From contig NZ_BNAI01000003.1 of the NCBI RefSeq assembly GCF_014653215.1, positions 1 to 64,000 on the forward strand: 64,000 nucleotides of DNA, in the 5' to 3' direction. The position numbers and the translations under genes were made by a program. This stretch comes from Pseudolysinimonas yzui. GTDB lineage: Bacteria; Actinomycetota; Actinomycetes; Actinomycetales; Microbacteriaceae. Under the pieces are notes generated by a model, which saw only the letters and a program-made list of their open reading frames with translations, was not told the origin of the DNA and made no database searches. Positions 1 through 64,000 of this stretch are shown here, in pieces; position 1 is the first letter of the stretch, and each line of letters starts with the position of its first letter.

Positions 1-113
1 ACGCCGACCGCAACACAGCCCTCGGCCCCTGGCTCGATCACTACAACTACGCTCGAGCCCACACCGCCTGCGGAGGCCAACCCCCCATCAGCCGCGTGTC
101 ACCAACGCTCTGA
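1..113 (+). CDS. 3' end of an IS481-type transposase, cut by the window edge
   Basis: The frame entering at base 3 reads WLDHYNYARAHT, then GGQPPISRV, and stops at TGA 111-113. This H-Y-N-x-x-R-x-H-T...GG-x-PPISR ending is typical of the C-terminus of IS481-family DDE transposases, just beyond the rve catalytic core, which lies outside the window. The family's usual RPHTALGG is altered here to ARAHTACGG, which may be drift in an old copy. ATACATCTAG at 118-127 could be the right end of the element, since IS481 ends are TGT...ACA, but the other end is not visible. Whether the full gene is intact cannot be judged. Confidence 0.7.
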   Translation, partial: ADRNTALGPWLDHYNYARAHTACGGQPPISRVSPTL

Positions 114-220
114 CCGAATACATCTAGGGCGGCCCGCTCCCCGGTATTGAGGCCAGCTCACCGCGAGCCCTATGCTGTGACCCGTCCGGGGGCAGCGCCC
201 GGCTCGAGGCGAGGATCAGC

Positions 221-865
221 ATGACCGACGACACTCCCACGCAGCGACTCCCCGAGACGACGGACGCCGCCGGCGAGTTGGTCGAGGAACGCCAGAAGTC
301 GAAGGCGCTGCTGTTCACCCTCATCGGGGTCGGCGCGGCGCTGTTGATCGCGATCATCGTCCTGCTGATCATCCTGTTCGGCGGCGGCAAGACGAGCCCC
401 GACAGCAGCCCGACTCCGTCGGACACCCCCACGGTGAGCCCGACGCCGAGCGACTCCCCCACCCCGACGCCCACCCCCACCCCGACGCCGACCCCCACCG
501 CGGACTCCGCTCCCCCGCCTCCGCCGCCGCCGGACACCTCGCCCGGCTTCGCCTCGTTCAGCCAGGGGCAGACCGTGTTCTGCAACAGCACGAACCCTCC
601 CGGATACACGACCCCCGGCATCTCGTTCAACTACACGGCGAAGAACGCGTCGTCGGTGTGGTTCCTGTTCGGCGAGGGCGATGCCGCCGATGCGCAGGCA
701 TTCCCGATGCCGATCAGCGGCAACCAGAACGACGTGTACGGCGGTTCCACCGTCGAGTACCCGTGCGGTGCGGCCACGGCCAAGTTCACCCTGACGGTCG
801 TCGGCACCAACGGACAGCACGTCAGCAAGACCTTCACCGTCACGAACACCGGCGACAAATTCTGA
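221..865 (+). CDS. Single-span membrane protein with Pro/Thr linker and Cys-paired extracellular domain
   Basis: A short cytoplasmic N-terminus (residues 1-28) is followed by one strongly hydrophobic segment (about 29-53). A low-complexity linker of PTP/PSD repeats (about 56-108) then leads to a globular domain with Cys121 and Cys182, likely a disulfide. The topology suggests a domain held outside the membrane on an extended stalk. The start at 221 has GAGG about 9 bases upstream. The C-terminal domain matches that of the next gene (883-1473): shared pattern F..F...V.C, I.F..TA.NA, FP, YPC/FPC, VG.NG.HVS, so the two are tandem paralogues. The fold looks like an immunoglobulin-type beta sandwich (inference). 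No enzyme motif is seen and the function is unknown. Confidence 0.8.
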   Translation: MTDDTPTQRLPETTDAAGELVEERQKSKALLFTLIGVGAALLIAIIVLLIILFGGGKTSPDSSPTPSDTPTVSPTPSDSPTPTPTPTPTPTPTADSAPPPPPPPDTSPGFASFSQGQTVFCNSTNPPGYTTPGISFNYTAKNASSVWFLFGEGDAADAQAFPMPISGNQNDVYGGSTVEYPCGAATAKFTLTVVGTNGQHVSKTFTVTNTGDKF

Positions 866-882
866 GCGACTGAGGAGCCCGC

Positions 883-1473
883 ATGACCACCGTGCCCCTG
901 CCGACGTCCGACCCCGGCGCGCCGCCTCCCGCGGCGGGGGGCCAGAACCGCATCATCCTCATCCTCGGGATCGTCGCGGCGGTGCTGCTGCTCACGGTGG
1001 TGGCGATCGTGTTCCTGCTCATCGGGCGCGGCACCGCCGGGCCGGGTGCGGGTGAGACCCCGACCCCGACCCTGACGGCGAGCGAGTCGCCGTCGCCGAG
1101 CCCGACGACGTCCGAGGAACCCGACGAGACCCAGGCGCCGGTCGACAACTCGACGCGCTTCACCAACTTCACCGCCGATCTCACCGTCGAGTGCGACCCG
1201 ACGGGCGAGCAGGACAAGCCCGAGATCACGTTCTCGTGGACCGCCGCGAACGCCGTCGAAGCCTGGTACACCCCGAGCGACGAAGACGCGAAGAACGACA
1301 ACTACATGCAGTTCCCGAACGCGAACGCGGGCAGCAACAACGACCTGACCGACGAGCATCTGTTCCCGTGCAACCACGACCAGTACCTCGACGTCACGAT
1401 CACCCTCGTCGGCCCGAATGGCGAGCACGTCAGCCACCACGTCGTCTACGAAGACGTCAACTGGCAGGGCTGA
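883..1473 (+). CDS. Single-span membrane protein, paralogue of the upstream gene
   Basis: The transmembrane segment is at residues 24-47, followed by an acidic Ser/Thr/Pro stalk (about 50-88) and a C-terminal domain with Cys104 and Cys163 at positions matching the two cysteines of the upstream paralogue. A strong Shine-Dalgarno GAGGAG precedes the ATG at 883. Only 17 bases separate it from the preceding stop, so the pair is probably one operon. The cytoplasmic N-terminus is Pro-rich and has no recognisable domain. A cell-surface binding or structural role is inferred from topology only. Confidence 0.8.
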   Translation: MTTVPLPTSDPGAPPPAAGGQNRIILILGIVAAVLLLTVVAIVFLLIGRGTAGPGAGETPTPTLTASESPSPSPTTSEEPDETQAPVDNSTRFTNFTADLTVECDPTGEQDKPEITFSWTAANAVEAWYTPSDEDAKNDNYMQFPNANAGSNNDLTDEHLFPCNHDQYLDVTITLVGPNGEHVSHHVVYEDVNWQG

Positions 1474-1504
1474 GCACGCCTCGCCGGTGAGCACGGCCGG
1501 CGGT

Positions 1505-1510
1505 TAGGGT
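1505..1510 (+). promoter_or_regulatory. -10 box for leaderless transcription of the 1517 gene
   Basis: TAGGGT lies exactly 6 bases before ATG 1517, the spacing expected if transcription starts at the A of the start codon. The same TANNNT-N6-start arrangement recurs across the window. Confidence 0.5.
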
Positions 1511-1516
1511 CGAGGG

Positions 1517-2560
1517 ATGCGGCGCCCGCTTCTCATCGGCCTGATCGCCGGCGCGCTGGTGTTCGTCGCCCTCGTCGTCGTCGGAGTGCTCGTCACCCTC
1601 TCGCTCATCGACCGGCAGAATGCCGACGCCGACCACCGGTCCGCCACCACGCACCTGACGAATGCCGTCGAGACCTCCGAAGCCGCCGTCGCGGAGGCCG
1701 ACCAGGTGCTCTCGCTCGCGACCGACCCGCTGCTGGCCGGCGATGCGCTCACCGCGGTGGCGACCGAACGGGATGCCGCAACGGGGTCGCTCGCCGAGGC
1801 GCAGAGCCTCCTCGGCACCGATCCCGAGCCGCTGGACACAGAGCAGCTCCGCGACCTCACGGCCGACCTCCGAGCGGCGGCCCGCGAGGTGGGCGACGAC
1901 GTCGACCCGGTGGTCGCCGCACTCGACGAGCTGGTCACCGTCACCCAGGCCGCCGCACCCGCCGTCGAGGCGGCGAACTTCGATGCCGAGAACGCCCCGC
2001 ACATCGCCTTCCGCACCGCTGTCGCCGATCTCGGCAGCGTCCCGGACGACGCGGTCGCCGAGTACCTCGTCAGCTACCTCGATGCCGCCCACGCGTTGGA
2101 GGCCTCACACGCCGAAGAGATCGCCGAGAAGGCCGGGCCGCTGCTCGACCGCCGACTTGTGGTGCAGGCCTTCGCGCGCTCGCTGGCCGGCGGTGTGCTG
2201 CTCGATTTCGACTGGGCGATGACGGTCAACGGATACGGCACCGGGGGCAGCTACGGCGGCACCAGCTACTGGTCCTCAGCCGACGGCGGCTCTGCCACCA
2301 TCACGCTGTCCGACAGCGTGGCCACGATGTGGCCCGCGGCCGGGGTGCAGTCGCTCGTCGCGCACGAGGTCGGCCACGCCGTCTTGGCCCGCACGGACTG
2401 CAACGCGCTGTTCTTCGACTCGGAGTACGCCGCGGGCGGCGAAGAACCGTGGGCGACCGCGTGGGCGATCGGGTTGGGCTATACCGCCGAGGGCAACGGC
2501 GAGTCGATCTACGGCCGCCCGGCCGACGGGCTCATCCAGCTCACCACTCAGTGCCGGTGA
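1517..2560 (+). CDS. Membrane-anchored protein with HExxH metallopeptidase-like motif
   Basis: An N-terminal transmembrane anchor (residues 5-30) precedes a helical Ala/Glu/Asp-rich region (about 40-215) likely to form an extended or coiled-coil stalk, and then a C-terminal domain of about 130 residues. That domain contains HEVGH at 283-287, a zinc-peptidase motif, with Glu309/Glu310 about 22 residues later as candidate third ligands. Two cysteines (295 and 346) could form a disulfide. The C-terminal region resembles domains that detect or cleave surface proteins, but I do not recognise a named family. The start is leaderless-type. It sits between two anchored Ig-like proteins and another anchored protein on the same strand, so a joint cell-surface role is plausible. 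Confidence 0.75.
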   Translation: MRRPLLIGLIAGALVFVALVVVGVLVTLSLIDRQNADADHRSATTHLTNAVETSEAAVAEADQVLSLATDPLLAGDALTAVATERDAATGSLAEAQSLLGTDPEPLDTEQLRDLTADLRAAAREVGDDVDPVVAALDELVTVTQAAAPAVEAANFDAENAPHIAFRTAVADLGSVPDDAVAEYLVSYLDAAHALEASHAEEIAEKAGPLLDRRLVVQAFARSLAGGVLLDFDWAMTVNGYGTGGSYGGTSYWSSADGGSATITLSDSVATMWPAAGVQSLVAHEVGHAVLARTDCNALFFDSEYAAGGEEPWATAWAIGLGYTAEGNGESIYGRPADGLIQLTTQCR

Positions 2561-2612
2561 GTCCCTCGTCCGGGGGGTCGACTGAGGGGTCTGTAGCGAG
2601 GATGATGTGGGC

Positions 2613-3032
2613 ATGCGTTTCCCCCGCGCATCCGCCGTGATCGTCGCACTGTCGACGTTCGTCGCCGTGGCGACGGTCGCCGCTTTGGTGAGCCAGCTGT
2701 CGCCGGTCGACCGTGCGGGTGCGGTGCTGCCGGAAGGCGCCATCACGACCACCTCGCAACCGGGCGATCCGCTCGACGAGCCCGAGACTCCTGCCGCCGA
2801 CGCTGCTGGTGAGTCCGCCGACTCGGGAGCCGACAGCTCGAGCGGTGGCGACCAGGGTGGAACGGCCGTGGGGCCGACCGTCGTCGCGCCCGCACCCGCC
2901 GAGCCGGTCACCTCCGGCCCCGACCCCGAACCTGAGCCCGAACCGGCCGCCCCGGGCAACAGCGGCGAGGCGCCAGGGCTGTCGGGATCGCCCGGCAACA
3001 GCGGCAGTGCGCCCGGCCAGGGGAAGCCGTAG
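2613..3032 (+). CDS. Small anchored or secreted disordered protein with PGNSG repeats
   Basis: The product of about 139 residues has an N-terminal hydrophobic segment (signal or anchor, about residues 5-27). The rest is low-complexity, rich in Asp/Glu, Pro, Ala, Gly and Ser, and ends in repeated PGNSG and PG-x-SG units. GAGG at 2598-2601 can serve either GTG 2607 or ATG 2613; I chose ATG 2613, which begins directly with MRFPR before the hydrophobic core. No catalytic motif is visible and function is unknown. It converges on the two-component system that follows on the opposite strand, with 7 bases between stops. Confidence 0.65.
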   Translation: MRFPRASAVIVALSTFVAVATVAALVSQLSPVDRAGAVLPEGAITTTSQPGDPLDEPETPAADAAGESADSGADSSSGGDQGGTAVGPTVVAPAPAEPVTSGPDPEPEPEPAAPGNSGEAPGLSGSPGNSGSAPGQGKP

Positions 3033-3039
3033 CTTCGGC

Positions 3040-3696
3040 TCAGACCAGCCGGTAACCCGCCCCCCGCACCGTCTCGATGCGTTCGGCCCCGAGTTTCGTG
3101 CGCAGGTATCGAATGTAGACATCGACGACGTTCGACCCCGGGTCGAAGTCATAACCCCACACGCGACTCAGCAGTTGCTCGCGGCTGAGGACCTGGCCGG
3201 CGTGCCGCATCAGCTCCTCGGCGAGCGCGAACTCCCGGGCCGACAGCTCGATGTCGTGATCGCCGATGGTCGCCCGTCGTTCGAGCAGATCGAGCACGAG
3301 GCCGTCATGCTCGAGCCGGGTCGGCACCGCCCGGTCCCGATCCCGCAACCGCGCCCGGATGCGGGCGAGCAGCTCGTCGAAGGTGAACGGCTTCGGCACG
3401 TAGTCATCCGCACCACCGTCGAGTCCGGCTACGAGATCGCGGGCCGAGTCGCGCGCTGTCAGGGCGATCACCGTCACCATCGAGCCCTCGGCGCGCAGGC
3501 GAGCGAGCACCTCGAGACCGCTGATGTCGGGCAGTCCGATGTCGAGCAGCACCAGGTCGATTCCGCCGGCGCGCAGTAGCGCGAGCGCTTCGAGACCGGA
3601 ACCGGTCGAACTGGTCGCGTAGCCGGCGGCGGTCAAGCCCCGGCGCACGAACGAGATGATCCGCTCCTCGTCGTCGACGATCAGGATGTGGGTCAT
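3040..3696 (-). CDS. OmpR/PhoB-family response regulator
   Basis: The 218-residue product has a receiver domain (about 1-115) with acidic pocket Asp8/Asp9, phospho-acceptor Asp52 (LLDIGLPD), Thr80 and Lys102, followed by a winged-helix DNA-binding domain (about 125-218) ending in the typical RTVRGAGYRLV-type motif (here ETVRGAGYRLV). It is a transcriptional regulator phosphorylated by the kinase encoded just upstream. Its ATG overlaps the kinase stop in ATGA, indicating translational coupling. The target regulon cannot be read from the sequence. Confidence 0.93.
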   Translation of the reverse strand: MTHILIVDDEERIISFVRRGLTAAGYATSSTGSGLEALALLRAGGIDLVLLDIGLPDISGLEVLARLRAEGSMVTVIALTARDSARDLVAGLDGGADDYVPKPFTFDELLARIRARLRDRDRAVPTRLEHDGLVLDLLERRATIGDHDIELSAREFALAEELMRHAGQVLSREQLLSRVWGYDFDPGSNVVDVYIRYLRTKLGAERIETVRGAGYRLV

Positions 3697-5102
3697 TCCG
3701 CATCTCCCTTCGGAACGTTGATGACGAATCGGGACCCGTCGCCGGGTGACTCCACGCGCGCCGACCCGCCGTGCGCCCGGGCGATCCCGTCGACGATCGC
3801 CAGGCCGAGACCCGAGCCGTGCGCCGAGCCCTCGGTCGAGCGCACGAATCGTTCGAAGATCCGCGTCTCCTGCCCCGCAGCGATCCCGGGGCCGTAGTCG
3901 CGAACCCACAGGTCGAAGCCGCCCTCGACATCCCGGCTGCCCACCTCGATCGGGGTGCCGGGCGGGGCGTACTTCGCGGCGTTGTCGGCGAGTTGCAGCC
4001 AGGCCTGCGTGATGAGCGCCCGATCCACCGTGACCGTGCCTTCCGCGATCTCGGTCGCGAGCCACGGGTGACCGGGGATCGCGCTCGCCAGGTCGGCGAC
4101 GTCCCGAGTGAGGCGGCCGACGTCGATCTCGCGAAGCTCGGGAACGGTCGCACGCACCTCGGCCAGGGTCGCGAGCCCGTCGACGAGCCCGGCCATGCGG
4201 TCCAGTTCTTCGATCGCGAGTTCGGCGGTGCGCCGCACGTCCCCGGGATCCGCGGGGTCGACAAGTTCGAGGTGGCCCCTGATGATCGTGAGCGGGGTGC
4301 GCAGCTCGTGCCGCACGTCGTCGAGCAGTTCGCGCTGATTGCGCAGAGCCGCGTCGAGCCGGTCGAGCATGTCGTTGACCGTCTCGGTGAGGCGCGACAT
4401 GTCGTCGTTGCCTTCGACCGGGATGCGCTCCCGCAGGTCGCTCGCGGTGATCCGTTCGGCCGTGCGCCGCAGCCGACGCAGCGGCCGCAGCAGACGTCCC
4501 GCGACGAGCCACCCCGCGAGGGCGACCGCGACGAGCGTCGCGACCCCGACCACCGCGAAGATCGTGAAGGCGCGGTTCGTCGGCTCCAGTTCGCGGGCGA
4601 CGTCGACGGCGACGAGATAGACGCCGGTGTCGGGTGCCCCGTCGATGAGCACCGCCACGCCGACGTAGCGGATCTCGACGCCGTCGAGAAGCGCCGTGCC
4701 GATGCGGGCGGAACCGTCGGAGACCTCGCTCACGACCCGCTCGACCAGGCCGGAGTCTTCGAGCGAGAACGCCACGGCGGTGCCGGGCACGAGCGCCGGA
4801 TGACCGTCGACGATTCCGACGACGGAACCGTTCTGCGGGGCGGGCACGAGAGCGAGGATGCGGGCGAGGGCGTCGTGCGCGGTCAGCACCTCGCCGGCCT
4901 CCGCTTCGACGACGCCGCGAGCGGCATCGACCTGGCGCAGCAGCTCGGCGTCGATGTCGCGCTGGACCTGGTCGCGTTGCACGAGATAACTCACGCTCCC
5001 GGTCACCCCCAGCCCGACTAGTACGACCAGGAGGATGGCGGCAAGAATTCTGGCCCGCACGCTCCAGCGCGGTAGCCCCCATCGGCGACCGGCCCCGACC
5101 AT
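3693..5102 (-). CDS. Membrane sensor histidine kinase (HAMP, HisKA, HATPase)
   Basis: The 469-residue product has a first transmembrane helix (about 18-42), an extracytoplasmic sensor of about 130 residues, a second helix (about 178-200), a HAMP linker, the H-box VRHELRTPL, the N-box LADNAAKYA and glycine boxes DYGPGI and GSGLGLAI. It autophosphorylates on the H-box His and passes phosphate to the response regulator it overlaps by four bases. I chose ATG 5102 because the upstream in-frame ATG at 5177 would add a basic tail with no homology features. The signal sensed is unknown. It diverges from valS, with about 165 bases between the starts. Confidence 0.92.
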   Translation of the reverse strand: MVGAGRRWGLPRWSVRARILAAILLVVLVGLGVTGSVSYLVQRDQVQRDIDAELLRQVDAARGVVEAEAGEVLTAHDALARILALVPAPQNGSVVGIVDGHPALVPGTAVAFSLEDSGLVERVVSEVSDGSARIGTALLDGVEIRYVGVAVLIDGAPDTGVYLVAVDVARELEPTNRAFTIFAVVGVATLVAVALAGWLVAGRLLRPLRRLRRTAERITASDLRERIPVEGNDDMSRLTETVNDMLDRLDAALRNQRELLDDVRHELRTPLTIIRGHLELVDPADPGDVRRTAELAIEELDRMAGLVDGLATLAEVRATVPELREIDVGRLTRDVADLASAIPGHPWLATEIAEGTVTVDRALITQAWLQLADNAAKYAPPGTPIEVGSRDVEGGFDLWVRDYGPGIAAGQETRIFERFVRSTEGSAHGSGLGLAIVDGIARAHGGSARVESPGDGSRFVINVPKGDAE

Positions 5103-5267
5103 GTGCCCAGTATGACGCCGCGACGGCGAGCCCGGGCGGAAGGCGCCAACACGGATGAGAGGACTCTCATCCGGCACTCGCCGCTAAACTGCTCGCACAC
5201 AACCAGGCACCTCCCCGGAACCCTCCGAACTGACACGGTGCCGCGCATATCGAACCGGAGCACCATC

Positions 5268-7853
5268 ATGACCTCTGCCCAGCCCGCGCACGGCATCCCC
5301 GAAAAGCCCGCCCTCGAAGGGCTCGAGCCCAAGTGGGCCGCCGAGTGGGAGCAACAGGGCACCTACCGGTTCGATCGCACCGCCGCGCTCGCGGCCGGCA
5401 GCGTCTTCAGCGTCGACACCCCGCCGCCGACGGCGTCCGGCTCGCTGCACATCGGACACGTGTTCTCGTACACCCACATGGACCTCGCGGCCCGGTTCCA
5501 CCGGATGCGCGGCGAGCAGATCTTCTACCCGATGGGCTGGGACGACAACGGTCTGCCCACCGAACGCCGGGTGCAGAACTATTACGGGGTGCGTTGCGAC
5601 CCCACCCTCCCCTACGTCGAGGGCTACCTGCCGCCGCTCGAGGGCGGCGACAACGCGTCCAGCAAGGCCGCCGATCAGGTGCCAGTCTCGCGCCGCAACT
5701 TCATCGAGCTGTGCGAGCGGCTGACGATCGAAGACGAGAAGCAGTTCGAGGACCTCTGGCGCGCAATGGGGCTCAGCGTCGACTGGTCGCTCACCTACCG
5801 CACCATCGGCGCGGAGGCACAGACGGTCGCGCAGCGCGCGTTCCTGCGCAACCTCGCCCGGGGCGAGGCCTACCAGGCGGAAGCGCCGACGCTATGGGAT
5901 ATCACCTTCCGCACCGCCGTGGCGCAGGCCGAACTCGAAGACAAGGAGCAGCCCGCCGCCTATCACGCGGTGACGTTCCACCAGGCCGACGGCGGCACGA
6001 TCGAGATCGCCACCACCCGCCCCGAGCTGCTGCCGGCCTGCGTGGCGCTCGTCGCGCATCCCGATGACGAGCGCTATCAGCACCTGTTCGGCACGACGGT
6101 CACCACGCCGCTCTTCGGCGTCGAGGTGCCGATCGTCGCCCACCGCCTCGCCCAGAAGGACAAGGGCACCGGCATCGCGATGATCTGCACCTTCGGCGAC
6201 GTGACCGACGTCGTCTGGTGGCGCGAACTCGACCTGCCCAACCGCACCGTGCTCGGCCGCGACGGCCGGTTCATCGCCGAAGCCCCGGCCGCCGACCTGT
6301 TCACGGATGCCGGCCGCGCCGCCTACGCGGAGCTCGCGGGCAAGACGGTGTTCAGCGCGAAGGCGCGCACCGTCGAGCTGCTACGCGAATCGGGCGACCT
6401 GATCGGCGACCCGAAACCGACGACCCACGCGGTGAAGTTCTACGAGAAGGGCGACAAGCCGCTCGAGATCGTCTCGACCCGCCAGTGGTACATCGCCAAC
6501 GGCGCGCGTGACGAGAAGCTGCGCGACCAGCTGCTCGACGCCGGTCGGCAGATCGACTTCCACCCCGACTTCATGCGGGTGCGCTACGAGAACTGGGTCG
6601 GCGGTCTCACCGGCGACTGGCTCATCTCGCGTCAACGCTTCTTCGGGGTGCCGATTCCCGTCTGGTACCACCTCGACGCCGACGGCGAGCGCGGGGATGT
6701 CATCATCCCCGACGAGCACGCCCTGCCCGTCGACCCGTCGACCGACGTGCCGCCCGGATTCCGCGAGGATCAGCGCGGCGTGCCCGGCGGCTTCGAGGGC
6801 GACCTCGACATCATGGACACCTGGGCGACCTCGTCGCTGACGCCGCAGATCGCCGGCGGCTGGGAGACCGACCCCGAGCTGTTCAACCTGGTGTTCCCGT
6901 ACTCCCTGCGGTCGCAGGGGCAGGACATCATCCGCACCTGGCTGTTCTCGACGGTGCTGCGCGCGCAGCTCGAGCACGGCAGCATCCCGTGGACCAACGC
7001 CGGCATCTCGGGCTTCATCGTCGACCCCGACCGCAAGAAGATGTCGAAGTCGAAAGGCAACGTCGTCACCCCGGGCGCGATCCTCGACGAGCACGGCGCG
7101 GATGCCGTGCGCTACTGGGCAGCATCGAGCCGGCTGGGCACCGACGCGGCGTTCGACCCGCAGAACCCGAAGCAGATGAAGATCGGCCGGCGTCTCGCGA
7201 TCAAGATCCTCAACGCCGCCAAGTTCGTCTACTCCTTCGGCGACCTCGCCGGTCGAGTAGCGCCGGAGGCGCGTGTCGAGACCACCACCGAGATCACTAA
7301 TCCCCTCGACGTCGACATGCTCGCCGAACTCGCCGAGGTCGTGCGCATCGCCACGAAGGCGTACGAAGAGTACGACCACGCCCGCGCCCTCGAGGCGACG
7401 GAGCAGTTCTTCTGGACGTTCTGCGACGACTACCTGGAGCTGGTGAAGGAGCGCGCCTACGCCGGCGACTCATCCTCGGTCGCGGCGCTGCGCCTGGCGA
7501 TCGACATCATGCTGCGGCTGCTCGCCCCCGTGCTGCCGTTCGCGACCGAAGAGGTGTGGTCGTGGACCCACGACGGCTCGGTGCACACCGCGGCCTGGCC
7601 GACCCTCGACGCGGAGGCGCCGCGCGGTCTGCTGCCCGCGGTGAGCGCCGCCCTCATCGGCATCCGCCGCGCGAAGACGGAAGCCCAGGCCTCGCAGAAG
7701 ACCGAGGTGCTCACCGCGACCCTCGCCGGTCCGGCGATCCTCGCCGAAGCCGCGGACGACCTGAAGGCGGTGGGCCGCATCGCCCGGCTCGATCTGGTGG
7801 ACGCCGACGAGATCGAGGTGCGCGCGATCGAGCTGGCCGAGGCTCCCGCATGA
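5268..7853 (+). CDS. valS: Valyl-tRNA synthetase
   Basis: The 861-residue class I aminoacyl-tRNA synthetase charges tRNA-Val with valine. HIGH is at residues 61-64 and KMSKS at 591-595. PMGWDDNGLPTERRV is the ValRS version of the substrate region, followed by a large editing (CP1) insertion and an anticodon-binding helical domain. I chose ATG 5268 (MTSAQPAHG), after a weak GGAG, because the open frame upstream is rich in Arg and unlike the family. Oddity: codons 662-672 are exactly a 33-base copy of a repeat found elsewhere in the window, encoding GRVAPEARVET in the linker before the anticodon domain. The stop overlaps the next gene in ATGA. Confidence 0.97.
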   Translation: MTSAQPAHGIPEKPALEGLEPKWAAEWEQQGTYRFDRTAALAAGSVFSVDTPPPTASGSLHIGHVFSYTHMDLAARFHRMRGEQIFYPMGWDDNGLPTERRVQNYYGVRCDPTLPYVEGYLPPLEGGDNASSKAADQVPVSRRNFIELCERLTIEDEKQFEDLWRAMGLSVDWSLTYRTIGAEAQTVAQRAFLRNLARGEAYQAEAPTLWDITFRTAVAQAELEDKEQPAAYHAVTFHQADGGTIEIATTRPELLPACVALVAHPDDERYQHLFGTTVTTPLFGVEVPIVAHRLAQKDKGTGIAMICTFGDVTDVVWWRELDLPNRTVLGRDGRFIAEAPAADLFTDAGRAAYAELAGKTVFSAKARTVELLRESGDLIGDPKPTTHAVKFYEKGDKPLEIVSTRQWYIANGARDEKLRDQLLDAGRQIDFHPDFMRVRYENWVGGLTGDWLISRQRFFGVPIPVWYHLDADGERGDVIIPDEHALPVDPSTDVPPGFREDQRGVPGGFEGDLDIMDTWATSSLTPQIAGGWETDPELFNLVFPYSLRSQGQDIIRTWLFSTVLRAQLEHGSIPWTNAGISGFIVDPDRKKMSKSKGNVVTPGAILDEHGADAVRYWAASSRLGTDAAFDPQNPKQMKIGRRLAIKILNAAKFVYSFGDLAGRVAPEARVETTTEITNPLDVDMLAELAEVVRIATKAYEEYDHARALEATEQFFWTFCDDYLELVKERAYAGDSSSVAALRLAIDIMLRLLAPVLPFATEEVWSWTHDGSVHTAAWPTLDAEAPRGLLPAVSAALIGIRRAKTEAQASQKTEVLTATLAGPAILAEAADDLKAVGRIARLDLVDADEIEVRAIELAEAPA
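7251..7283 (+). repeat. In-frame copy of the GGTCGAGTAGC palindromic repeat inside valS
   Basis: The 33 bases run from GGTCGAGTAGCGCCGG to GCGTGTCGAGACC and match the copy at 49484-49516 except for one base. The element starts on a codon boundary and is read in the frame where TAG is split (GTA GCG), giving 11 residues and no stop. Confidence 0.8.
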
Positions 7854-8287
7854 CGCTCCTCGTGCGCGACATCGCGCCCGCCGATCACGACGCGTGGCGG
7901 GCGCTCTTCCACGCCTACGGAGTCTTCTACGAGACCGAGCTCTCCGACGAGGTGCTCGACCACGTCTGGTCGGCTCTGCTGGGCGGCGCGCTCCGCGGCT
8001 TCGTCGCCGAGCAGAATGGCCGGGTCGTCGGCATCGCCCACGTGCGCACGCACGTCGCCACCTTCTCGGTCGGCGAGGACTGGTATCTCGAAGACCTGTT
8101 CGTCGACCCCGAGGCGCGCGCCGGCGGCGTCGGCACTGCGATCCTCGAGCATCTGATCAAGATCGCGCGCTACGAGGGCGGCGGCACGCTGCGCTGGGTC
8201 ACCGCCGAGTCGAACGCCACCGCACAGTGGGTCTACGACAAGCTGGCGAAGCGCACCACCTGGGTGACCTACGAGGTCGAGCTGTAA
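7850..8287 (+). CDS. GNAT-family N-acetyltransferase
   Basis: The 145-residue product shows the GNAT fold: N-terminal beta/alpha unit, the central EDLFVDPEARAGGVGTAIL segment (motif A, acetyl-CoA pyrophosphate loop, R-x-x-G-V-G variant) and the late A-x-W-V-Y-D-K-L motif B with Tyr. It transfers an acetyl group from acetyl-CoA to an amine; the substrate is unknown. Its ATG overlaps the valS stop by four bases, so it is co-translated with valS, although no functional link is evident. Confidence 0.9.
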   Translation: MTLLVRDIAPADHDAWRALFHAYGVFYETELSDEVLDHVWSALLGGALRGFVAEQNGRVVGIAHVRTHVATFSVGEDWYLEDLFVDPEARAGGVGTAILEHLIKIARYEGGGTLRWVTAESNATAQWVYDKLAKRTTWVTYEVEL

Positions 8288-8297
8288 CGAGGTCGGG

Positions 8298-8801
8298 ATG
8301 ACGGCACGGATGTACGCGCAGCTCGCGATCGTGACGGCGAGCCTCGTGCTCGCGGGATGCGCACCCGGCGCGGCGCCGGCATCCGGTCCCACTCCTCCCA
8401 TCCCGATCACCCACCCGCACGCGCTGCGGACCTGCCCCGGCGTTCCGACGGAGCACTTCGACGAGGATCCTGCCGAGGTCGTGGCGGTGCACCGGTGCAC
8501 CGCCGACTTCCACGAGGTACAGGGCGTCCTGAACAAGGTGCAGTACGTCGACGACCTCCGCGGCGATCCGGCGGGGTTGCTGGCCGCCTACGCCGCCCCG
8601 GACGAGGTGCGCACGTCGGAGGCATGCGACGGGGACCTGCCGGATCCGCTCATCCTGTGGCTCGACCTCGAGAACGGCGAGACGATCGCGGTCTACGCGC
8701 CGCTCGACGCCTGCGGCAAACCCCAGGCGGATGCCGCCGAGGCATACGCCGCCGCCGACTTCCACCGGGTGCTCGTCGCCCGGGAGGTGGCGGAGGGTTA
8801 G
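8298..8801 (+). CDS. Putative lipoprotein
   Basis: The 167-residue product has a type II signal peptide with lipobox LAGC (Cys at about residue 21), followed by a Pro/Ala-rich spacer. The mature domain has four further cysteines (TCPG, RCTA, ACDG, ACGK) that may pair as disulfides. ATG 8298 is used; ATG 8310 (MYAQ) is an alternative that still leaves a full signal peptide. It may be read with valS and the acetyltransferase, 10 bases upstream. The mature domain is not recognised. Its stop overlaps the stop of the convergent gene. Confidence 0.8.
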   Translation: MTARMYAQLAIVTASLVLAGCAPGAAPASGPTPPIPITHPHALRTCPGVPTEHFDEDPAEVVAVHRCTADFHEVQGVLNKVQYVDDLRGDPAGLLAAYAAPDEVRTSEACDGDLPDPLILWLDLENGETIAVYAPLDACGKPQADAAEAYAAADFHRVLVAREVAEG

Positions 8802-9322
8802 GCCGCTTCGGCCAGCGACTTGAGCTTCGCGAGCGACTGCTCGAGCGCCGCCTGCATCCCCTGCTGGGCGGTCGCGTCGTAAGCGCCGGAGCCCACCTGG
8901 CTGTTCATCAGGTCGATCGCGTGGTGCATGGCGGCCTGGATCTCGGGCGACTGCTGTGCCATCTGCTTCTCCAGCTCGCTCAGGTCGGGCTTGCCCCAGT
9001 CGCTGTCGGACGACGAGGAGAGCGTCGTCGTGCCGCCCGATTCGGTGAGCGTGTACGTCGTCGTCGCGTCGCCGCCCGCGTAGGTCATCGTCACGGCGAA
9101 GCCGAGCGGCGGGTTCCAGTTCTCGATCCGCATGTGCGCGTCGCCCGCGAGGGCCGGTATCGGCCCCGACGTCTCGAACCCCGAGTGAAGCGCCGCGGGA
9201 TCGGCGGGCATGAGCCCCGGGCCGCCGGCCCAGGCCGTGAGCTTCTCGGGCTCGATAAGCCAGCGGAAGACCTCGGCGGCCGGCTTCGCGATCGTGATCT
9301 GCGCGTTGGTCGTCATACCCAT
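8798..9322 (-). CDS. SRPBCC (START-like/AHSA1) domain protein
   Basis: The 174-residue product begins with the beta strand and helix typical of the family (ITIAKPAAEVFRWLIEPEKLTAWAGG), with a hydrophobic ligand cavity implied by the WNPPLGFAVTMTY and TLTESGG-TTLS strands and a C-terminal helix. Such domains bind small hydrophobic ligands. Two ATGs are possible (9322 and 9316). No Shine-Dalgarno is seen, and a -10-like TAACCT lies 7 bases before 9322, so a leaderless start there is likely. It is divergent from the small gene at 9346. Confidence 0.8.
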   Translation of the reverse strand: MGMTTNAQITIAKPAAEVFRWLIEPEKLTAWAGGPGLMPADPAALHSGFETSGPIPALAGDAHMRIENWNPPLGFAVTMTYAGGDATTTYTLTESGGTTTLSSSSDSDWGKPDLSELEKQMAQQSPEIQAAMHHAIDLMNSQVGSGAYDATAQQGMQAALEQSLAKLKSLAEAA

Positions 9323-9329
9323 GATCGGG

Positions 9330-9339
9330 AGGTTAGCGT
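9330..9339. promoter_or_regulatory. Overlapping divergent -10 boxes
   Basis: On the minus strand TAACCT (9335-9330) lies 7 bases before ATG 9322. On the plus strand TAGCGT (9334-9339) lies 6 bases before ATG 9346. The two hexamers share two bases, so polymerase should not be able to occupy both at once. Confidence 0.5.
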
Positions 9340-9345
9340 GAGGCC

Positions 9346-9579
9346 ATGCAACTCGGAACCCGGTGGGAGATCGGCGCGGAACCGCCCGCGCGGCTGCCCG
9401 CCGCGATGGTGGCTGCGGTCGCCGCGGTCGAGATCGAGCTCGCCGGCGTCGACACCACCGGATGGCGCTGGACCCTGACATGGCTGGAGGGCCGGCCCGT
9501 CGTGGAACTCGATGACGGGACGACCCTCCGGTACGACCCGGTCGGCGACTCGGTGACCGTCGAGAGTCCGCTCGACTGA
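9346..9579 (+). CDS. Small conserved-looking hypothetical protein
   Basis: The 77-residue acidic protein has no signal peptide or membrane segment and a probable alpha-beta pattern (LPAAMVAAVAAVEIELA, then WRWTLTWLEGRPVVELDDG). It is leaderless-type, with TAGCGT six bases before the ATG, although GAGG also lies within that gap. No family is recognised. It is kept because of the good promoter, the coding bias typical of the neighbourhood and the lack of a competing gene. Confidence 0.6.
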   Translation: MQLGTRWEIGAEPPARLPAAMVAAVAAVEIELAGVDTTGWRWTLTWLEGRPVVELDDGTTLRYDPVGDSVTVESPLD

Positions 9580-9600
9580 TCCCCGGAGTGTGCTGTCGCC

Positions 9601-9804
9601 CTACCGGGGCTGGCGAACGAGGCGCTCACCATGCAGCATCCTCGCCTCGTTGCCGATGTGCCGTTCGTATTCGCGACGTTGCGTGTCGCGATCGATCGGC
9701 GTGGCGACCTTGCGGCCCCAACTCTCGAGTGCCCGGCCGAGCCGGACGGCGACCCCGGGCACCCCGGTGATCCGCCCCGTGTCCATGAACGTCCCGTAGG
9801 TCAT
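9601..9804 (-). CDS. Small basic protein coupled to the ArsR-type regulator
   Basis: The product of about 67 residues is rich in Arg and Gly (MTYGTFMDTGRITGV...), with a helical stretch RDTQRREYERHIGNEARM. I chose ATG 9804 because GAAGGGAAG stands just upstream; ATG 9825, which overlaps the regulator stop as TGATG, is the alternative and adds seven residues. It lies immediately downstream of the ArsR-type gene in the same transcript, so it probably shares its regulation. No function is recognised. Confidence 0.55.
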   Translation of the reverse strand: MTYGTFMDTGRITGVPGVAVRLGRALESWGRKVATPIDRDTQRREYERHIGNEARMLHGERLVRQPR

Positions 9805-9824
9805 GGCCGACTTCCCTTCGTTCA

Positions 9825-10451
9825 TCACAGTTCATCTTCCGTGGAACCACCGACACTCCCGGGCTGCTCGACACCGTCGATCAGGGGGAAGACGTCGACG
9901 TGGATCTGCACCGGTCGAGCACCTGGCTTCTTCTGGTTTCGGTACTTCTTGAGGTATCCGTCCACGACCGCGGAGAGTTCCTCCCCGAGGTCGTTCATCT
10001 GCTCACGGGTGAGCTGCAGATTGGCCGTCATGACCCCGCTCGCCTCGAGCCAGTCCTTGCCGACCGCTTCGAGGCCGTGCGCGAGATAGGCGCTGAGGCG
10101 CTTCTGCCGGTTGCGCTGCCACTCCCCCATGACGAGGTCGCTCGCGGCGCGATCGGCACTCGACGGCTCGAGTTCGGTGGAGTTCAGCGAGATCGGTCGC
10201 GGCACTCGTTCCCACCAGCGTTCGCGACCGCTGCCGCGAGTGGTGTCTTCTTGCACGAACCCGTTCTTCTCGAGTTGGCGCAAGTGGTAGCTGGTCGCGC
10301 CGCTCGACTCGCCGAGTCGTTCGGCGAGGGCGCTCGCCGTCGCGGGGCCGTATGCCGACAACGCGTCGATGAGCGCGACGCGCAGCGGATGGGCCAGCCC
10401 CTTGAGGGCGGCCGTCTCGAGGACGATCTCGTCCTTGCTCTTGTGACCCAT
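9825..10451 (-). CDS. ArsR-type winged-helix transcriptional regulator
   Basis: The 208-residue product has an N-terminal winged helix of the ArsR/HTH_20 type: LKGLAHPLRVALIDALSA, then ATASALAERLGESSGATSYHLRQLEKNGFV and a wing with RGSGRERWWERV. A helical C-terminal region follows (about 90-190), as in regulators that act on transporter or peptidase genes; no metal-binding Cys pair is present. It is a DNA-binding protein likely to act on the TTGCAA array that begins two bases upstream of its ATG and covers its own -35 box. The start is leaderless (TATCTT six bases before ATG). Confidence 0.88.
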   Translation of the reverse strand: MGHKSKDEIVLETAALKGLAHPLRVALIDALSAYGPATASALAERLGESSGATSYHLRQLEKNGFVQEDTTRGSGRERWWERVPRPISLNSTELEPSSADRAASDLVMGEWQRNRQKRLSAYLAHGLEAVGKDWLEASGVMTANLQLTREQMNDLGEELSAVVDGYLKKYRNQKKPGARPVQIHVDVFPLIDGVEQPGSVGGSTEDEL

Positions 10452-10452
10452 G

Positions 10453-10528
10453 GTGCAAAGATACCGTTGCAAAGGATTCTTTGCAAGCAGTTCTTTGCAA
10501 CGGCTTTTTTGCAACGAAATCTTTGCAC
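10453..10528. repeat. Array of six TTGCAA palindromes at exact 14-base spacing (operator array)
   Basis: The hexamers GTGCAA 10453, TTGCAA 10467, 10481, 10495, 10509 and TTGCAC 10523 begin exactly 14 bases apart; the four central ones are perfect palindromes and the two outer ones differ by one base. The 8-base spacers vary. The array fills the gap between the divergent ArsR-type gene and the M3 peptidase gene and overlaps both -35 boxes, so it is very probably the operator region of the regulator. Confidence 0.8.
10458..10486 (-). promoter_or_regulatory. Promoter of the ArsR-type gene
   Basis: On the minus strand -35 TTGCAA (10486-10481, itself an array unit), a 17-base spacer and -10 TATCTT (10463-10458), six bases before ATG 10451. 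Confidence 0.65.
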
Positions 10529-10550
10529 TCACGGGCTGCCCACGTAGGCT
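10523..10550 (+). promoter_or_regulatory. Promoter of the M3 peptidase gene
   Basis: -35 TTGCAC (10523-10528, the last array unit), a 16-base spacer and -10 TAGGCT (10545-10550), six bases before ATG 10557. Confidence 0.6.
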
Positions 10551-10556
10551 GGCCCG

Positions 10557-12584
10557 ATGAAGAACCCCTTCTTCGAAGTCAGCACCCTCCCCTACCAGTT
10601 GCCGCCGTTCGCCGAGATCGCGGACGAGCACTACGAGGAGGCCTTCGAGAAGGGCATGGAAGAGCAGCTCGCCGAGATCTCGGCGATCACCCGCAAGCGC
10701 GACTTCCCGATGTTCGCCAACACCTTCCCCGCCCTGGAGTCGAGCGGGCAACTGCTCGCGCGGGTGAGCCACGTGTTCTTCAACAAGTCGTCGGCCGACT
10801 CCACCGACTTCACCAACGAGCTCGAAGAGAAGATCGCCCCGAAGCTCGCGGCGCACCAGGATGCGATCCTGCTCGACGGGTTTCTCTACTCGCGGGTGAA
10901 GACGGTCTACGAATCGATCGATCAGCAGGAGGCGCTCACCCCTGAGGACCGCTACCTCGTCGAGCGGTGGTACCTCGAGATGACCCTCGCCGGCGCCGGA
11001 CTTGACGACGCCCAGAAGGATCGCCTGAAGGAGCTCAACCAGCAGCTCGCCACCCTCACCACGAAGTTCGAGAAGAACTTGCTGGCCGACACCAACGAGT
11101 TGGCCGTGCATCTCACCGACCGCGCCGATCTCGACGGGCTCGAAGGCGGCGAGATCTCCGCCGCCGCCGAAGCGGCTGCCGCCCGGGGCCTCGAGGGATT
11201 CCTGGTGACTCTCGTGCTGCCGACGGGGCATCCCTTCCTCGCCGCCCTCACCAAGCCGGAGGTGCGCGCGAAGGTGATGGCGGCATCCCGGGCCCGCGGC
11301 TCGCACGGCGGCGAGTTCGACAACCGCGAGATCCTGCTCGAGATCGTGCGCCTGCGCGCCGAGCGTGCCGAGCTGCTCGGGTTCGAGAACCACGCCGCGT
11401 ACGTCACGAAGGACGAGACCGCCGGCAGCCCGGATGCCGTGGCCGCCATGCTCGGCAAGCTCGCTCCCGCGGCGGCGAAGAACGCGAAAGCCGAGCAGGC
11501 CGACCTCGAGAAGCTCGCCGGGCATCCCGTCACCGCGGCGGACTGGTCGTACTACACGGAGAAGGTGCGGCAGGAGAAGTACGACGTCGACACCGCGGCG
11601 CTTCGCCCATGGTTCGAGGCCGAGCGGGTGCTCAAACTCGGGGTCTTCGGCGCCGCGAACGCCCTCTACGGCATCACCTTCAGCGAGCGCACCGACCTCG
11701 TCGGCTACCACCCCGACGTGCGCATCTTCGAGGTCGCCAACGCCGACGGCTCCCCCGTCGGGCTGTACCTGCTCGACCTCTACACCCGCGACTCGAAGCG
11801 CGGCGGCGCCTGGATGAACCCGCTCGTCTCGCAGAACCTCCTGCTCGACCAGCCGGTCGTCGTGGTGAACAACCTCAACGTTCCCAAGCCCGCCGCGGGC
11901 GAGCCGACCCTGCTGACCTTCGACGAGGTCAGCACCTTCTTCCACGAGTTCGGCCACGCGCTGCACGGCCTGTTCGCCCGCGTGACCTACCCGAAACTGG
12001 CGGGCACGAACGTCTTCCGCGACTTCGTCGAGTTCCCCAGTCAGGTGAACGAGATGTGGATGCTGTGGCCCGAGGTTCTCGAGAAGTACGCGACGCACTT
12101 CGAGACCGGCGAGCCGATCGATGCCGGCGTCGTGCAGCGCATCCGCGACTCGGAGACCTTCAACGAGGGCTTCGCGACGAGCGAGTACCTCGCCGCCGCG
12201 CTGCTCGACCAGGCGTGGCACACCCTCTCGGCGACTGAGGCCGCGGAGGTCACCGACGTCGCCGCCTTCGAGGCTGCGGCCCTGGCGAAGGTCGGGCTCG
12301 ACAATCCCGCCGTGCCGACGCGCTACTCGAGCGCCTACTTCGCGCACACCTTCTCGGGCGGCTACGACGCCGGCTACTACTCCTACATCTGGAGCGAAGT
12401 GCTGGATGCCGACACCGTCGAATGGTTCAAGCAGAACGGCGGCCTCACCCGCGAGAACGGCGACCGCTTCCGCGATCTGCTTCTCGGCGTCGGCGGCTCG
12501 AAGGATCCGCTGGAGGCCTACCGCGAGTTCCGCGGCCGCGACGCCGTCATCGAGCCGCTGCTCACGCGCCGCGGCTTGGCGTAG
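10557..12584 (+). CDS. dcp: M3-family metallopeptidase (peptidyl-dipeptidase Dcp / oligopeptidase)
   Basis: The 675-residue cytosolic zinc peptidase degrades oligopeptides. HEFGH is at residues 463-467, with the third ligand Glu in the following helix (DFVEFPSQVNEMW), and the C-terminal Tyr-rich loop SGGYDAGYYSY of M3 enzymes is present. Length and the signature FHEFGHALHGLFARVTYP match Dcp-type enzymes. It is leaderless-type and shares its upstream region with the divergent ArsR-type gene; the operator array overlaps its -35 box, suggesting repression by that protein. Confidence 0.93.
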   Translation: MKNPFFEVSTLPYQLPPFAEIADEHYEEAFEKGMEEQLAEISAITRKRDFPMFANTFPALESSGQLLARVSHVFFNKSSADSTDFTNELEEKIAPKLAAHQDAILLDGFLYSRVKTVYESIDQQEALTPEDRYLVERWYLEMTLAGAGLDDAQKDRLKELNQQLATLTTKFEKNLLADTNELAVHLTDRADLDGLEGGEISAAAEAAAARGLEGFLVTLVLPTGHPFLAALTKPEVRAKVMAASRARGSHGGEFDNREILLEIVRLRAERAELLGFENHAAYVTKDETAGSPDAVAAMLGKLAPAAAKNAKAEQADLEKLAGHPVTAADWSYYTEKVRQEKYDVDTAALRPWFEAERVLKLGVFGAANALYGITFSERTDLVGYHPDVRIFEVANADGSPVGLYLLDLYTRDSKRGGAWMNPLVSQNLLLDQPVVVVNNLNVPKPAAGEPTLLTFDEVSTFFHEFGHALHGLFARVTYPKLAGTNVFRDFVEFPSQVNEMWMLWPEVLEKYATHFETGEPIDAGVVQRIRDSETFNEGFATSEYLAAALLDQAWHTLSATEAAEVTDVAAFEAAALAKVGLDNPAVPTRYSSAYFAHTFSGGYDAGYYSYIWSEVLDADTVEWFKQNGGLTRENGDRFRDLLLGVGGSKDPLEAYREFRGRDAVIEPLLTRRGLA

Positions 12585-12606
12585 CCCCCGCCCACCGCAA
12601 TCGTGC

Positions 12607-13797
12607 TCAGGGGGCCGCTGACTCCGGGTGGTGCTTGCGCCGCCAGGGCAAGAACCAGAGCATCACGAGCCCCCCGACGAGCAGCGCCCAGAACGCCGAG
12701 CCGATGCCGGCGATCGACAGCCCCGACACCGCCACGAGGAACGTGACGATCGCGACCAGCCGGTGCGCCGGTTCCTCGAGCGCGGCGGTCACCGCCGACA
12801 CAAGCGCGCCGAGCAGCGCGAGCCCCGCGACGGCGGTGATGAGGATGGGCGGGCTCGCCGCGACGAGAACCGTCGCGACCCCCGACAGCAGCCCCAGAAC
12901 GGCGAGCGTCGCGCCCGCGGTCACGGCGGCAACCCAGCGCTTCTCGCGCTCGGGATGGGCGTCGGGCCCGGCTGCCATCGCCGCCGTCATCGCCGCGAGG
13001 TTCATCGAGATGCCCCCAAAGGGCGCGGCGACCAGGTTGCCGGCGCCGGTGCTGACGAAGATCGCTCGGGCGGGTGCGTGCTCGTAGCCGAAGGTGCGCA
13101 GCACCGCGAAGCCCGGCACGTTTTGCCCCGCCATCGTGACCAGATACACCGGGATGCCCAGACCCAGCACGATCGCCAGGTCGAGGCCCGGCACGACGGG
13201 TGCCAGCACGGGCAGCATCCGCGCCCCCGAGAGGTCGACGCCGCTGCTGGAGATCACCACGACCACCACGGTCACGACGACCGCCGCCGGAACGGCGAGC
13301 CGAGGGGCGAGCCGGGCGAGCACGAGCCAGGTGAGCACGATCGGCAGCGCGAGCAGCGGCTCCTGCACGCTCGCGGTCACCGGCGCGAGGCAGATCGGGA
13401 AGAGGATGCCGGCGAGCATCGCGCTCGCGATCGGTTTCGGGATGCGGGTGACGGTGCGGGCGAGCCACGGCCACAGCCCGGTGATCACGAGCAGCACGCC
13501 GCAGAGCAGGAACGCCCCGACGGCACTGCGGAAGTCGTCGGTGCCGTCCGAGGCGAGCAGCAGTGCGGCGGCCGGCGTCGACCACACGATCGAGATCGGG
13601 ATGCGGGAGACGGCGCTGAGCACGACGGTGAGCAGACCGGGCACGACGCACAGCACCAACAGTCCGGATGCCGCCTGATCGTCGGTCGCGCCGACGTTGC
13701 GCAGGCCGGCGATCAGCAGCGCGAACGACGACGCGAAACCGGTGACCCCCGCCACGAGCCCCGCGAAGATCGGCTGGGCGAGACCGGCGGGGCGCAT
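12607..13797 (-). CDS. benE: BenE-family benzoate/H+ symporter-like transporter
   Basis: The 396-residue membrane protein has about 12 hydrophobic segments. The N-terminus (PIFAGLVAGVTGFASSFALL) and RIPISIVWSTPAAALL are characteristic of BenE-type proton symporters, as are AGQNVPGFAVL and the PFGGISMNLAAMTAAM region. Benzoate or a related aromatic acid is the family substrate; no aromatic catabolism genes are nearby, so the real substrate is uncertain. The start at ATG 13797 is leaderless-type (TAGGCT six bases upstream). It is convergent with the M3 peptidase gene. Confidence 0.88.
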   Translation of the reverse strand: MRPAGLAQPIFAGLVAGVTGFASSFALLIAGLRNVGATDDQAASGLLVLCVVPGLLTVVLSAVSRIPISIVWSTPAAALLLASDGTDDFRSAVGAFLLCGVLLVITGLWPWLARTVTRIPKPIASAMLAGILFPICLAPVTASVQEPLLALPIVLTWLVLARLAPRLAVPAAVVVTVVVVVISSSGVDLSGARMLPVLAPVVPGLDLAIVLGLGIPVYLVTMAGQNVPGFAVLRTFGYEHAPARAIFVSTGAGNLVAAPFGGISMNLAAMTAAMAAGPDAHPEREKRWVAAVTAGATLAVLGLLSGVATVLVAASPPILITAVAGLALLGALVSAVTAALEEPAHRLVAIVTFLVAVSGLSIAGIGSAFWALLVGGLVMLWFLPWRRKHHPESAAP

Positions 13798-13803
13798 CCA
13801 CTC

Positions 13804-13809
13804 AGCCTA
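13804..13809 (-). promoter_or_regulatory. -10 box of the BenE-like gene
   Basis: TAGGCT on the minus strand, exactly six bases before ATG 13797. Confidence 0.5.
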
Positions 13810-13913
13810 GAACCGCGCGTGACCCGCCGGGCTCGGCGGCCCGCGAACAGGGGAGTCGCGCTCTCGGCGACGGTTCGGGCACCATGAGTCATCGATCGGT
13901 CCGGGGGGACATC

Positions 13914-14591
13914 ATGATCAGGAAGCTTCTGGCGTCGCGGGGGGCGCTCATCATCGCGGCGGCACTCGTCGCGGGCGTCGCGATCGCCGTGCCGACGACC
14001 GTGTTCGCCGCGACGACGCCCGGCGGCCTGCTAGCCGCGTTCACGGGTGGGGTGCCCTCCGAGACACCGGAGAAGCTCGAAGGGGTCAAGTCGGACGGGG
14101 CCGACGAGCTCGCCGAAGCACCCGCCAAACCCACGCCCACGCCGACGCCGACCCCTGAGCCGTCGAAGGACGCAGACGTGGCGCCCGGAGCGGAGCCGAA
14201 ACCGAAGCCGGTCGAAGAGCCCAAGCCGGCGCCGAGCGAAGAACCCAAGCCCACGCCGAGCGAAGAGCCCAAACCGAAGCCGACGCCCGACCCGGCGTAC
14301 CAGTACGAGGATCCGGCGGTCGCGCGGGCGGCCTTCGATGCTCACCGTTCGGGTTCCGCGCTCCCGGCCTTTGCGGCCTACAACGGCAACGACTGCACGA
14401 AGGTGGGGTACGCGGCCACGAAGTCGCTCGTGGGATCGGCGGCGCCGTCCGCGGTGATCATCGCCGAGTCGGGGTGGCTGGTGCTCAGTGCCGCGGGCGA
14501 GGGCCGCATCACCACCGCGAAGGTCAACGGCTGGTACGACGACAGCGGTCGCTGGCGCATCGACCTCGCGGTCTACGACTGCGCCGCCTGA
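13914..14591 (+). CDS. Secreted or anchored protein with EEPKP/PSEEPKP repeats
   Basis: The 225-residue product has a basic start (MIRKLLASR) and a hydrophobic signal segment ending near VFAAT. A long stalk of PTPTP and repeated PSEEPKP units (about 75-130) follows, and then a C-terminal domain of about 95 residues with two cysteines (DCTK and YDCAA near the end). I chose ATG 13914, which has GGGGGG directly upstream, rather than ATG 13884. The stalk-plus-domain layout suggests a domain displayed at or beyond the cell wall. The C-terminal domain is not recognised. Confidence 0.75.
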   Translation: MIRKLLASRGALIIAAALVAGVAIAVPTTVFAATTPGGLLAAFTGGVPSETPEKLEGVKSDGADELAEAPAKPTPTPTPTPEPSKDADVAPGAEPKPKPVEEPKPAPSEEPKPTPSEEPKPKPTPDPAYQYEDPAVARAAFDAHRSGSALPAFAAYNGNDCTKVGYAATKSLVGSAAPSAVIIAESGWLVLSAAGEGRITTAKVNGWYDDSGRWRIDLAVYDCAA

Positions 14592-14607
14592 CCGCTAGCC
14601 GAAGACC

Positions 14608-15642
14608 TCAGGCGACGGCCGGCTCGAGCAGCCGCAGAGCCTTCCCGGCGACGTCGATCTCGAACAGCACGTTGTTCGGCAGGATCCACTGCGGGTCGGT
14701 GTGGCCGAAGTCGAGGTTGCTGACGACCGCCAGGTCGTCGCGGCCGAACTCGGCGAGCACCTGAAGGATGACGGCGTCCAGCTCTCGCGACTCGGCAGGG
14801 GTGTAATCGCGCGGCCGCCCGATCAGCAACCCGGCGAGACGGTCGAGGCCGCCGCCGACGCCGAAACTGCGCAGCCAGTGCTCGGTGAACGCCACGGGCG
14901 GCTTGTCTTCGCTGGTCTCGAGGAAGAGGATGCGGCCCGCGAAGAACTCGGGCTCGGGCCAGTAGGCGGTTCCCTTGAGGAACTGCAGCACCTCGATGCA
15001 TCCACCGAACAGCCGTCCGCTGACCGCGCCCGACCCCTGCAGCCAGCGCCACCCGTCGTGCGGATGCTGATGGCCGATCTCGTGACCGGGCTGCCGGTGC
15101 CAGTTGGGGTAGCGGTCGACCCAGTGCGGATACGGGCGGTACTCGAGGGTCGCGGCGGGTTCGAACAGCACATCGCGCACGTGCTGCTCGAGCTCGGGAA
15201 AGTTCGACAGTTGGGCGAACCCGGCCATCACCGCCGGGCCGTTGAAGGTCACCAGGCCCGCCCGCGCGTAGGTGGTGAGCATCGTCGCGGTGTCGGAGTA
15301 GCCGAGCAGCACCTTCGGGTGCGCCACGGCGAGGTCGACGTCGAGGTGCGGCAGCAGCCGGATCGAGTCGGTGCCACCGATTTGAGCCACGATGCCGGAG
15401 ATCGAATCGTCGGCGAAGGCCGCGTTGAGGTCCGCCGCGCGGAGCTCCGGGTGACGATATGAGTACTCGGGGTCGAATGTGGTGGACGGGAATTCGACGA
15501 CCTCGAGCCCGAAGGTCTCACGCAGGGTGGCGAGACCCGCGGCGTAGACCTTCGGGTACACGGACGCCAGCGACTGCGAAGGCGCCACGACCGCGACCTT
15601 GTCGCCCGCGCTGAGCCGTCGGGGACGGATGACCTCGGACAT
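14608..15642 (-). CDS. S66-family LD-carboxypeptidase / MccF-like serine peptidase
   Basis: The 344-residue product opens with the family signature [19 protein letters not shown] and contains GYSDTATML with the nucleophilic Ser, plus a distal FGHTDP with the catalytic His. The [18 protein letters not shown] stretch matches the family core. S66 members cleave the L,D bond of peptidoglycan tetrapeptides (LdcA) or detoxify microcin-type nucleotide-peptides (MccF); the length fits the MccF-like subgroup better. It is cytosolic, with no signal peptide. It is convergent with the anchored protein gene upstream. Confidence 0.88.
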
Positions 15643-15671
15643 GCGTTCGCCGCGTTTCGGGTCGAAGTCCG

Positions 15672-16949
15672 CTACGCGGATTTCTCGGTGCGCCGCGGTG
15701 CGCGCGGCACGATCGTCGGCGCGGCATTCTCGAGCACGGCGGCCTTCGTCACGACGACCCGGGCGACATCGTCATCCGACGGGACGTCGAACATGATCGG
15801 GCCGAGCACCTCTTCGAGGATCGCGCGCAGGCCGCGAGCGCCGGTCTGGCGCAGCTTCGCGAGATCCGCGATCGCTTCGAGGGCATCCGTCTCGAACTCG
15901 AGCTCGACCCCGTCGATCTCGAACATGCGCTGGTACTGGCGCACGAGGGCGTTCTTCGGCTCGGTGAGGATCTGCATGAGCGCGTCCTGGTCGAGCGGCG
16001 AGACGGTGGTGACGACGGGGAGGCGGCCGATGAACTCGGGGATGAGGCCGAACTTGTGGAGGTCTTCGGGCAGCACGTCGCTGAACAGTTCCTGCTCGTC
16101 GCGCTTGGAGTGCAGCGGGGCGCCGAAGCCGATGCCGCGCTTGCCGACCCGGGCCGAGATGATGTCTTCCAGCCCGGCGAACGCGCCGGCCACGATGAAC
16201 AGCACGTTCGTCGTGTCGATCTGGATGAACTCCTGGTGCGGGTGCTTGCGACCGCCCTGCGGCGGAACGGATGCCGTGGTGCCTTCGAGGATCTTCAGCA
16301 GCGCCTGCTGCACGCCTTCGCCCGACACGTCGCGAGTGATCGACGGGTTCTCGGCCTTGCGAGCGATCTTGTCGACCTCGTCGATGTAGATGATGCCGGT
16401 CTCGGCGCGCTTGACGTCGTAGTCGGCGGCCTGGATGAGCTTCAGCAGGATGTTCTCGACATCCTCACCGACGTAGCCGGCCTCGGTGAGGGCGGTGGCG
16501 TCGGCGACCGCGAAGGGAACGTTGAGCCGCTTCGCGAGGGTCTGGGCGAGGTAGGTCTTGCCGCAGCCCGTGGGGCCGATCAGCAGGATGTTCGACTTCT
16601 GGATGTCGATGTCGTCGATCGCCGACTCGGCCGCGCTGATCGTGCCACGCGCCCGGATGCGCTTGTAGTGGTTGTAGACCGCCACCGAGAGCGCCTTCTT
16701 CGCGGGCACCTGGCCGATGACGTACTCCTCGAGGAACGAGAAGATCTCTTTCGGCTTCGGCAGGTCGAACTCGCTGTGCGTCTCCTCGCCGGCCTCGGCG
16801 AGACGCTCTTCGATGATCTCGTTGCACAGCTCGACGCACTCGTCGCAGATGTACACGCCGGGGCCCGCGATCAGCTGCTGAACCTGCTTCTGGCTCTTGC
16901 CACAGAAGGAGCACTTGAGCAGGTCGGCGCTCTCACCGATCCTCGCCAT
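15672..16949 (-). CDS. clpX: ATP-dependent Clp protease unfoldase subunit ClpX
   Basis: The 425-residue AAA+ unfoldase feeds substrates to the ClpP peptidase. An N-terminal zinc-binding domain uses Cys13, 16, 35 and 38; Walker A GPTGCGKT is at 125-132, Walker B IIYIDE ends at Glu191, and the ClpP-docking and pore loops follow. A strong GGGGAGGAG precedes the start, and TAGGCT further upstream is a likely -10. Unlike the usual clpP1-clpP2-clpX run, a three-gene copper cassette on the other strand separates it from clpP2. Confidence 0.97.
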
Positions 16950-17070
16950 GGCGACTCCTCCCCGTAGGTTGGGTTCGAGCCTAACCCGAACCGGCGTCGT
17001 GGGCTCGCAGCGTTGAGAGAACCCTCTTCGGCGCGCCGTTCAGGCTGCCGAGCCGCCTAATCTGGATGCC

Positions 17071-17643
17071 GTGCAGAGCAGAGCGTCGCGGGCCGCCCGC
17101 GGCTGGATCACCGGTGCGTTCGCCACGGTGGCCGCCGCGGTGTCGCACGGCGTCGCCGACGGCGGGGCGCCGAGCGCGCTCGCCCTGGGATGCGCCCTCG
17201 TGTTCGCCGGGGTGCTCGGCACGTTCCTGGTCGGAGGCCGCGCGTCGCTCCCCCGCCTCGTCGGCATCGTCGCCGGTTCGCAGCTCGCGTTCCATCTCGT
17301 CTTCTCGTGGCTGACGCCCGGCACCGCGACCGGTGGCGCGCACCACGGCACGGCGGCGGTGCTGGAACCCGCGGCCGCGCACCACGGAACAGACCCGGGG
17401 ATGTGGGCCGCCCACGCCCTCGCGATGCTCGCCACCATCGTCTTCCTGCGTCGCGCGGAACTGGCGCTGTGGGGCCTCCTCCGTGACGCCGTCGCGGCGG
17501 TGCGCGTCGACCGGATGCCCGCGATCGGGCCCCGGCCCGCCGTCCTGCGGGCTGCGCAGTCAGCCGCGCCGCGGCATCCGGTCTCTTCTGTCGTTCGCTC
17601 TGCGCTGCGCGGCCGCGGTCCGCCGGCCCTCGCCTGCGTCTGA
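17071..17643 (+). CDS. Membrane protein with His-rich loop, first gene of a copper cassette
   Basis: The 190-residue product has about four hydrophobic segments and a loop with repeated HHG pairs (GGAHHGTAA and AAHHGTDPGM), plausible metal ligands. The C-terminal tail is basic. It starts at GTG 17071 with only a weak ribosome site. It precedes the YcnI-like and CopC-like genes on the same strand, a grouping found in actinobacterial copper-acquisition loci, so a role in copper handling is inferred. No named family is recognised. Confidence 0.7.
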   Translation: MQSRASRAARGWITGAFATVAAAVSHGVADGGAPSALALGCALVFAGVLGTFLVGGRASLPRLVGIVAGSQLAFHLVFSWLTPGTATGGAHHGTAAVLEPAAAHHGTDPGMWAAHALAMLATIVFLRRAELALWGLLRDAVAAVRVDRMPAIGPRPAVLRAAQSAAPRHPVSSVVRSALRGRGPPALACV

Positions 17644-17728
17644 CCCGACTCCCCGGAACCCGGGTCTCTCGACGCACGCGCCTCACCCGGTCCGGCGGGC
17701 CACTTTTCGTTGAGAGAGAACCCATTCC

Positions 17729-18391
17729 ATGAGATCCACGAAGTCTTTCGGTGCCGTCGCGCTCGCGCTCGGAGCCGGCACCCTGCTCGCCCTCGCCCCC
17801 GCGGCGGCCGCGAGCGCCCATGTCAGCGCGAGCGCCAGCTCGACCGCGGCGGGGTCGTCGAGCGTCGTGACGTTCAGCGTTCCGCACGGCTGCGACGGGT
17901 CACCGACCACCGTCGTCACGATCGAGATCCCCGAGTCGGTGCCGGCGGTGACCCCGACGGTCAACCCGAACTGGACGGTCGAGAAGGTGATCGAACAGCT
18001 CGACGAGCCCCTCACCGATGCGCACGGCAACGAGATCACCGAACGCGTCACCGCCGTCGCGTACACGACGATCGGCGCCGGGCTCGCCGACGGGTATCGC
18101 GACACGTTCGACCTGTCGCTCCGGCTGCCGGAGGGCGAGGTCGGCGACGTCGTCGAGTTCCCCGTCGTGCAGACCTGTGCGGTCGGTACCGCCGAGTGGG
18201 TGGGTGAGGAAGCACCGTCGGTGACGCTGACGGCGGCCATCGAGGATGACGGGCATGACGCGGAAGCCCCCGCCACGGTGGCGACGGCCGGCGGGGATGT
18301 GCTCGCCCGCGCCTTCGGCATCGGCGGCCTCGTCGTCGGCACCGTCGCCGTCGTGATCGCGGTGCTCAGCCGCCGGTCGGCGAAGGCCTGA
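17729..18391 (+). CDS. YcnI-family (DUF1775) copper-binding protein
   Basis: The 220-residue product has a signal peptide (about 1-31) that after cleavage would expose an N-terminal His (SAHVSAS), the metal ligand of YcnI's monohistidine brace, and the conserved Trp in NPNWTVEK. The beta-rich domain runs to about 165 and contains Cys pairs (HGCDG, QTCAV); a C-terminal transmembrane anchor follows (about 190-213). YcnI proteins bind Cu(II) outside the cell. GAGAGAG is a good ribosome site before ATG 17729. The CopC-like gene follows after one base. Confidence 0.92.
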   Translation: MRSTKSFGAVALALGAGTLLALAPAAAASAHVSASASSTAAGSSSVVTFSVPHGCDGSPTTVVTIEIPESVPAVTPTVNPNWTVEKVIEQLDEPLTDAHGNEITERVTAVAYTTIGAGLADGYRDTFDLSLRLPEGEVGDVVEFPVVQTCAVGTAEWVGEEAPSVTLTAAIEDDGHDAEAPATVATAGGDVLARAFGIGGLVVGTVAVVIAVLSRRSAKA

Positions 18392-18392
18392 C

Positions 18393-18974
18393 ATGCGCCG
18401 CACCCTGAGTGCGGCCCTCGTCGGGGCCGTGGCGGCAGCACTCGTGCTCGCCGCCGCGGCCCCGGCGTCGGCGCACAACTACGTGGTCGAGTCGACCCCC
18501 GACGAGGGCGAGGTGCTCACCGCACTTCCCGAGGCGTGGGAGGTCGTCACCAACGAGGCGATGCTCTACGTCGGCAACGACGCGGTGTTCGGCCTGTGGG
18601 CGCGCGACGCCGACGGCCGTTACTACGGCGACGGGTGTGTCGAGGTGAGCGGCAGCGGGATGTCGGCCGCCCCCGTCATCGGGGAGACGGGCAGCTACAC
18701 CCTCGTGTACGCGCTGATCTCGGCGGACGGGCATCCGCTCACCGGCGAGATCCCGTTCGAGTGGGCACCCGCGGTCGCGACCGAGGCCGCAGTCGGCACG
18801 AGCGAACCGGCGCGCTGCGGTGAGGAGGTGCCCGCCGAACCCGGGGGCACGACGCTCTCCCCCGACGTCTGGTGGATCGCCGCCGCGGCCGGCGCGGTCG
18901 GAGTCGCGGTGGTCACCACCGTGCTCCTCGCGCGCCGCCGACGGCCCGAGAGTGGGGACGACCCGTCTACTTGA
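18393..18974 (+). CDS. copC: CopC-domain copper resistance/uptake protein
   Basis: The 193-residue product has a signal peptide ending ASA, leaving His as the first mature residue ([14 protein letters not shown]). The CopC beta-barrel ends with [15 protein letters not shown], containing the second His of the Cu(II) site. A Pro/Glu linker and one C-terminal transmembrane helix anchor it. It probably binds copper outside the membrane together with the YcnI-like protein. Its last bases overlap the 3' end of the convergent clpP2 by 8 bases. Confidence 0.9.
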
Positions 18975-19650
18975 CGAGCGCCGCCGGGATGTTCTTGCGG
19001 CTCGTGAGCACCTGGTCGATGAGGCCGTAGGCGAGAGCGTCATCGGCCGAGAGGATCTTGTCGCGCTCGATGTCGCTGTTCACCTCTTCCTGCGTCTTGT
19101 TGGAGTGCTTCGAGAGCGTGAGCTCGAGCCACGTGCGCAGGCGCAGCACCTCGGCCGCCTGGATCTCGATGTCGGACGCTTGACCGCGCCCGGCGTCACC
19201 GACGGCGGGCTGGTGGATGAGCACGCGCGCGTTCGGCAGGGCGAGGCGCTTGCCCGGGGTTCCGGCGGCGAGGATCACCGCGGCGGCCGAGGCGGCCTGG
19301 CCGAGAACGACGGTCTGGATCTGCGGACGGATGTACTGCATCGTGTCGTAGATCGCCGTCATCGCCGTGAACGAGCCGCCGGGGCTGTTGATGTACATGA
19401 CGATGTCGCGGTCGGGGTCCATGCTCTCGAGCACGAGCAGCTGGGCCATGACATCATCCGCCGACGCGTCGTCGACCTGCACCCCGAGGAAGATGATGCG
19501 GTCTTCGAACAGCTTCGCGTACGGGTCCTGGCGCTTGAAGCCGTAGGCGGTGCGCTCCTCGAAGGACGGCAGGATGTAGCGGCTCTGCGGCATCGTGCCG
19601 CCGATGGCGGCGGGCAGGGTGCCGGCGGCGCGGAAGGTGGGGGTCTCCAT
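18967..19650 (-). CDS. clpP2: ATP-dependent Clp protease proteolytic subunit ClpP2
   Basis: The 227-residue serine peptidase has triad Ser121 (GQAASAAA), His146 (LIHQP) and Asp197 (IERDKIL). The AASAA nucleophile context and the longer N-terminus are features of actinobacterial ClpP2, which forms a mixed tetradecamer with ClpP1 and carries the docking site for ClpX/ClpC. It lies 8 bases downstream of clpP1 in one transcript. Confidence 0.96.
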
Positions 19651-19658
19651 GATCGTCC

Positions 19659-20240
19659 TTACTTGGTGCCGCCGCCGCCGATGACGTCGGCAGCAGACTC
19701 GCGGATGTGGTCGACGAAGCCGTACTCGAGGGCTTCCTGGGCGTTGAACCAGCGGTCGCGGTCACCGTCGGCGTTGACCTGCTCGACCGTCTTGCCGGTC
19801 TGGGCGGCGGTGATCTCGGCGAGGCGCTTCTTCATGTCGAGGATGAGCGCCGCCTGGGTCTGGATGTCGGACGAGGTTCCGCCGAATCCGCCGTGCGGCT
19901 GGTGCAGCAGCACGCGCGCGTTCGGCGTGATGTAGCGCTTGCCCTTGGTGCCGGCGGTGAGCAGCAGCTGCCCCATCGACGCGGCCATGCCGATGCCGAC
20001 CGTGACGATGTCGTTCGGCACGAACTGCATCGTGTCGTAGATCGCCATGCCCGCGGTGATCGAGCCGCCGGGGCTGTTGATGTACAAGAAGATGTCTTTG
20101 TTCGAGTCTTCGGCTGCGAGCAGCAGCAGCTTGGCCGCGATCTCGTTGGCGTTCTCATCGCGCACCTCGGATCCGAGCCAGATGATGCGGTCCTTGAGGA
20201 GTCGGTCGAAGACGCTCGGCGGGAATGCCGTATCGGCCAT
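19659..20240 (-). CDS. clpP1: ATP-dependent Clp protease proteolytic subunit ClpP1
   Basis: The 193-residue serine peptidase has triad Ser88 (GMAASMGQ), His113 (LLHQPHGG) and Asp162 (GDRDRWF). It pairs with ClpP2 to make the active protease. I chose ATG 20240, with GGAG about 9 bases upstream. A candidate ClgR box lies 69-82 bases upstream of the start, in line with known activation of clpP1P2 by ClgR in actinobacteria. Confidence 0.96.
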
Positions 20241-20274
20241 GAGGGGAAGCTCCGTTCGCTTGATTCCGAGGTCG

Positions 20275-20280
20275 AATCTA
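20275..20280 (-). promoter_or_regulatory. Candidate -10 of clpP1P2
   Basis: TAGATT on the minus strand, 34 bases before ATG 20240; the -35 region is poor, as expected of an activator-dependent promoter with the ClgR-like box just upstream. Confidence 0.4.
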
Positions 20281-20308
20281 CTTGGGGCGCCGGAGGCCCC
20301 GTTGCCAT

Positions 20309-20322
20309 GTTCGCCCTGGGCA
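20309..20322 (-). promoter_or_regulatory. Candidate ClgR box upstream of clpP1
   Basis: Minus strand TGCCCAGGGCGAAC fits the ClgR consensus core CGCYNANRGCGWWS with one mismatch (first C is T). ClgR activates clpP1P2 in several actinobacteria. No clgR gene is seen in the window. Confidence 0.5.
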
Positions 20323-20367
20323 TAGGCACGAGGTGGGGTGCGCGTTCCCTTCCGACGAACGGTTCGC

Positions 20368-20955
20368 TCAGCCGGGTCGCGCCGGGAGGGTCGCGACGAG
20401 TGCCGCCACCTCATCGGCGAGCGACGTCGGCCAGTCGAGGTCGGGCTTGTGGATGCGCAGCGAGGCGATGCCGTGCAGTGCCGCCCAGACCTGGAACGCG
20501 AGCCGTCGACTGCGTTCGGGTGATGTGCCGAGCGCGGCGCCGATGAGGTCGGCGGCACCGCGGATCAGATCCCAGCGCGACTCCGACTCGTCGTGCGGCG
20601 CCGCGACGTCGAGGCGATCGGCGCTCTCGAACAGCAGTTGGTAGGCACCGGGGTTCGCGATCCCCCATTCGACGTACGCGAGTCCGAGCGCCGTCAGGCG
20701 TTCGGCGGGGGTGCCGTCGGCGTCACGGCCGGCGACGGCGGCACTCATCCGCGCGAGCTGTTCGTCGATGACCGCCTGGATGAGCGCGACCTGGGAGTCG
20801 AAGTGCAGGTAGACGGCGGCGGGTGAAACCTCGCACGCCCGCGCGACGGCACGCAGCGACGGGACGGCGATCGCCTGCGGATCGGTGAGCATCGCGCTCG
20901 CCGCCTCGACGAGGCGCGCCCGAAGGAGGTCGCCCTGCCCGCGTGGGTTCGCCAT
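20368..20955 (-). CDS. TetR-family repressor with WHG-type ligand domain
   Basis: The 195-residue product has an N-terminal helix-turn-helix (about 10-58: [35 protein letters not shown]) and an all-helical ligand domain with [17 protein letters not shown], the pattern of the TetR_C WHG type. It diverges from an SDR gene and probably represses that gene and itself through TGAACACCCGTTCA at 21018-21031. GAGGAG precedes ATG 20955. Confidence 0.9.
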
Positions 20956-20980
20956 CCTCGCGCTCCTCGTTCCGATCGGC

Positions 20981-21031
20981 TTGACGCATTCGGTGTACAG
21001 GTGTAAACCTTACTCGGTGAACACCCGTTCA
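20981..21031 (+). promoter_or_regulatory. Promoter and TetR operator of the SDR gene
   Basis: -35 TTGACG (20981-20986), a 17-base spacer and -10 TAAACC (21004-21009). Just downstream of the expected start of transcription is the palindrome TGAAC-ACCC-GTTCA (21018-21031), a likely operator for the divergent TetR protein. Confidence 0.6.
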
Positions 21032-21046
21032 GTGAAGGGAAGACGC

Positions 21047-21835
21047 ATGACCATCGACTACCGCGGTACGACCGCCCTGGTGACCGGAGCCAGTTCCGGC
21101 ATCGGCGAGGAGTTCGCCCGGCAACTCGCAAGCCGCGGGGCGAACCTCGTGCTCGTCGCCCGCCGTGCCGAGCGCCTCGAGGCACTCGCCACCGAGCTGC
21201 GGGCCGAGCGCGGCGTGACGGTCGACGTCATCCCGCTCGACCTCGCCGCCCCCCGCGTCGGCCGTGCGCTCGCCGCCGGCCTCTCGGAACGCGGGATCAC
21301 GATCGACACCGTGGTCGCGAACGCCGGTTTCGGCACCCACGAACGCTTCGAAGACGAAGACGGCGACCGCATCGCCGACGAGATCGCGGTGAACGTCGCG
21401 GCGGTCGTCGACATCGCGCACGAGTTCTACCCCGGGATGCTGGCCCGCGGCCGGGGCGCGCTGGTCACCGTCGCCAGCACCGGGGCGTACCAGCCGGTTC
21501 CGCACATGGCCGTGTACGGGGCGACCAAGGCGTTCGTGCTCAGCTTCACCGAGGCGCTCTGGTACGAGGCACGCCACTCGACCCTCAGGGTGCTCGCCCT
21601 CTCGCCCGGCGCGACCGGCACCGAGTTCTTCGATGTCGCGGGAGACGACGCCCAGGTCGGCCCGCGGCGTCAGCCCGTCGCCGAGCTCGTGGAGTTCGCG
21701 ATGCGCACCCTCGACCGGCCGAACGGTGCGGGCAGCGTCATCGCCGGCTTCGGCAACCACCTGACTGCCGCCGTGAGTCGGCTGCTCCCGCGCCGCGCGC
21801 TCACGAGTCTCACCGGTCGCGTGATGAAGGCATGA
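21047..21835 (+). CDS. Short-chain dehydrogenase/reductase
   Basis: The 262-residue classical SDR has nucleotide-binding TGASSGIG near the N-terminus, NAG (VVANAGFG), catalytic Ser (VASTGAY), Y-x-x-x-K (YGATK) and the downstream SPGATGTEF. It uses NAD(P)H to interconvert an alcohol and a ketone or aldehyde; the substrate is unknown. ATG 21047 has GAAGGGAAG upstream. It is controlled by its own promoter under the divergent TetR repressor, and its stop overlaps the TPR gene in ATGA. Confidence 0.92.
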   Translation: MTIDYRGTTALVTGASSGIGEEFARQLASRGANLVLVARRAERLEALATELRAERGVTVDVIPLDLAAPRVGRALAAGLSERGITIDTVVANAGFGTHERFEDEDGDRIADEIAVNVAAVVDIAHEFYPGMLARGRGALVTVASTGAYQPVPHMAVYGATKAFVLSFTEALWYEARHSTLRVLALSPGATGTEFFDVAGDDAQVGPRRQPVAELVEFAMRTLDRPNGAGSVIAGFGNHLTAAVSRLLPRRALTSLTGRVMKA

Positions 21836-22341
21836 CCGGCACCACGTATCGTCGACGCGTGGATGACTGGACGACGCGAGTTGCGGCGGTGTGGGCGGAT
21901 GCCGGGAGCCGGCCCGAACCCGAGGTCGAGGCGGCGATCGAGTCGCTCGTCGCAGAACGTCCCGCCGACGACGCGATCGCGGTCTTCGAACTCGCCGGTG
22001 TCCGCGACTACGTCGGACGTGAAGCCGAGGCGGAACCGCTGTACCGACGCGCGCTCGAACTCGGCCTCGATGAGCCGCAGCACGGGCAGGCGGTCATCCA
22101 GCTCGCCAGCACCGTGCGCAACCTCGGACGCCCCGACGAGGCGCTCGCGCTGTTGCGGGAGGAGTTCGCCGGGCATCAGGAGCATCCACTCGCCGACGCG
22201 GCGACCGCGTTCGCCGCCCTCGCCCTCGCCGACCTGGGCACCGAGCGGGAGGCGCTCGTCGCCGTGCTGCGCGCCCTCGCCCCGCACCTGCCGGCCTACG
22301 GGCGCGCCGTCACCGCCTACGCCGACGAGCTTCTCGACTAG
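21832..22341 (+). CDS. Tetratricopeptide-repeat protein
   Basis: The 169-residue helical protein has TPR-like units, the clearest being AEAEPLYRRALELGLDE, then AVIQLASTVRNLGRPDEALALL and ATAFAALALADLGTEREAL. It is cytosolic, with no catalytic motif; TPRs mediate protein contacts. It overlaps the SDR stop by four bases and is co-translated with it. The partner is unknown. Confidence 0.85.
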   Translation: MTGTTYRRRVDDWTTRVAAVWADAGSRPEPEVEAAIESLVAERPADDAIAVFELAGVRDYVGREAEAEPLYRRALELGLDEPQHGQAVIQLASTVRNLGRPDEALALLREEFAGHQEHPLADAATAFAALALADLGTEREALVAVLRALAPHLPAYGRAVTAYADELLD

Positions 22342-22346
22342 GTCGT

Positions 22347-22865
22347 CTACCGAGAGAGCAGCTTCTCGAGGGTGTTGAGGTTGCGGGTCGTCAGCCACGG
22401 CTTGTGCTTGCTCGAACCCTGCGCCTTGCCCATCGCCGAGTCGAGCGTCGAGCCCTTCGGGGTCGACCAGTAGAGCACCCCGTCGCCGCGCTGCGCCCGG
22501 TCGATGGCGGGGTCGAGTTCGACGGCGAGCAACTGGTCGAGGAGCTCGGGCTTGAGCACGAAGACGACGTAGGCGTGCCGGTCGGCGGTGCGCTCGAACG
22601 GGTACGCGTCGACGATCGCCCGCACCGTGTCTTGGGTGAGCACGTGCACCCAGGCGTCGTAGCCGAACCGCTCGCGCAGGGCGGCCTCGAGCTTCTCTTT
22701 GACCGCCGATGCGGCATCCGTCGTGGTGAACAGCACGTTGCCGCTCGCCAGCACCGTCTTCACGTCGTCGTAGCCGAGCCCGCGCACCACCTCGGCGAGG
22801 TCGGCCATCTTCACGGTGACCCCGCCGACGTTCACCCCGCGCAGCAGCGCCACGAACCGCGTCAT
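22347..22865 (-). CDS. DUF1697-domain protein
   Basis: The 172-residue product begins with the DUF1697 hallmark MTRFVALLRGVNVGG and continues with KMADLAEVVRGLGYDDVKTVLASGNVLF and a C-terminal ATTRNLNTLEKL-type end (here LTTRNLNTLEKLL). The family is widespread and its function is not established. It is monocistronic and convergent with the TPR gene (5 bases between stops). Confidence 0.9.
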   Translation of the reverse strand: MTRFVALLRGVNVGGVTVKMADLAEVVRGLGYDDVKTVLASGNVLFTTTDAASAVKEKLEAALRERFGYDAWVHVLTQDTVRAIVDAYPFERTADRHAYVVFVLKPELLDQLLAVELDPAIDRAQRGDGVLYWSTPKGSTLDSAMGKAQGSSKHKPWLTTRNLNTLEKLLSR

Positions 22866-22894
22866 CCCGTCAGGATGCCACGCGCCTGCGACGC

Positions 22895-22957
22895 AACTCT
22901 CGGAAATCCGGGGCTTCGTCGACGTCTCATGGATGAACCACGGGATTTCCGAGAGTT
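22895..22957. repeat. Long inverted repeat with 15-base perfect arms
   Basis: AACTCTCGGAAATCC (22895-22909) and GGATTTCCGAGAGTT (22943-22957) are perfect complements around a 33-base loop. It lies in the gap between the DUF1697 gene start and the tig terminator. Confidence 0.7.
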
Positions 22958-22977
22958 AGGACGCGGACCCGGAAACA

Positions 22978-23010
22978 CGAATGCCCCGGCCACGCGGGCC
23001 GGGGCATTCG
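22978..23010 (-). terminator. Hairpin terminator of tig
   Basis: Perfect 14-base arms CGAATGCCCCGGCC and GGCCGGGGCATTCG around a 5-base loop, ten bases after the tig stop; read on the minus strand it is followed by TGTTTCC. Confidence 0.75.
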
Positions 23011-23019
23011 GGACGAACG

Positions 23020-24387
23020 TCAGTGCGAGTGACCCTCGTGGTCGTCGTGGTCGTGACCGTCGTGCTCGTCGATCTCGAACACCTCGCCGGCCTCGTCACC
23101 GGTGCCGAGGGCGCGGGCGAGGAAGTCGGAGACATCGACGGCCTTGCCCTTGGTGTCGACGACCTTCGCCTTGCTCAGTACGACGGCGAGCGCCTTGGAG
23201 CGGGCGATCTCGCCGACGACGCCAGGAAGCTGGCCGTTCTGGTCGAGGATCTTCACGAACTCGCCGGGCTCCATGCCGTACTGCTGGCTGGCCTGCACGA
23301 CGTAAGAGGTGAGTTCGTTCTGGCCGACCTTCACCTCTTCGGCTTCGGCGATCGCGTCGAGCAGGATCTGCTGACGGAACGTCTTCTCGCTCGACACGAT
23401 GACCTCGGCGCGGTGCTCGTCGTCTTCGAGGCGGTTCTCGTTCTCGAGGTGACGGTGCACCTCCTCGTCGATGAGCTGCTGCGGAACCGGGATGTCGAGC
23501 TTCTCGAGCAGCACATCCACGATCTTGTCCCGCGCCTCGATCGACTGGCCGAACGCCTTGCTCTTCTCGAGCTGCGCGCGCAGGTCGGCGCGGAGTTCGC
23601 CGATGGTGTCGAACTGGCTGGCGATCTGCGCGAACTCGTCGTCGGCATCCGGCAGCTCGCGCTCCTTCACGGACAGCAGGGTGACGGCGATCTGCGCCTT
23701 CTCGCCCTCGTGGTCGCCGCCCAGCAGGTTCGACTCGAAGGTGGTCGACTCACCGGCGGTGAGGGTGTCGAGGGCGTCGTCGATGCCTTCGATGAGTTCG
23801 CCCGAGCCGAGCTCGTACGAGACGTTGCTCGCGGTGTCGACCTCCTGGCCGCCGATGGTGGCGTGAAGATCGAGGGTGAGGAAGTCGCCGGTCTTCGCGG
23901 GGCGGTCGACGGTGACGAGGGTGCCGAAGCGGCTGCGCAGGTTCTCGAGCTCGGTCTCGACCTCATCGGGGGTGACGGCGACCGGCTCGACTTCGAGCTT
24001 CAGCCCGTCGTACTTCGGCAGCGTGAAGTCGGGGCGCACGTCGACCTCGACGGTGATCTTGAGGTCGCCCGAGAAGTCCTTCTCGTTCGGCAGCTCGACG
24101 ATGTCGGCCGACGGGCGGCCGAGCGGCTTCAGGTTCTCTTCGCGTGCGGCGTCGCGGTAGAACTTGTCGAGGCCCTCGTTGACGGCGTGGCTGATGACCT
24201 CGCCGCGTCCGACGCGCTGGTCGATGATCGGCGGCGGCACCTTGCCCTTGCGGAAGCCGGGGATGTTCACCGACTCGGCGATGTGCTGGTACGCGTGGGT
24301 GATGCTGGGCTTGAGCTCTTCCGGCGTGACGGTGATGTTCAGCTTCACGCGGGTGGGCGACAGGCGCTCGACGGTCGTCGTGACCAT
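23020..24387 (-). CDS. tig: Trigger factor, ribosome-associated chaperone
   Basis: The 455-residue product has an N-terminal ribosome-binding domain with the signature GFRKGKVPP, a central FKBP-type prolyl isomerase domain (about 160-245, [14 protein letters not shown]) and a long helical C-terminal chaperone domain. It binds nascent chains at the exit tunnel. The tail is rich in His and Asp ([16 protein letters not shown]), a possible metal-binding extension. tRNA-Pro lies just upstream on the same strand. In many actinobacteria tig directly precedes clpP1; here four unrelated genes lie between. Confidence 0.96.
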
Positions 24388-24426
24388 GGGAATACGTCTC
24401 CTGAGTGGATGAAAGGTGAGGGCTGG

Positions 24427-24503
24427 TGGTCGGGGCGACAGGATTTGAACCTGCGACCTCCCGCTCCCAAAGCGGGCGCTCTACCAAGCTGAGCTACGCC
24501 CCG
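24427..24503 (-). tRNA. tRNA-Pro (anticodon UGG)
   Basis: Cloverleaf read on the minus strand: acceptor CGGGGCG/CGCCCCG, D arm GCTC...GAGC, anticodon stem CCCGC/GCGGG around loop TTTGGGA (anticodon TGG), T arm GCAGGTTCAAATCCTGT. Discriminator A and CCA are encoded (24430-24427). Confidence 0.95.
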
Positions 24504-24535
24504 AGGCAGAAACGGCCCGGCACAGTCTAACGGCT

Positions 24536-24892
24536 CTACAGGGTGCAGGCGCCGGGAGGCCCTGAGCAGGCGATCATGACGGTGTACCAGATGAATGCGG
24601 CGAACGCGACGTAGCCGAGTCCGGGCAGCGAGAAGATCATCGCGGTGATCGCCGGCCATCCCGGGGCCTCGCGGCGGATCGCCCCGGTGATGCCCAGCAC
24701 CAGCCCGAGGAAACTGAGGATGCCGACGGGCAGCGCCGCGAGCTGCGAGGTGAGCGCCCACCACGGCGGACCCTGGATGAAGGCATCCACCGTCTGCCCG
24801 TAGGCGTAGAACACGATGCCCGCCGCCGCCAGATACGCGACCACGACCAGCGCGAACGCGATCCAGCCGAAGATGGGTCGCCGCCTGATCAC
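24536..24892 (-). CDS. Small membrane protein
   Basis: The 118-residue product has three hydrophobic segments (about 8-30, 45-68 and 80-105) and a short Cys-containing C-terminus (CSGPPGACTL). It starts at GTG 24892 with TAGCAT exactly six bases upstream (leaderless). It is divergent from the D-Ala-D-Ala carboxypeptidase gene. No family is recognised. Confidence 0.7.
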   Translation of the reverse strand: MIRRRPIFGWIAFALVVVAYLAAAGIVFYAYGQTVDAFIQGPPWWALTSQLAALPVGILSFLGLVLGITGAIRREAPGWPAITAMIFSLPGLGYVAFAAFIWYTVMIACSGPPGACTL

Positions 24893-24898
24893 ACGCCG

Positions 24899-24929
24899 AT
24901 GCTATCGGCCCGATGGGCGGTGATAATGT
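24899..24929. promoter_or_regulatory. Divergent leaderless promoters
   Basis: Minus strand TAGCAT (24904-24899) six bases before GTG 24892; plus strand TAATGT (24924-24929) seven bases before ATG 24937. Confidence 0.5.
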
Positions 24930-24936
24930 CTCAGGA

Positions 24937-26286
24937 ATGGGGCCGCGTGACGGGATTTCCCAGCTCACCGAGCTGATGCGCTACGAACCCGTCACCCCGA
25001 CTCCGGTCGGCCCGCCGCCGGTGGACCCCGCGCGGCGCCGCCGCCAACGCCGGCGTCGCACGACGATCGCCCTGATCGTGACGTTTGCGATCCTGGCGAG
25101 TTCGGGCGGCTACGCGGCCTACGCCCTGACCGCCCCGATCGGCACCGCGACCCTCGACGCCGAGGCCCCGTACGTCGACGCTCCCCCGCTCGCGCCGATC
25201 GCCCTGCCTGTCGACGGCGCCTACGCCGTGAGCATCGCCGGGGCCGACGACTACCTCGGAGCGACGGCGAGCGGCATCTGGGCATCCGGGGGTGGCGACG
25301 GGGTGCGGCCCATCGCGAGCATCAGCAAACTCATCACCGCGCTCGTCGTGCTCGACGCGAAGCCGCTCGCCGACGCGAGCGACCCGGGGCCCACGCTCAC
25401 CTTCGACCGCGCCGACCACGCCCTCTACGACAAGTACTACGTGCTCGGCGCCACGATCGCGGCGATGCCCACCGGCAGCTCGATGACGTTGCACGACGCC
25501 CTCGAGGCGATGCTCATCGTGTCGGCCTGCAACTACGCCGAGGCGGTCTCGACCTGGGCGTACGGGTCGCAGAGCGCCTTCCTGCGCGCCACGAAGAACT
25601 GGCTCGCCGCCAACGGCCTCACCTCGACGACGATCGTCGAACCGACCGGCATCGACCCCCGCAACACGAGCACCCCAGCCGATCTAGTCGCGCTCGCGAA
25701 GATCGCGATGGCGAATCCGGCGATCGCCCAGATCGTGGGGATGACGACGCTCAACGTTCCGAGCATCCCCGCCGCACTCAACACCAACGACCTGCTCGGT
25801 GTCGACGGAATCACCGGCCTCAAAACCGGCACGCTCGAGGAGAGCGGCTCCAACCTGCTGTTCTCGTCGACCCTCGACGTCGGCACTTCGCAACCGTTGA
25901 GCATCGTCGGCGTGATCCTCGGCGGCTACACCCACGACTCGGTCAACGGCGAGGTGCGGGCGCTGCTGCGCAGCATCCAGGCCGGCTTCCAGACCGTGAC
26001 GCTCGGCGAAGCCGGTCAGCTGATCGGCACGTACTCGACGCCCTGGGGCGAGTCTGCCGACATCGTGCTCGGCGCGTCGACCTCGCTGCTCATCTGGTCG
26101 GATACCGAGATCGACGTGTCGTTCACGGCGACGTCGCTGACGACCGGCTCCGACGGCGACACGGTGGGAAGCGTCACCTGGACGGCCGGCCCCGACACCG
26201 TCACCGCTCCGCTCGTGCTCGACGGCACGATCGAGCCGCCCGACGCGTGGTGGCGACTCACGCATCCCTTCGACCTCGGAGAATGA
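24937..26286 (+). CDS. D-alanyl-D-alanine carboxypeptidase (S11, penicillin-binding protein)
   Basis: The product of about 449 residues has a Pro-rich cytoplasmic start, a basic cluster (RRRRQRRRR), a transmembrane helix, and then an S11 peptidase domain with S-x-x-K (ASISKLITA), S-x-N (VSACNYAE) and K-T-G (GLKTGTLEES). It trims the terminal D-Ala from peptidoglycan stem peptides at the outer face of the membrane. A C-terminal beta-rich domain follows. I chose ATG 24937, which fits a leaderless start; ATG 24913 is the alternative. Confidence 0.9.
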   Translation: MGPRDGISQLTELMRYEPVTPTPVGPPPVDPARRRRQRRRRTTIALIVTFAILASSGGYAAYALTAPIGTATLDAEAPYVDAPPLAPIALPVDGAYAVSIAGADDYLGATASGIWASGGGDGVRPIASISKLITALVVLDAKPLADASDPGPTLTFDRADHALYDKYYVLGATIAAMPTGSSMTLHDALEAMLIVSACNYAEAVSTWAYGSQSAFLRATKNWLAANGLTSTTIVEPTGIDPRNTSTPADLVALAKIAMANPAIAQIVGMTTLNVPSIPAALNTNDLLGVDGITGLKTGTLEESGSNLLFSSTLDVGTSQPLSIVGVILGGYTHDSVNGEVRALLRSIQAGFQTVTLGEAGQLIGTYSTPWGESADIVLGASTSLLIWSDTEIDVSFTATSLTTGSDGDTVGSVTWTAGPDTVTAPLVLDGTIEPPDAWWRLTHPFDLGE

Positions 26287-26300
26287 GCTCGGCGCCCGCG

Positions 26301-26334
26301 GGTTGAGTGCCGCCGCAGGCGGTGTATCGAAACC
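26301..26334 (+). repeat. Degenerate copy of the GGTCGAGTAGC repeat
   Basis: GGTTGAGTGCCGCCGCAGGC followed by GGTGTATCGAAACC matches the 33-base element at 49484 with several changes, and lies 15 bases after the carboxypeptidase stop. Confidence 0.6.
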
Positions 26335-26388
26335 CCTTGGGGCGACGAAACCCCGTGGCGACTCCGGTTAGACTCGGGGACGCATCAC

Positions 26389-26459
26389 GGGGATGTAGCT
26401 CAATGGTAGAGCCTCAGTCTTCCAAACTGATTACGCGGGTTCGATTCCCGTCATCCCCT
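26389..26459 (+). tRNA. tRNA-Gly (anticodon UCC)
   Basis: Acceptor GGGGATG/CATCCCC, D arm GCTCAATGGTAGAGC, anticodon stem TCAGT/ACTGA with loop CTTCCAA (anticodon TCC), T arm CGGGTTCGATTCCCG; discriminator T, no encoded CCA. Its 3' half is repeated in degenerate form at 29086-29132. Confidence 0.95.
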
Positions 26460-26562
26460 CACAGTAGCCCTAGGCGCTTCTAGCCCCAGAGGTCTACCCA
26501 AGTAGCCCCAGAGCTCAACCCCTTTGGGAGCCTCCGGCCCGTGGCCTCGCAAGAAATGACGA

Positions 26563-28089
26563 TCATGCGGAGTCGGGATCAGACCCAGCGTCCGGCGTCT
26601 CGGCTTTGCGGGTATCCAAGTAGCGCATGATTGGGTTTGCTCTCCATGCCCCGTCGATGATGGCGTTGCGGCCACCGGGATGCTTGCGAATGACGCCTTC
26701 GAGATTCTGGATCAGGTCAGGCACGTCTGAGTCTGCGAGTCCATCCAAGATGAGGCTGGCCACCTGATCGGCGGAGCGCATCACCAGTTCCTCCAACTCT
26801 CCCACGTTCACAAACGAGAGCGGGATCTCGCTTTTCCCGAGCTGCCCCATTCGGTAGGCCATGACCGCGCTCGGGAACGCCCCAAGGGTCACGACCAAGC
26901 CGACGACGGGCCTATCTGTCGGCACCTCCGCGAAAGCCTCCCGGTCGTTGACGATGGCTCGCGCGGTCTTGTTCAGCTGCTCGATACCCTCCGCGACCTT
27001 CGCCCTCACTCCGGCGAAGAGATCGCCAACGCTTTGCCGGATCGCCTCGGTTGGAGATGAAGCCTTCACCTCAATCAACACCACGAGCTGATCCGTGATG
27101 AGAATCCAGTCGGTCGAGGTGTCGGGATTCCTTCGGGTTCCAAACTCGATCTCGCCAAGCAACTTCGCCCCCTCAATGAGCATGAGATGGCGCCCGACGT
27201 AGGCCTCAAAGAGCCTCCCGAGATCCCGCGAAAACTTGGTCCCCCAGCGATCCATCCCGAGATAGGTGATCCCCGCGACGCTCAGCTTCTGTTCAATCAG
27301 GTCAGTCGACGGGGCGAGCCAGGCGCCCTGGACAACGTCGGTCAGGAAGGGTCGAGCGATCAGCGGATTGAGCGCGTGTTTCTCGGAAGCCCGATTCAGT
27401 GAGGGTCTCGCCCGTCTGGCGGCCTTGACGCTCTCAATCGTCGTCGTGAAGTGCGCCCTCCCGATCTCTTGCATACGCGCGCTGGGGAGCACTTCGAGGA
27501 GCCCGCCCAGCGAGTCGTCCCATTGCGCCGGGTTGAAGCGCCCGTCGGACGCCATCGCGCTCGCCCACAAGGCGAATCCCGTTGCGGAGTATTCCGCGAC
27601 AGTAACCCCGCCCAGGAGGTCCTTAGCCCAACCCGGCTGCATGACTTCGGGCACTCGCTCGGGCGGGAACGGGGTGTCCACGAAGAGCGCCTGAACGCGC
27701 GACCATTCATTCAGCGCGTGCCGCTGATACGGCAGCTGTTCGTGGAACATACGCTCCAACGAGTGGAGGAGATTGTCCTGGTCATCGAGCGGCCCGTCTT
27801 CGATGTTGCCGAACTGCCAGACCAATTCGCGGAACTGGTCGACGGACGGAACAGGGCCATGCGGCGTGCCCCGGCAAATGGCCGTGACAGCCATCCCAGC
27901 GATGTTCCACGGCAGCCAGTCAGAGGCCGCATCGTTGACGATGACGCGACCCTGGTTCCTCGCAGACGCCCACCCCGCGAGCCGGATCAGCGAGTCCCGA
28001 TCCCACTGGCGGACGAGGGCGACGTATCGCCAATAGCTGATCATCGGCGGATCGGTCGGCAGATGCCGCACCGCGCTGTGATCGCTCAT
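26563..28089 (-). CDS. Predicted PD-(D/E)XK nuclease-like protein of the tRNA-Gly island
   Basis: The 508-residue product has a helical N-terminal part (about 1-270) with no recognised motif, and a C-terminal part with FSRDLGRLFEAYVGR (Glu295), STDWILI (Asp327) and VLIEVKA (Glu340, Lys342). This Glu-Asp-ExK order is the PD-(D/E)XK phosphodiesterase core. DNA cleavage is inferred from the motif only. I chose ATG 28089: TACGGT stands exactly six bases upstream (leaderless), whereas an upstream TTG at 28128 lacks support. A defence role is possible given the island context and the neighbouring membrane-protein gene, but is not shown by the sequence. Confidence 0.7.
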   Translation of the reverse strand: MSDHSAVRHLPTDPPMISYWRYVALVRQWDRDSLIRLAGWASARNQGRVIVNDAASDWLPWNIAGMAVTAICRGTPHGPVPSVDQFRELVWQFGNIEDGPLDDQDNLLHSLERMFHEQLPYQRHALNEWSRVQALFVDTPFPPERVPEVMQPGWAKDLLGGVTVAEYSATGFALWASAMASDGRFNPAQWDDSLGGLLEVLPSARMQEIGRAHFTTTIESVKAARRARPSLNRASEKHALNPLIARPFLTDVVQGAWLAPSTDLIEQKLSVAGITYLGMDRWGTKFSRDLGRLFEAYVGRHLMLIEGAKLLGEIEFGTRRNPDTSTDWILITDQLVVLIEVKASSPTEAIRQSVGDLFAGVRAKVAEGIEQLNKTARAIVNDREAFAEVPTDRPVVGLVVTLGAFPSAVMAYRMGQLGKSEIPLSFVNVGELEELVMRSADQVASLILDGLADSDVPDLIQNLEGVIRKHPGGRNAIIDGAWRANPIMRYLDTRKAETPDAGSDPDSA

Positions 28090-28095
28090 GCGCAC

Positions 28096-28101
28096 ACCGT
28101 A
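28096..28101 (-). promoter_or_regulatory. -10 box of the PD-(D/E)XK gene
   Basis: TACGGT on the minus strand six bases before ATG 28089, suggesting a promoter separate from the upstream membrane-protein gene. Confidence 0.45.
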
Positions 28102-28159
28102 GCGAGACGGGCGGGCAATTGGCCCCAACAGGTGCCAGGAGCCCTTTAGTCGGGGCGGG

Positions 28160-28210
28160 CTAGTTCTTGATCTCCACCGATGCCCGATACGCGGAGGCCC
28201 GGCTGATCCC
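28160..28210 (-). pseudogene. Relic resembling the C-terminal helix-turn-helix of a serine recombinase
   Basis: A minus-strand frame reads SLGISRASAYRASVEIKN and stops at TAG 28162-28160. L-G-I-S-R-A-S-x-Y-R is the recognition-helix pattern of resolvase/invertase HTH domains. Only about 17 codons remain and upstream the frame is another gene, so this is at best a relic. Confidence 0.3.
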
Positions 28211-28917
28211 TAGCGACGGCGGCCAATGAAGATTGATGCGAGGGCGCCGAGAATTCCGCCGAACTCAACCCCGACGCCCCCGAGCACGCTGGCCACTGGA
28301 GACCAGATTGTTCCGTCCGTCTCGACCGGACGCAGTTCCTTTACATCCGTGTCGACCAGGGGGGCATCCACGTTCACCTCCGGATGGCCGGAGATGACGG
28401 CGCTGAACGACCATGACTCTCCGCGCTTTAGCAACAGGGGGGCCATCGTGACCACGGCGTCTTCCGCACTAGTGCCGATTGCCGGGCTGATCAGCTTCGC
28501 TGTGCCATCCGTTCGGGTGACGCCGTAGAACTTTGCTCCGACCTCGACCCGGATCGGTCTCCGGTCATCGAACATGCTGGATGCGATGTCTCGGGGGCCA
28601 GAGTTGACCAGAACGACGGTCAACAGCACAGGTTCGGGAACGGGAATATCTCGATAAGAGACCTCCAGGTGTGACGCGACCTTCGGCATGAGCGGGGTGG
28701 CTTCCATGAACCACGTGAGTACGGCACGCCTGTTGCCGAACTGCCGCGTCACGATGACGGTCACCACGATGGCCGCAACGGCAATTAGTGCCGTCACGGT
28801 CCAGCCGACGATGGTCCAGTCGACCATCGCCCAGTCGAAGATGCTTGCGGTCTCGCCGGGCGTCGGCGTTTCAAGCATGAGCAAGCCCTGATCTCCTCGC
28901 GTTCGGGTAGCGCTCAT
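28210..28917 (-). CDS. Single-span membrane protein of the tRNA-Gly island
   Basis: The product of about 235 residues has a short N-terminus, one transmembrane helix (WTVTALIAVAAIVVTVIV) and a soluble beta-rich domain. The latter includes LLTVVLVNSGPRDIASSMFDD-like strands (V-x-L-x-N-S-G-x-x-D-I) and DDRRPIRVEVGAKFYGV; the C-terminus is glycine-rich and hydrophobic (GGVGVEFGGILGALASIF). I recognise the general layout from uncharacterised actinobacterial proteins but know no function. Start uncertain: ATG 28917 is used; ATG 28878 (MLETPTP) is possible. It lies 120 bases upstream of the PD-(D/E)XK gene on the same strand, so the two may work together. Confidence 0.65.
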   Translation of the reverse strand: MSATRTRGDQGLLMLETPTPGETASIFDWAMVDWTIVGWTVTALIAVAAIVVTVIVTRQFGNRRAVLTWFMEATPLMPKVASHLEVSYRDIPVPEPVLLTVVLVNSGPRDIASSMFDDRRPIRVEVGAKFYGVTRTDGTAKLISPAIGTSAEDAVVTMAPLLLKRGESWSFSAVISGHPEVNVDAPLVDTDVKELRPVETDGTIWSPVASVLGGVGVEFGGILGALASIFIGRRR

Positions 28918-29217
28918 TGTGTCGGATGGGAGCCGCCCGCGTGTAGCGTTCGACGCCTTCGGCAGAGTGCGACCTGTGGCCACCCCATCGCCAACGCGTT
29001 AGCCATGGGCGTTAGCCTGCTCCCTGGAGAGATCCCTTCGCTTCTAGAAGCAAGCGGGCTCGGGGCCGGAACCGAAGGTTCCGGATCAGTCTTCCAGACT
29101 GATTGCGCGAGTTCGATTCCCCATATCCCCTCGGCCCAACTTTGGACGCCCCGTGCGTGGGCATTTCCGCCGAGCACGCCCCCCGGATGCAGCCCGCGAC
29201 AGGGTGAGGGGTTGCGA
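28918..29217. other. Non-coding stretch between island genes and accessory region
   Basis: About 300 bases with no convincing gene. It holds the degenerate tRNA-Gly 3' copy (29086-29132) and, just beyond its end, the -10 box TAGTGT (29218-29223) for the next small reading frame. Nothing else is recognised. Confidence 0.5.
29086..29132 (+). repeat. Degenerate copy of the tRNA-Gly 3' half (attachment-site relic)
   Basis: Forty-one of 47 bases match 26414-26460, including TCAGTCTTCCA, the GTTCGATTCCC T-loop and the final ATCCCCTC. The changes break base pairs of the T stem, so this is not a functional tRNA. Confidence 0.8.
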
Positions 29218-29229
29218 TAGTGTCTGGCC

Positions 29230-29295
29230 ATGCGGACAGGGCTAGGGGTGTTTTGGCGACCTCGGAGTGTCAAAGCCGAGGAGGCCGGGGCCTGA
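29230..29295 (+). CDS. Possible 21-codon leader reading frame
   Basis: ATG 29230 with TAGTGT six bases upstream opens a frame beginning MRTGLGVFWRPRS and ending TGA at 29293-29295, 11 bases before the start of the larger gene. It uses the same leaderless signature as bona fide genes in the window. It may be a leader peptide for the downstream frame or a chance frame. Confidence 0.3.
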   Translation: MRTGLGVFWRPRSVKAEEAGA

Positions 29296-29306
29296 CGGAC
29301 GAGCTC

Positions 29307-29903
29307 ATGGATCCTGGATTCGGGGTGGCCGCGTCCGACGGTGACGTTGTCTGGTCAGGCTATGAGGTGCACGAGCTCTCGAAGGCCTTTGACGAACTCA
29401 CCCCGTCCGAGGCTCGTTCTCTCTTCGCTCGTTTGATGGATGGGCGGTCGGAGCGGGCTGAGATGATCGCGCGCTTCGCGAGGGCAAATGGCCTCCGCTG
29501 GTCGGGTAAGGAAGAGGACCTTCAGCCCCTGAACGACCTCTTCATCGAGGGTGTCGACTTCTATGCGGACAGCGGGCTCCCGACCTACTCCTGGGTGTCG
29601 ATTGCATGGGACGTGGCGCTTCTTGTCGGTGACTTCGCCATCGCACGCGACCCGCATCTGAAATGGGCGATCGGGCGCGGCGGCAAGCGGATGCAAGGTT
29701 TCCAGAGTCCTGTCATCGTCGGACACCCGGGCGCGGTACCCGGCTATCAGGCGGCCCCATTCATTCTCCTGCAACGCTATGTCGCGCATTGCGCGGTAGT
29801 GAAGTGGGATCCCATCACTGCGCGGTCTGCCCCGCGACCCGACATGTTTGTGCGCGCCATCGACGGAGTGGTGAAATCGGTGCAGCCAAACAAGATGGAC
29901 TGA
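29307..29903 (+). CDS. Hypothetical protein
   Basis: The product of about 198 residues has no signal peptide, with regions LSKAFDELTPSEARSLFARL, FARANGLRW and SWVSIAWDVALLVGDFAIA, then GRGGKRMQGFQSPVIVGHPG. It looks like a soluble alpha-beta protein; no family is recognised. I chose ATG 29307 because transcription appears to begin near 29230, after the in-frame GTG at 29220. Base use is less GC-rich than in core genes, in keeping with an accessory origin just outside the tRNA-Gly island. Confidence 0.6.
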   Translation: MDPGFGVAASDGDVVWSGYEVHELSKAFDELTPSEARSLFARLMDGRSERAEMIARFARANGLRWSGKEEDLQPLNDLFIEGVDFYADSGLPTYSWVSIAWDVALLVGDFAIARDPHLKWAIGRGGKRMQGFQSPVIVGHPGAVPGYQAAPFILLQRYVAHCAVVKWDPITARSAPRPDMFVRAIDGVVKSVQPNKMD

Positions 29904-29940
29904 GGGGCTTGAAGTTCCCGGGCTCGCCTGCCACCCGTAC

Positions 29941-30297
29941 TCAGCGAGCGACCTTCCCTCTAGGTCTGAGGACGACTCCAGCGCGGCGGAGGTGATTGAG
30001 CACCGCAGTCGCCGAGACTCCAAACTCCGACGCAATCTGCGCCGCCGTCTGACCGGCCTCGTATCTCTCCTGAGCCTTCTCGATATCGACCTTTCGAGTC
30101 CGCCAGTCCCGACGCTCAATCCCTTCATGATCTACCGCCCGCCGAATCGCACTGCGATGGCAGCCGAAGACGACAGCCAGCACGCCCATACTCTCGCCGG
30201 CCGCGTAGCGCCTTGCAACCTCAGCACGCTCTCTGCGGGTGAGGCGCTTCTGACGCTGAACGACCCTCGGCGACGTCTCAACCCGCTTCACCCCCAT
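29941..30297 (-). CDS. Protein with two helix-turn-helix units (recombinase/transposase type)
   Basis: The product of about 118 residues carries two HTH-like units: LTRRERAEVARRYAAGESMGVLAVVFGCHRSAIRRAV and YEAGQTAAQIASEFGVSATAVLNHLRRAGV. Both follow the Hin/resolvase pattern (AG-x-S/T...-A-x-x-F-G-V/C-x-x-x-A-I/V). There is no catalytic domain, so it is a stand-alone DNA-binding protein or a fragment. I used ATG 30297; an upstream TTG at 30369 would add 24 residues. It lies just upstream of the VapBC pair's 3' end, in an accessory region. Confidence 0.6.
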   Translation of the reverse strand: MGVKRVETSPRVVQRQKRLTRRERAEVARRYAAGESMGVLAVVFGCHRSAIRRAVDHEGIERRDWRTRKVDIEKAQERYEAGQTAAQIASEFGVSATAVLNHLRRAGVVLRPRGKVAR

Positions 30298-30376
30298 ACG
30301 CCGAGACCGCTCGAGCAGGCCTACTAGGGCGGGACCTCTGTTCCAGAGCGTTTCCGTTAGGACCTCCAAGCTGAGT

Positions 30377-30748
30377 TCAGCGCTCTCGGATCAGGCGCAC
30401 TCGAGGATGATCGCGCCAGGCAGCATCCGCCGTCCATGCAGTGGCATCCAGCCGCTCAGCAAGGGCGAGACAGAGCCGGTCCGCTAGCGACAGCGGCGAC
30501 CCGTGACGCCACGCGGCGGCGGCAGACTCGGCGTCATCGACGGTCACCGATTCCACGACAAGCTCATAGCCGAGCAACAGCCCTCGGGCGAGATCCCAGT
30601 CGGCGCCCGCCGAGCGGACCTTTTGAGCGACCTCCGACCAGTTGGCGGCACAGCAGGCGCCACCCTCCTCGAGTGCGGCGCGAACCTGCTCGGCACCCGG
30701 CTCCCCGCGCAGATAGGCGAGCAACGCGGAGGCGTCGAAGACGTTCAC
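30377..30748 (-). CDS. vapC: PIN-domain toxin VapC
   Basis: The 123-residue PIN ribonuclease has acidic residues Asp5 (VFDASALL), Glu39 (NWSEV), Asp90 (SLADRLCLA) and Asp108. VapC toxins cleave specific RNAs when not bound by antitoxin. It overlaps the antitoxin gene by four bases. Confidence 0.9.
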   Translation of the reverse strand: MNVFDASALLAYLRGEPGAEQVRAALEEGGACCAANWSEVAQKVRSAGADWDLARGLLLGYELVVESVTVDDAESAAAAWRHGSPLSLADRLCLALAERLDATAWTADAAWRDHPRVRLIRER

Positions 30749-30987
30749 CCCGCCTCGCCGCGTGCGGCGGCCCGGCGCTCTTCGATCAGTTCCGTCACGA
30801 GATCGCGTCCGGCTAGCTGCCCGGCGACGATTCGCTCGAGTTCGTCACGGCGGGTCAACAGCACTCCGGAGGACGTCTCGACCGCGACGAGCGCAGTGCC
30901 GCGAGACCAATGCTGGCGCGCGCGAAGGCCGGCCGGCACGACCAAACGACCCCGATCTCCCATCACTATGGTCTGCGTCCCACTCAT
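30745..30987 (-). CDS. vapB: AbrB/MazE-type antitoxin VapB
   Basis: The 80-residue product has an N-terminal swapped-hairpin DNA-binding domain (VMGDRGRLVVPAGLRARQHW) and a helical C-terminal toxin-binding tail. It neutralises VapC and probably represses its own promoter at GGTAGCGTACC, directly upstream. Confidence 0.9.
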   Translation of the reverse strand: MSGTQTIVMGDRGRLVVPAGLRARQHWSRGTALVAVETSSGVLLTRRDELERIVAGQLAGRDLVTELIEERRAAARGEAG

Positions 30988-30990
30988 CTT

Positions 30991-31001
30991 GGTAGCGTAC
31001 C
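30991..31001. promoter_or_regulatory. vapBC operator and -10 box
   Basis: The palindrome GGTA-GCG-TACC contains the minus-strand -10 TACGCT (30999-30994), six bases before ATG 30987, so VapB binding would block transcription. Confidence 0.6.
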
Positions 31002-31062
31002 ACCGCCCCTTCAGGCAGCCGAGGAACGCGGTCGCGCCCGACTCAACGGGTCGCAGCCTCGC

Positions 31063-31572
31063 TCAGCAGCTGAACCCCGGGGCGGCGCCGCAGACCTCCG
31101 TTGACTTCGGACCTTCTTGACCGGCAGAGTCGACGGCTCGCACCCGGTAGTACGCGACCGTCGCCTGGGAATCGACGAATGGCACGTACTGGAATTGGGT
31201 CACTTCCAGGCGCGACACCGTGCCGATCTGCGTCAGCGATCCTCCCGGGGTCGTCGCCCGCAACACGATGTAGGAGACGACATCCGGCTCGGGGTTCTGC
31301 GTCCAGCGCAGCAGCACCTCGCCACTTCCGCCTCCCGTCTCGGCGGTGAGACCCACGACCTTTTGCGGTGGCGGGTTGGAGACCGGGGGTGTGCTGGGAC
31401 TGGGCGTACTGGAGGGGGTCGGCGTCGCTGATGCGGACGGCGTGGCCGTGGCCGTCGCCGTCGGAGTCGTGGAGGGGCTCGAGGTCGGCTCGGGCGGTGG
31501 CGTGTTCACGCACGCGGTGAGCGCAACGGCGATCAGTGCCGACGCGATGACGTGGGATGCGCGCAGTTTCAT
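31063..31572 (-). CDS. Lipoprotein with Ser/Thr/Pro stalk and fibronectin-III-like domain
   Basis: The product of about 169 residues has a signal peptide with lipobox LTAC, a stalk of T/S/P repeats (about 22-70) and a C-terminal FN3-like domain (VVGLTAETGGGSGEVLLRW, then VVSYIVLRA and YYRVRAVDSAGQEG). GGAGG upstream supports ATG 31572. It is anchored on the outer face of the membrane; FN3 domains there commonly mediate binding to wall polymers. Cys near the C-terminus (EVCGAAPGFSC) may pair. Confidence 0.8.
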   Translation of the reverse strand: MKLRASHVIASALIAVALTACVNTPPPEPTSSPSTTPTATATATPSASATPTPSSTPSPSTPPVSNPPPQKVVGLTAETGGGSGEVLLRWTQNPEPDVVSYIVLRATTPGGSLTQIGTVSRLEVTQFQYVPFVDSQATVAYYRVRAVDSAGQEGPKSTEVCGAAPGFSC

Positions 31573-31625
31573 GCAGTGAGCCTCCACCTCCGAGCCTGCC
31601 GATCCCAGGGGCGAAGGTCCCAGGT

Positions 31626-32513
31626 CTAGCCGTGCTCCACTGGCAGCCACAATTCGCAGGTCGCCGTGCTGAAGTCAGCGGCGCGCTCGAGTACGGCCAC
31701 GATCGACGGACCGGGCCGCAGCCGCCACGGGTTGGACGGGAACCAGTCGGTCGCCGTCGCCGCCCAGGTGGACTGCAGCGCGTCCGGGTACGGGCCGGCC
31801 GTACGGAACACCGCCCACGTCCCCGCGGGGACGTCGATCACGGTGAGGTCCTCGGGCACCGGAGTCGTCTCGCCGACCGCGACCCCATGGAGGTAGGTGA
31901 GTTCACTGCCCTCCGCGTAGTCGGGGTCGACGTCGGCGCTCACCTGCAGAAGACCCGCCGGCTCGGTGTTGCTCAGGTCCTTCAGGCGCGCGTGTTCGGC
32001 CGCGGGAAGCGACGCGATGTGTTCTTGGATGTGCGGATTGATGCCGCGGTGGAACAGCGGCACGAGGGTGGAATGTCCAACGAGCCGGAATGCCGGTTGA
32101 TCTGCGATGCGGGTGTCCATGGGGGTGTTCCCTTCTACGGTCAGGCGGAACCTGAGCTGCTGTTGTGTGCGAAGGGGACCTCCGTTTCGACGCACGTCGC
32201 CTGGGCTGGCACCGTGAACCGCGGAGAACGCTCGGCCGAACGCCTCGGTTGAGCCGTAGCCGTAGCGCACCGCGATTCCCAACAGGTCGCCCTCGCCCAG
32301 GACCTCCGCAGCGGCGACCGCCATGCGGCGGCGGCGGACGTACTCCGACAACGGCATCCCGGCCAGAGACGAGAACATCCGGCGGAGGTGATACTCGGTC
32401 GTGCTGAGGTCACTCGCCAGCCGGGCGATGTCCAGGTCGTCGGCGAGTTGGTCCTCGATGCGTTCGACGAGCCGATTGAGAGCTGCGATCACGGGTTCCC
32501 CTTTCACCGTCAA
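31626..32513 (-). CDS. AraC-family regulator with GyrI-like effector domain
   Basis: The 295-residue product has two helix-turn-helix units in an N-terminal AraC domain (about 20-115: LDIARLASDLSTTEYHLRRMFSSLAG and LLGIAVRYGYGSTEAFGRAFSAVHG). A C-terminal GyrI-like small-molecule-binding domain follows (about 130-295, ending ATCELWLPV). This is the Rob-like layout, often responding to hydrophobic or cationic compounds and controlling efflux. The SMR pair encoded just upstream on the same strand is a plausible but unproven target. Confidence 0.88.
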   Translation of the reverse strand: MTVKGEPVIAALNRLVERIEDQLADDLDIARLASDLSTTEYHLRRMFSSLAGMPLSEYVRRRRMAVAAAEVLGEGDLLGIAVRYGYGSTEAFGRAFSAVHGASPGDVRRNGGPLRTQQQLRFRLTVEGNTPMDTRIADQPAFRLVGHSTLVPLFHRGINPHIQEHIASLPAAEHARLKDLSNTEPAGLLQVSADVDPDYAEGSELTYLHGVAVGETTPVPEDLTVIDVPAGTWAVFRTAGPYPDALQSTWAATATDWFPSNPWRLRPGPSIVAVLERAADFSTATCELWLPVEHG

Positions 32514-32574
32514 CTCTGCGCACCCGCTTCAGCACGCACCCGACTTTCGCGGTCCGATTCGATCGCGCCGCGCC

Positions 32575-32895
32575 TCAGTGCGCTCCGACTTCGATGAGCA
32601 GCACCCCACCGGCGATGAGGGCGACGCCGAGCGCCATCATCCACGTGAACGGCTGCTTGAAGATCACCTTGCCGAGCACGGCGGTGAAGGCGACCCCGGC
32701 GGCCGTCCAGATGCCGTACGCGACGCCCAGCGGCATCCCCTCACCCAGGGAAAGGGACAGCATCGTGAAGGCGACGACGTAGCCGGTGGCGACGAGCAGG
32801 TACCACCAGCGGCTGCCCTTCACCGCGGCCTGCAGGGCGAGGGTCGCGGTGACCTCGGTGAGGATCGCGACGACGAGGAACAGCCAGGCGATCAC
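32575..32895 (-). CDS. Small multidrug resistance (SMR) transporter, second subunit
   Basis: The 106-residue product has four transmembrane helices, the essential Glu14 in helix 1 (ILTEVTAT) and the family motif GVAYGIWTAAGV. It starts at GTG 32895, overlapping the preceding SMR stop in GTGA. Paired SMR genes usually form a heterodimeric proton antiporter for cationic compounds or guanidinium. Confidence 0.92.
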   Translation of the reverse strand: MIAWLFLVVAILTEVTATLALQAAVKGSRWWYLLVATGYVVAFTMLSLSLGEGMPLGVAYGIWTAAGVAFTAVLGKVIFKQPFTWMMALGVALIAGGVLLIEVGAH

Positions 32896-33239
32896 TCCAC
32901 CGCCTCCGTCTTGCGGGCGGCGTGCCCCGAACCGAGTTCGACGCACAGCACCCCGGCGATCACCAGCGCCATGCCGACGACCATGAGCGGGGTGAGCAGC
33001 TCGCCGAAGATGATCGCCGAGAGCAGTGCGGTGAGCGCGACGCCGAGGGCACCCCAGATGCCGTAGGCGACCCCGACCGCAACCCCGGCGCGCAGCACCA
33101 GGGTCAGCAACACGAACGCGGCGAGGTAGCCGACGACCACCACGATGTAGAGCAGCCGATGATCGAGCGCCCCCTTGAGCGAGAGGGATCCGGCCACCTC
33201 GGTGACGATCGCGCCGCCGAGCAGCAGCCACTTCAGCAT
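32892..33239 (-). CDS. Small multidrug resistance (SMR) transporter, first subunit
   Basis: The 115-residue product has four transmembrane helices, Glu14 (IVTEVAGS) and GVAYGIWGALGV, plus a short charged C-terminal tail. It is translationally coupled to the second SMR gene, which supports a heterodimer with opposite insertion of the two chains. The AraC-Rob-like regulator gene follows downstream. Confidence 0.92.
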   Translation of the reverse strand: MLKWLLLGGAIVTEVAGSLSLKGALDHRLLYIVVVVGYLAAFVLLTLVLRAGVAVGVAYGIWGALGVALTALLSAIIFGELLTPLMVVGMALVIAGVLCVELGSGHAARKTEAVE

Positions 33240-33278
33240 GGGTGCGCCATGACGAGCTGAGACGCGACCTCATGCGGG

Positions 33279-33584
33279 TCAGTGAAGTCGATCAATTAGT
33301 CGCCCCGGATCCTGCCGTGCATGAACGACTGCAAGCACTTCGATGACGCGTGGCTCGACGTGGACTCGATACCAGAGCTCGTATGGGAACACCCGAAGGG
33401 TTGCCCGGCGCGCGTCCTGCCGCAGTGGCCGAAAGACCTGTGGAGAGTCCCGAAGGCGGTCGATCGCCGCCGCAAGTTGATGGAGGAACCGTGTGACCTG
33501 TTCAGGTGCATGTTCGGCGTACCAGTCGCGTGCGCGATCGATGTCCTGACGCGCAGGTGCGCGGATCAGAACGGAGAAGGTCAC
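33279..33584 (-). CDS. ParE/RelE-family toxin
   Basis: The 101-residue product has the fold pattern of the ParE/RelE superfamily: N-terminal strand and two helices (APARQDIDRARDWYAEHAPEQVTRFLHQLAAAIDRL), then strands with RPLRQDARRATLRVFPYELWYRV and IEVLAVVHARQDP. It starts at GTG 33584, overlapping the antitoxin stop in GTGA. Whether it acts on gyrase or ribosome-bound mRNA cannot be told. Confidence 0.85.
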   Translation of the reverse strand: MTFSVLIRAPARQDIDRARDWYAEHAPEQVTRFLHQLAAAIDRLRDSPQVFRPLRQDARRATLRVFPYELWYRVHVEPRVIEVLAVVHARQDPGRLIDRLH

Positions 33585-33802
33585 GTCAGCCGGGCGCGTA
33601 GCTCGGCCTCGACTTCTTCCCACGGTCGACCCTCGAGCGGACGGGCATCGGCCTCCCGGAGCCGTTCATCAATGAGGGTGGCGATTTCGGGCGTGACGGG
33701 CAGGTCGTTCTGGTCGATCGAGTCCCACAGCTCGTTGATCAGCTCGACCCGGTCGGCGACATCGAGCTGTTTAGCCTGTGACAGCAAACCCGGGTCGACC
33801 AT
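33581..33802 (-). CDS. RelB-like addiction-module antitoxin
   Basis: The 73-residue product has the addiction-module pattern LSQAKQLDVADRVELINELWDS, with an acidic C-terminus ending EEVEAELRARLT. It binds and neutralises the coupled ParE/RelE toxin. ATG 33802 is leaderless-type (TACCAT six bases upstream, within the inverted repeat CCCCCA-TGGTAGC-TGGGGG at 33804-33822). Confidence 0.85.
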   Translation of the reverse strand: MVDPGLLSQAKQLDVADRVELINELWDSIDQNDLPVTPEIATLIDERLREADARPLEGRPWEEVEAELRARLT

Positions 33803-33803
33803 G

Positions 33804-33822
33804 CCCCCATGGTAGCTGGGGG
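33804..33822. promoter_or_regulatory. Operator and -10 box of the RelB/ParE-type pair
   Basis: Inverted arms CCCCCA and TGGGGG flank TGGTAGC; the minus-strand -10 TACCAT (33814-33809) lies inside, six bases before the antitoxin ATG. Confidence 0.5.
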
Positions 33823-33855
33823 CCCTGACGCCGTTCGGAATTGACCACAGGTTCT

Positions 33856-34899
33856 TCAATGGCGGTGCCGATGGTGCGCGTCGGGGTAGTGCTCGTGGCT
33901 GTGCGTCACAGGGTCGTGGGTGTGCACGTGGCGGTGCCGCACTCCGGGGGCGACGGGTTCGTCGTGGTCGTGGTCGTGGTGCCCGTCGTCGTGACGGTGC
34001 CAGTGGTCGTGGGTGACCGCCTCGTGGGTGTGCTCGTGCTCGTGCCGCTCGGTGAGGTGCAACCAGACCCCGAGCGCCATCAGCAGGGCGGCGATCACGA
34101 GCGGCAGGGTCACCGCCTCACCCAGCACGACGGCGAGCGCCGCCCCGAAGAAGGGGGCGACCGAGAAGTAGGCGCCGGCGCGGGCGGTGCCGACGTGCCG
34201 CATCGCGACGATGAAGAGCACGAGGCTCACCCCGTAGGCGAGCAAGCCGACCGCCATCGCGGCGCCGATGGCCCAGACGGATGGCAGGGTCGCGCCGAGC
34301 AGGAACGCCAGCGTCAGGTTGACCGGGCCGGCCACCCCGCCCTTCACCGCGGCGAGCCAGGTGGCGTCGGTGAGGGCGATCTTGCGGGTGAGGTTGTTGT
34401 CGATGCCCCAGCACAGGCACGCCCCGAGGATGGCGAGGGCGGGCCACACCGATCCGAACTCCGCGCCCGTCGGGATCGAGAGAACCACGGCGCCGGCGAC
34501 GATCGCCGCCATGCCCAGGGCGATGCGCCGGTCGACGTTCTCGCGGAACACGAACCACGCCAGCAGCGCCGTCGCGACCCCCTCGGCGTTGAGCAGCAGC
34601 GAGGCACCGGATGCCGGCATCCCGCTGAGCCCGAACATCAGCAGCACCGGTCCGGCCAGGCCGCCGAAGAACACGGCCCCGGCGAGGGGCAGCACCTCGG
34701 AGCGGCTCAGCCGTACGCGCGGGGACCGGCGGATGAGGCGGTACAGCCCCAGCCCGACGCCCGATCCGAGGTAGAGCAGCCCGGCGAGCAGCCACGGCGA
34801 CACCTCACCCAGCAGCAGCTTCGCGATCGGGGTTCCGGCGCCGAACAGCAGCGCCGCCGCGAGCCCGGCCTGGACTCCGATGTTGCGCAGCGCCGACAT
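33856..34899 (-). CDS. EamA/DMT-family transporter with His-rich C-terminal tail
   Basis: The product of about 347 residues has ten hydrophobic helices in two EamA repeats (GTPIAKLLLGEVSPWLLAGLL near the start, GTARAGAYFSVAPFFGAALAVVLGE in the second). A C-terminal tail of some 60 residues is crowded with His and Asp (HEHEHTHEA, HDHWHRHDDGHHDHDHDE and HRHVHTHDP). The tail strongly suggests binding of Ni, Co or Zn, so the protein may move or sense such ions. ATG 34899 has GGAG eight bases upstream. It is monocistronic. Confidence 0.85.
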   Translation of the reverse strand: MSALRNIGVQAGLAAALLFGAGTPIAKLLLGEVSPWLLAGLLYLGSGVGLGLYRLIRRSPRVRLSRSEVLPLAGAVFFGGLAGPVLLMFGLSGMPASGASLLLNAEGVATALLAWFVFRENVDRRIALGMAAIVAGAVVLSIPTGAEFGSVWPALAILGACLCWGIDNNLTRKIALTDATWLAAVKGGVAGPVNLTLAFLLGATLPSVWAIGAAMAVGLLAYGVSLVLFIVAMRHVGTARAGAYFSVAPFFGAALAVVLGEAVTLPLVIAALLMALGVWLHLTERHEHEHTHEAVTHDHWHRHDDGHHDHDHDEPVAPGVRHRHVHTHDPVTHSHEHYPDAHHRHRH

Positions 34900-34995
34900 C
34901 CTCACCGCTCCAAGCTACTCGTCGCGCCGGGACCTTCGGCCCTTCGGTCACGAGAATCAGCGGCGTAGCGTCGGCCTCGATCGAAGGAGAAGATC

Positions 34996-35586
34996 ATGCG
35001 CACCAGAGCTGCGATCATCCCGGCCATCGGCGTCGCGCTGCTGCTGACGCTCACCGGGTGCGTGGGCTTCGGGATGCGCGGCCCCGGTCAAGGCCCGGGG
35101 CAGGGTCCGGGGCCCGGCACGCCGACGGATGTCGTCGACTTCAACATCTCCGACGTGCACTTCAACATGATGATGATCCCGCACCACGAGCAGGCCATCG
35201 AGATGTCGCAGATCATCCTCGCCGCCGACGACATCCACCCCGACGTCACCGACCTCGCCACCCGCATCGCGGAGGCGCAGGCTCCCGAGATCGAGCAGAT
35301 GGAAGCCTGGCTCGACGCCCGCGGCTACCCGACGCCGCCCGACGGGATGCCGGGTCACGGGATGATGTCGGACGGCGACCTCGACCGGCTGCGCGACCTC
35401 GACGGGGTGGACGCCGAGGTGCTGTTCCTCACCGCGATGATCGACCACCACGAGGGTGCGATCGAGATGGCGGAAGACGAGATCGACGACGGAATCGATC
35501 CCGAGACGATCGCCCTCTGCGAACGCATCATCGAGAGCCAGACCGCCGAGATCGAAGAGATGCAGGCGCTGCTCGCCGCCCGCTGA
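34996..35586 (+). CDS. DUF305-domain lipoprotein
   Basis: The 196-residue product has a signal peptide with lipobox LTGC, a Gly/Pro/Gln spacer and a DUF305 four-helix domain. The domain shows the repeated motif MMIPHHEQAIEMS and MIDHHEGAIEMAEDEI; the paired His and Met residues suggest metal (often copper) binding. It is anchored outside the membrane. GAAGGAGAAG upstream supports ATG 34996. Confidence 0.92.
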   Translation: MRTRAAIIPAIGVALLLTLTGCVGFGMRGPGQGPGQGPGPGTPTDVVDFNISDVHFNMMMIPHHEQAIEMSQIILAADDIHPDVTDLATRIAEAQAPEIEQMEAWLDARGYPTPPDGMPGHGMMSDGDLDRLRDLDGVDAEVLFLTAMIDHHEGAIEMAEDEIDDGIDPETIALCERIIESQTAEIEEMQALLAAR

Positions 35587-35593
35587 ACGTCGC

Positions 35594-35599
35594 TAGGCT
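35594..35599 (+). promoter_or_regulatory. -10 box of the 35606 gene
   Basis: TAGGCT exactly six bases before ATG 35606, only 8 bases after the DUF305 stop. Confidence 0.5.
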
Positions 35600-35605
35600 C
35601 GCAGC

Positions 35606-35800
35606 ATGGAGCCCATTTCCGCCAGCATCGGCGGCCTGATCGCCCTCATCGTCTTCATCGTCACCGTCGTGTCGATCGTGAACAACCCGAACCACGGCGG
35701 CTTCGGCAAGTTCGTCTGGATCGTCGTGGCGTTCTTCCTGAGCATCCTCGGGTCGATCCTGTGGCTGATCTTCGGGCGCGGCCGCGTTCCGAAGCGCTGA
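35606..35800 (+). CDS. Small PLDc_N-domain membrane protein
   Basis: The 64-residue product has two transmembrane segments (about 9-28 and 37-56) and the PLDc_N-type motif GFGKFVWIVVAFFLSILGSILWLIFG. The family's function is unsettled. It is leaderless-type and is followed within 10 bases by another membrane protein gene. Confidence 0.8.
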   Translation: MEPISASIGGLIALIVFIVTVVSIVNNPNHGGFGKFVWIVVAFFLSILGSILWLIFGRGRVPKR

Positions 35801-35808
35801 CCCCGGCA

Positions 35809-36120
35809 GTGGGCACCCTCGGCCGCGTGCTGACGATCGTCGTCGCCCTGGTCAACCTCGGCGACATCGTGCTGCACGTGGCGATCGATCAGGCGGAGCC
35901 GCTGCGCATCGCCGGCAACGTCGTCGTGATCGCCGCCGCGGTCGGGATGCTCGTGGTCGCCGCGCTGCGGAAGCCGGCCGTGCCGATCGTGGCCGGCTCG
36001 GTGAGCCTCGTGCTCAACCTGGTGTTCATCGTCACCTCCGGCATCGGCGGGCTCGGCGCGGTGCTGATCGCGCTCACCACCATCCTGCTGGCGCTGCTCG
36101 CCGGCAGCTTGCGCCGCTAA
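35809..36120 (+). CDS. Small four-helix membrane protein
   Basis: The product of about 103 residues is almost entirely hydrophobic, with four predicted helices (LTIVVALVNLGDIVLHV, IAGNVVVIAAAVGMLVVAAL, IVAGSVSLVLNLVFIV and VLIALTTILLALLAG). The start is uncertain: GTG 35809 is used, and GTG 35827 also fits. The stop overlaps the convergent response-regulator stop by four bases. No family is recognised. Confidence 0.65.
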   Translation: MGTLGRVLTIVVALVNLGDIVLHVAIDQAEPLRIAGNVVVIAAAVGMLVVAALRKPAVPIVAGSVSLVLNLVFIVTSGIGGLGAVLIALTTILLALLAGSLRR

Positions 36121-36773
36121 CGCTGAAGCCAGGCGATCACCGCGAGCACGCGACGGTGATCGGTGCCGGAGTCTTCGAGCGCCAGTTTCGCGAAGATCGA
36201 GGTGACGTTCTTCTCGACCGCCCCCACCCCGATGAAGAGGGCCTCGGCGATCGCGGTGTTGGTGCGACCCTCCGCCATGAGTTGCAGCACCTCGCGCTCG
36301 CGGGGCGTGAGGGTCGCCAGCGGGTCATGACGGCGGCCGATGAGCTGCGCGACCACCTCCGGGTCGAGCACCGTGCCGCCGTCGGCGATGCGGTCGATGG
36401 CATCCACGAGTTCATCGAGCGAGGCGACCCGGTCTTTCAGCAGGTAGCCCACTCCCCCGGTCCCTGACCCGAGCAACTCTTGCGCGTAGGCGACCTCGAC
36501 GTACTGCGACAGCAGGAGGATGCCGGCGCGCGGCACCAGCGACCGCAACCGGATCGCGGCGCGCACCCCCTCGTCGCGGAACGTCGGCGGCATCCGCACG
36601 TCGAGCACCGCCAGGTCGGGGTCGAGCGACTCGACTTCGGCGAGCAGGGAGTCGGCGTCGCCGAACGAGCCCACGACCTCGTGGCCCGCTTCTACGAGCA
36701 CCCGCACGAGTCCCTCGCGCAGCAGCACCGAGTCATCCGCAACGACAACCCGCAGTCCGCTCACGTGCTCCAT
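36117..36773 (-). CDS. NarL/LuxR-family response regulator
   Basis: The 218-residue product has an N-terminal receiver domain with acidic pair in VVVADDS, phospho-acceptor in LAVLDVRMPP and Lys in YLLKDRV, then a LuxR-type HTH (LTPREREVLQLMAEGRTNTAIAEALFIG). It is paired with the kinase encoded upstream on the same strand, from which it is separated by a copy of the GGTCGAGTAGC repeat. I chose ATG 36773 (MEHVSG). Its targets are unknown. Confidence 0.92.
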   Translation of the reverse strand: MEHVSGLRVVVADDSVLLREGLVRVLVEAGHEVVGSFGDADSLLAEVESLDPDLAVLDVRMPPTFRDEGVRAAIRLRSLVPRAGILLLSQYVEVAYAQELLGSGTGGVGYLLKDRVASLDELVDAIDRIADGGTVLDPEVVAQLIGRRHDPLATLTPREREVLQLMAEGRTNTAIAEALFIGVGAVEKNVTSIFAKLALEDSGTDHRRVLAVIAWLQR

Positions 36774-36783
36774 TGTGGTGCCT

Positions 36784-36818
36784 GGTCTCGACACGCCCGC
36801 TCCGCGGGCTACTCGACC
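36784..36818 (-). repeat. GGTCGAGTAGC repeat spanning the kinase stop codon
   Basis: A 35-base copy in minus orientation (starts GGTCGAGTAGCCCGC, ends GTGTCGAGACC). The TAG of its GAGTAG is the stop codon of the histidine kinase, so the repeat defines the kinase C-terminus (SVVE). Confidence 0.8.
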
Positions 36819-38161
36819 ACCGAAGCGGGGAGGGGCAGATGCGCCGCCACGACGGTGGGGCCGCCCTTGGGGCTCGAGATGTCGAGGGTGCCGCCCTGGC
36901 CGAGCACGCGCTCCTGGAGTCCCGCGAGACCGTGCTCGGGCACCGCCTTCGCGCCCCCGCGGCCGTCGTCGGTGACCGTGACATCGAGCCAGGTCTCCTC
37001 CGAGTCCGGCAGGCGACGCAGGTCGATGCGCAGGTCGATCGCCGTGGCGCCGCTGTGCTTCACCGCGTTGGTGAGGCCTTCGGCGGCGATGAAGTAGGCG
37101 TTGCGCTCCAACTCGGTCGGCAGGTCGGTGCCTTCCGGCAGCGACGACACCACCCGCACCGTGACCGCCGACCGCACCGCGAGCGACTCCAGGGCGGCGA
37201 CGAGACCGCGGTCGAGCAGGATCGGCGGCGCGAACCCGCGCGACAGGGCACGCAGCTCCTCGAGGGCGTCCTTCGACTGCTGGCGAGCTTCCTCGAGCAG
37301 CCGGCGGGCGGCATCCGGATCGGTGTCGAGCTGCCGCTCGGCCGCCGCGATGTCCATCTGCAGGCGCACCAGCCGCTGCTGCGGGCCGTCATGGATGTCG
37401 CGCTCCAGTCGCCGAAGCGCGGTGCCCTCGGCAGCGACCGCGGCCGAGCGGGACTCGGTGAGGGTCGCGACCTCCTTCTCGAGGGCATCCGTGCGGAACG
37501 CGCCCAGCAACCCGCGGGCCACGCCCCAGTGCATCCAGGTGAGGCCCCGGGTGACGAACGGCAGGGTTGCCGTGAAGATCAGGCCGACGACCAGCCAGAG
37601 CAACGAATCGAAGAGCAGCGGGTCGACCCGATCGCCCAGGCCGAACACCCGATCGGCGACCCAGCGTGAGACCGAGAAGTCACGGTCGCTGTCGGGAACG
37701 AACCCGATCCAGATCCACCCGGTGATGCCCCCGAGCGCGATCGAGAACCAGACGACGGCGATCGTGAACGAGATCGTCGTGATGATGAAGTTCACGATCA
37801 TCGTCCACACCAGATAGAGCCAGTAGTGCCCGTTGGCGAACAGCACCTTCAACCAGCCGAGGAACCCCGTCTTGGCCGTGCGGTCGTTCCAGTCGGGACG
37901 CGGGATGACCGGTCGCCCCACCCAGCCGAGCAGCGCGAGCTCGACGGTGCCGGCCCCACGCGCGAGGTAGAGCGCGCCGACCAGGAAGATCACGCCCAGG
38001 AAGAACGTCGCGAACGTTCCCGCCGCCGCCGAGAACAGGCCGATGCTCACCGCGAACATCACCACCCCGAGCGGGAAGGCGATGAACAGGAACAGCAGCT
38101 CCTTCGGAACCCCGGCCCACAACCGCAGGTAGAGGGGGGTGGTGCGGGCGTCGGGGCTCAT
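36809..38161 (-). CDS. NarL-system sensor histidine kinase (HisKA_3)
   Basis: The 450-residue product has an N-terminal membrane sensor domain with about five hydrophobic segments (about 15-185). A coiled region follows, then the HisKA_3 dimerisation motif with the phospho-His (LERDIHDGPQQRLVRLQ) and an HATPase domain (AAEGLTNAVKHSGA, VTDDGRGGA, HGLAGLQERV). It phosphorylates the response regulator downstream. I chose ATG 38161, with GGAG six bases upstream; ATGs at 38173 and 38185 are alternatives. Its last residues are encoded by a repeat element. Confidence 0.92.
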   Translation of the reverse strand: MSPDARTTPLYLRLWAGVPKELLFLFIAFPLGVVMFAVSIGLFSAAAGTFATFFLGVIFLVGALYLARGAGTVELALLGWVGRPVIPRPDWNDRTAKTGFLGWLKVLFANGHYWLYLVWTMIVNFIITTISFTIAVVWFSIALGGITGWIWIGFVPDSDRDFSVSRWVADRVFGLGDRVDPLLFDSLLWLVVGLIFTATLPFVTRGLTWMHWGVARGLLGAFRTDALEKEVATLTESRSAAVAAEGTALRRLERDIHDGPQQRLVRLQMDIAAAERQLDTDPDAARRLLEEARQQSKDALEELRALSRGFAPPILLDRGLVAALESLAVRSAVTVRVVSSLPEGTDLPTELERNAYFIAAEGLTNAVKHSGATAIDLRIDLRRLPDSEETWLDVTVTDDGRGGAKAVPEHGLAGLQERVLGQGGTLDISSPKGGPTVVAAHLPLPASVVE

Positions 38162-38289
38162 GGTCGTCTCCATTGTTGCGGGCATACCCCCACCCTCGCG
38201 ACGACGGCTCCGAAGCGACATCGTGCCCGCATCCCGAACCCGGTGGGGATATCCCCCGCCTGCACAAGATGAGGACAGGCTCAACTCCC

Positions 38290-38317
38290 TTGCGGAACAG
38301 AACCTCACGACTAGCGT
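38290..38317 (+). promoter_or_regulatory. dps promoter (leaderless)
   Basis: -35 TTGCGG (38290-38295), a 16-base spacer and -10 TAGCGT (38312-38317), exactly six bases before ATG 38324. Confidence 0.55.
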
Positions 38318-38323
38318 TGAACC

Positions 38324-38812
38324 ATGACCGACGTGAAGACCGTACCGACCAGCGCCATCGACCCCGACGTCACCTCGGGAGTCGCCCAGTTCCTCGAACC
38401 GGTCGTCATCGACCTCGAAGCGATGGTCGTCGACTCCAAGCAGGCGCACTGGCACGTGCGCGGCGCCAACTTCCAGGCCATCCACGAACTGCTCGACACC
38501 CTCGTCGCCCACGTGCAGGACTACGCCGACACCGCCGCCGAGCGCGTCGTCGCCCTCGGCCTCCCCATCGACGCACGCCTCGCCACCGTCGCCGCGAAGA
38601 CCACCGTGCCGCCGCTCACCGCCGGCTTCCAGCAGTCCGAGAAACTCATCCCCGAAGTCATCGCGCAGATCGACGCCACCCTCAAGAGCGTGCGCACCGC
38701 GATCGACGAACTCGCCGAACTCGACCCCGCCTCCCAGGACGTCGTCATCGAGATCGCTCGGGGGCTGGAAAAGGATCGTTGGTTCTTGTTCGCGCACATC
38801 GCGACCAAGTAA
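38324..38812 (+). CDS. dps: Dps-family DNA-binding ferritin-like protein
   Basis: The 162-residue ferritin-like four-helix protein has the Dps ferroxidase pattern: QAHWHVRGANFQAIHELLD with His42 and His54, then D-x3-E at Asp69/Glu73 in DYADTAAERV. Dps dodecamers oxidise and store iron and protect DNA during oxidative or starvation stress. It has its own leaderless promoter and is convergent with the amidohydrolase gene. Confidence 0.94.
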   Translation: MTDVKTVPTSAIDPDVTSGVAQFLEPVVIDLEAMVVDSKQAHWHVRGANFQAIHELLDTLVAHVQDYADTAAERVVALGLPIDARLATVAAKTTVPPLTAGFQQSEKLIPEVIAQIDATLKSVRTAIDELAELDPASQDVVIEIARGLEKDRWFLFAHIATK

Positions 38813-38838
38813 CTCTGGGGTCGGAGGCCCTCCACGGG

Positions 38839-40260
38839 CTACGCGGCGTCGGGGCCGTGGGTCCAGGTGCCGGCGACCATCGTCGCGTGCACCGGCATAT
38901 CGCGCAGGTTGTCGGGGTCGAGCGGGTCGGCGTCGACGATGACGAGGTCATCGGCTTGGACGTGGGTGGATGCGGCGAGCGCGGCTTCGGGCGAGATCGA
39001 CTGCTCGGGATGCCACGGGTCGCGCCCGTCACGCGAGCGCGTCACTGCGGCGGCCATCGTGATCCAGGGGTCGAGCGGTGCGACCGGAGCATCGGAGCCG
39101 AGCGACAGCTCGGCGCCCGCGTCGAGCAGGGAGCGGTACGCGAACGCCCGGCCCGTGCGACCCGACCAGTAGCGGTCGGCGACGTCGCGGTCATCCATCG
39201 CATGCTCGGGTTGCACCGAGGCGCGCACCCCCAGCGCGGCGAGACGCGGGAGGTCGGCATCCCGGATCAGCTGCACGTGCTCGATCGAACCCGGCACGCG
39301 GAGCTGCGCGAAGACGTCGAGCGCTTCGGTGACGGCGCGGTCGCCGATCGCGTGGATGGCGGGGGTGAGCCCGCGCGCGACCCCTTCGCGCGCTGCGGCG
39401 AGCAGCCCGCCCGGCGCGTAGGTCGGCAGACCCTGACCGCCGCCGCCGGGATAGTCGTCGAAGCACCACGCGGTGCGGGTGTTGAGGGAGCCGTCGGTGA
39501 ACAGCTTGTACGGGCCGACCTCGTAGAGCGGCGACGCGACCTCGGGCAGGGCCGAGGTGTGCGGGTAGACGGCAGCGCGCACCCGTAACCCCGAGAACCC
39601 GCCGGCGAACCGACGCGCCCACGAGCCCGGCGCATCCTCCATCTCGAAGTCGACGATGCCGGTCACCCCGCGCGCTGCCGCCGCCCGGGCGGCGTCGAGC
39701 GCCCAGCGGTCGAGCACGTCGGGCGACACCTCGGTGATGCGGCGGGTGAGGTCGAAAGCCGCCTGCTCGCGCAACAGCCAGTCCCCATCCGGGCGCCCCA
39801 GCATCCGCAGTGCCGCCCGGTTCGTCCACAGGCAGTGCACGTCACCCGACAGCAGAGCGACCGGGATGTCGCCGAACTCGAGCAGCTCGGGACTCGGCAC
39901 GTCGGGCCACAACCCGTCGCGGAACCCGGACGCGAGGAACACCACGCCGGGCTCCGGCGGCGTGTCGGCCAACGCGTCACGCACGAGCGACGCCGCCTGG
40001 GCCGCCGACGTCGCCGACGAGACGTCAAGTCTGCGAGCGGCCATCGCCCACTGCCCGAAGTGCACGTGATGATCCCAGAGCCCCGGCAGAACCCACCGCC
40101 CCTCGAGATCGACAACCAGCCCCGCAGGACCGGGAACCGACACGTCGGAGACAGGGATGCTGAAGGACGTTCGCGAGTCAATCGGGGTAGGGGTCCCCGC
40201 TCTTGACTCGCGAACGTCCTTCAGCAGCCCGCCCAGGAACCGGCCGTTGCGGAGGATCAC
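38839..40260 (-). CDS. Amidohydrolase (YtcJ-like metal-dependent hydrolase)
   Basis: The 473-residue amidohydrolase has first metal ligands HHVHF (GLWDHHVHFGQ), a late His in IHAIGDRAV and EHVQLI, and the final Asp in SLGSDAPV, as in YtcJ-like enzymes; the substrate is unknown. It starts at GTG 40260, overlapping the paiB-like stop. Oddity: residues 12-34, where this family normally has a beta strand, are encoded by the hairpin repeat at 40158-40226 (GLLKDVRESRAGTPTP and onward), so the N-terminal region may be altered. It is last in the run rpiB-nei-paiB-amidohydrolase. Confidence 0.88.
   Translation of the reverse strand: MILRNGRFLGGLLKDVRESRAGTPTPIDSRTSFSIPVSDVSVPGPAGLVVDLEGRWVLPGLWDHHVHFGQWAMAARRLDVSSATSAAQAASLVRDALADTPPEPGVVFLASGFRDGLWPDVPSPELLEFGDIPVALLSGDVHCLWTNRAALRMLGRPDGDWLLREQAAFDLTRRITEVSPDVLDRWALDAARAAAARGVTGIVDFEMEDAPGSWARRFAGGFSGLRVRAAVYPHTSALPEVASPLYEVGPYKLFTDGSLNTRTAWCFDDYPGGGGQGLPTYAPGGLLAAAREGVARGLTPAIHAIGDRAVTEALDVFAQLRVPGSIEHVQLIRDADLPRLAALGVRASVQPEHAMDDRDVADRYWSGRTGRAFAYRSLLDAGAELSLGSDAPVAPLDPWITMAAAVTRSRDGRDPWHPEQSISPEAALAASTHVQADDLVIVDADPLDPDNLRDMPVHATMVAGTWTHGPDAA
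40158..40226. repeat. Intragenic hairpin repeat, copy A of the two-copy core family
   Basis: Perfect 24-base arms (40158-40181 and 40203-40226) surround a 21-base centre containing CGGGGTAGGGGTCCCCG. The inner 33 bases (40176-40208) are identical to 57994-58026, but the outer arms differ in sequence while remaining perfectly complementary. The element spans 23 codons of the amidohydrolase. Confidence 0.85.
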
Positions 40261-40892
40261 TCCAGCCGCCGCATCTCAGCAGCGAGCGCGGCATCCGAGT
40301 AGGGGCCGTCGCCGGAGAGCGCCGCGATGATCGCCTCCCGCACCTCGGGGGGTTTGTTCTGGGAGAGCTTGGCGCGCGCATCGAAGCGGGTGACGCGGAT
40401 GCGCAGGCCGACGGTCCCGCGGGCGATGCGGCGGGCCTTCTCTTCGTCGATGTCGAGCGAGACGGGGGTCGGCATCCGTTTCTCGAAGTGATCGACGAGC
40501 TGCTCGAGGATGCGGAAGTTCTCGTCATCCGAGAGGATCTCGGGCACCCCGTAGAGGTGGGCGGTGACGTGGTTCCACGTCGGCACGAAGTCGCCCTCCG
40601 CGTACCAGTTGGGCGAGATGTACCCGTGCGGACCCTGCGCGATGACGAGCACCTCGTGCTGCCCGAGTTCGTGGGCCAGCTCGTCGGGGCGCCCGAAGTG
40701 GCTGACGAGCACGATCTCGTCGTCGCGCCGCCCTGAGCCTGTCGAAGGGTCGGTCTCCTCCAGCAGAGTCGCGTAGTGCGAGGCGACGAGTCCGGTGGAT
40801 GCCGGTGACACGTAGGTCATCCACGGGTTGCGGCGGATGAGCCGTTTCACCTCCGCCGGATCGGTGAGCAGGTAGTGGGGGGTGTTGCGCAT
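40257..40892 (-). CDS. PaiB-type FMN-binding negative regulator
   Basis: The product of about 211 residues has the PaiB pattern: MRNTPHYLLTDPAEVKRLI, then HGYISPNWYAEG, VPTWNHVTAHLYG and a C-terminal KLSQNKPPEVREAIIAAL. The family binds flavin and represses degradative genes in Bacillus; some members may be oxidoreductases. Oddity: residues encoded by 40731-40749 (around DPSTGSG) are a known-looking short palindromic repeat lying in a surface loop before DDEIVLVSH. It starts at ATG 40892, one base after the nei stop. Confidence 0.9.
   Translation of the reverse strand: MRNTPHYLLTDPAEVKRLIRRNPWMTYVSPASTGLVASHYATLLEETDPSTGSGRRDDEIVLVSHFGRPDELAHELGQHEVLVIAQGPHGYISPNWYAEGDFVPTWNHVTAHLYGVPEILSDDENFRILEQLVDHFEKRMPTPVSLDIDEEKARRIARGTVGLRIRVTRFDARAKLSQNKPPEVREAIIAALSGDGPYSDAALAAEMRRLE
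40731..40749. repeat. Short palindromic repeat within the paiB-like gene
   Basis: CCCTGAGCCTGTCGAAGGG, an imperfect palindrome seen as an interspersed repeat in many high-GC bacteria. Here it is read in frame on the minus strand to give the peptide DPSTGSG. Confidence 0.6.
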
Positions 40893-40893
40893 G

Positions 40894-41844
40894 TCAGACC
40901 TGATCTTTCGGGCACCAGTAGAGGTTGCGTCCCGCCATGACCGCCATCGCGATGGGGGTGCCGCACACCCGGCAGGGCTCGCCGGTGCGGTGGTAGACCC
41001 AGTGGCGGTCGTCGCGGGATGCCTTCGCCCGTTCCAGATCCTCGCCCTCAAGTCCGTCCATCGTGAGCATCTGACCGGTCTCGACCCCGAGTTTCAGCAG
41101 GTACGCCCAGTCCCGCCAGAGTGCCCGGGCGACGTCGGTGGGCAGGTCTTTGCCGGGCGTGTACGGATCGAGTCGCGCGCGGAACAGCAGTTCGGCGCGG
41201 TACACGTTGCCGATGCCGGCGACCACCTCCTGATCCATCAGCAGTTGCCCGATCGCGACGTTGCGTCGCCGCACGTTCTCGACGAAACGTCCTTCACCGT
41301 CGGGATCGACGAGCGGGTCGGGCCCGAGCCTGGCGATCGTCGCATCCACCTCTTCGATGGTCTGCACCTCGCACACCGTCGGGCCGCGCAGGTCGGCGAC
41401 CGCGACCGGGGTCAGCAGCCGCACCCGCACCTGGCCGATCGGCTCGGGCGGCCACACGTTGATCTCGGGCTGCAGCTGTTCGCTTTCGGCCATGCGCAGC
41501 CGGGTGCGGCGCGGCGCACCGATCGACCACGGCGAGTCCTCGTTCGCCCCGACGACCTTCGCGGCCCGCCCGCCGCGCTCCCCCGGCGACACCGGGTCGA
41601 CGGCGATGTCGCCCGCGAAATCCCACGCCCCGTACATGCCGAGGTGCACGCGCAACCACAGGTGGTGGTCGAACTCGAGGAACATCTGCTTGCCGACCGC
41701 GCGGGACTGCACGATCGCGTGCCCGTCGAGCCGAGCGGCTCCGGCGGTGAAACGCCCCTGCGGTGACGACACCGCCACGGGCGGACCGGTGAACGACCGC
41801 GCGAACTGCCGCGCGATGCGGTGGACCGAATGACCCTCCGGCAT
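40894..41844 (-). CDS. nei: Fpg/Nei-family DNA glycosylase
   Basis: The 316-residue product has catalytic N-terminal Pro2-Glu3 (MPEGHSVHR), conserved His/Asn in the helix-two-turn-helix (QEVVAGIGNVYRAELLF) and a C-terminal zinc-finger region CRVCGTP and WCPKDQV. It removes oxidised bases and nicks the abasic site. Oddity: the fourth zinc ligand, normally Cys in WCPxC, is Asp here, and the chain ends three residues later. It is translated between rpiB and the paiB-like gene with almost no spacing. Confidence 0.92.
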   Translation of the reverse strand: MPEGHSVHRIARQFARSFTGPPVAVSSPQGRFTAGAARLDGHAIVQSRAVGKQMFLEFDHHLWLRVHLGMYGAWDFAGDIAVDPVSPGERGGRAAKVVGANEDSPWSIGAPRRTRLRMAESEQLQPEINVWPPEPIGQVRVRLLTPVAVADLRGPTVCEVQTIEEVDATIARLGPDPLVDPDGEGRFVENVRRRNVAIGQLLMDQEVVAGIGNVYRAELLFRARLDPYTPGKDLPTDVARALWRDWAYLLKLGVETGQMLTMDGLEGEDLERAKASRDDRHWVYHRTGEPCRVCGTPIAMAVMAGRNLYWCPKDQV

Positions 41845-41847
41845 CCG

Positions 41848-42333
41848 TCAGACGATCTCGTGCCCGGAGATCGCGCCCGTCTGCTCGTATTCGGCGAGCT
41901 GCGCGATACGCCGGGCGTGCCGCTCCTCACCCGAGAACGGCGTCATGATGAACGCGTCGATGAAGCCCTTCACCTCATCGAACGAGTGCTGACGGGCGCC
42001 GATGGCGATGACGTTGGCGGCGTTGTGTTCGCGGGCGAGTTCCGCGGTGGCGAGGCTCCAGACCAGCGCCGCGCGGATGCCGTGCACCTTGTTCGCCGCG
42101 ATCTGCTCACCGTTGCCCGAGCCGCCGAACACGATCCCAAGAGCTGCCACCCCGGCCTGCTCGTCGCGCACCACCGCGCGGGCGGCGTTGATGCAGAAGC
42201 TCGGGTAGTCGTCGAGGGGGTCGTACTCGGTGGGCCCGTGATCGACGATCTCGTGACCCTGCCCCGCGAGGTAATGCTGCAGGTCGGTGCTGAACTCGAG
42301 GCCGGCGTGATCGGTGCCCAGATGGATGCGCAT
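41848..42333 (-). CDS. rpiB: Ribose-5-phosphate isomerase B
   Basis: The 161-residue RpiB/LacAB-fold enzyme interconverts ribose 5-phosphate and ribulose 5-phosphate. Motifs: MRIHLGTDHAGLEF, DHGPTEYDPLDDYP and the phosphate loop VFGGSGNGEQIAANK. It is first in the run with nei, the paiB-like gene and the amidohydrolase gene; three bases separate it from nei. Confidence 0.95.
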   Translation of the reverse strand: MRIHLGTDHAGLEFSTDLQHYLAGQGHEIVDHGPTEYDPLDDYPSFCINAARAVVRDEQAGVAALGIVFGGSGNGEQIAANKVHGIRAALVWSLATAELAREHNAANVIAIGARQHSFDEVKGFIDAFIMTPFSGEERHARRIAQLAEYEQTGAISGHEIV

Positions 42334-42501
42334 GGTGCCGCCAGCTTAACGATCCGCACCTCTTGCCAGAGCCCGACAGCGGGAGCAGAATCACAGCAAC
42401 GCGCCGGAATCCACCAAGCCGGCGCCCCTGATCGCGACGGCGGGGTCGCCCTGGACCCCGCCGTCGCTTCTCGGCCGGGTCGTCGAGGAAAGGAACAGGG
42501 C

Positions 42502-43158
42502 ATGAGCACGATAGAGATCCACACCGTTCCCGACGGGATGCCGCGCCTCTCCCGCGGACGACACCGGTCGGCCAAGACGGGTGCGTGTTTCATGGAGTTC
42601 GCCTCCTACCTGGCCGGCGAGCAGTGGAGCGATTCGCCGCAGTGCACCGACCCGCTGCTCGCCCACCTCGCGCGCGCCGTCAACGATCAGTTGAGCGACG
42701 CCCGGCGCGATGAGATCGCCCGCGACATCCCGCGCGTCATCGGGCTGCGGGGTGACCATCGCGTGTTCGCCCCGGTCATCGCCGTGCGCGCCGCGGCGGC
42801 CGCGCTGCCCGTCGCGAGTGCGGGTCGGCAGAAGGCGCTCGCGGGAGCCCTACTCGCGCTTCCCGGTCTGCTTCCGGCCGATGCGGCGTCGCGGGTGCAG
42901 CACACGGCACGCCTGGCGCTCGACGCCGCACCGCACGCGGAACAGTGGGCACGGGAGCACCTGCGCCGGCAGCCGGTGCGCGAACGCGACCTGCGGCGTT
43001 CGGGCTGCGCCGCGGCGATCAGCCTCGCGGTCACCGGAATCGCGGAGGCGTGCATCGACGATCCGGAGTCGCTGCTGATCCACCTGCTGCGCGACGCGAT
43101 CTCCGACGCGGAGCGACTGCTCGCCCCTGCCCGCGTGCCCGACCTCGTCGCGGTCTGA
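42502..43158 (+). CDS. Hypothetical protein (helical, 218 residues)
   Basis: The N-terminal segment SRGRHRSAKTGACFMEFASYLAGEQWSD with ACFMEFASYLAGE looks like a conserved motif of an actinobacterial family of unknown role. The remainder is Ala/Arg-rich helix with AGALLALPGLLPADAA. There is no signal peptide or membrane span. GGAAAGGAACAGGG precedes ATG 42502. A longer open frame upstream antisense to rpiB is not used. Confidence 0.7.
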   Translation: MSTIEIHTVPDGMPRLSRGRHRSAKTGACFMEFASYLAGEQWSDSPQCTDPLLAHLARAVNDQLSDARRDEIARDIPRVIGLRGDHRVFAPVIAVRAAAAALPVASAGRQKALAGALLALPGLLPADAASRVQHTARLALDAAPHAEQWAREHLRRQPVRERDLRRSGCAAAISLAVTGIAEACIDDPESLLIHLLRDAISDAERLLAPARVPDLVAV

Positions 43159-43216
43159 GACCCGCATGAGCGGGGGCGCATCCCCGCTCACGTCGGTGTG
43201 CGGCGCCCACGATCGA

Positions 43217-43235
43217 TTAGGGTAGCCTTACCTTG
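43217..43235 (+). promoter_or_regulatory. DtxR/IdeR iron box
   Basis: TTAGGGTAGCCTTACCTTG matches the consensus TTAGGTTAGCCTAACCTAA at 15 of 19 positions, 42 bases before the iron transporter operon. It predicts repression by an Fe(II)-loaded DtxR-type protein. Confidence 0.75.
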
Positions 43236-43276
43236 TCGCATTCGCGGCATCCTCCTCCTCGAAAGGTTCTCTCGCT

Positions 43277-44302
43277 ATGCGCGCTCTGCGCCCGACGATC
43301 GCCCTCGCCGCAGCGGCCCTCGTGCTCACCGGATGTTCGGTGAGCCCGGCCGCTCCCGACGCCGACGAGGAATCGACCCTCGTGGTGTACTCGGGGCGCG
43401 ACGAAGAACTCGTCGGCCCGCTGCTCGACGCCTTCGAGGCCGAGAGCGGCATCACCGTCAAGGTGCGCTACGCCACGAGCGTCGAGATGGCCGCGCAACT
43501 GCTCGAAGAAGGCGACCGCACGCCGGCTCAGGTCTTCCTCTCCCAGGAGCCGGGCGCGCTCGGCGCGCTGAGCGCCGAGGGACTGCTCACCGAACTCCCG
43601 AGTGACATCACCGACTCCGTCGACCCGCAGTACACCTCCACCGACGGCACCTGGGTCGGTCTCACCGGTCGCGCCCGTGTCATCGCCTACGACGGCGACG
43701 AGCTGACCGCGGACGAGGTTCCGACCTCGGTGTTCGACCTCACCGACCCGCGCTGGCGAGGCCAGGTCGGCATCGCCCCGTCGAATGCGTCGTTCCAGTC
43801 GTTCGTCACCGCCCTCCGCGTTCTCGAGGGCGAAGACGCCACCGAGGCCTGGCTGCGCGGTCTCGTCGCCAACGAGGCGCAGATCTTCCCCCGCAACGGC
43901 GCCATCCTCGAGGCCGTCAACACCGGCGCCATCGATGTCGGGCTGATCAACCACTACTACTGGTTCCAGCAGGCCGCCGAGGTGGGGGCGCAGAACATGC
44001 GTGCCCAGCTGCAGTACGGCGAGCCGGGCACCTCGAGCGCGCTGGTGAACGTGACGGGAATCGGCATCCTGGCCGGCTCCGCCGACGACGCCGCCGCACT
44101 CGAGTTCGTGCGCTACCTGCTCTCGGCGGAGGGTCAGGACTACTTCGTGACCCAGACCACCGAGTACTCCGTCGTCCCCGGCGGCCCCACCCCGGCGGAC
44201 GCGCCCGCGCTCGACGACATCCGCGGCCCCGAGCTCGACTTCGCCGACCTCGCCGACCTCGACGGCACGATCGCCCTGTTGCAGAAGGTCGGCCTCCTCT
44301 GA
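43277..44302 (+). CDS. Iron(III) ABC transporter substrate-binding lipoprotein
   Basis: The 341-residue product has a lipobox LTGC and then a type II periplasmic-binding fold with LVVYSGRDEELVGPLLDAFE near the start and FP-NGAILEAV plus LINHYYW in the second lobe (the Tyr pair typical of ferric-binding FbpA-type proteins). It captures Fe(III) outside the membrane for the permease and ATPase that follow. The DtxR box upstream agrees with an iron role. Confidence 0.92.
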   Translation: MRALRPTIALAAAALVLTGCSVSPAAPDADEESTLVVYSGRDEELVGPLLDAFEAESGITVKVRYATSVEMAAQLLEEGDRTPAQVFLSQEPGALGALSAEGLLTELPSDITDSVDPQYTSTDGTWVGLTGRARVIAYDGDELTADEVPTSVFDLTDPRWRGQVGIAPSNASFQSFVTALRVLEGEDATEAWLRGLVANEAQIFPRNGAILEAVNTGAIDVGLINHYYWFQQAAEVGAQNMRAQLQYGEPGTSSALVNVTGIGILAGSADDAAALEFVRYLLSAEGQDYFVTQTTEYSVVPGGPTPADAPALDDIRGPELDFADLADLDGTIALLQKVGLL

Positions 44303-44376
44303 CCCTCACCGGCACCGTCGCGCAGCGCGGGAGGACGACCCGTCGGCCTCCCGCGCTGCTGGTCGTCGCCGCGACG

Positions 44377-45846
44377 GTGCCGGCCGTGGTCGCCGCCATC
44401 CCCCTCGGGTACCTGGTGCTTCGGCTCTCGCAGTCCGATCCGGAGCGGCTGCTGGCGTCGCTGTGGCGCACCCGCACCCTCGAGCTCGCCGCCAACTCGC
44501 TCGGGCTCTCGGCAACCGTCGCGATCGGCTGCCTCGTGATCGGCATCCCCACCGCCTGGGCGATCACCCGGCTGCGACTCCCGTTGCCCGGCCTGTGGCG
44601 CGCGGTCGCGACCCTGCCGCTCGCGATCCCGTCGTACGTCGCGGCCTTCGCGTGGGTCGCGACCTGGCCGGGGCTCTCCGGCTTCTGGCCGACCGCCGCC
44701 GTCATGACTCTGGCCTGCGCCCCCTACGTGACCCTGCCCGTCGCGGCCGCCCTGACCATGGCCGACTCGCGGTACGCGGATGCCGCCCGCACCCTGGGCG
44801 CCGACCCCACGCGCGTGCTGCTGCGGGTCACCCTCCCTCGCATCGCGCCGGCCGCCGCCGCCGGGGCGCTGCTGGCCGCGCTCTACACGCTCGCCGACTT
44901 CGGCGCGGTGTCGATCCTGCGGTTCGAGACGCTCACCTGGGGCGTGCACTCGGCGTTCGAGGGCAGCCTCGATCGCGTGCTGGCGGCGGCACTGTCGGCC
45001 GTGCTGGTGACCATGGCCTTCGTCTTCGTCGCCGTCGAGCAGCTGATGCGCCGTCGGGCGGCGCGCGTCGTGCCGGCGACGGGAGCCGAACCGACGACGC
45101 TCTCCGGCACCCCGCGCTCCCGGGTCATCGCGATCGCCGGCCTCCTGCTCGTCGCCGCCCTCTCGATCGGCATCCCGCTCGGCGCTCTCGTGGTGCGGCT
45201 CGTCGGCGGAGTGGGAATCGAGTTCGACTGGCCTCGACTCGCCGAGAGCACCGCGTCGACGCTCGGCCTGGGGGTGGCGGGAGCCGCCGTCGCGGTCATC
45301 CTCGCCCTGCCGATCGCGACCCTCGCCGCGCGCTATCGCTCGACCGTGGGTGCCCTTCTCGAGTCGGTCGCCTACCTCGGCCACGTCGTGCCCGGTGTCG
45401 TCGTCGGGTTGTCGCTCGTCGTCTTCACCCTTTCGATCGCTCCCGCGCTCTACCAGACGGTGTTCGCCCTCGTCTTCGCCTACGGCGTGCTCTTCCTTCC
45501 GAAGGCTCTCGGCTCCTCGCGTTCCGCGATCCAGAGCGTTCCCCCGGCACTCGAAGACACGTCGCGCACGCTCGGGCTGGGGCGCCTCACCACCTGGTGG
45601 CGCGTGACGGCGCGCATCGCGATTCCGGGCATCGCCGCGGGTGGGCTCCTCGCGGCGGTCACCGCGATGAAAGAGCTGCCCGCCACTCTGATGCTGCGAC
45701 CCATCGGGGTCGAGACCCTCGCGACCGAACTGTGGCAGAAGACCGCCATCGCCGCCTACGGTGCCGCGACCCCGTACGCCATCGCGCTCGTGATCGTCGC
45801 GAGCATCCCGACCTTCCTCCTCGCGCGATCGGGGTACCGCTCGTGA
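44377..45846 (+). CDS. Iron(III) ABC transporter permease (FbpB-type)
   Basis: The product of at least 489 residues has about 12 transmembrane helices in two fused permease halves, each with an EAA-type loop (ADAARTLGADPTRVLLRVTLPRIAP and EDTSRTLGLGRLTTWWRVTARIAIP). The first ordinary start in frame is GTG 44377, but it cuts into helix 1; the frame is open back to a CTG at 44299 that overlaps the upstream stop as CTGA and has AGAAGG ten bases upstream, so the real protein may be 26 residues longer. The ATPase gene overlaps in GTGA. Confidence 0.9.
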   Translation: MPAVVAAIPLGYLVLRLSQSDPERLLASLWRTRTLELAANSLGLSATVAIGCLVIGIPTAWAITRLRLPLPGLWRAVATLPLAIPSYVAAFAWVATWPGLSGFWPTAAVMTLACAPYVTLPVAAALTMADSRYADAARTLGADPTRVLLRVTLPRIAPAAAAGALLAALYTLADFGAVSILRFETLTWGVHSAFEGSLDRVLAAALSAVLVTMAFVFVAVEQLMRRRAARVVPATGAEPTTLSGTPRSRVIAIAGLLLVAALSIGIPLGALVVRLVGGVGIEFDWPRLAESTASTLGLGVAGAAVAVILALPIATLAARYRSTVGALLESVAYLGHVVPGVVVGLSLVVFTLSIAPALYQTVFALVFAYGVLFLPKALGSSRSAIQSVPPALEDTSRTLGLGRLTTWWRVTARIAIPGIAAGGLLAAVTAMKELPATLMLRPIGVETLATELWQKTAIAAYGAATPYAIALVIVASIPTFLLARSGYRS

Positions 45847-46865
45847 GCCTCGTCATCGAATCGCTGAGCGCCGAGGTCGGTGAGGGCGGCGAGCGCATCC
45901 GGGTGCTGCACGACGTCTCGTTCCGGATCGAGGCGGGAACCCTCGGCGCGGTGCTGGGACCGAGCGGAAGCGGCAAGAGCACCCTGCTGCGGTGCATCGC
46001 CGGACTGCATCCAACCGTGAGCGGTACCGTGCGATCCGGAAGCCGCGACCTCCACGGCGTGCCTCCGGAACGCCGCCGCATCGGACTCGTGCCGCAAGAC
46101 GGCGCCCTGTTCCCGCACCTGACGGTCGGCGAGAACGTCGCCTTCGGCCTCACCCGTTCCGGGCGCCGAAGCCGTCGCGTCGAGGAGCTGCTCGACCTGG
46201 TCGAACTGCCCGGGATGGCGGGGCGGCTCCCGCACGAACTGTCCGGCGGGCAGGCGCAGCGGGTCGCCCTCGCCCGGGCCCTCGCCCCCGCGCCCGATGT
46301 CGTGCTACTCGACGAGCCGTTCTCGGCGCTCGACGCGACCCTGCGCGGGGCCGTCCGTGAGCAGGTGCGGCGGGCGCTCGCCGAAACCGGGACGACCGCC
46401 ATCCTGGTCACGCACGACCAGACCGAGGCACTCTCGATCGCCGATCGGCTCGTCGTGCTCAACGACGGCGCCGTGCGCCAGGTCGGATCGCCGCAGGAGG
46501 TCTACGAGCACCCCGTCGACCTCTGGACCGGCCGTTTCGTCGGGGAGGCGATCACGGTCGCCGGGCAGGCGGACGGCATCCGGGTCACCACACCGCTCGG
46601 TGACCTGCAACTCGAGAACCCCGCCCTCGGGCCGGTCGCCGTGCTGGTGCGACCGGAACAGGTACACCTCGTGGACGGTCCCGGAACGGCCGCACGCGTG
46701 GTCACCGTCGACTACTTCGGGCACGACGCCCTCGTGCAACTCGACGTCGCCGGCGGCGCCGGCATCCGCATCTCGGCTCGCCTCGCCACCCCGGTGACGC
46801 TGCACGAGGGCGACACCGTGCGCATCCGGATCGCCGACCGCGTGCTCGCCTACCCGGAACCGTGA
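45843..46865 (+). CDS. Iron(III) ABC transporter ATP-binding protein (FbpC-type)
   Basis: The 340-residue ABC ATPase has Walker A GPSGSGKST, signature LSGGQAQR, Walker B VVLLDEPFSALD, switch His in VTHDQTEAL, and a C-terminal TOBE-like regulatory domain (about 255-340). It powers the permease encoded just upstream. It starts at GTG 45843, overlapping the permease stop. Confidence 0.94.
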   Translation: MSLVIESLSAEVGEGGERIRVLHDVSFRIEAGTLGAVLGPSGSGKSTLLRCIAGLHPTVSGTVRSGSRDLHGVPPERRRIGLVPQDGALFPHLTVGENVAFGLTRSGRRSRRVEELLDLVELPGMAGRLPHELSGGQAQRVALARALAPAPDVVLLDEPFSALDATLRGAVREQVRRALAETGTTAILVTHDQTEALSIADRLVVLNDGAVRQVGSPQEVYEHPVDLWTGRFVGEAITVAGQADGIRVTTPLGDLQLENPALGPVAVLVRPEQVHLVDGPGTAARVVTVDYFGHDALVQLDVAGGAGIRISARLATPVTLHEGDTVRIRIADRVLAYPEP

Positions 46866-46893
46866 CTCGGCCCCTCCGGTCACCACCTCCCGA

Positions 46894-46899
46894 TATCGT
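46894..46899 (+). promoter_or_regulatory. -10 box of pepN
   Basis: TATCGT exactly six bases before ATG 46906, giving pepN its own leaderless promoter after the iron operon. Confidence 0.5.
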
Positions 46900-46905
46900 G
46901 GACGG

Positions 46906-49473
46906 ATGCCTGGAGAGAACCTCACCCGCGTCGAAGCCCAAGAGCGCAAAACGCTCGTCTCGGTCACGTCGTACGACGTCGAACTCGATCTGACGACCGG
47001 ACCCGACACCTTCCGATCGATCACCACCGTCGTCTTCGACGCCACCGAGGGCGCCGCGACGTTCATCGATGCCCTCACGGCGAAGGTGCACGCCGTCACC
47101 CTCAACGGCACCGCTCTGGATGCCGGGGTTGCGGATGGCGCACGCATCGCCCTCAGCGGGCTGGCGGCATCCAACACCCTCGTCGTCGACGCCGACTTCG
47201 CGTACACCAACACCGGTGAGGGCCTGCACCGGTTCGTCGACCCGGTCGACGGCGAGGTGTACCTCTACTCGCAGTTCGAGGTGCCCGACAGCCGCCGGGT
47301 GTTCGCGGTGTTCGAGCAGCCCGACCTCAAGGCGACCTTCACCTTCACCGTCACGGCACCCGAGAACTGGGTCGTCGTCTCCAACTCCCCCACCCCGACT
47401 CCCCGGGCCGCAGACGGCAAGAAGGTGTTCGCCTTCGAGACGACGCCGCGCATCTCGTCGTACATCACGGCGATCGTCGCCGGCCCCTACGAAGCGGTGC
47501 ACAGCGAGCTCACCAGCAGCAGCGGCCGCGTCATCCCGCTCGGGGTGTACGCCCGCAAGTCGCTCATGCAGTACCTCGACGCCGACTACATCTTCGACAT
47601 CACCCGCAAGGGCTTCGCCTACTTCGAGGAGAAGTTCGGCTACCCGTACCCGTTCGCCAAGTACGACCAGCTGTTCGTGCCCGAGTTCAACGCGGGCGCG
47701 ATGGAGAACGCCGGAGCCGTGACGTTCACCGAGACCTACGTGTTCCGGTCGAAGGTCACCGACGCGATCAAGGAGCGCCGGGTCGTCACGATCCTGCACG
47801 AGCTCGCGCACATGTGGTTCGGCGACCTGGTCACCATGAAGTGGTGGAACGACCTGTGGCTCAACGAGTCCTTCGCCGAGTGGGCGTCGACGATCGCCAC
47901 CGCCGAAGCCACCGAGTGGACCGAAGCCTGGGCGACGTTCCAGGCGATGGAGAAGAGCTGGGCCTACAAGCAGGACCAGCTGCCGAGCACCCACCCGATC
48001 GTCGCCACGATCAACGACCTCGAAGACGTGCAGGTGAACTTCGACGGCATCACCTACGCCAAGGGCGGGTCGGTGCTCAAGCAGCTCGCCGCGTGGGTCG
48101 GCGTCGAGGCGTTCTTCGCGGGCGTGGGGGCGTACTTCCGCAAGCACGAGTACGGCAACACCGAGCTCTCCGACCTGCTGCGCGAACTGGAGATCACCTC
48201 CGGCCGCGAACTCACGTCGTGGTCGCAGGCGTGGCTCGAGACGGCGGGCGTGAATACCCTGAAGCCGGTCGTGTCGGTCGACGAGAACGGCGTGATCACG
48301 TCGTTCGAGATCACGCAGACCGCGATCGACGAGCAGCCGACGATCCGCCCGCACCGCCTCGCGATCGGCTTCTACGACGTCGTCGATGGCTCGGGCAACA
48401 CCGGTGTCGACGGCGACCTGTCGCCGAAGGTCGTGCGCACCCACCGGCTCGAACTCGACATCGACGCGGACGCCTCGACCTCGGTTCCGGAACTGGTCGG
48501 CATGAAACGTCCCGCGCTCATCCTGCTCAACGACGACGACCTCGCCTACGCGAAGATCCGCATGGACGACGCGTCGTGGGAGTTCGCGCTTCGACACCTC
48601 GCCGACATCGAGGATCCGCTCGCTCGCGCGCTCGTCTGGGGTGCCGCCTGGGACGCGACCCGGGATGCCGAGGTCGCCTCGAGCGATTACGTCGACCTGG
48701 TGCTCGGCAACATCGCCACCGAGACCGAGTCGACGACGATGCGCCTGTCGCTCACCCAGCTCACGCAGGTCGCCCGGCTGTACGTCGCCCCCGAGAAGCG
48801 GGCCGCGACGATCGAACGCGTCGGCGACGCCCTGTGGGAGCTCGCTCGGGGGGCTGCCGCAGGAAGCGACGCGCAGTTCCAGTTCGTGAAGTTCTTCGCC
48901 AACATCCCCTCCACTGACCGGCACGCGGCGACCCTGAAGGCGCTGCTCGACGGGTCGATCAAGCTCGACGGGCTCGAGATCGACGCCGACCTGCACTGGG
49001 AACTGCTCGAAGGCCTCGTGCTGCTCGGCGAAGCCGGCGAGGCGGAGATCACCGCCCAGTTCGAGGCCGACATGACCGCGAACGGGCAGCAGGCCGCCGC
49101 CCGTGCCCGCGCGACCGGTGACAAGAAGGCGGCGCTGGATGCGGCGCTCACCGACGCCTCGATCCCGAACGTCATCCTGCGTTCGTCGGGGATGGGCTAC
49201 CACCACGTCAACGACCCCAGCGCCCTCGAGCCGCTCGTCGCGCCGTACTTCGACGCGCTCGACCGCATCTGGAAGGAACGCTCCTACAAGATCGCCGAGT
49301 ATGTCGCGCTCGGCTTCTACCCCACGCCGCTCGCGTCGCAGGAGCTCGTGGATGCCACCAACGCCTGGCTGGAAGCGCACCCCGACATCCCCGCGCTGCG
49401 TCGCCTGGTGATCGAGAATCTCGCGGGCGTCGAGCGCGCCCTGCAGGCCCAGCAACGCGACCGCTCCGAGTAG
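46906..49473 (+). CDS. pepN: Aminopeptidase N (M1)
   Basis: The 855-residue zinc aminopeptidase has GAMEN at 264-268 (substrate N-terminus recognition), HELAH at 298-302 and third ligand Glu321 in NESFAEW, and the C-terminal ERAP1-like helical domain. It is a cytosolic enzyme releasing N-terminal residues from peptides in protein turnover. It is leaderless-type, and its 3' end is followed by a pair of inverted repeat elements. Confidence 0.96.
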   Translation: MPGENLTRVEAQERKTLVSVTSYDVELDLTTGPDTFRSITTVVFDATEGAATFIDALTAKVHAVTLNGTALDAGVADGARIALSGLAASNTLVVDADFAYTNTGEGLHRFVDPVDGEVYLYSQFEVPDSRRVFAVFEQPDLKATFTFTVTAPENWVVVSNSPTPTPRAADGKKVFAFETTPRISSYITAIVAGPYEAVHSELTSSSGRVIPLGVYARKSLMQYLDADYIFDITRKGFAYFEEKFGYPYPFAKYDQLFVPEFNAGAMENAGAVTFTETYVFRSKVTDAIKERRVVTILHELAHMWFGDLVTMKWWNDLWLNESFAEWASTIATAEATEWTEAWATFQAMEKSWAYKQDQLPSTHPIVATINDLEDVQVNFDGITYAKGGSVLKQLAAWVGVEAFFAGVGAYFRKHEYGNTELSDLLRELEITSGRELTSWSQAWLETAGVNTLKPVVSVDENGVITSFEITQTAIDEQPTIRPHRLAIGFYDVVDGSGNTGVDGDLSPKVVRTHRLELDIDADASTSVPELVGMKRPALILLNDDDLAYAKIRMDDASWEFALRHLADIEDPLARALVWGAAWDATRDAEVASSDYVDLVLGNIATETESTTMRLSLTQLTQVARLYVAPEKRAATIERVGDALWELARGAAAGSDAQFQFVKFFANIPSTDRHAATLKALLDGSIKLDGLEIDADLHWELLEGLVLLGEAGEAEITAQFEADMTANGQQAAARARATGDKKAALDAALTDASIPNVILRSSGMGYHHVNDPSALEPLVAPYFDALDRIWKERSYKIAEYVALGFYPTPLASQELVDATNAWLEAHPDIPALRRLVIENLAGVERALQAQQRDRSE

Positions 49474-49483
49474 CTCCCTCGGT

Positions 49484-49556
49484 GGTCGAGTAGCGCCGCA
49501 GGCGCGTGTCGAGACCGGCCGTGGGTCTCGACACGCCGCTTCGCGGCTACTCGACC
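49484..49556. repeat. Inverted pair of GGTCGAGTAGC repeats after pepN
   Basis: Two 33-base copies in opposite orientation (49484-49516 and 49524-49556), seven bases apart, forming a large potential hairpin 10 bases after the pepN stop. Flanking CGGTGG/CCACCG extends the symmetry. Confidence 0.85.
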
Positions 49557-49568
49557 ACCGAGATTGAT

Positions 49569-49603
49569 ATACCCCGGGGGGTATCTGATACCCTTGGGGG
49601 TAT
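49569..49603 (+). promoter_or_regulatory. Two CstR/CsoR-type operators covering the CDR start
   Basis: ATACCCCGGGGGGTAT (49569-49584) and ATACCCTTGGGGGTAT (49588-49603) are 19 bases apart start to start. The second contains the -10 TACCCT and overlaps ATG 49602. Confidence 0.85.
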
Positions 49604-51254
49604 GACTTCACAGCGCATCCTCATCGTCGGCGGCGTCGCGGGCGGAATGTCCGCGGCGACCCGGCTGCGCCGCCTGCTCGAAGATGCCGAGATCGTCGTG
49701 TTCGAACGCGGCGGTCACGTCTCGTTCGCGAACTGCGGCCTGCCCTACTACCTCGGCGGCGTCATCGACGACCGCTCGAGCCTGCTGCTGCAGACCCCCG
49801 CCTCACTGCGGTCGCGGTTCGAACTCGACGTTCGGGTGCGGCACGAGGTCGTCGCGATCGACCGGGATGCGCGCACCGTTCGCGTGCGCGACCTCGAAGC
49901 CGGTACGGAATCCGACGAACGCTACGACGCGCTCATCCTCTCGCCCGGCGCGAACCCCGTGCGCCCCGAGATCCCCGGCGCCGACCGCATGCTCACCCTG
50001 CGCGACATCGACGACGTCGACACCGCGATGGCGGCGCTGACCCGGGCGCCGCGCACCGCCCTCGTGCTCGGCGGCGGATTCATCGGTCTCGAGATGACCG
50101 AGAACCTGCTGCACCGCGGCATCGCCGTCACTCTCGTCGAACGCAACCCGCAGGTGCTGACCCCTCTCGACCCCGAGATGGCCGAGCCCGTGGCCGCGCG
50201 CCTCCGCGCCGCCGGCGTCGACCTCCGACTCGGCGCCGAAGTGGTGGCGCTCGGTGCCGACACCGCGACCCTCGCCGACGGCGACACGATCGCCGCCGAC
50301 CTCGTCCTCGCCGCGATCGGCGTGCGTCCCGAGACGACCCTCGCCGCGCAGGCCGGGCTCGCGCTCGGGCCGCGCGGCGGCATCCGCGTCGACGACCAGC
50401 TGCGCACGAGCGATCCGGCGATCTACGCGATCGGCGACGCCGTCGAGAAGGTCGACGCGTTGAGTGGCGACCAGCGGCTCGTGCCGCTCGCGGGCCTCGC
50501 GAACCGGCACGGCCGACTCGTCGCCGATGTGATCGCCGGCACCCCCGTCATCGTGCGGGACGCCCTCGGCACCGCCGTCGTCGGCGTGCTCGGCCTCACG
50601 ATCGCGGTCACCGGCTGGAACGAGAAGCAACTGCGCGCCGCGGGCCGCGAGATCCGCGTCATCCACACCCACCCCGCCTCGCACACCGGCTACTACCCCG
50701 GAGCGCAGCCGATGGCGCTGAAGCTGCTCGTGGATGCGCGCACCGACGAGATCCTCGGCGCCCAGGCCGTCGGCGGCGACGGCGTCGACAAGCGCATCGA
50801 CGTGATCGCGACGGCCATGACCGGGCGGCTCACGGCATCCGACCTCGCCGACCTGGAACTCGGCTACGCCCCGCAGTACTCCTCGGCCAAGGACCCGGTC
50901 AACATGCTCGGCTACGTCGCGCACAACGCCCGCGCCGGCCTCACCCCGTCGATCCAGTGGCACGAGCTCGCCGCCGAACTCGCGGCGGGTGCGACCCTGA
51001 TCGACGTGCGCACCCCCGGCGAGTACCGGGGCGGCGCGATCCCCGGGTCGCTCAACATCCCCCTCGACGACCTCCGGGAGCGCATCGGCGAGATCCCGGC
51101 GGGGCGGCTCATCGTGCACTGCAAGGTCGGACAGCGCGGGCACACCGCCGTGCGGCTGCTGACGCAACTGGGCCGCGAGGCGGTCAACCTCGACGGGGGC
51201 TATCTCACCTGGAGCGCGGGAAGCGCCGCGGCGACCCGACTCGTCGCCGCCTGA
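49602..51254 (+). CDS. CoA-disulfide reductase / rhodanese fusion protein
   Basis: The 550-residue product has an FAD/NAD(P)H disulfide oxidoreductase domain (ILIVGGVAGGMSAATRLRR; single active Cys45 in SFANCGLPYY; second dinucleotide motif LVLGGGFIGLEM; dimerisation domain to about 445) fused to a C-terminal rhodanese with Cys507 (VHCKVGQRGH). Such CoADR-RHD enzymes reduce CoA disulfides, CoA persulfide or polysulfide. Leaderless-type start inside a CstR-type operator. It heads the reactive-sulfur regulon that runs to 52990. Confidence 0.93.
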   Translation: MTSQRILIVGGVAGGMSAATRLRRLLEDAEIVVFERGGHVSFANCGLPYYLGGVIDDRSSLLLQTPASLRSRFELDVRVRHEVVAIDRDARTVRVRDLEAGTESDERYDALILSPGANPVRPEIPGADRMLTLRDIDDVDTAMAALTRAPRTALVLGGGFIGLEMTENLLHRGIAVTLVERNPQVLTPLDPEMAEPVAARLRAAGVDLRLGAEVVALGADTATLADGDTIAADLVLAAIGVRPETTLAAQAGLALGPRGGIRVDDQLRTSDPAIYAIGDAVEKVDALSGDQRLVPLAGLANRHGRLVADVIAGTPVIVRDALGTAVVGVLGLTIAVTGWNEKQLRAAGREIRVIHTHPASHTGYYPGAQPMALKLLVDARTDEILGAQAVGGDGVDKRIDVIATAMTGRLTASDLADLELGYAPQYSSAKDPVNMLGYVAHNARAGLTPSIQWHELAAELAAGATLIDVRTPGEYRGGAIPGSLNIPLDDLRERIGEIPAGRLIVHCKVGQRGHTAVRLLTQLGREAVNLDGGYLTWSAGSAAATRLVAA

Positions 51255-51285
51255 GACCCCGGCGTGACACCCGCACGCGACACAG

Positions 51286-51321
51286 CGAAACCCCGCCGGC
51301 ATCCGAGCCGACGGGGTTTCG
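51286..51321. terminator. Bidirectional hairpin between convergent sulfur genes
   Basis: CGAAACCCCG and CGGGGTTTCG pair perfectly, with a further CGGC/GCCG stem and ATCCGA loop; it lies between the convergent CDR and rhodanese-lipoprotein stops. Confidence 0.7.
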
Positions 51322-51337
51322 TGCTGTTCGGGAGAAC

Positions 51338-51730
51338 TCAGCCGACGATGTCGAGCCCCGTGATCTGCGCCGCCTGCTCGACTCCGCCGCCGTTCGCCAG
51401 AGAGCCGAAGCCCTGGGCCGCCATGCGGTCGATCGCCGTCGCCGCGCGGTTGCCCGATCGGCAGTAGACGAGGTACTCCGCGTCGGGGTCGAGGTCGGCG
51501 ATGAGCGCGTCGAACTCGGCGGATTGCACGTCGATGTTCACCGCGCCCTCGAGGTGGCCCTCGGCGAACTCGGCGGGCGTGCGCACATCCACGATGATCG
51601 TGTCGGCGCTCACCTCGACGGATGACGGTGCCGAGGCGGGCGCGCAGCCCGCGACGGTGAGCGTCAGCGACGCGGCGACACCCACGGCGACCAGGAGTCG
51701 CGCACGCCGCGATGACCGGGTGGCGCTCAC
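51338..51730 (-). CDS. Rhodanese-domain lipoprotein
   Basis: The 130-residue product has a signal peptide with lipobox VAGC (Cys29), then one rhodanese domain with Cys90 in LVYCRSGNRAATA. It probably handles sulfane sulfur at the outer membrane face. It starts at GTG 51730, overlapping the preceding rhodanese stop in GTGA; third gene of the thioredoxin operon. Confidence 0.92.
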   Translation of the reverse strand: MSATRSSRRARLLVAVGVAASLTLTVAGCAPASAPSSVEVSADTIIVDVRTPAEFAEGHLEGAVNIDVQSAEFDALIADLDPDAEYLVYCRSGNRAATAIDRMAAQGFGSLANGGGVEQAAQITGLDIVG

Positions 51731-52034
51731 GCGGCGACGCCGGATTCGACCGGGAAGCCGGCCTGATACCAGCGCGAGATGCCGCCCTCGACGTCGATCG
51801 CGTCGAAACCTTCGGCGCGCAGGAACGCGGTCGCGCGGGCGCTGCGCCCGCCCGACAGGCACATGACGTGCAGCGTGCGATCGCGCGGCAGTTCGCCGAG
51901 CCGTGCCGGAAGGCTGCCGAGCGGCACGTTGGTCGCGCCTTCGACGCGGGCTTCGGCGAACTCGTCGGGTTCACGCACGTCGACGATCATCGCGTCGGTG
52001 CCGAGAGCAGCCAGGTCGGCTGCGGTGATGGTGC

Positions 52035-52038
<4 letters not shown>
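51727..52038 (-). CDS. Single-domain rhodanese
   Basis: The 103-residue cytosolic rhodanese has active Cys60 in VMCLSGGRSARAT. It transfers sulfane sulfur between persulfides and acceptors such as thioredoxin, encoded just upstream. Its ATG overlaps the thioredoxin stop in ATGA. Confidence 0.93.
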
Positions 52039-52756
<718 letters not shown>

Positions 52757-52767
52757 CGCCGCCGGTC

Positions 52768-52795
52768 TTGGATCCGATACCCCTGGGGGTATACT
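52768..52795 (+). promoter_or_regulatory. Promoter with embedded CstR-type operator
   Basis: -35 TTGGAT (52768-52773), a 16-base spacer and -10 TATACT (52790-52795), with the perfect operator ATACCCCTGGGGGTAT (52777-52792) between them. Confidence 0.8.
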
Positions 52796-52828
52796 GGGGA
52801 TCTCGACCCCCGACGATCGGAGACCATC

Positions 52829-52990
52829 ATGTGTTCAGCAGCAACCTGTCGCACCTGCGGCAAGACGACCTGGGCGGGCTGCGGTCAGCACGTCGACCAG
52901 GTGATGCGCAAGGTTCCCGCCTCGCAGCGTTGCCCCGGCCACCCGAAGTCCGAGCGCATCGGATTCTTCGCCCGCTTCTTCGCGCGGTGA
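52829..52990 (+). CDS. Small Cys-rich protein of the sulfur regulon
   Basis: A 53-residue protein: MCSAATCRTCGKTTWAGCGQ, then a helix HVDQVMRKV and RCPGHP. The C-x2-C-G-K-T-T-W-x-G-C-G-x-H motif is typical of a widespread family of small, probably zinc- or thiol-active proteins of unknown function. It has its own promoter with a perfect CstR-type operator, tying it to persulfide control. ATG 52829 follows GGAG at 52819-52822. Confidence 0.85.
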   Translation: MCSAATCRTCGKTTWAGCGQHVDQVMRKVPASQRCPGHPKSERIGFFARFFAR

Positions 52991-52991
52991 C

Positions 52992-53957
52992 TCACGGGAT
53001 GACGACGGCCTTGCCGGGGATGAGTCCCGCGGCGAGGTCGTCGAGCGCCCGCGGGGCGTCTTCGAGGGCGTAGGTCACCCCCACCGGCGAGCGCAGGTCG
53101 CCCGCCTCGAAGTGCTCCCGCAGCTGCTCGAAGTCGCGCCCGTCGTCGCTCGCGGTGAGGGTGATGAAGCGCTGCGACACGAACGGCGACCACAGCGCCG
53201 CCCGCAGGTTGCGCCCGAGGCGCCCCAGCATCCGCCCCCCGCCTTCCGCGCCGACCAGCACGATCGCGCCGCGTCGACGGGTGAGCCGCCGCAGCAGCCC
53301 GAGCGGTCGCGCCCCGGCGATGTCGAACACGACCGCGAAGCGTCCGGCGAAGCGAGTGAGGTCGTCGACCCGGTAGTCGACCGCATCGACGGCACCGAGC
53401 GACCGCACGAGGTCGAGCTTGCCGGCACTCGCCACCCCGGTCACGCGGGCGCCGGCGAGCCGCGCGAGCTGCACGAGGAACACCCCGACTCCCCCGCCCG
53501 CCCCGATGACGAGCACCTCGTCGCCCGGCCGGATGCGCGCCGCCCGGATGCCCTGGATCGCGGTGCCCCCGCCGAAAGGCGAGGTCGCCGCCTCTTCGTG
53601 CGAGATGCTCGCGGGCTTCTTCGCGAGACGGTCCTCGGGCGAGATCGCGTAGTCGGCGAACGCGCCCGTCGACCACCCGAACACCTCATCGCCGACCGAG
53701 AACCGCGTCACGCCGTCGCCGACGGTCGCGACGACACCGCTCACTTCCATTCCGCGCACCGCCGCGTTCGGGCCGCGCCGGCCGAGGGCGAGCCGCATGA
53801 TCTCGGGTTCGCCCCGCATGAGGTGCCAGTCGCCCATCGTGACCCCCGCGGCCTTCACCTCGACGAGCACCTCACCGGGGCCGGGGTCGGGCTTCGGGAT
53901 GTCGACGAGCTTCAGCACATCGCTCGTGCCGTACTCGGTCTGGCGGATGGCGCGCAT
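52992..53957 (-). CDS. Zinc-independent MDR oxidoreductase (quinone reductase-like)
   Basis: The 321-residue medium-chain dehydrogenase/reductase has MRAIRQTEYGTSDVLKLVD at the start, the nucleotide loop VIGAGGGVGVFLVQLA and a C-terminal ALEDAPRALDDLAAG. The zinc-ligand Cys set of alcohol dehydrogenases is absent, as in quinone oxidoreductase/zeta-crystallin members. It starts one base into the stop of the upstream XRE gene (TGATG), so it is the last gene of that three-gene run. Confidence 0.88.
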   Translation of the reverse strand: MRAIRQTEYGTSDVLKLVDIPKPDPGPGEVLVEVKAAGVTMGDWHLMRGEPEIMRLALGRRGPNAAVRGMEVSGVVATVGDGVTRFSVGDEVFGWSTGAFADYAISPEDRLAKKPASISHEEAATSPFGGGTAIQGIRAARIRPGDEVLVIGAGGGVGVFLVQLARLAGARVTGVASAGKLDLVRSLGAVDAVDYRVDDLTRFAGRFAVVFDIAGARPLGLLRRLTRRRGAIVLVGAEGGGRMLGRLGRNLRAALWSPFVSQRFITLTASDDGRDFEQLREHFEAGDLRSPVGVTYALEDAPRALDDLAAGLIPGKAVVIP

Positions 53958-54178
53958 CACTTCTCCTCGGGGTCGTAGCTGAATACGTCGTCGAGGCCCA
54001 CCCCGAAGACGCGGGCGATCTGGAACGCCATCTCGAGCGACGGCGAGTACCGGCCCTGCTCGATCGCGATCACGGTCTGCCGGGTCACGCCGATCCGTTC
54101 GGCGAGGTCGGCCTGGGTCATCTCGCCCGCGGCGAACCGCAGGGCCCGGATGCCGTTGGTCACCTTCGTCGGCTTCAC
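53957..54178 (-). CDS. XRE-family (Cro/CI-type) regulator
   Basis: The 73-residue helix-turn-helix protein (MTQADLAERIGVTRQTVIAIEQGRYSPSLEMAFQIARVFG) is of the short YozG-like type usually encoded with a small membrane protein, as here. It overlaps that gene's stop (GTGA at 54175-54178) and probably represses the shared promoter through the two TGTCAA-type palindromes at 54636-54702. Confidence 0.9.
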   Translation of the reverse strand: MKPTKVTNGIRALRFAAGEMTQADLAERIGVTRQTVIAIEQGRYSPSLEMAFQIARVFGVGLDDVFSYDPEEK

Positions 54179-54618
54179 CACGAGTGCAGCCCCCGACGGT
54201 AGGCGACGAGCTTCGCGATCGACGAGAGGATCGCCTGCAGCACGAACGCGAGGTACAGCACATTCGCGATCCAGAAGTGCGGCGCCTCGAACCAGGCGAG
54301 CACGAGGGCGCCGAGCGCCCCCATCACCAGGAACGCGCTGCCGATGTACTCGCCGAACCGGTTGATCTGCTTGTCGCGCTGATCGGACTTGCCGTCATCC
54401 TTGCCGCCCGACGCGATGCCCGTGACGATGCCCACGACGATTCCGCCGAGGATGCCGGCGACGATCGCCCCGAGGATGGTGCCGAGCATCGGCCAGACGT
54501 AGTCCGCTTCGGCGAGAGGCTTGCCGTCGAGCTGGGTGAACAACAGCACGAGGTAGACGATGAACCCCACGGGGGCGATGAACGCGAACACCCAGGTGTT
54601 CTTCTCTTCGTAGGACAC
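54175..54618 (-). CDS. Four-helix membrane protein coupled to an XRE regulator
   Basis: The 147-residue product has two N-terminal helices (FAFIAPVGFIVYLVLLF; MLGTILGAIVAGILGGIVVGIV), a charged loop GGKDDGKSDQRDKQ and two C-terminal helices. It starts at GTG 54618. The layout resembles DUF2178-like proteins paired with XRE repressors, whose roles are unclear. First gene of the run membrane protein-XRE-oxidoreductase. Confidence 0.8.
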   Translation of the reverse strand: MSYEEKNTWVFAFIAPVGFIVYLVLLFTQLDGKPLAEADYVWPMLGTILGAIVAGILGGIVVGIVTGIASGGKDDGKSDQRDKQINRFGEYIGSAFLVMGALGALVLAWFEAPHFWIANVLYLAFVLQAILSSIAKLVAYRRGLHSW

Positions 54619-54635
54619 GGTGGCTCTTTCTCTCG

Positions 54636-54702
54636 GGTGTCAACAATCTTTGACACCACTGACTGTAAAGACATCCCGACACGATGTCAAGTATTCTTTA
54701 CA
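54636..54702 (-). promoter_or_regulatory. Promoter with two palindromic operators for the XRE operon
   Basis: Minus strand -35 TTGACA (54690-54685), 17-base spacer, -10 TACAGT (54667-54662). Operator 1 is GGTGTCAA-N6-TTGACACC (54636-54657), downstream of the start site; operator 2, TGTCAA-N6-TTTACA (54685-54702), covers the -35 box. Confidence 0.8.
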
Positions 54703-54726
54703 CACACTCGAACGGGCACAGCCTCT

Positions 54727-54787
54727 GTCCGCGTTTTGCGTCGCGCCCCCTCAAGAAGAATCGCGAGGCGGGACGCAAAACGCGGAC
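54727..54787. repeat. Long inverted repeat with 16-base perfect arms
   Basis: GTCCGCGTTTTGCGTC (54727-54742) and GACGCAAAACGCGGAC (54772-54787) around a 29-base loop, in the gap between the XRE operon promoter and the MscS gene. Confidence 0.75.
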
Positions 54788-54843
54788 CAGCCCGGGCTCG
54801 GGCGCGCGGGCGGCACCCAGCACGCAAGCGGGAGAATGGGGGG

Positions 54844-55830
54844 ATGGCGGAGTTCTGGGCTGCGGTGGTGGCGTTCTACACGGGGACGTTCGGCGTGCCG
54901 GTGCGCGTCCTCACGATCATCGTCGTCGCCTCCCTCGTGCGGCTGGTGCTGCAACTCGTCATCCGCCGGGTCGTGAACCGCGTCATCAGCGGCGTGAAGA
55001 AGCGGCAGAACGTCGAAGACACCGCCGCGCTGCAGGCATCCCCGGTCGCCGCGATGCGCATCGTGCAGCGCACCCGCGCGTTCGGCGGGGTGCTGTCGAG
55101 CACCGTCACGACCGTCGTCGTGCTCGTGTCGCTCGTGCTCATCGTGTCGGCGATCGACCCGAACGCCACCGGCGCGTTCTCGCTCATCACCGCCGCCCTC
55201 GGCGCCGGCCTCGGCTTCGGCGCGCAGAACGTGGTGCGGGATGTGCTCAACGGGCTGTTCATCGTCACCGAAGACCAGCTCGGGGTCGGGGATGTCGTCG
55301 ACCTCGGTCAGGCGACCGGCGTGGTCGAGGCGGTCGGCATCCGGGTCACCACCGTGCGCGACGTCAACGGCACGCTCTGGTACGTGCGCAACGGCGAGAT
55401 CCTGCGGGTCGGCAACATGTCGCAGGGCTGGGCTCGCGTCATCCTCGACCTGGCGATCCCGTACGACGCCGACATCGACGCGGTGAAGGAGCGGATGCTG
55501 CAGACCGGCATCGAGATGCGCTCCGACGGCAAGTGGAAGCGCCTCATGATGGAGCAACCCGAGATCTGGGGCATCGAGTCGATCTCGGCCGACGCGATCG
55601 TGCTGCGACTCGTCGTCAAGACCCGCACGGGCGCGAAAGACGACGTGGCGCGCGAACTGCGGGCGCGGGTCAAGCGCACCCTCGACGCCATGGGCATCCG
55701 CGTGCCGGCGCTCGGCGTCGCGGCCGGTGGCGCGGCGAAGGTCGGGGGCTCAGACGACACCCCCGTCATCCCGGGAGTCGTCAAACCGCAGGCGACACCG
55801 CGCCCACCCACGACCGGAGGCAAGAAGTGA
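54844..55830 (+). CDS. mscS: MscS-family mechanosensitive ion channel
   Basis: The 328-residue product has three hydrophobic segments, the pore-lining Gly/Ala helix SLITAALGAGLGFGAQNVVRDVLNG and the soluble beta domain (EDQLGVGDVVDLGQATGVVE). It opens under membrane tension to release solutes. The C-terminal tail is Pro/Gly-rich. GGGGGG precedes ATG 54844, and the haemoglobin gene overlaps the stop. Confidence 0.93.
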   Translation: MAEFWAAVVAFYTGTFGVPVRVLTIIVVASLVRLVLQLVIRRVVNRVISGVKKRQNVEDTAALQASPVAAMRIVQRTRAFGGVLSSTVTTVVVLVSLVLIVSAIDPNATGAFSLITAALGAGLGFGAQNVVRDVLNGLFIVTEDQLGVGDVVDLGQATGVVEAVGIRVTTVRDVNGTLWYVRNGEILRVGNMSQGWARVILDLAIPYDADIDAVKERMLQTGIEMRSDGKWKRLMMEQPEIWGIESISADAIVLRLVVKTRTGAKDDVARELRARVKRTLDAMGIRVPALGVAAGGAAKVGGSDDTPVIPGVVKPQATPRPPTTGGKK

Positions 55831-56252
55831 ACGACCGTCTGACACTGCGCGCGGGGCCCGGCGGCGAACCCGTCGGCAGCAACTTCTGGCGCGAGGTCGG
55901 CGGCCGTCCGACCTTCGAGAAACTCGTCCGCGCGTTCTACGACGGCGTGCAGACCGACGAGGTGTTGTGGCCGATGTACCCGCAGGATGACCTCGAGGGC
56001 GCCATCCAGCGACTCACCGGGTTCCTCGAGCAGTACTGGGGCGGACCCGGAACCTACAGCGAGCAGCGCGGTCACCCGCGGCTGCGCATCCGCCACAACC
56101 CGTTCCGCGTGAACCCGGATGCCCGCGACCGCTGGCTGCGCCACATGCGCGTCGCGGTCGACGGGCTGGGGCTCTCGCCGCTGCACGAGACGATGCTCTG
56201 GGATTACCTCGAGCGCGCGGCCCACGCAATGGTCAACACGTTCGACGAGTAG
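55827..56252 (+). CDS. glbO: Group II truncated haemoglobin
   Basis: The 141-residue 2-on-2 globin has B-helix FEKLVRAFYDGV, the EQYWGGPGTYSEQRGHPRLRIRH stretch with the proximal His and the Trp of helix G (RDRWLRHM) typical of GlbO. It binds O2 or NO. It starts at GTG 55827 with GGAGG six bases upstream, overlapping the channel gene stop in GTGA. Confidence 0.94.
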   Translation: MNDRLTLRAGPGGEPVGSNFWREVGGRPTFEKLVRAFYDGVQTDEVLWPMYPQDDLEGAIQRLTGFLEQYWGGPGTYSEQRGHPRLRIRHNPFRVNPDARDRWLRHMRVAVDGLGLSPLHETMLWDYLERAAHAMVNTFDE

Positions 56253-56288
56253 TACGGCTAGCCTCGGAAGTCAGGGAAAGGGGCCTGC

Positions 56289-57947
56289 ATGACTGCGCAC
56301 GCCGACGTGATCGTCATCGGAGCCGGATTGGCGGGACTCGTCGCCACCGCCGAGCTCATCGAGGCCGGCAAGCGGGTGATCGTGCTCGACCAGGAACCCG
56401 AATCCGGTCTCGGCGGTCAGGCCTGGTGGTCGTTCGGCGGGCTGTTCCTCGTGGACTCGCCCGAGCAGCGCCGGATGGGCATCAAGGACTCCCACGACCT
56501 CGCCCGGCAGGACTGGTTCGCGAGCGCCGAGTTCGACCGCGACGACGAAGACGCCTGGGGGCGCCAGTGGGCGGAGGCCTACCTCGCCTTCGCCGCCGGC
56601 GAGAAGCGCCACTGGCTCGCCGAGAAGGGCGTGAAGTTCTTCCCCGTCGTCGGCTGGGCCGAACGCGGCGGCTACACCGCGACGGGTCACGGCAACTCGG
56701 TGCCGCGCTTCCACATCACCTGGGGCACCGGCCCGGGCATCCTCGAGCCGTTCATCGCGGCGGTGCAGGCCGGCGTCGAGAAGGGGCTCGTCGAGTTGCG
56801 CTTCCGGCACCGGGTGGATGCCCTCACCGTCACCAAGGGCGCCGTCACCGGGGCGAGCGGCAGCATCCTCGAGCCGTCGGATGCCGCCCGAGGCGAAGCC
56901 TCCTCGCGTGAGACCGTCGGCGAGTTCACCCTCGAAGCCTCCGCGGTGGTCGTCGCGAGCGGCGGCATCGGCGGTAACCACGACCTGGTACGCAAAGCCT
57001 GGCCCGAGTGGCTGGGCACGGCACCCGAGACGATGCTGAGCGGCGTTCCCGCCCACGTCGACGGTCGCATGCTCGGCATCAGCGAAGACGCGGGCGCACG
57101 GCTCGTCAACGGCGACCGGATGTGGCACTACGTCGAAGGCATCCAGAACCACACGCCGGTCTGGGCCGACCACGGCATCCGCATCCTGCCCGGCCCGTCG
57201 AGTCTGTGGTTCGACGCCACCGGCCGCCGCCTGCCCGTGCCGCTGTTCCCCGGGTTCGACACCCTCGGCACCCTCGAGCACCTGCGCTCCACCGGGCACG
57301 ACCACTCCTGGTTCGTACTCACCCAGAGCGTCATCGAGAAGGAGTTCGCGCTCTCCGGCTCGGAACAGAACCCCGACCTCACCGGCAAGAGCGTGCGCGA
57401 ACTGCTGAAGCAGCGACTCGGCAAGGGCGCGACGGATGCCGTGGAGGCATTCAAAGAGAAGGGCGCCGACTTCGTGGTCGCCGAGAGTCTCGACGAACTC
57501 TTCGCCGGCATGAAGAAGCTCTCCCCCGACGTCGAGATCGACTTCCTTGAGGTGAAGTACGAGATCGAGGCGCGCGACCGCGAGATCGACAACACCTTCA
57601 CCAAGGACGCGCAGATCACCGCACTGCGCGGAGCCCGCCGCTACCGGGGCGACAAGCTCATCCGCGTCGCGAAGCCGCACAAGTTCCTCGACCCCGCCCA
57701 CCACCCGCTCATCGCCGTGAAACTGCACGTGCTCACCCGCAAGAGCCTCGGCGGCATCCAGACCGATCTCTCGTCGCGCGCCCTCGACGCCGACGGCACC
57801 CCCATCCCCGGCCTCTACGCGGTCGGCGAGGTCGCCGGCTTCGGCGGCGGCGGGGTGCACGGCTACCGCTCCCTCGAGGGCACCTTCCTCGGATCGTGCC
57901 TGTTCACCGGCCGTCAGGCAGGCCGCGCCATCGCCGACCAGCTCTGA
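56289..57947 (+). CDS. FAD-binding dehydrogenase (KstD-like)
   Basis: The 552-residue flavoprotein has N-terminal dinucleotide motif VIVIGAGLAGLVATAELIEAG, ESGLGGQAWWSFGGLF and the C-terminal GGGGVHGYRSLEGTFLGSCLFTGRQAGRA, as in the FAD_binding_2 family related to ketosteroid dehydrogenases and fumarate reductases. The substrate is unknown. GGGAAAGGGG precedes ATG 56289. A conserved-core hairpin follows 31 bases after the stop. Confidence 0.9.
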   Translation: MTAHADVIVIGAGLAGLVATAELIEAGKRVIVLDQEPESGLGGQAWWSFGGLFLVDSPEQRRMGIKDSHDLARQDWFASAEFDRDDEDAWGRQWAEAYLAFAAGEKRHWLAEKGVKFFPVVGWAERGGYTATGHGNSVPRFHITWGTGPGILEPFIAAVQAGVEKGLVELRFRHRVDALTVTKGAVTGASGSILEPSDAARGEASSRETVGEFTLEASAVVVASGGIGGNHDLVRKAWPEWLGTAPETMLSGVPAHVDGRMLGISEDAGARLVNGDRMWHYVEGIQNHTPVWADHGIRILPGPSSLWFDATGRRLPVPLFPGFDTLGTLEHLRSTGHDHSWFVLTQSVIEKEFALSGSEQNPDLTGKSVRELLKQRLGKGATDAVEAFKEKGADFVVAESLDELFAGMKKLSPDVEIDFLEVKYEIEARDREIDNTFTKDAQITALRGARRYRGDKLIRVAKPHKFLDPAHHPLIAVKLHVLTRKSLGGIQTDLSSRALDADGTPIPGLYAVGEVAGFGGGGVHGYRSLEGTFLGSCLFTGRQAGRAIADQL

Positions 57948-57978
57948 CGAAGCGAGCGCGCCCGGCCAGCGTCGACAT

Positions 57979-58041
57979 CCGAACCGATTCGCAAGTCAAT
58001 CGGGGTAGGGGTCCCCGCTCTTGACTTGCGAATCGGTTCGG
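57979..58041. repeat. Intergenic hairpin repeat, copy B of the two-copy core family
   Basis: Perfect 21-base arms (57979-57999 and 58021-58041) around a 21-base centre identical to that of copy A. The shared block is 57994-58026. It lies between the convergent flavoprotein and 58064 genes and could also terminate transcription. Confidence 0.85.
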
Positions 58042-58063
58042 GTGGCGGCGCCCCCGAGCAACC

Positions 58064-58720
58064 TCAGCGCAGGAGGTTCCACGCACGACGCTTCACCAAC
58101 ACATGGCCGCGGAGGGTGCTGAGCCGGGTCCAGGGCCCCGATTCATAGAGGCGCACGGCGTCGTCGCCCAGGAAGCCGAGGGCGAAGGCGGCGAAGGCGG
58201 CGCCGGAGGGGATGTGTTCCGCGCCGGGAATGGGGCGACCCCAGACCTCGCCGCGAACGCGACGCACGATCTGCTCACCGACGCCGTCCGGCACGGCCGC
58301 CGCGACATCCCGGATGCCGTCGCGAGCCGACTGTTCGACTGCCGCCGCCGGGATCTCGCCGAGCTGCTGCCACCCGCCGCGCGGCGGCGAGATGGCGGCC
58401 CAGGTGGCGGTGTTGACCTCCATCGGCAACCCGACCTTCGTGGCTCCTTCGGCCTGCGCGCGCTCGAGACGCTGCAGCAGGGAGCGCACCGGAACGACGG
58501 CGTCGAAGTTCGCAGCCTCGGTCAGGGCGAGGGTTCGCAGCCCGAGAACGGTGGCACTCTCATCGAGCAGGCCGGCGGGGGCGAACACCGAACAGTAGAC
58601 GGCGAGCACCCCGGAGCCGGCGATGAGACGCACGGATCCCTCCTCGACCCGCGCGGCGCGCGAGAGGTAGACCTGGAGATCATCGAGGGAGGGAGCATCG
58701 GCCAGAGTGAAGGTGCTCAT
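58064..58720 (-). CDS. Hypothetical protein (218 residues)
   Basis: A soluble alpha-beta protein without signal peptide: MSTFTLADAPSLDDLQVYLSRA at the start, AAVPDGVGEQIVRRVRGEVWGRPI in the middle, and WTRLSTLRGHVLVKR near the end. The pattern looks like a conserved actinobacterial family, possibly of regulatory use, but I cannot name it. TAGGAG four bases before ATG 58720 supports the start. Divergent from the thioesterase gene. Confidence 0.75.
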   Translation of the reverse strand: MSTFTLADAPSLDDLQVYLSRAARVEEGSVRLIAGSGVLAVYCSVFAPAGLLDESATVLGLRTLALTEAANFDAVVPVRSLLQRLERAQAEGATKVGLPMEVNTATWAAISPPRGGWQQLGEIPAAAVEQSARDGIRDVAAAVPDGVGEQIVRRVRGEVWGRPIPGAEHIPSGAAFAAFALGFLGDDAVRLYESGPWTRLSTLRGHVLVKRRAWNLLR

Positions 58721-58741
58721 GCGACTCCTAAACTACAACCC

Positions 58742-59611
58742 GTGAGCGATCCCCTGGCAGGCTTTCTGGCCGCCCTCGATCTGACCGACACCGGAGCCCG
58801 CACCAGGGAAGACATTTTCACCGGTCCGAGCCAGTGGATGCCGGGGGGCCGCGTGTTCGGCGGGCAGGTGCTCGCGCAGGCGCTCGTCGCCGCGACCCGT
58901 ACGGTTCCCGAGGACCGGCGGGTGCATTCGATGCACGGCTACTTCCTGCGGCCCGGGGATGTGGAACAGCCGATCACCTTCTCGGTCGACCGCATCCACG
59001 ACGGCCGGTCGTTCTCGACCCGGCGCACGCAGTGCTATCAGAGCGGCGAGCCGATCCTGTCGATGATCGCGTCGTTCCAGGATGCCGACCCAGGGCTCGA
59101 GCACTCGGTCACGATGCCCGAGGGTCTTCCCGACCCGGAGTCGCTGCCGAGCACCGCCGACGTGCTGGGCGGCTCCGAGCATCCGGTTGCGAAGTTCTGG
59201 TCGACGCAGCGCGCGTTCGACATCCGGCACGTTCAGCATCCCGTGTATTTCCCCGGTGACGGCGAACGCTCCCCGCGGCAAGCGGTGTGGATGAAGGCGT
59301 TCGGCCGTCTGCCCGACGATCTCAACCTGCACCGGGCGGCACTGGCGTACGCGAGCGACTACTCGATTCTCGAACCCATCATGCGGGCGCACGGCGTCGC
59401 CTGGGGCACGCCCGGGCTGAAAGCCGCGAGCCTCGACCACGCGATGTGGTGGCACCGCGACGGGCGGGTCGACGAGTGGGTGCTCTACGAGCAGGAGTCG
59501 CCCGTCGCCCTCGGCGGCCGCGGGCTGTCGTTCGGGCGCATCTTCTCGCGCGACGGAACCCTCCTGGCCACGGTGGCACAGGAGGGCATGGTCCGCGTTC
59601 CGACGGTCTAG
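58742..59611 (+). CDS. tesB: Acyl-CoA thioesterase II
   Basis: The 289-residue double-hotdog thioesterase has MPGGRVFGGQVLAQALVAA and VHSMHGYFLRPGD near the N-terminus, and ASFQDADPGLEH; the C-terminal half repeats the fold (YASDYSILEP, SLDHAMWWHR). It hydrolyses acyl-CoA to the free acid. It starts at GTG 58742 with TAAACT seven bases upstream (leaderless-type). The stop overlaps the convergent HAAS gene by four bases. Confidence 0.93.
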   Translation: MSDPLAGFLAALDLTDTGARTREDIFTGPSQWMPGGRVFGGQVLAQALVAATRTVPEDRRVHSMHGYFLRPGDVEQPITFSVDRIHDGRSFSTRRTQCYQSGEPILSMIASFQDADPGLEHSVTMPEGLPDPESLPSTADVLGGSEHPVAKFWSTQRAFDIRHVQHPVYFPGDGERSPRQAVWMKAFGRLPDDLNLHRAALAYASDYSILEPIMRAHGVAWGTPGLKAASLDHAMWWHRDGRVDEWVLYEQESPVALGGRGLSFGRIFSRDGTLLATVAQEGMVRVPTV

Positions 59612-60633
59612 ACGGCTTCCGCCACCCGGCTCGCGCGCACGGTCTTGATGACGCTGTCGATGATCGTCCACGCGGCGATCCCCACCAGAATGACGGCCGT
59701 CAGGGTCGCGCTCGGGCTGCCTGCGGCGACGAAGTCGGTCCAGCCGAGTCGGTCGAGGTAGGCCTCGTTGAGCGCCGCACCGGTCCAGACCAGCCACGCG
59801 ATCGGTCCGATCGTCGCGACGGTGAGCACCGCGTTGACGACGACGAGCGGCCAGGTCCACCGACCGACCCGGTAGAGCACCACCGCGAAGACCGCGGTCA
59901 GCACGGCGAGCACGATCAGGTAGGGCAGCCAGAACGACCACAGCTCGGGGTTGATCACCGGGATGGGTGCGCCGTCGGCATCCCGGAAGTTCGACGAGTT
60001 CTGCTGCCAGACGAGCGCGACGGGCACGAGCAGGGCGAACACGAGCGACGCGATGAGCTCACTGCGGCCACCGGTGGTGCCGGTCGCGATCGCGTGGAGC
60101 TCATCGGGGTCGAACGGCGTCGAACCCGGGTAGCCCTTCCCGCCGCTGCGCGTCGTGGCGCCGGTGCGTTCGATGATCACGAACACGAGCGTCACCCAGA
60201 AGCACAGGTGCACGCCGACACCGAGCAGGATGCCGACGGTGCCGCCGATCAGTTCGCCCGGCTCCGCGCCGCTGAGCGCGTTGATCACGAACAGCGTGAC
60301 GGTCACGATCGGCAGCACGATCCAGAGCAGCAGCTTCAGCAGCCGCACGTAGTCGACGTAGAGGTCGGGCCCGATCAGAGCGAGGGGCCGGCCGGCGTAT
60401 CCGGCGGCGAGCCGCATCGGCTCCCCCAGGTCGAGCAGCACGGCCCGTTCGGCGGCCGCCGGCTCGTCACCCCCGGCGACTCGGGCGTCGACGTCATCCG
60501 CGATGCTGGCGCGCAGTTCGCGGTCGATGTCGGAGCGCTTCGCCTCGGGAAGCGACTTGAGCACCGCCCACACGTAGCGGTCGGTGAGGGTGTCGGCCGT
60601 CGGGCGACCGACGGGGTTGCGGGCGGCGTTCAT
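59608..60633 (-). CDS. HAAS-type membrane protein paired with a PadR regulator
   Basis: The 341-residue product has an N-terminal cytoplasmic helical segment (RYVWAVLKSLPEAKRSDIDRELRASIADDVDAR) of the HAAS/permease-prefix type, which binds PadR-like regulators. Eight or so transmembrane helices follow. Its ATG overlaps the PadR stop in ATGA, the usual genetic arrangement of this two-part system. The role is not known beyond membrane-stress or transport association. Confidence 0.88.
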   Translation of the reverse strand: MNAARNPVGRPTADTLTDRYVWAVLKSLPEAKRSDIDRELRASIADDVDARVAGGDEPAAAERAVLLDLGEPMRLAAGYAGRPLALIGPDLYVDYVRLLKLLLWIVLPIVTVTLFVINALSGAEPGELIGGTVGILLGVGVHLCFWVTLVFVIIERTGATTRSGGKGYPGSTPFDPDELHAIATGTTGGRSELIASLVFALLVPVALVWQQNSSNFRDADGAPIPVINPELWSFWLPYLIVLAVLTAVFAVVLYRVGRWTWPLVVVNAVLTVATIGPIAWLVWTGAALNEAYLDRLGWTDFVAAGSPSATLTAVILVGIAAWTIIDSVIKTVRASRVAEAV

Positions 60634-60965
60634 GATGTCTCCTTCCGGGAGATTCGATCGATGGAGAGCTGGAGGTTCTTCCAGTCCTCGAGAAGCACGG
60701 TGGCGAGCGAGTCGCCGGCGGGGCTCGTGCGATAGAACTTGCGCGGCCGCGACTCGTCGGTGTTCCACTCGCTCACGAGCAGCCCCTGGGATTCGAGGCG
60801 GCGCAGCAGCGGGTAGAGCGTGTTGCCCTCGACCGGGATGCCGGCGTCGGCGAGCTGCTCGAGGAGGGCGTAGCCGTACTGGGGTGTGCGCAGCATCAGC
60901 AGGCAGGCCAGCACGGCTGTTCCGCGCCGGAGTTCCTGCAGTTGTGCACTGTCGTTCTCGCTCAC
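60630..60965 (-). CDS. PadR-family transcriptional regulator
   Basis: The 111-residue winged-helix protein (LRRGTAVLACLLMLRTPQYGYALLEQLADAGIPVEGNTLYPLLRRLESQGLL and a wing with RPRKFYRTSPAG) is a PadR regulator with short C-terminal dimer helix. GTG 60965 is used, with TAACGT seven bases upstream. It probably represses itself and the coupled HAAS protein gene. Confidence 0.9.
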   Translation of the reverse strand: MSENDSAQLQELRRGTAVLACLLMLRTPQYGYALLEQLADAGIPVEGNTLYPLLRRLESQGLLVSEWNTDESRPRKFYRTSPAGDSLATVLLEDWKNLQLSIDRISRKETS

Positions 60966-60972
60966 GCACCAC

Positions 60973-61002
60973 ACGTTACTGTGTGTCACACATTATCGTC
61001 AA
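60973..61002 (-). promoter_or_regulatory. PadR operon promoter and operator
   Basis: Minus strand -35 TTGACG (61002-60997), 18-base spacer, -10 TAACGT (60978-60973). The palindrome TGTGTG-T-CACACA (60980-60992) fills the spacer. Confidence 0.65.
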
Positions 61003-61039
61003 CACTTGCCCAATCCGTACCCGACCCCGTCACGTCGAG

Positions 61040-61073
61040 GCTTGGATCCAAGCCATAGGATGATGGATCCAAG
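61040..61073 (+). promoter_or_regulatory. Two TGGATCC palindromes, 21 bases apart
   Basis: GCTTGGATCCAAGC (61040-61053) and ATGGATCCAAG (61063-61073) have centres 21 bases apart, two helical turns. A -10-like TAGGAT (61056-61061) lies between them. A likely operator pair for the gene at 61086. Confidence 0.6.
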
Positions 61074-61085
61074 AAAGGCCGACCG

Positions 61086-61880
61086 ATGTCACGGATGCTC
61101 GCGATCGTCGCCCGTCGCCCTCTGAGCGCGGCCGAGACGATCGGCACCGGTGCCCTCAGCGAGTTCGCCGGGCTCGCCCGGTTGCACGCCGACGGCTGGG
61201 GCACGGCCTGGTGCGACGAGACCGGCACCGCGCACGCCTCGACCAGTATCGAGCCGCTTTCGGGCCTGGCCGAACTCGATCTGGCCACCCGACAGCCGTC
61301 CCGGGCCCGGCTGGTCTACCTTCGCTTCGCGAGCCGCGGAGCACCAGCCGTCCCCGGCAACTCCCAGCCGTTCCTGCGCGATGGAATGGCTTTCCAGCAC
61401 AACGGCGCCCTCACGCCGCGTGAGCCGGCGCTGTCACTGCTCGATCCCGCAACGACCAGGGGCCTCGTCGGGACGACCGACAGCGAGGTCTACTTCGCTC
61501 TCGTGCGCCGCCGGCTCGAGAATGCGCCGCCCGGGACGGGCGCCCTCGAGGCGACGATCGAGACGGCGCGCATCCTCCGCGAGCACTACCCGTCGGCGTG
61601 TCTCAACGCCCTGGTGCTGGTGGACGACGCAGTGATCGTCGTGCAATCGAGCGGCGGATCGGGTGCCCCGCTCAGCGCCTTCGCGGACCGCGGCCAGCGG
61701 CTCGATGACCTGCCGCCCGGGCATGGTGCCGAGTACAACCGGCTACGGCTCGTCACGCCGACCTCAGGGGTCCTCGTCGTCAGCACGACGGGCACCGCTG
61801 CGCTCGGCGGTGCGGGCCTTCCGGAGGACACCGTCTCCCGCATCGCCCCGGACGGGATCACCACCTTCGCGCTGAACTGA
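61086..61880 (+). CDS. Class II glutamine amidotransferase-like protein lacking the catalytic Cys
   Basis: The 264-residue product follows the GATase_2/YafJ pattern: MSRMLAIVARRPLS, LARLHADGWGTAW, RFASRGAPAVPGNSQPF and FQHNGALTP, then GTTDSEVYFALV. In amidotransferases of this family the residue after Met is the nucleophile Cys (MCR); here it is Ser (MSR). Activity may be lost, altered or Ser-based. The TGGATCC operator pair precedes it. AAAGG stands upstream of ATG 61086. Confidence 0.85.
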   Translation: MSRMLAIVARRPLSAAETIGTGALSEFAGLARLHADGWGTAWCDETGTAHASTSIEPLSGLAELDLATRQPSRARLVYLRFASRGAPAVPGNSQPFLRDGMAFQHNGALTPREPALSLLDPATTRGLVGTTDSEVYFALVRRRLENAPPGTGALEATIETARILREHYPSACLNALVLVDDAVIVVQSSGGSGAPLSAFADRGQRLDDLPPGHGAEYNRLRLVTPTSGVLVVSTTGTAALGGAGLPEDTVSRIAPDGITTFALN

Positions 61881-61895
61881 CCCGCGGCGCGGTCC

Positions 61896-62378
61896 CTAGG
61901 AACGCTTCGTGAATGCCACAGGGGCGTCGATGTGGGATGCCCACGCCTCGCGTTCGCGCTCGGTGATGCGCCGCGGACGACCGGATGCGGCATCCACGAG
62001 CACGATCGTCGTCGCCGCTTTCGCGAACACGATCGCGGGCTCGGCACCCTCGGGCGAGCACACCTCGTAGCAGACGTCGAGGCTCGCGCCGCCGAGCCGG
62101 CCGATCCAGAGCTGTACGTCGAGCGGCTCCCGCAGGTACGGGATCGGCGCGAGGTACTCGACCTCCTGCCGGGCGACGAGGGTGATCGTGTCGGCGTCCC
62201 GCGTGTCGGCGATCGGTGCCTCGGCGTCGTTGACCCCGTCGACCCGCAGGTCGCCGGCGCCCCAGAACACCGAGATGCGCGACTCCTCGAGCAGGGTCAG
62301 CATCGCGGCGTTGTTGACGTGCCCGTAGGCGTCGAGGTCGTTCCAACGCAACCGGATCGGAACGTGGATGCGCGACAC
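61896..62378 (-). CDS. Hotdog-fold acyl-CoA thioesterase (4HBT)
   Basis: The 160-residue hotdog protein has the 4HBT active-site motif WNDLDAYGHVNNAAML. Its central beta strands carry VARQEVEYLAPIPYLREPLDV and CYEVCSP. It hydrolyses an acyl-CoA thioester. It sits three bases upstream... downstream of ettA on the minus strand, so it may share its transcript. Confidence 0.9.
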   Translation of the reverse strand: MSRIHVPIRLRWNDLDAYGHVNNAAMLTLLEESRISVFWGAGDLRVDGVNDAEAPIADTRDADTITLVARQEVEYLAPIPYLREPLDVQLWIGRLGGASLDVCYEVCSPEGAEPAIVFAKAATTIVLVDAASGRPRRITEREREAWASHIDAPVAFTKRS

Positions 62379-62380
62379 GG

Positions 62381-64000
<1,620 letters not shown>

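Follow-up and report, generated by a model that had tools for sequence, protein, structure and literature searches.

The 64,000-nucleotide stretch of Pseudolysinimonas yzui DNA analysed here (the window) contains two copies of a dispersed hairpin element of the Microbacteriaceae, which recurs in the spacer between infB and rbfA and occupies 15 other places in this genome. Its copies share a nearly fixed core flanked by arms that remain paired with each other and differ from copy to copy. Both window copies lie exactly where the original prediction had placed them, at 40158-40226 (24+21+24 nt) and 57979-58041 (21+21+21 nt), and they have 33 nt in common, consisting, as it had said, of AGTCAA, the core TCGGGGTAGGGGTCCCCGCTC and TTGACT. 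The perfect arms that it claimed beyond these 33 nt, a further 18 bp in the 40-kb copy and 15 bp in the 58-kb copy, were likewise found. The claim that the arms differ beyond the shared part holds for the outer arms, but next to the core they are more alike than had been stated, reading TTCGC[G/A]AGTCAA in both copies with the single difference compensated. When mismatches and G-T pairs are allowed, the stems comprise 28 bp (40-kb copy) and 31 bp (58-kb copy), and the core itself folds into a small inner hairpin, CGGGG-TAGGGGT-CCCCG. The features referred to below are as follows.

38839..40260, minus strand: amidohydrolase (Amidohydro_3), N-terminal frame open through the 40-kb hairpin
40154..40230, no strand assigned: whole 40-kb hairpin, 28-bp stem with one mismatch
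40182..40202, plus strand: fixed core within the 40-kb hairpin, the common 33 nt spanning 40176-40208
40257..41051, minus strand: FMN_bind_2 gene whose end, in its own sense, lies just before the 40-kb copy
56289..57947, plus strand: convergent gene at the 58-kb copy, FAD_binding_2
57969..58051, no strand assigned: whole 58-kb hairpin, stem of 31 bp including G-T pairs and one mismatch
57979..57999, plus strand: left arm of the 58-kb copy, perfect part
58000..58020, plus strand: fixed core TCGGGGTAGGGGTCCCCGCTC of the 58-kb copy; the shared 33 nt are 57994-58026
58021..58041, plus strand: right arm of the 58-kb copy, perfect part
58052..58062, plus strand: CCCCGAGCAAC on the gene side of the 58-kb stem (by eye, uncounted)
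58064..58720, minus strand: gene ending at the 58-kb copy; homologues in 18/18 relatives searched

For the gene at 58064..58720 no Pfam match was found at E 1e-4. Its stop codon is followed by GTTGCTCGGGG, which is CCCCGAGCAAC read on the minus strand, and variants of this string occupy the same place in a number of other copies (both by eye, the latter uncounted). With up to 3 mismatches the core was matched twice in the window, compared to 0.00 matches expected from 100 shuffles. Folding z-scores of the two hairpins range from -9.0 to -12.3 for RNA (both strands of each) and from -8.9 to -11.0 for DNA (three strands folded).

Copies in the Pseudolysinimonas yzui genome

The whole assembly (3.08 Mb, 22 contigs) was searched for the core. 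At up to 3 mismatches 16 copies were obtained, 13 of them exact and 3 with one change, as opposed to a single match for a reversed control pattern in the whole genome. All copies except one, the locus that we label L016 and which has no outer arm, are situated within long hairpins (15/16). A covariance model of 22 sequences retrieved, at E up to 0.1, the 15 full copies and the half copy, and additionally re-found one of the full copies on its other strand. At 15 of the 16 copies the core is preceded, at a distance of 21-78 nt, by the end of a gene in matching orientation; the remaining one (L001) is turned the opposite way. Abutting genes with Pfam matches include those for an amidase, two aldehyde dehydrogenases, a glycine dehydrogenase, an isopropylmalate synthase and others, plus infB. 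As these Pfam-matched genes have no evident common function, a reading of the copies as a regulon was dropped. In five copies (L003, L004, L006, L008, L013) the gene end reads TAACTCGGGG or nearly so, its TAA serving as the stop codon (by eye).

Two loci merit separate description. L016, which stands behind a 6-phosphogluconate dehydrogenase gene, retains the core and one intact arm; the second arm is gone and a different hairpin follows, which looks like the loss of one arm. L001 (C1:146702) and L014 (C1:142138) lie 4.6 kb apart and have the base pairs near the loop in common, including the same G-T pair, so that they are possibly recent duplicates. The copies cannot be dated, since this genome is the sole one of its genus in the comparison.

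Pairing is retained and arm sequence is not

Across the 15 copies that have stems, pairwise arm identity amounts to 0.52-1.0 at base pairs 1-8 and to 0.21-0.44 at base pairs 13-25 (background 0.28), with higher values again at base pair 12 (0.64, 0.47) and base pair 26 (0.74, 0.53). For the paired fraction, values up to base pair 26 mostly lie at 0.8-1.0 (lowest 0.60), followed by 0.53 at base pair 27, and stem length, counted across bulges and mismatches, is 25-33 bp. Taken together, the two profiles imply that pairing has been retained and arm sequence has not. The same is seen across several genera in an alignment of 22 sequences, picked from 40 elements for unbroken stems and standard loop length and thus somewhat flattering the pairing: changes on both sides are present in 24 of 26 long-stem pairs, the covariation score is 0.78, as opposed to 0.19 for shuffles and no more than 0.26 on sliding, and 92% of the cells of the whole structure are paired compared to 62% in shuffles. 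Arms identical in all copies, which the original prediction had named as evidence against itself, do not occur. Non-complementary flanks, its other such case, are found in one of the 16 copies (L016), the other 15 having paired stems.

Distribution in the family and the infB-rbfA spacer

The exact core is present in 22 named genomes, namely 15 of Cryobacterium, 4 of Agromyces, 2 of Microbacterium and 1 of Homoserinibacter, all four genera belonging to the Microbacteriaceae. A search of related genomes for the core, with an alignment of the arms, had been proposed with the original prediction. In 20 of the 22 genomes the site is the infB-rbfA spacer; the two Microbacterium cores are located elsewhere, one after a DUF3566 gene and one after a gene ending in KPPGTIEWE, which we take to be GMP synthase. 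Using the covariance model on a sample of 150 family genomes, with strict filters by which weak matches are lost, we obtained matches at E up to 0.001 in 10 genomes including this one, the other nine holding 1-2 each. In the genus of genome G100, 22 of 41 genomes were matched at E up to 0.01, and some of the spacers are identical to those of the named Cryobacterium genomes.

We further surveyed 79 infB-rbfA spacers, with 11 duplicate spacers excluded and the first 170 nt used if the rbfA start was not found (L071, L156). Some hairpin is present in 73 of them, and this core in 8 by a strict pattern that misses variants such as L073 and L159; the six spacers without a hairpin are 2-55 nt long. 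The median stem of the infB hairpins is 17 bp without the core and 30 bp with it. Within one genus, two species (L078, L079) carry a plain hairpin resembling the core in its 3' arm and its tail, and a third (L080) carries the core in a long stem. This suggests, short of proof, that the core may have arisen from an ordinary hairpin of the infB-rbfA spacer.

A second core family, GGCGGAGCTCCGCAAGCTCCGCAAGCC and variants thereof, was observed in the infB-rbfA spacers L081, L104, L116, L122 and L127, which come from two genera and have differing arms. It apparently follows the same design of fixed core and free arms.

Arm changes between sister species

To follow the arms over short distances, seven nearest-neighbour pairs, six of them Cryobacterium-set pairs and one an Agromyces pair, were drawn from the 39 usable sequences in which infB was covered by 1000 nt or more, and compared pairwise; infB divergence within these pairs is 1.7-3.2%, and 6-12% at fourfold sites. 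Hereby, 174 stem pairs are unchanged, 11 show single changes and 6 show double Watson-Crick changes. Indels comprise 8 that affect both partners in the two arms, of which 2 (L021/L041, with equal arm lengths) are probably alignment shifts, versus 2 confined to one arm. The core lost one base in one pair, where a 2-nt difference at the core edge is also found. Matched changes are exemplified by AAAAA/TTTTT becoming AAA/TTT and by TAAAAAGGG becoming TCAGGGG with the mirror change opposite. At the infB site, both arms thus change together between sister species and the core hardly changes.

The matched changes fit template switching from arm to arm combined with selection for pairing. A template switch that fixes a stem while retaining its loop is described in PMC8794818. 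Stepwise compensation contributes to arm change as well; for terminators of Bacillus cereus, compensatory evolution through GU is reported in PMC5381666.

Unmatched, one-arm replacements, which speak against arm-to-arm copying, were seen in the infB-rbfA spacers of four relatives (L029, L037, L177, L179), where the distal arm is swapped on one side only for strings of about 20 nt. The replacing string CTGCTGTGCATATTAACTGCG is common to L029 and L177, and that of L037 contains the inverted repeat GCGTCTA/TAGACGC.

Empty sites in relatives

At the 58-kb site, a homologue of the abutting gene is present in 18 of 18 relatives, and 11 of these keep the convergent partner. The spacers of these 11 measure -4 to 50 nt in nine cases, 109 nt in one and 272 nt in one, and in the compared relatives the two genes end within about one residue of where they do in this genome. 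Neither the 120 nt next to the stop codon nor the 11 spacers yielded a core, with the qualification that the 272-nt spacer (L208) twice contains a string, CGGGGTAGGCGTCGCCCGC, that is two edits from the core and in opposite orientation. Since the spacers are short and core-free in nine of the 11 relatives, the 58-kb hairpin is, as judged from these alignable neighbours, new at its site relative to comparable relatives, both arms included. Empty sites, which were to be sought according to the original prediction, exist here in the form of relatives that have neither arm. For the leuA copy, 0 of 18 relatives show the core in the 120 nt next to the stop codon.

REP-like inverted repeats (GGTCGAGTAGCG...CTACTCGACCACC) are present in the window at 49478-49562 and also in the spacer of L208, the orthologue of the 58-kb site, which they fill, with the two core-like strings between them. 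With one mismatch allowed, the REP-like 12-mer is enriched in the window (8 matches, 1.17 expected).

The 40-kb hairpin lies in frame in the N-terminal part of the amidohydrolase gene, a stretch of differing length in the relatives. The frame open through it would encode LLKDVRESRAGTPTPIDSRTSFSI, and the amidohydrolase Pfam match starts at residue 49. The locus was found in 17 of 18 relatives and was readable in 15, none of which has the core there (0/15); 11 relatives possess the amidohydrolase in tandem with an ordinary N-terminus. A profile of 11 relatives aligned nothing of the arm region, and hence yielded no ancestral arm at 40 kb.

Pairing of the core with its flank

At infB, the core (GAGCGGGGACCCC) pairs, in the sense of the gene, with its flank, which reads GGGGTCCCCGCTC or a variant thereof. 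This pairing exceeds the 95% shuffle level at 31 of 40 infB sites, and flank and core differ jointly in L017, L066 and L094 (by eye); in L065 the core equals the reverse complement of its flank except for one missing base. By its sequence, the infB core can thus pair with the gene-proximal flank to give a rival hairpin that would form earlier. Outside infB, none of the 15 copies of this genome is above the shuffle level (0/15), which leaves the constancy of the core at those places unaccounted for; with the whole core allowed as partner, 4 of 15 exceed it (L001, L003, L006, L008).

The non-Watson-Crick cells of the flank-core helix comprise, in sense, 32 G-T and 1 A-C, many of which come from a single position in one genus. 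The G-T pairs of the long stem prefer the strand antisense to the abutting gene, by 45 to 10 overall and by 15 to 4 in this genome (up to 3 core changes, stem score at least 11; L016, L029, L037 and L065 left out). The two-sided p values of 2e-6 (all) and 0.02 (this genome) are too small, as the counts share ancestry. A cruder arm alignment without bulges gives 38 G-T and 18 A-C, weaker and in the same direction as the bulge-allowing count. In a third count, made in sense at infB, core hairpins show 35 A-C and 15 G-T, and core-free hairpins, some of them within the rbfA coding sequence, 63 G-T and 49 A-C. A mutational cause of the strand bias in the long stem is possible.

Both biases, 32 to 1 in sense for the flank-core helix and 45 to 10 in antisense for the long stem, would be accounted for if the infB-rbfA element were two-faced. 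Sense transcripts would then form the flank-core hairpin first and antisense transcripts the long hairpin first, and the dispersed copies would keep only the antisense-facing half, blocking antisense transcription at gene ends. We put this forward tentatively and consider it rather unlikely; if true, each strand would obtain its own structure from the same DNA.

Origin of fixed core and free arms

The best explanation of the whole is, in our view, that of a dispersed element whose copies would have moved as complete hairpins. Through template switching during replication, a change in one arm would be passed on to the other, and selection would act against intermediates that do not pair, so that the arms would drift apart in a process preserving loop and pairing and not arm sequence. 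In RNA, the copies would act as 3'-end hairpins, that is, in transcript-end protection or as terminator-like blocks. For this reading taken in all its parts we see about an even chance. Stepwise compensation alone, in which a selected RNA hairpin has single changes restored via G-U without any arm copying, would explain the strong covariation, the wobbles favouring one strand and the fact that single changes are the largest class in the sister pairs (11), and GU-mediated terminator evolution is known from Bacillus cereus (PMC5381666). Against it stand changes of several bases or of length that are matched between the arms at a fourfold divergence of 6-12%, as well as 8 two-arm indels (6 without the doubtful pair) versus 2 one-arm indels, and we regard it as unlikely, if still worth serious consideration. 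An assembly or chance artefact is refuted by the recurrence of the core in 22 named genomes and the 0.00 matches expected by chance in the window.

The remaining alternatives concern the insertion itself. If the core had been inserted into the loops of hairpins already standing behind genes, the arms would be old terminator stems; the likeness among copies, which fades about 8-12 bp out from the core, and the infB medians of 17 bp (core-free) and 30 bp, roughly an old plus an inserted stem, agree with this. The empty 58-kb site weakens it at that one site, as the interval measures -4 to 50 nt in nine of 11 relatives, for which no long stem is reported, and the 40-kb copy lies within coding sequence; we therefore hold such insertion to be improbable. 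The original prediction that insertion of a fixed core cannot produce differing complementary arms was nevertheless too strong, because such arms could result if the core entered the loop of a hairpin that was already there, even though the empty site argues against it. It had offered instead either copying of a flank in inverse orientation or selection on pairing with compensatory change. Both are supported as processes in a standing hairpin, by the matched changes between sisters and by L065; copying of a flank at insertion is unsupported at 58 kb, where nine of 11 relatives have a spacer of at most 50 nt. That last scenario, in which the core landed beside a flank that was then copied inverted across it, is to our mind equally improbable. 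The near-identity of the L065 core with the reverse complement of its flank speaks for it, as does, weakly and by eye, the gene-side arm at 40 kb, which encodes LLKDVRE where relatives have (L)VDVLV. Against it stand the 58-kb flank, little or none of which is found in nine of 11 relatives, and the 11-relative profile, in which nothing of the 40-kb arm region aligns.

Function and movement

Judged by its position, the element probably has a role as a hairpin at RNA 3' ends. On reading, no T-run follows either window hairpin on either strand, and a terminator consensus scan, covering loops of 3-8 nt, gave no hit at the two; without a T-run, a classical intrinsic terminator is not supported. The antisense preference of G-T pairs in the long stem misfits a role at 3' ends that is purely of the sense strand. 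With regard to movement, Y1 transposase (PF01797) had 0 matches in this genome and is present in 5 of 14 control genomes.

Several further candidates were dropped. Phage carriage was rejected because the exact core occurs in no viral contig. Rfam families were rejected because the 13 matches at E up to 1 from 18 loci all concern microRNA models below their gathering scores, which we take as generic matches to long hairpins. A promoter function of TTGACT was rejected because two scanned 601-nt stretches contain no promoter-like site.

Comparison with known systems

How perfect stems keep their pairing amid sequence turnover is an old question. Here the same core recurs in at least 22 named genomes and at 16 sites within a single genome. 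It provides a nearly fixed reference for measuring the tempo of arm change, and the family allows template switching to be told from stepwise compensation in bacteria. It constitutes a test case for a folded structure that persists while most of its sequence turns over, and adds a dispersed palindrome with a recurrent home in the spacer of a housekeeping operon.

In REPs, the stem sequence is conserved among copies. Here such a conserved stem is not seen (identity 0.21-0.44 at base pairs 13-25), the core being fixed and the stem free, and the Y1 (RAYT-type) transposase of REP/RAYT systems was not found in this genome. The likeness to REP, REPIN and BIME palindromes (PMC3116915, PMC3733652, PMC8266576) lies in short palindromic repeats scattered between genes. 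A parallel to the infB-rbfA hairpin is provided by Enterobacteria, for which PMC2965389 describes a possible BIME-based attenuator upstream of rbfA.

Compared to intrinsic terminators, the element shares a GC-rich stem soon after the stop codon (stop to core 21-78 nt at 15/16 copies) and differs in that no T-run was seen, the stem is long and the fixed 21-nt core is common to several genera. Attenuators form mutually exclusive hairpins. At infB an attenuator-like arrangement is suggested, since the gene-proximal flank and 5' arm may pair with either the core or the distal arm, and a conserved, covarying second pairing is found there (31/40 sites); unlike in attenuators, there is neither a U-rich tail nor a known signal, and 0 of the 15 copies outside infB have the first pairing. 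Intrinsic and bidirectional terminators resemble the element also in having hairpins near stop codons, including between convergent genes, with compensatory stems (PMC5381666).

Among the titles and abstract openings searched, no family of this fixed-core, free-arm kind is described. Rhizobial small RNAs (PMC4414408, PMC3927594) may be a parallel, likened by wording alone, as the words "conserved loop" and "variable stem" occur in those papers. The element also resembles the template-switch RNA hairpins of PMC8794818, for which matched one-step stem changes with a retained loop are proposed. Those hairpins belong to rRNA and microRNA, whereas the present family is bacterial and dispersed, its stems measuring 25-33 bp in this genome and its 21-nt core pairing with itself.
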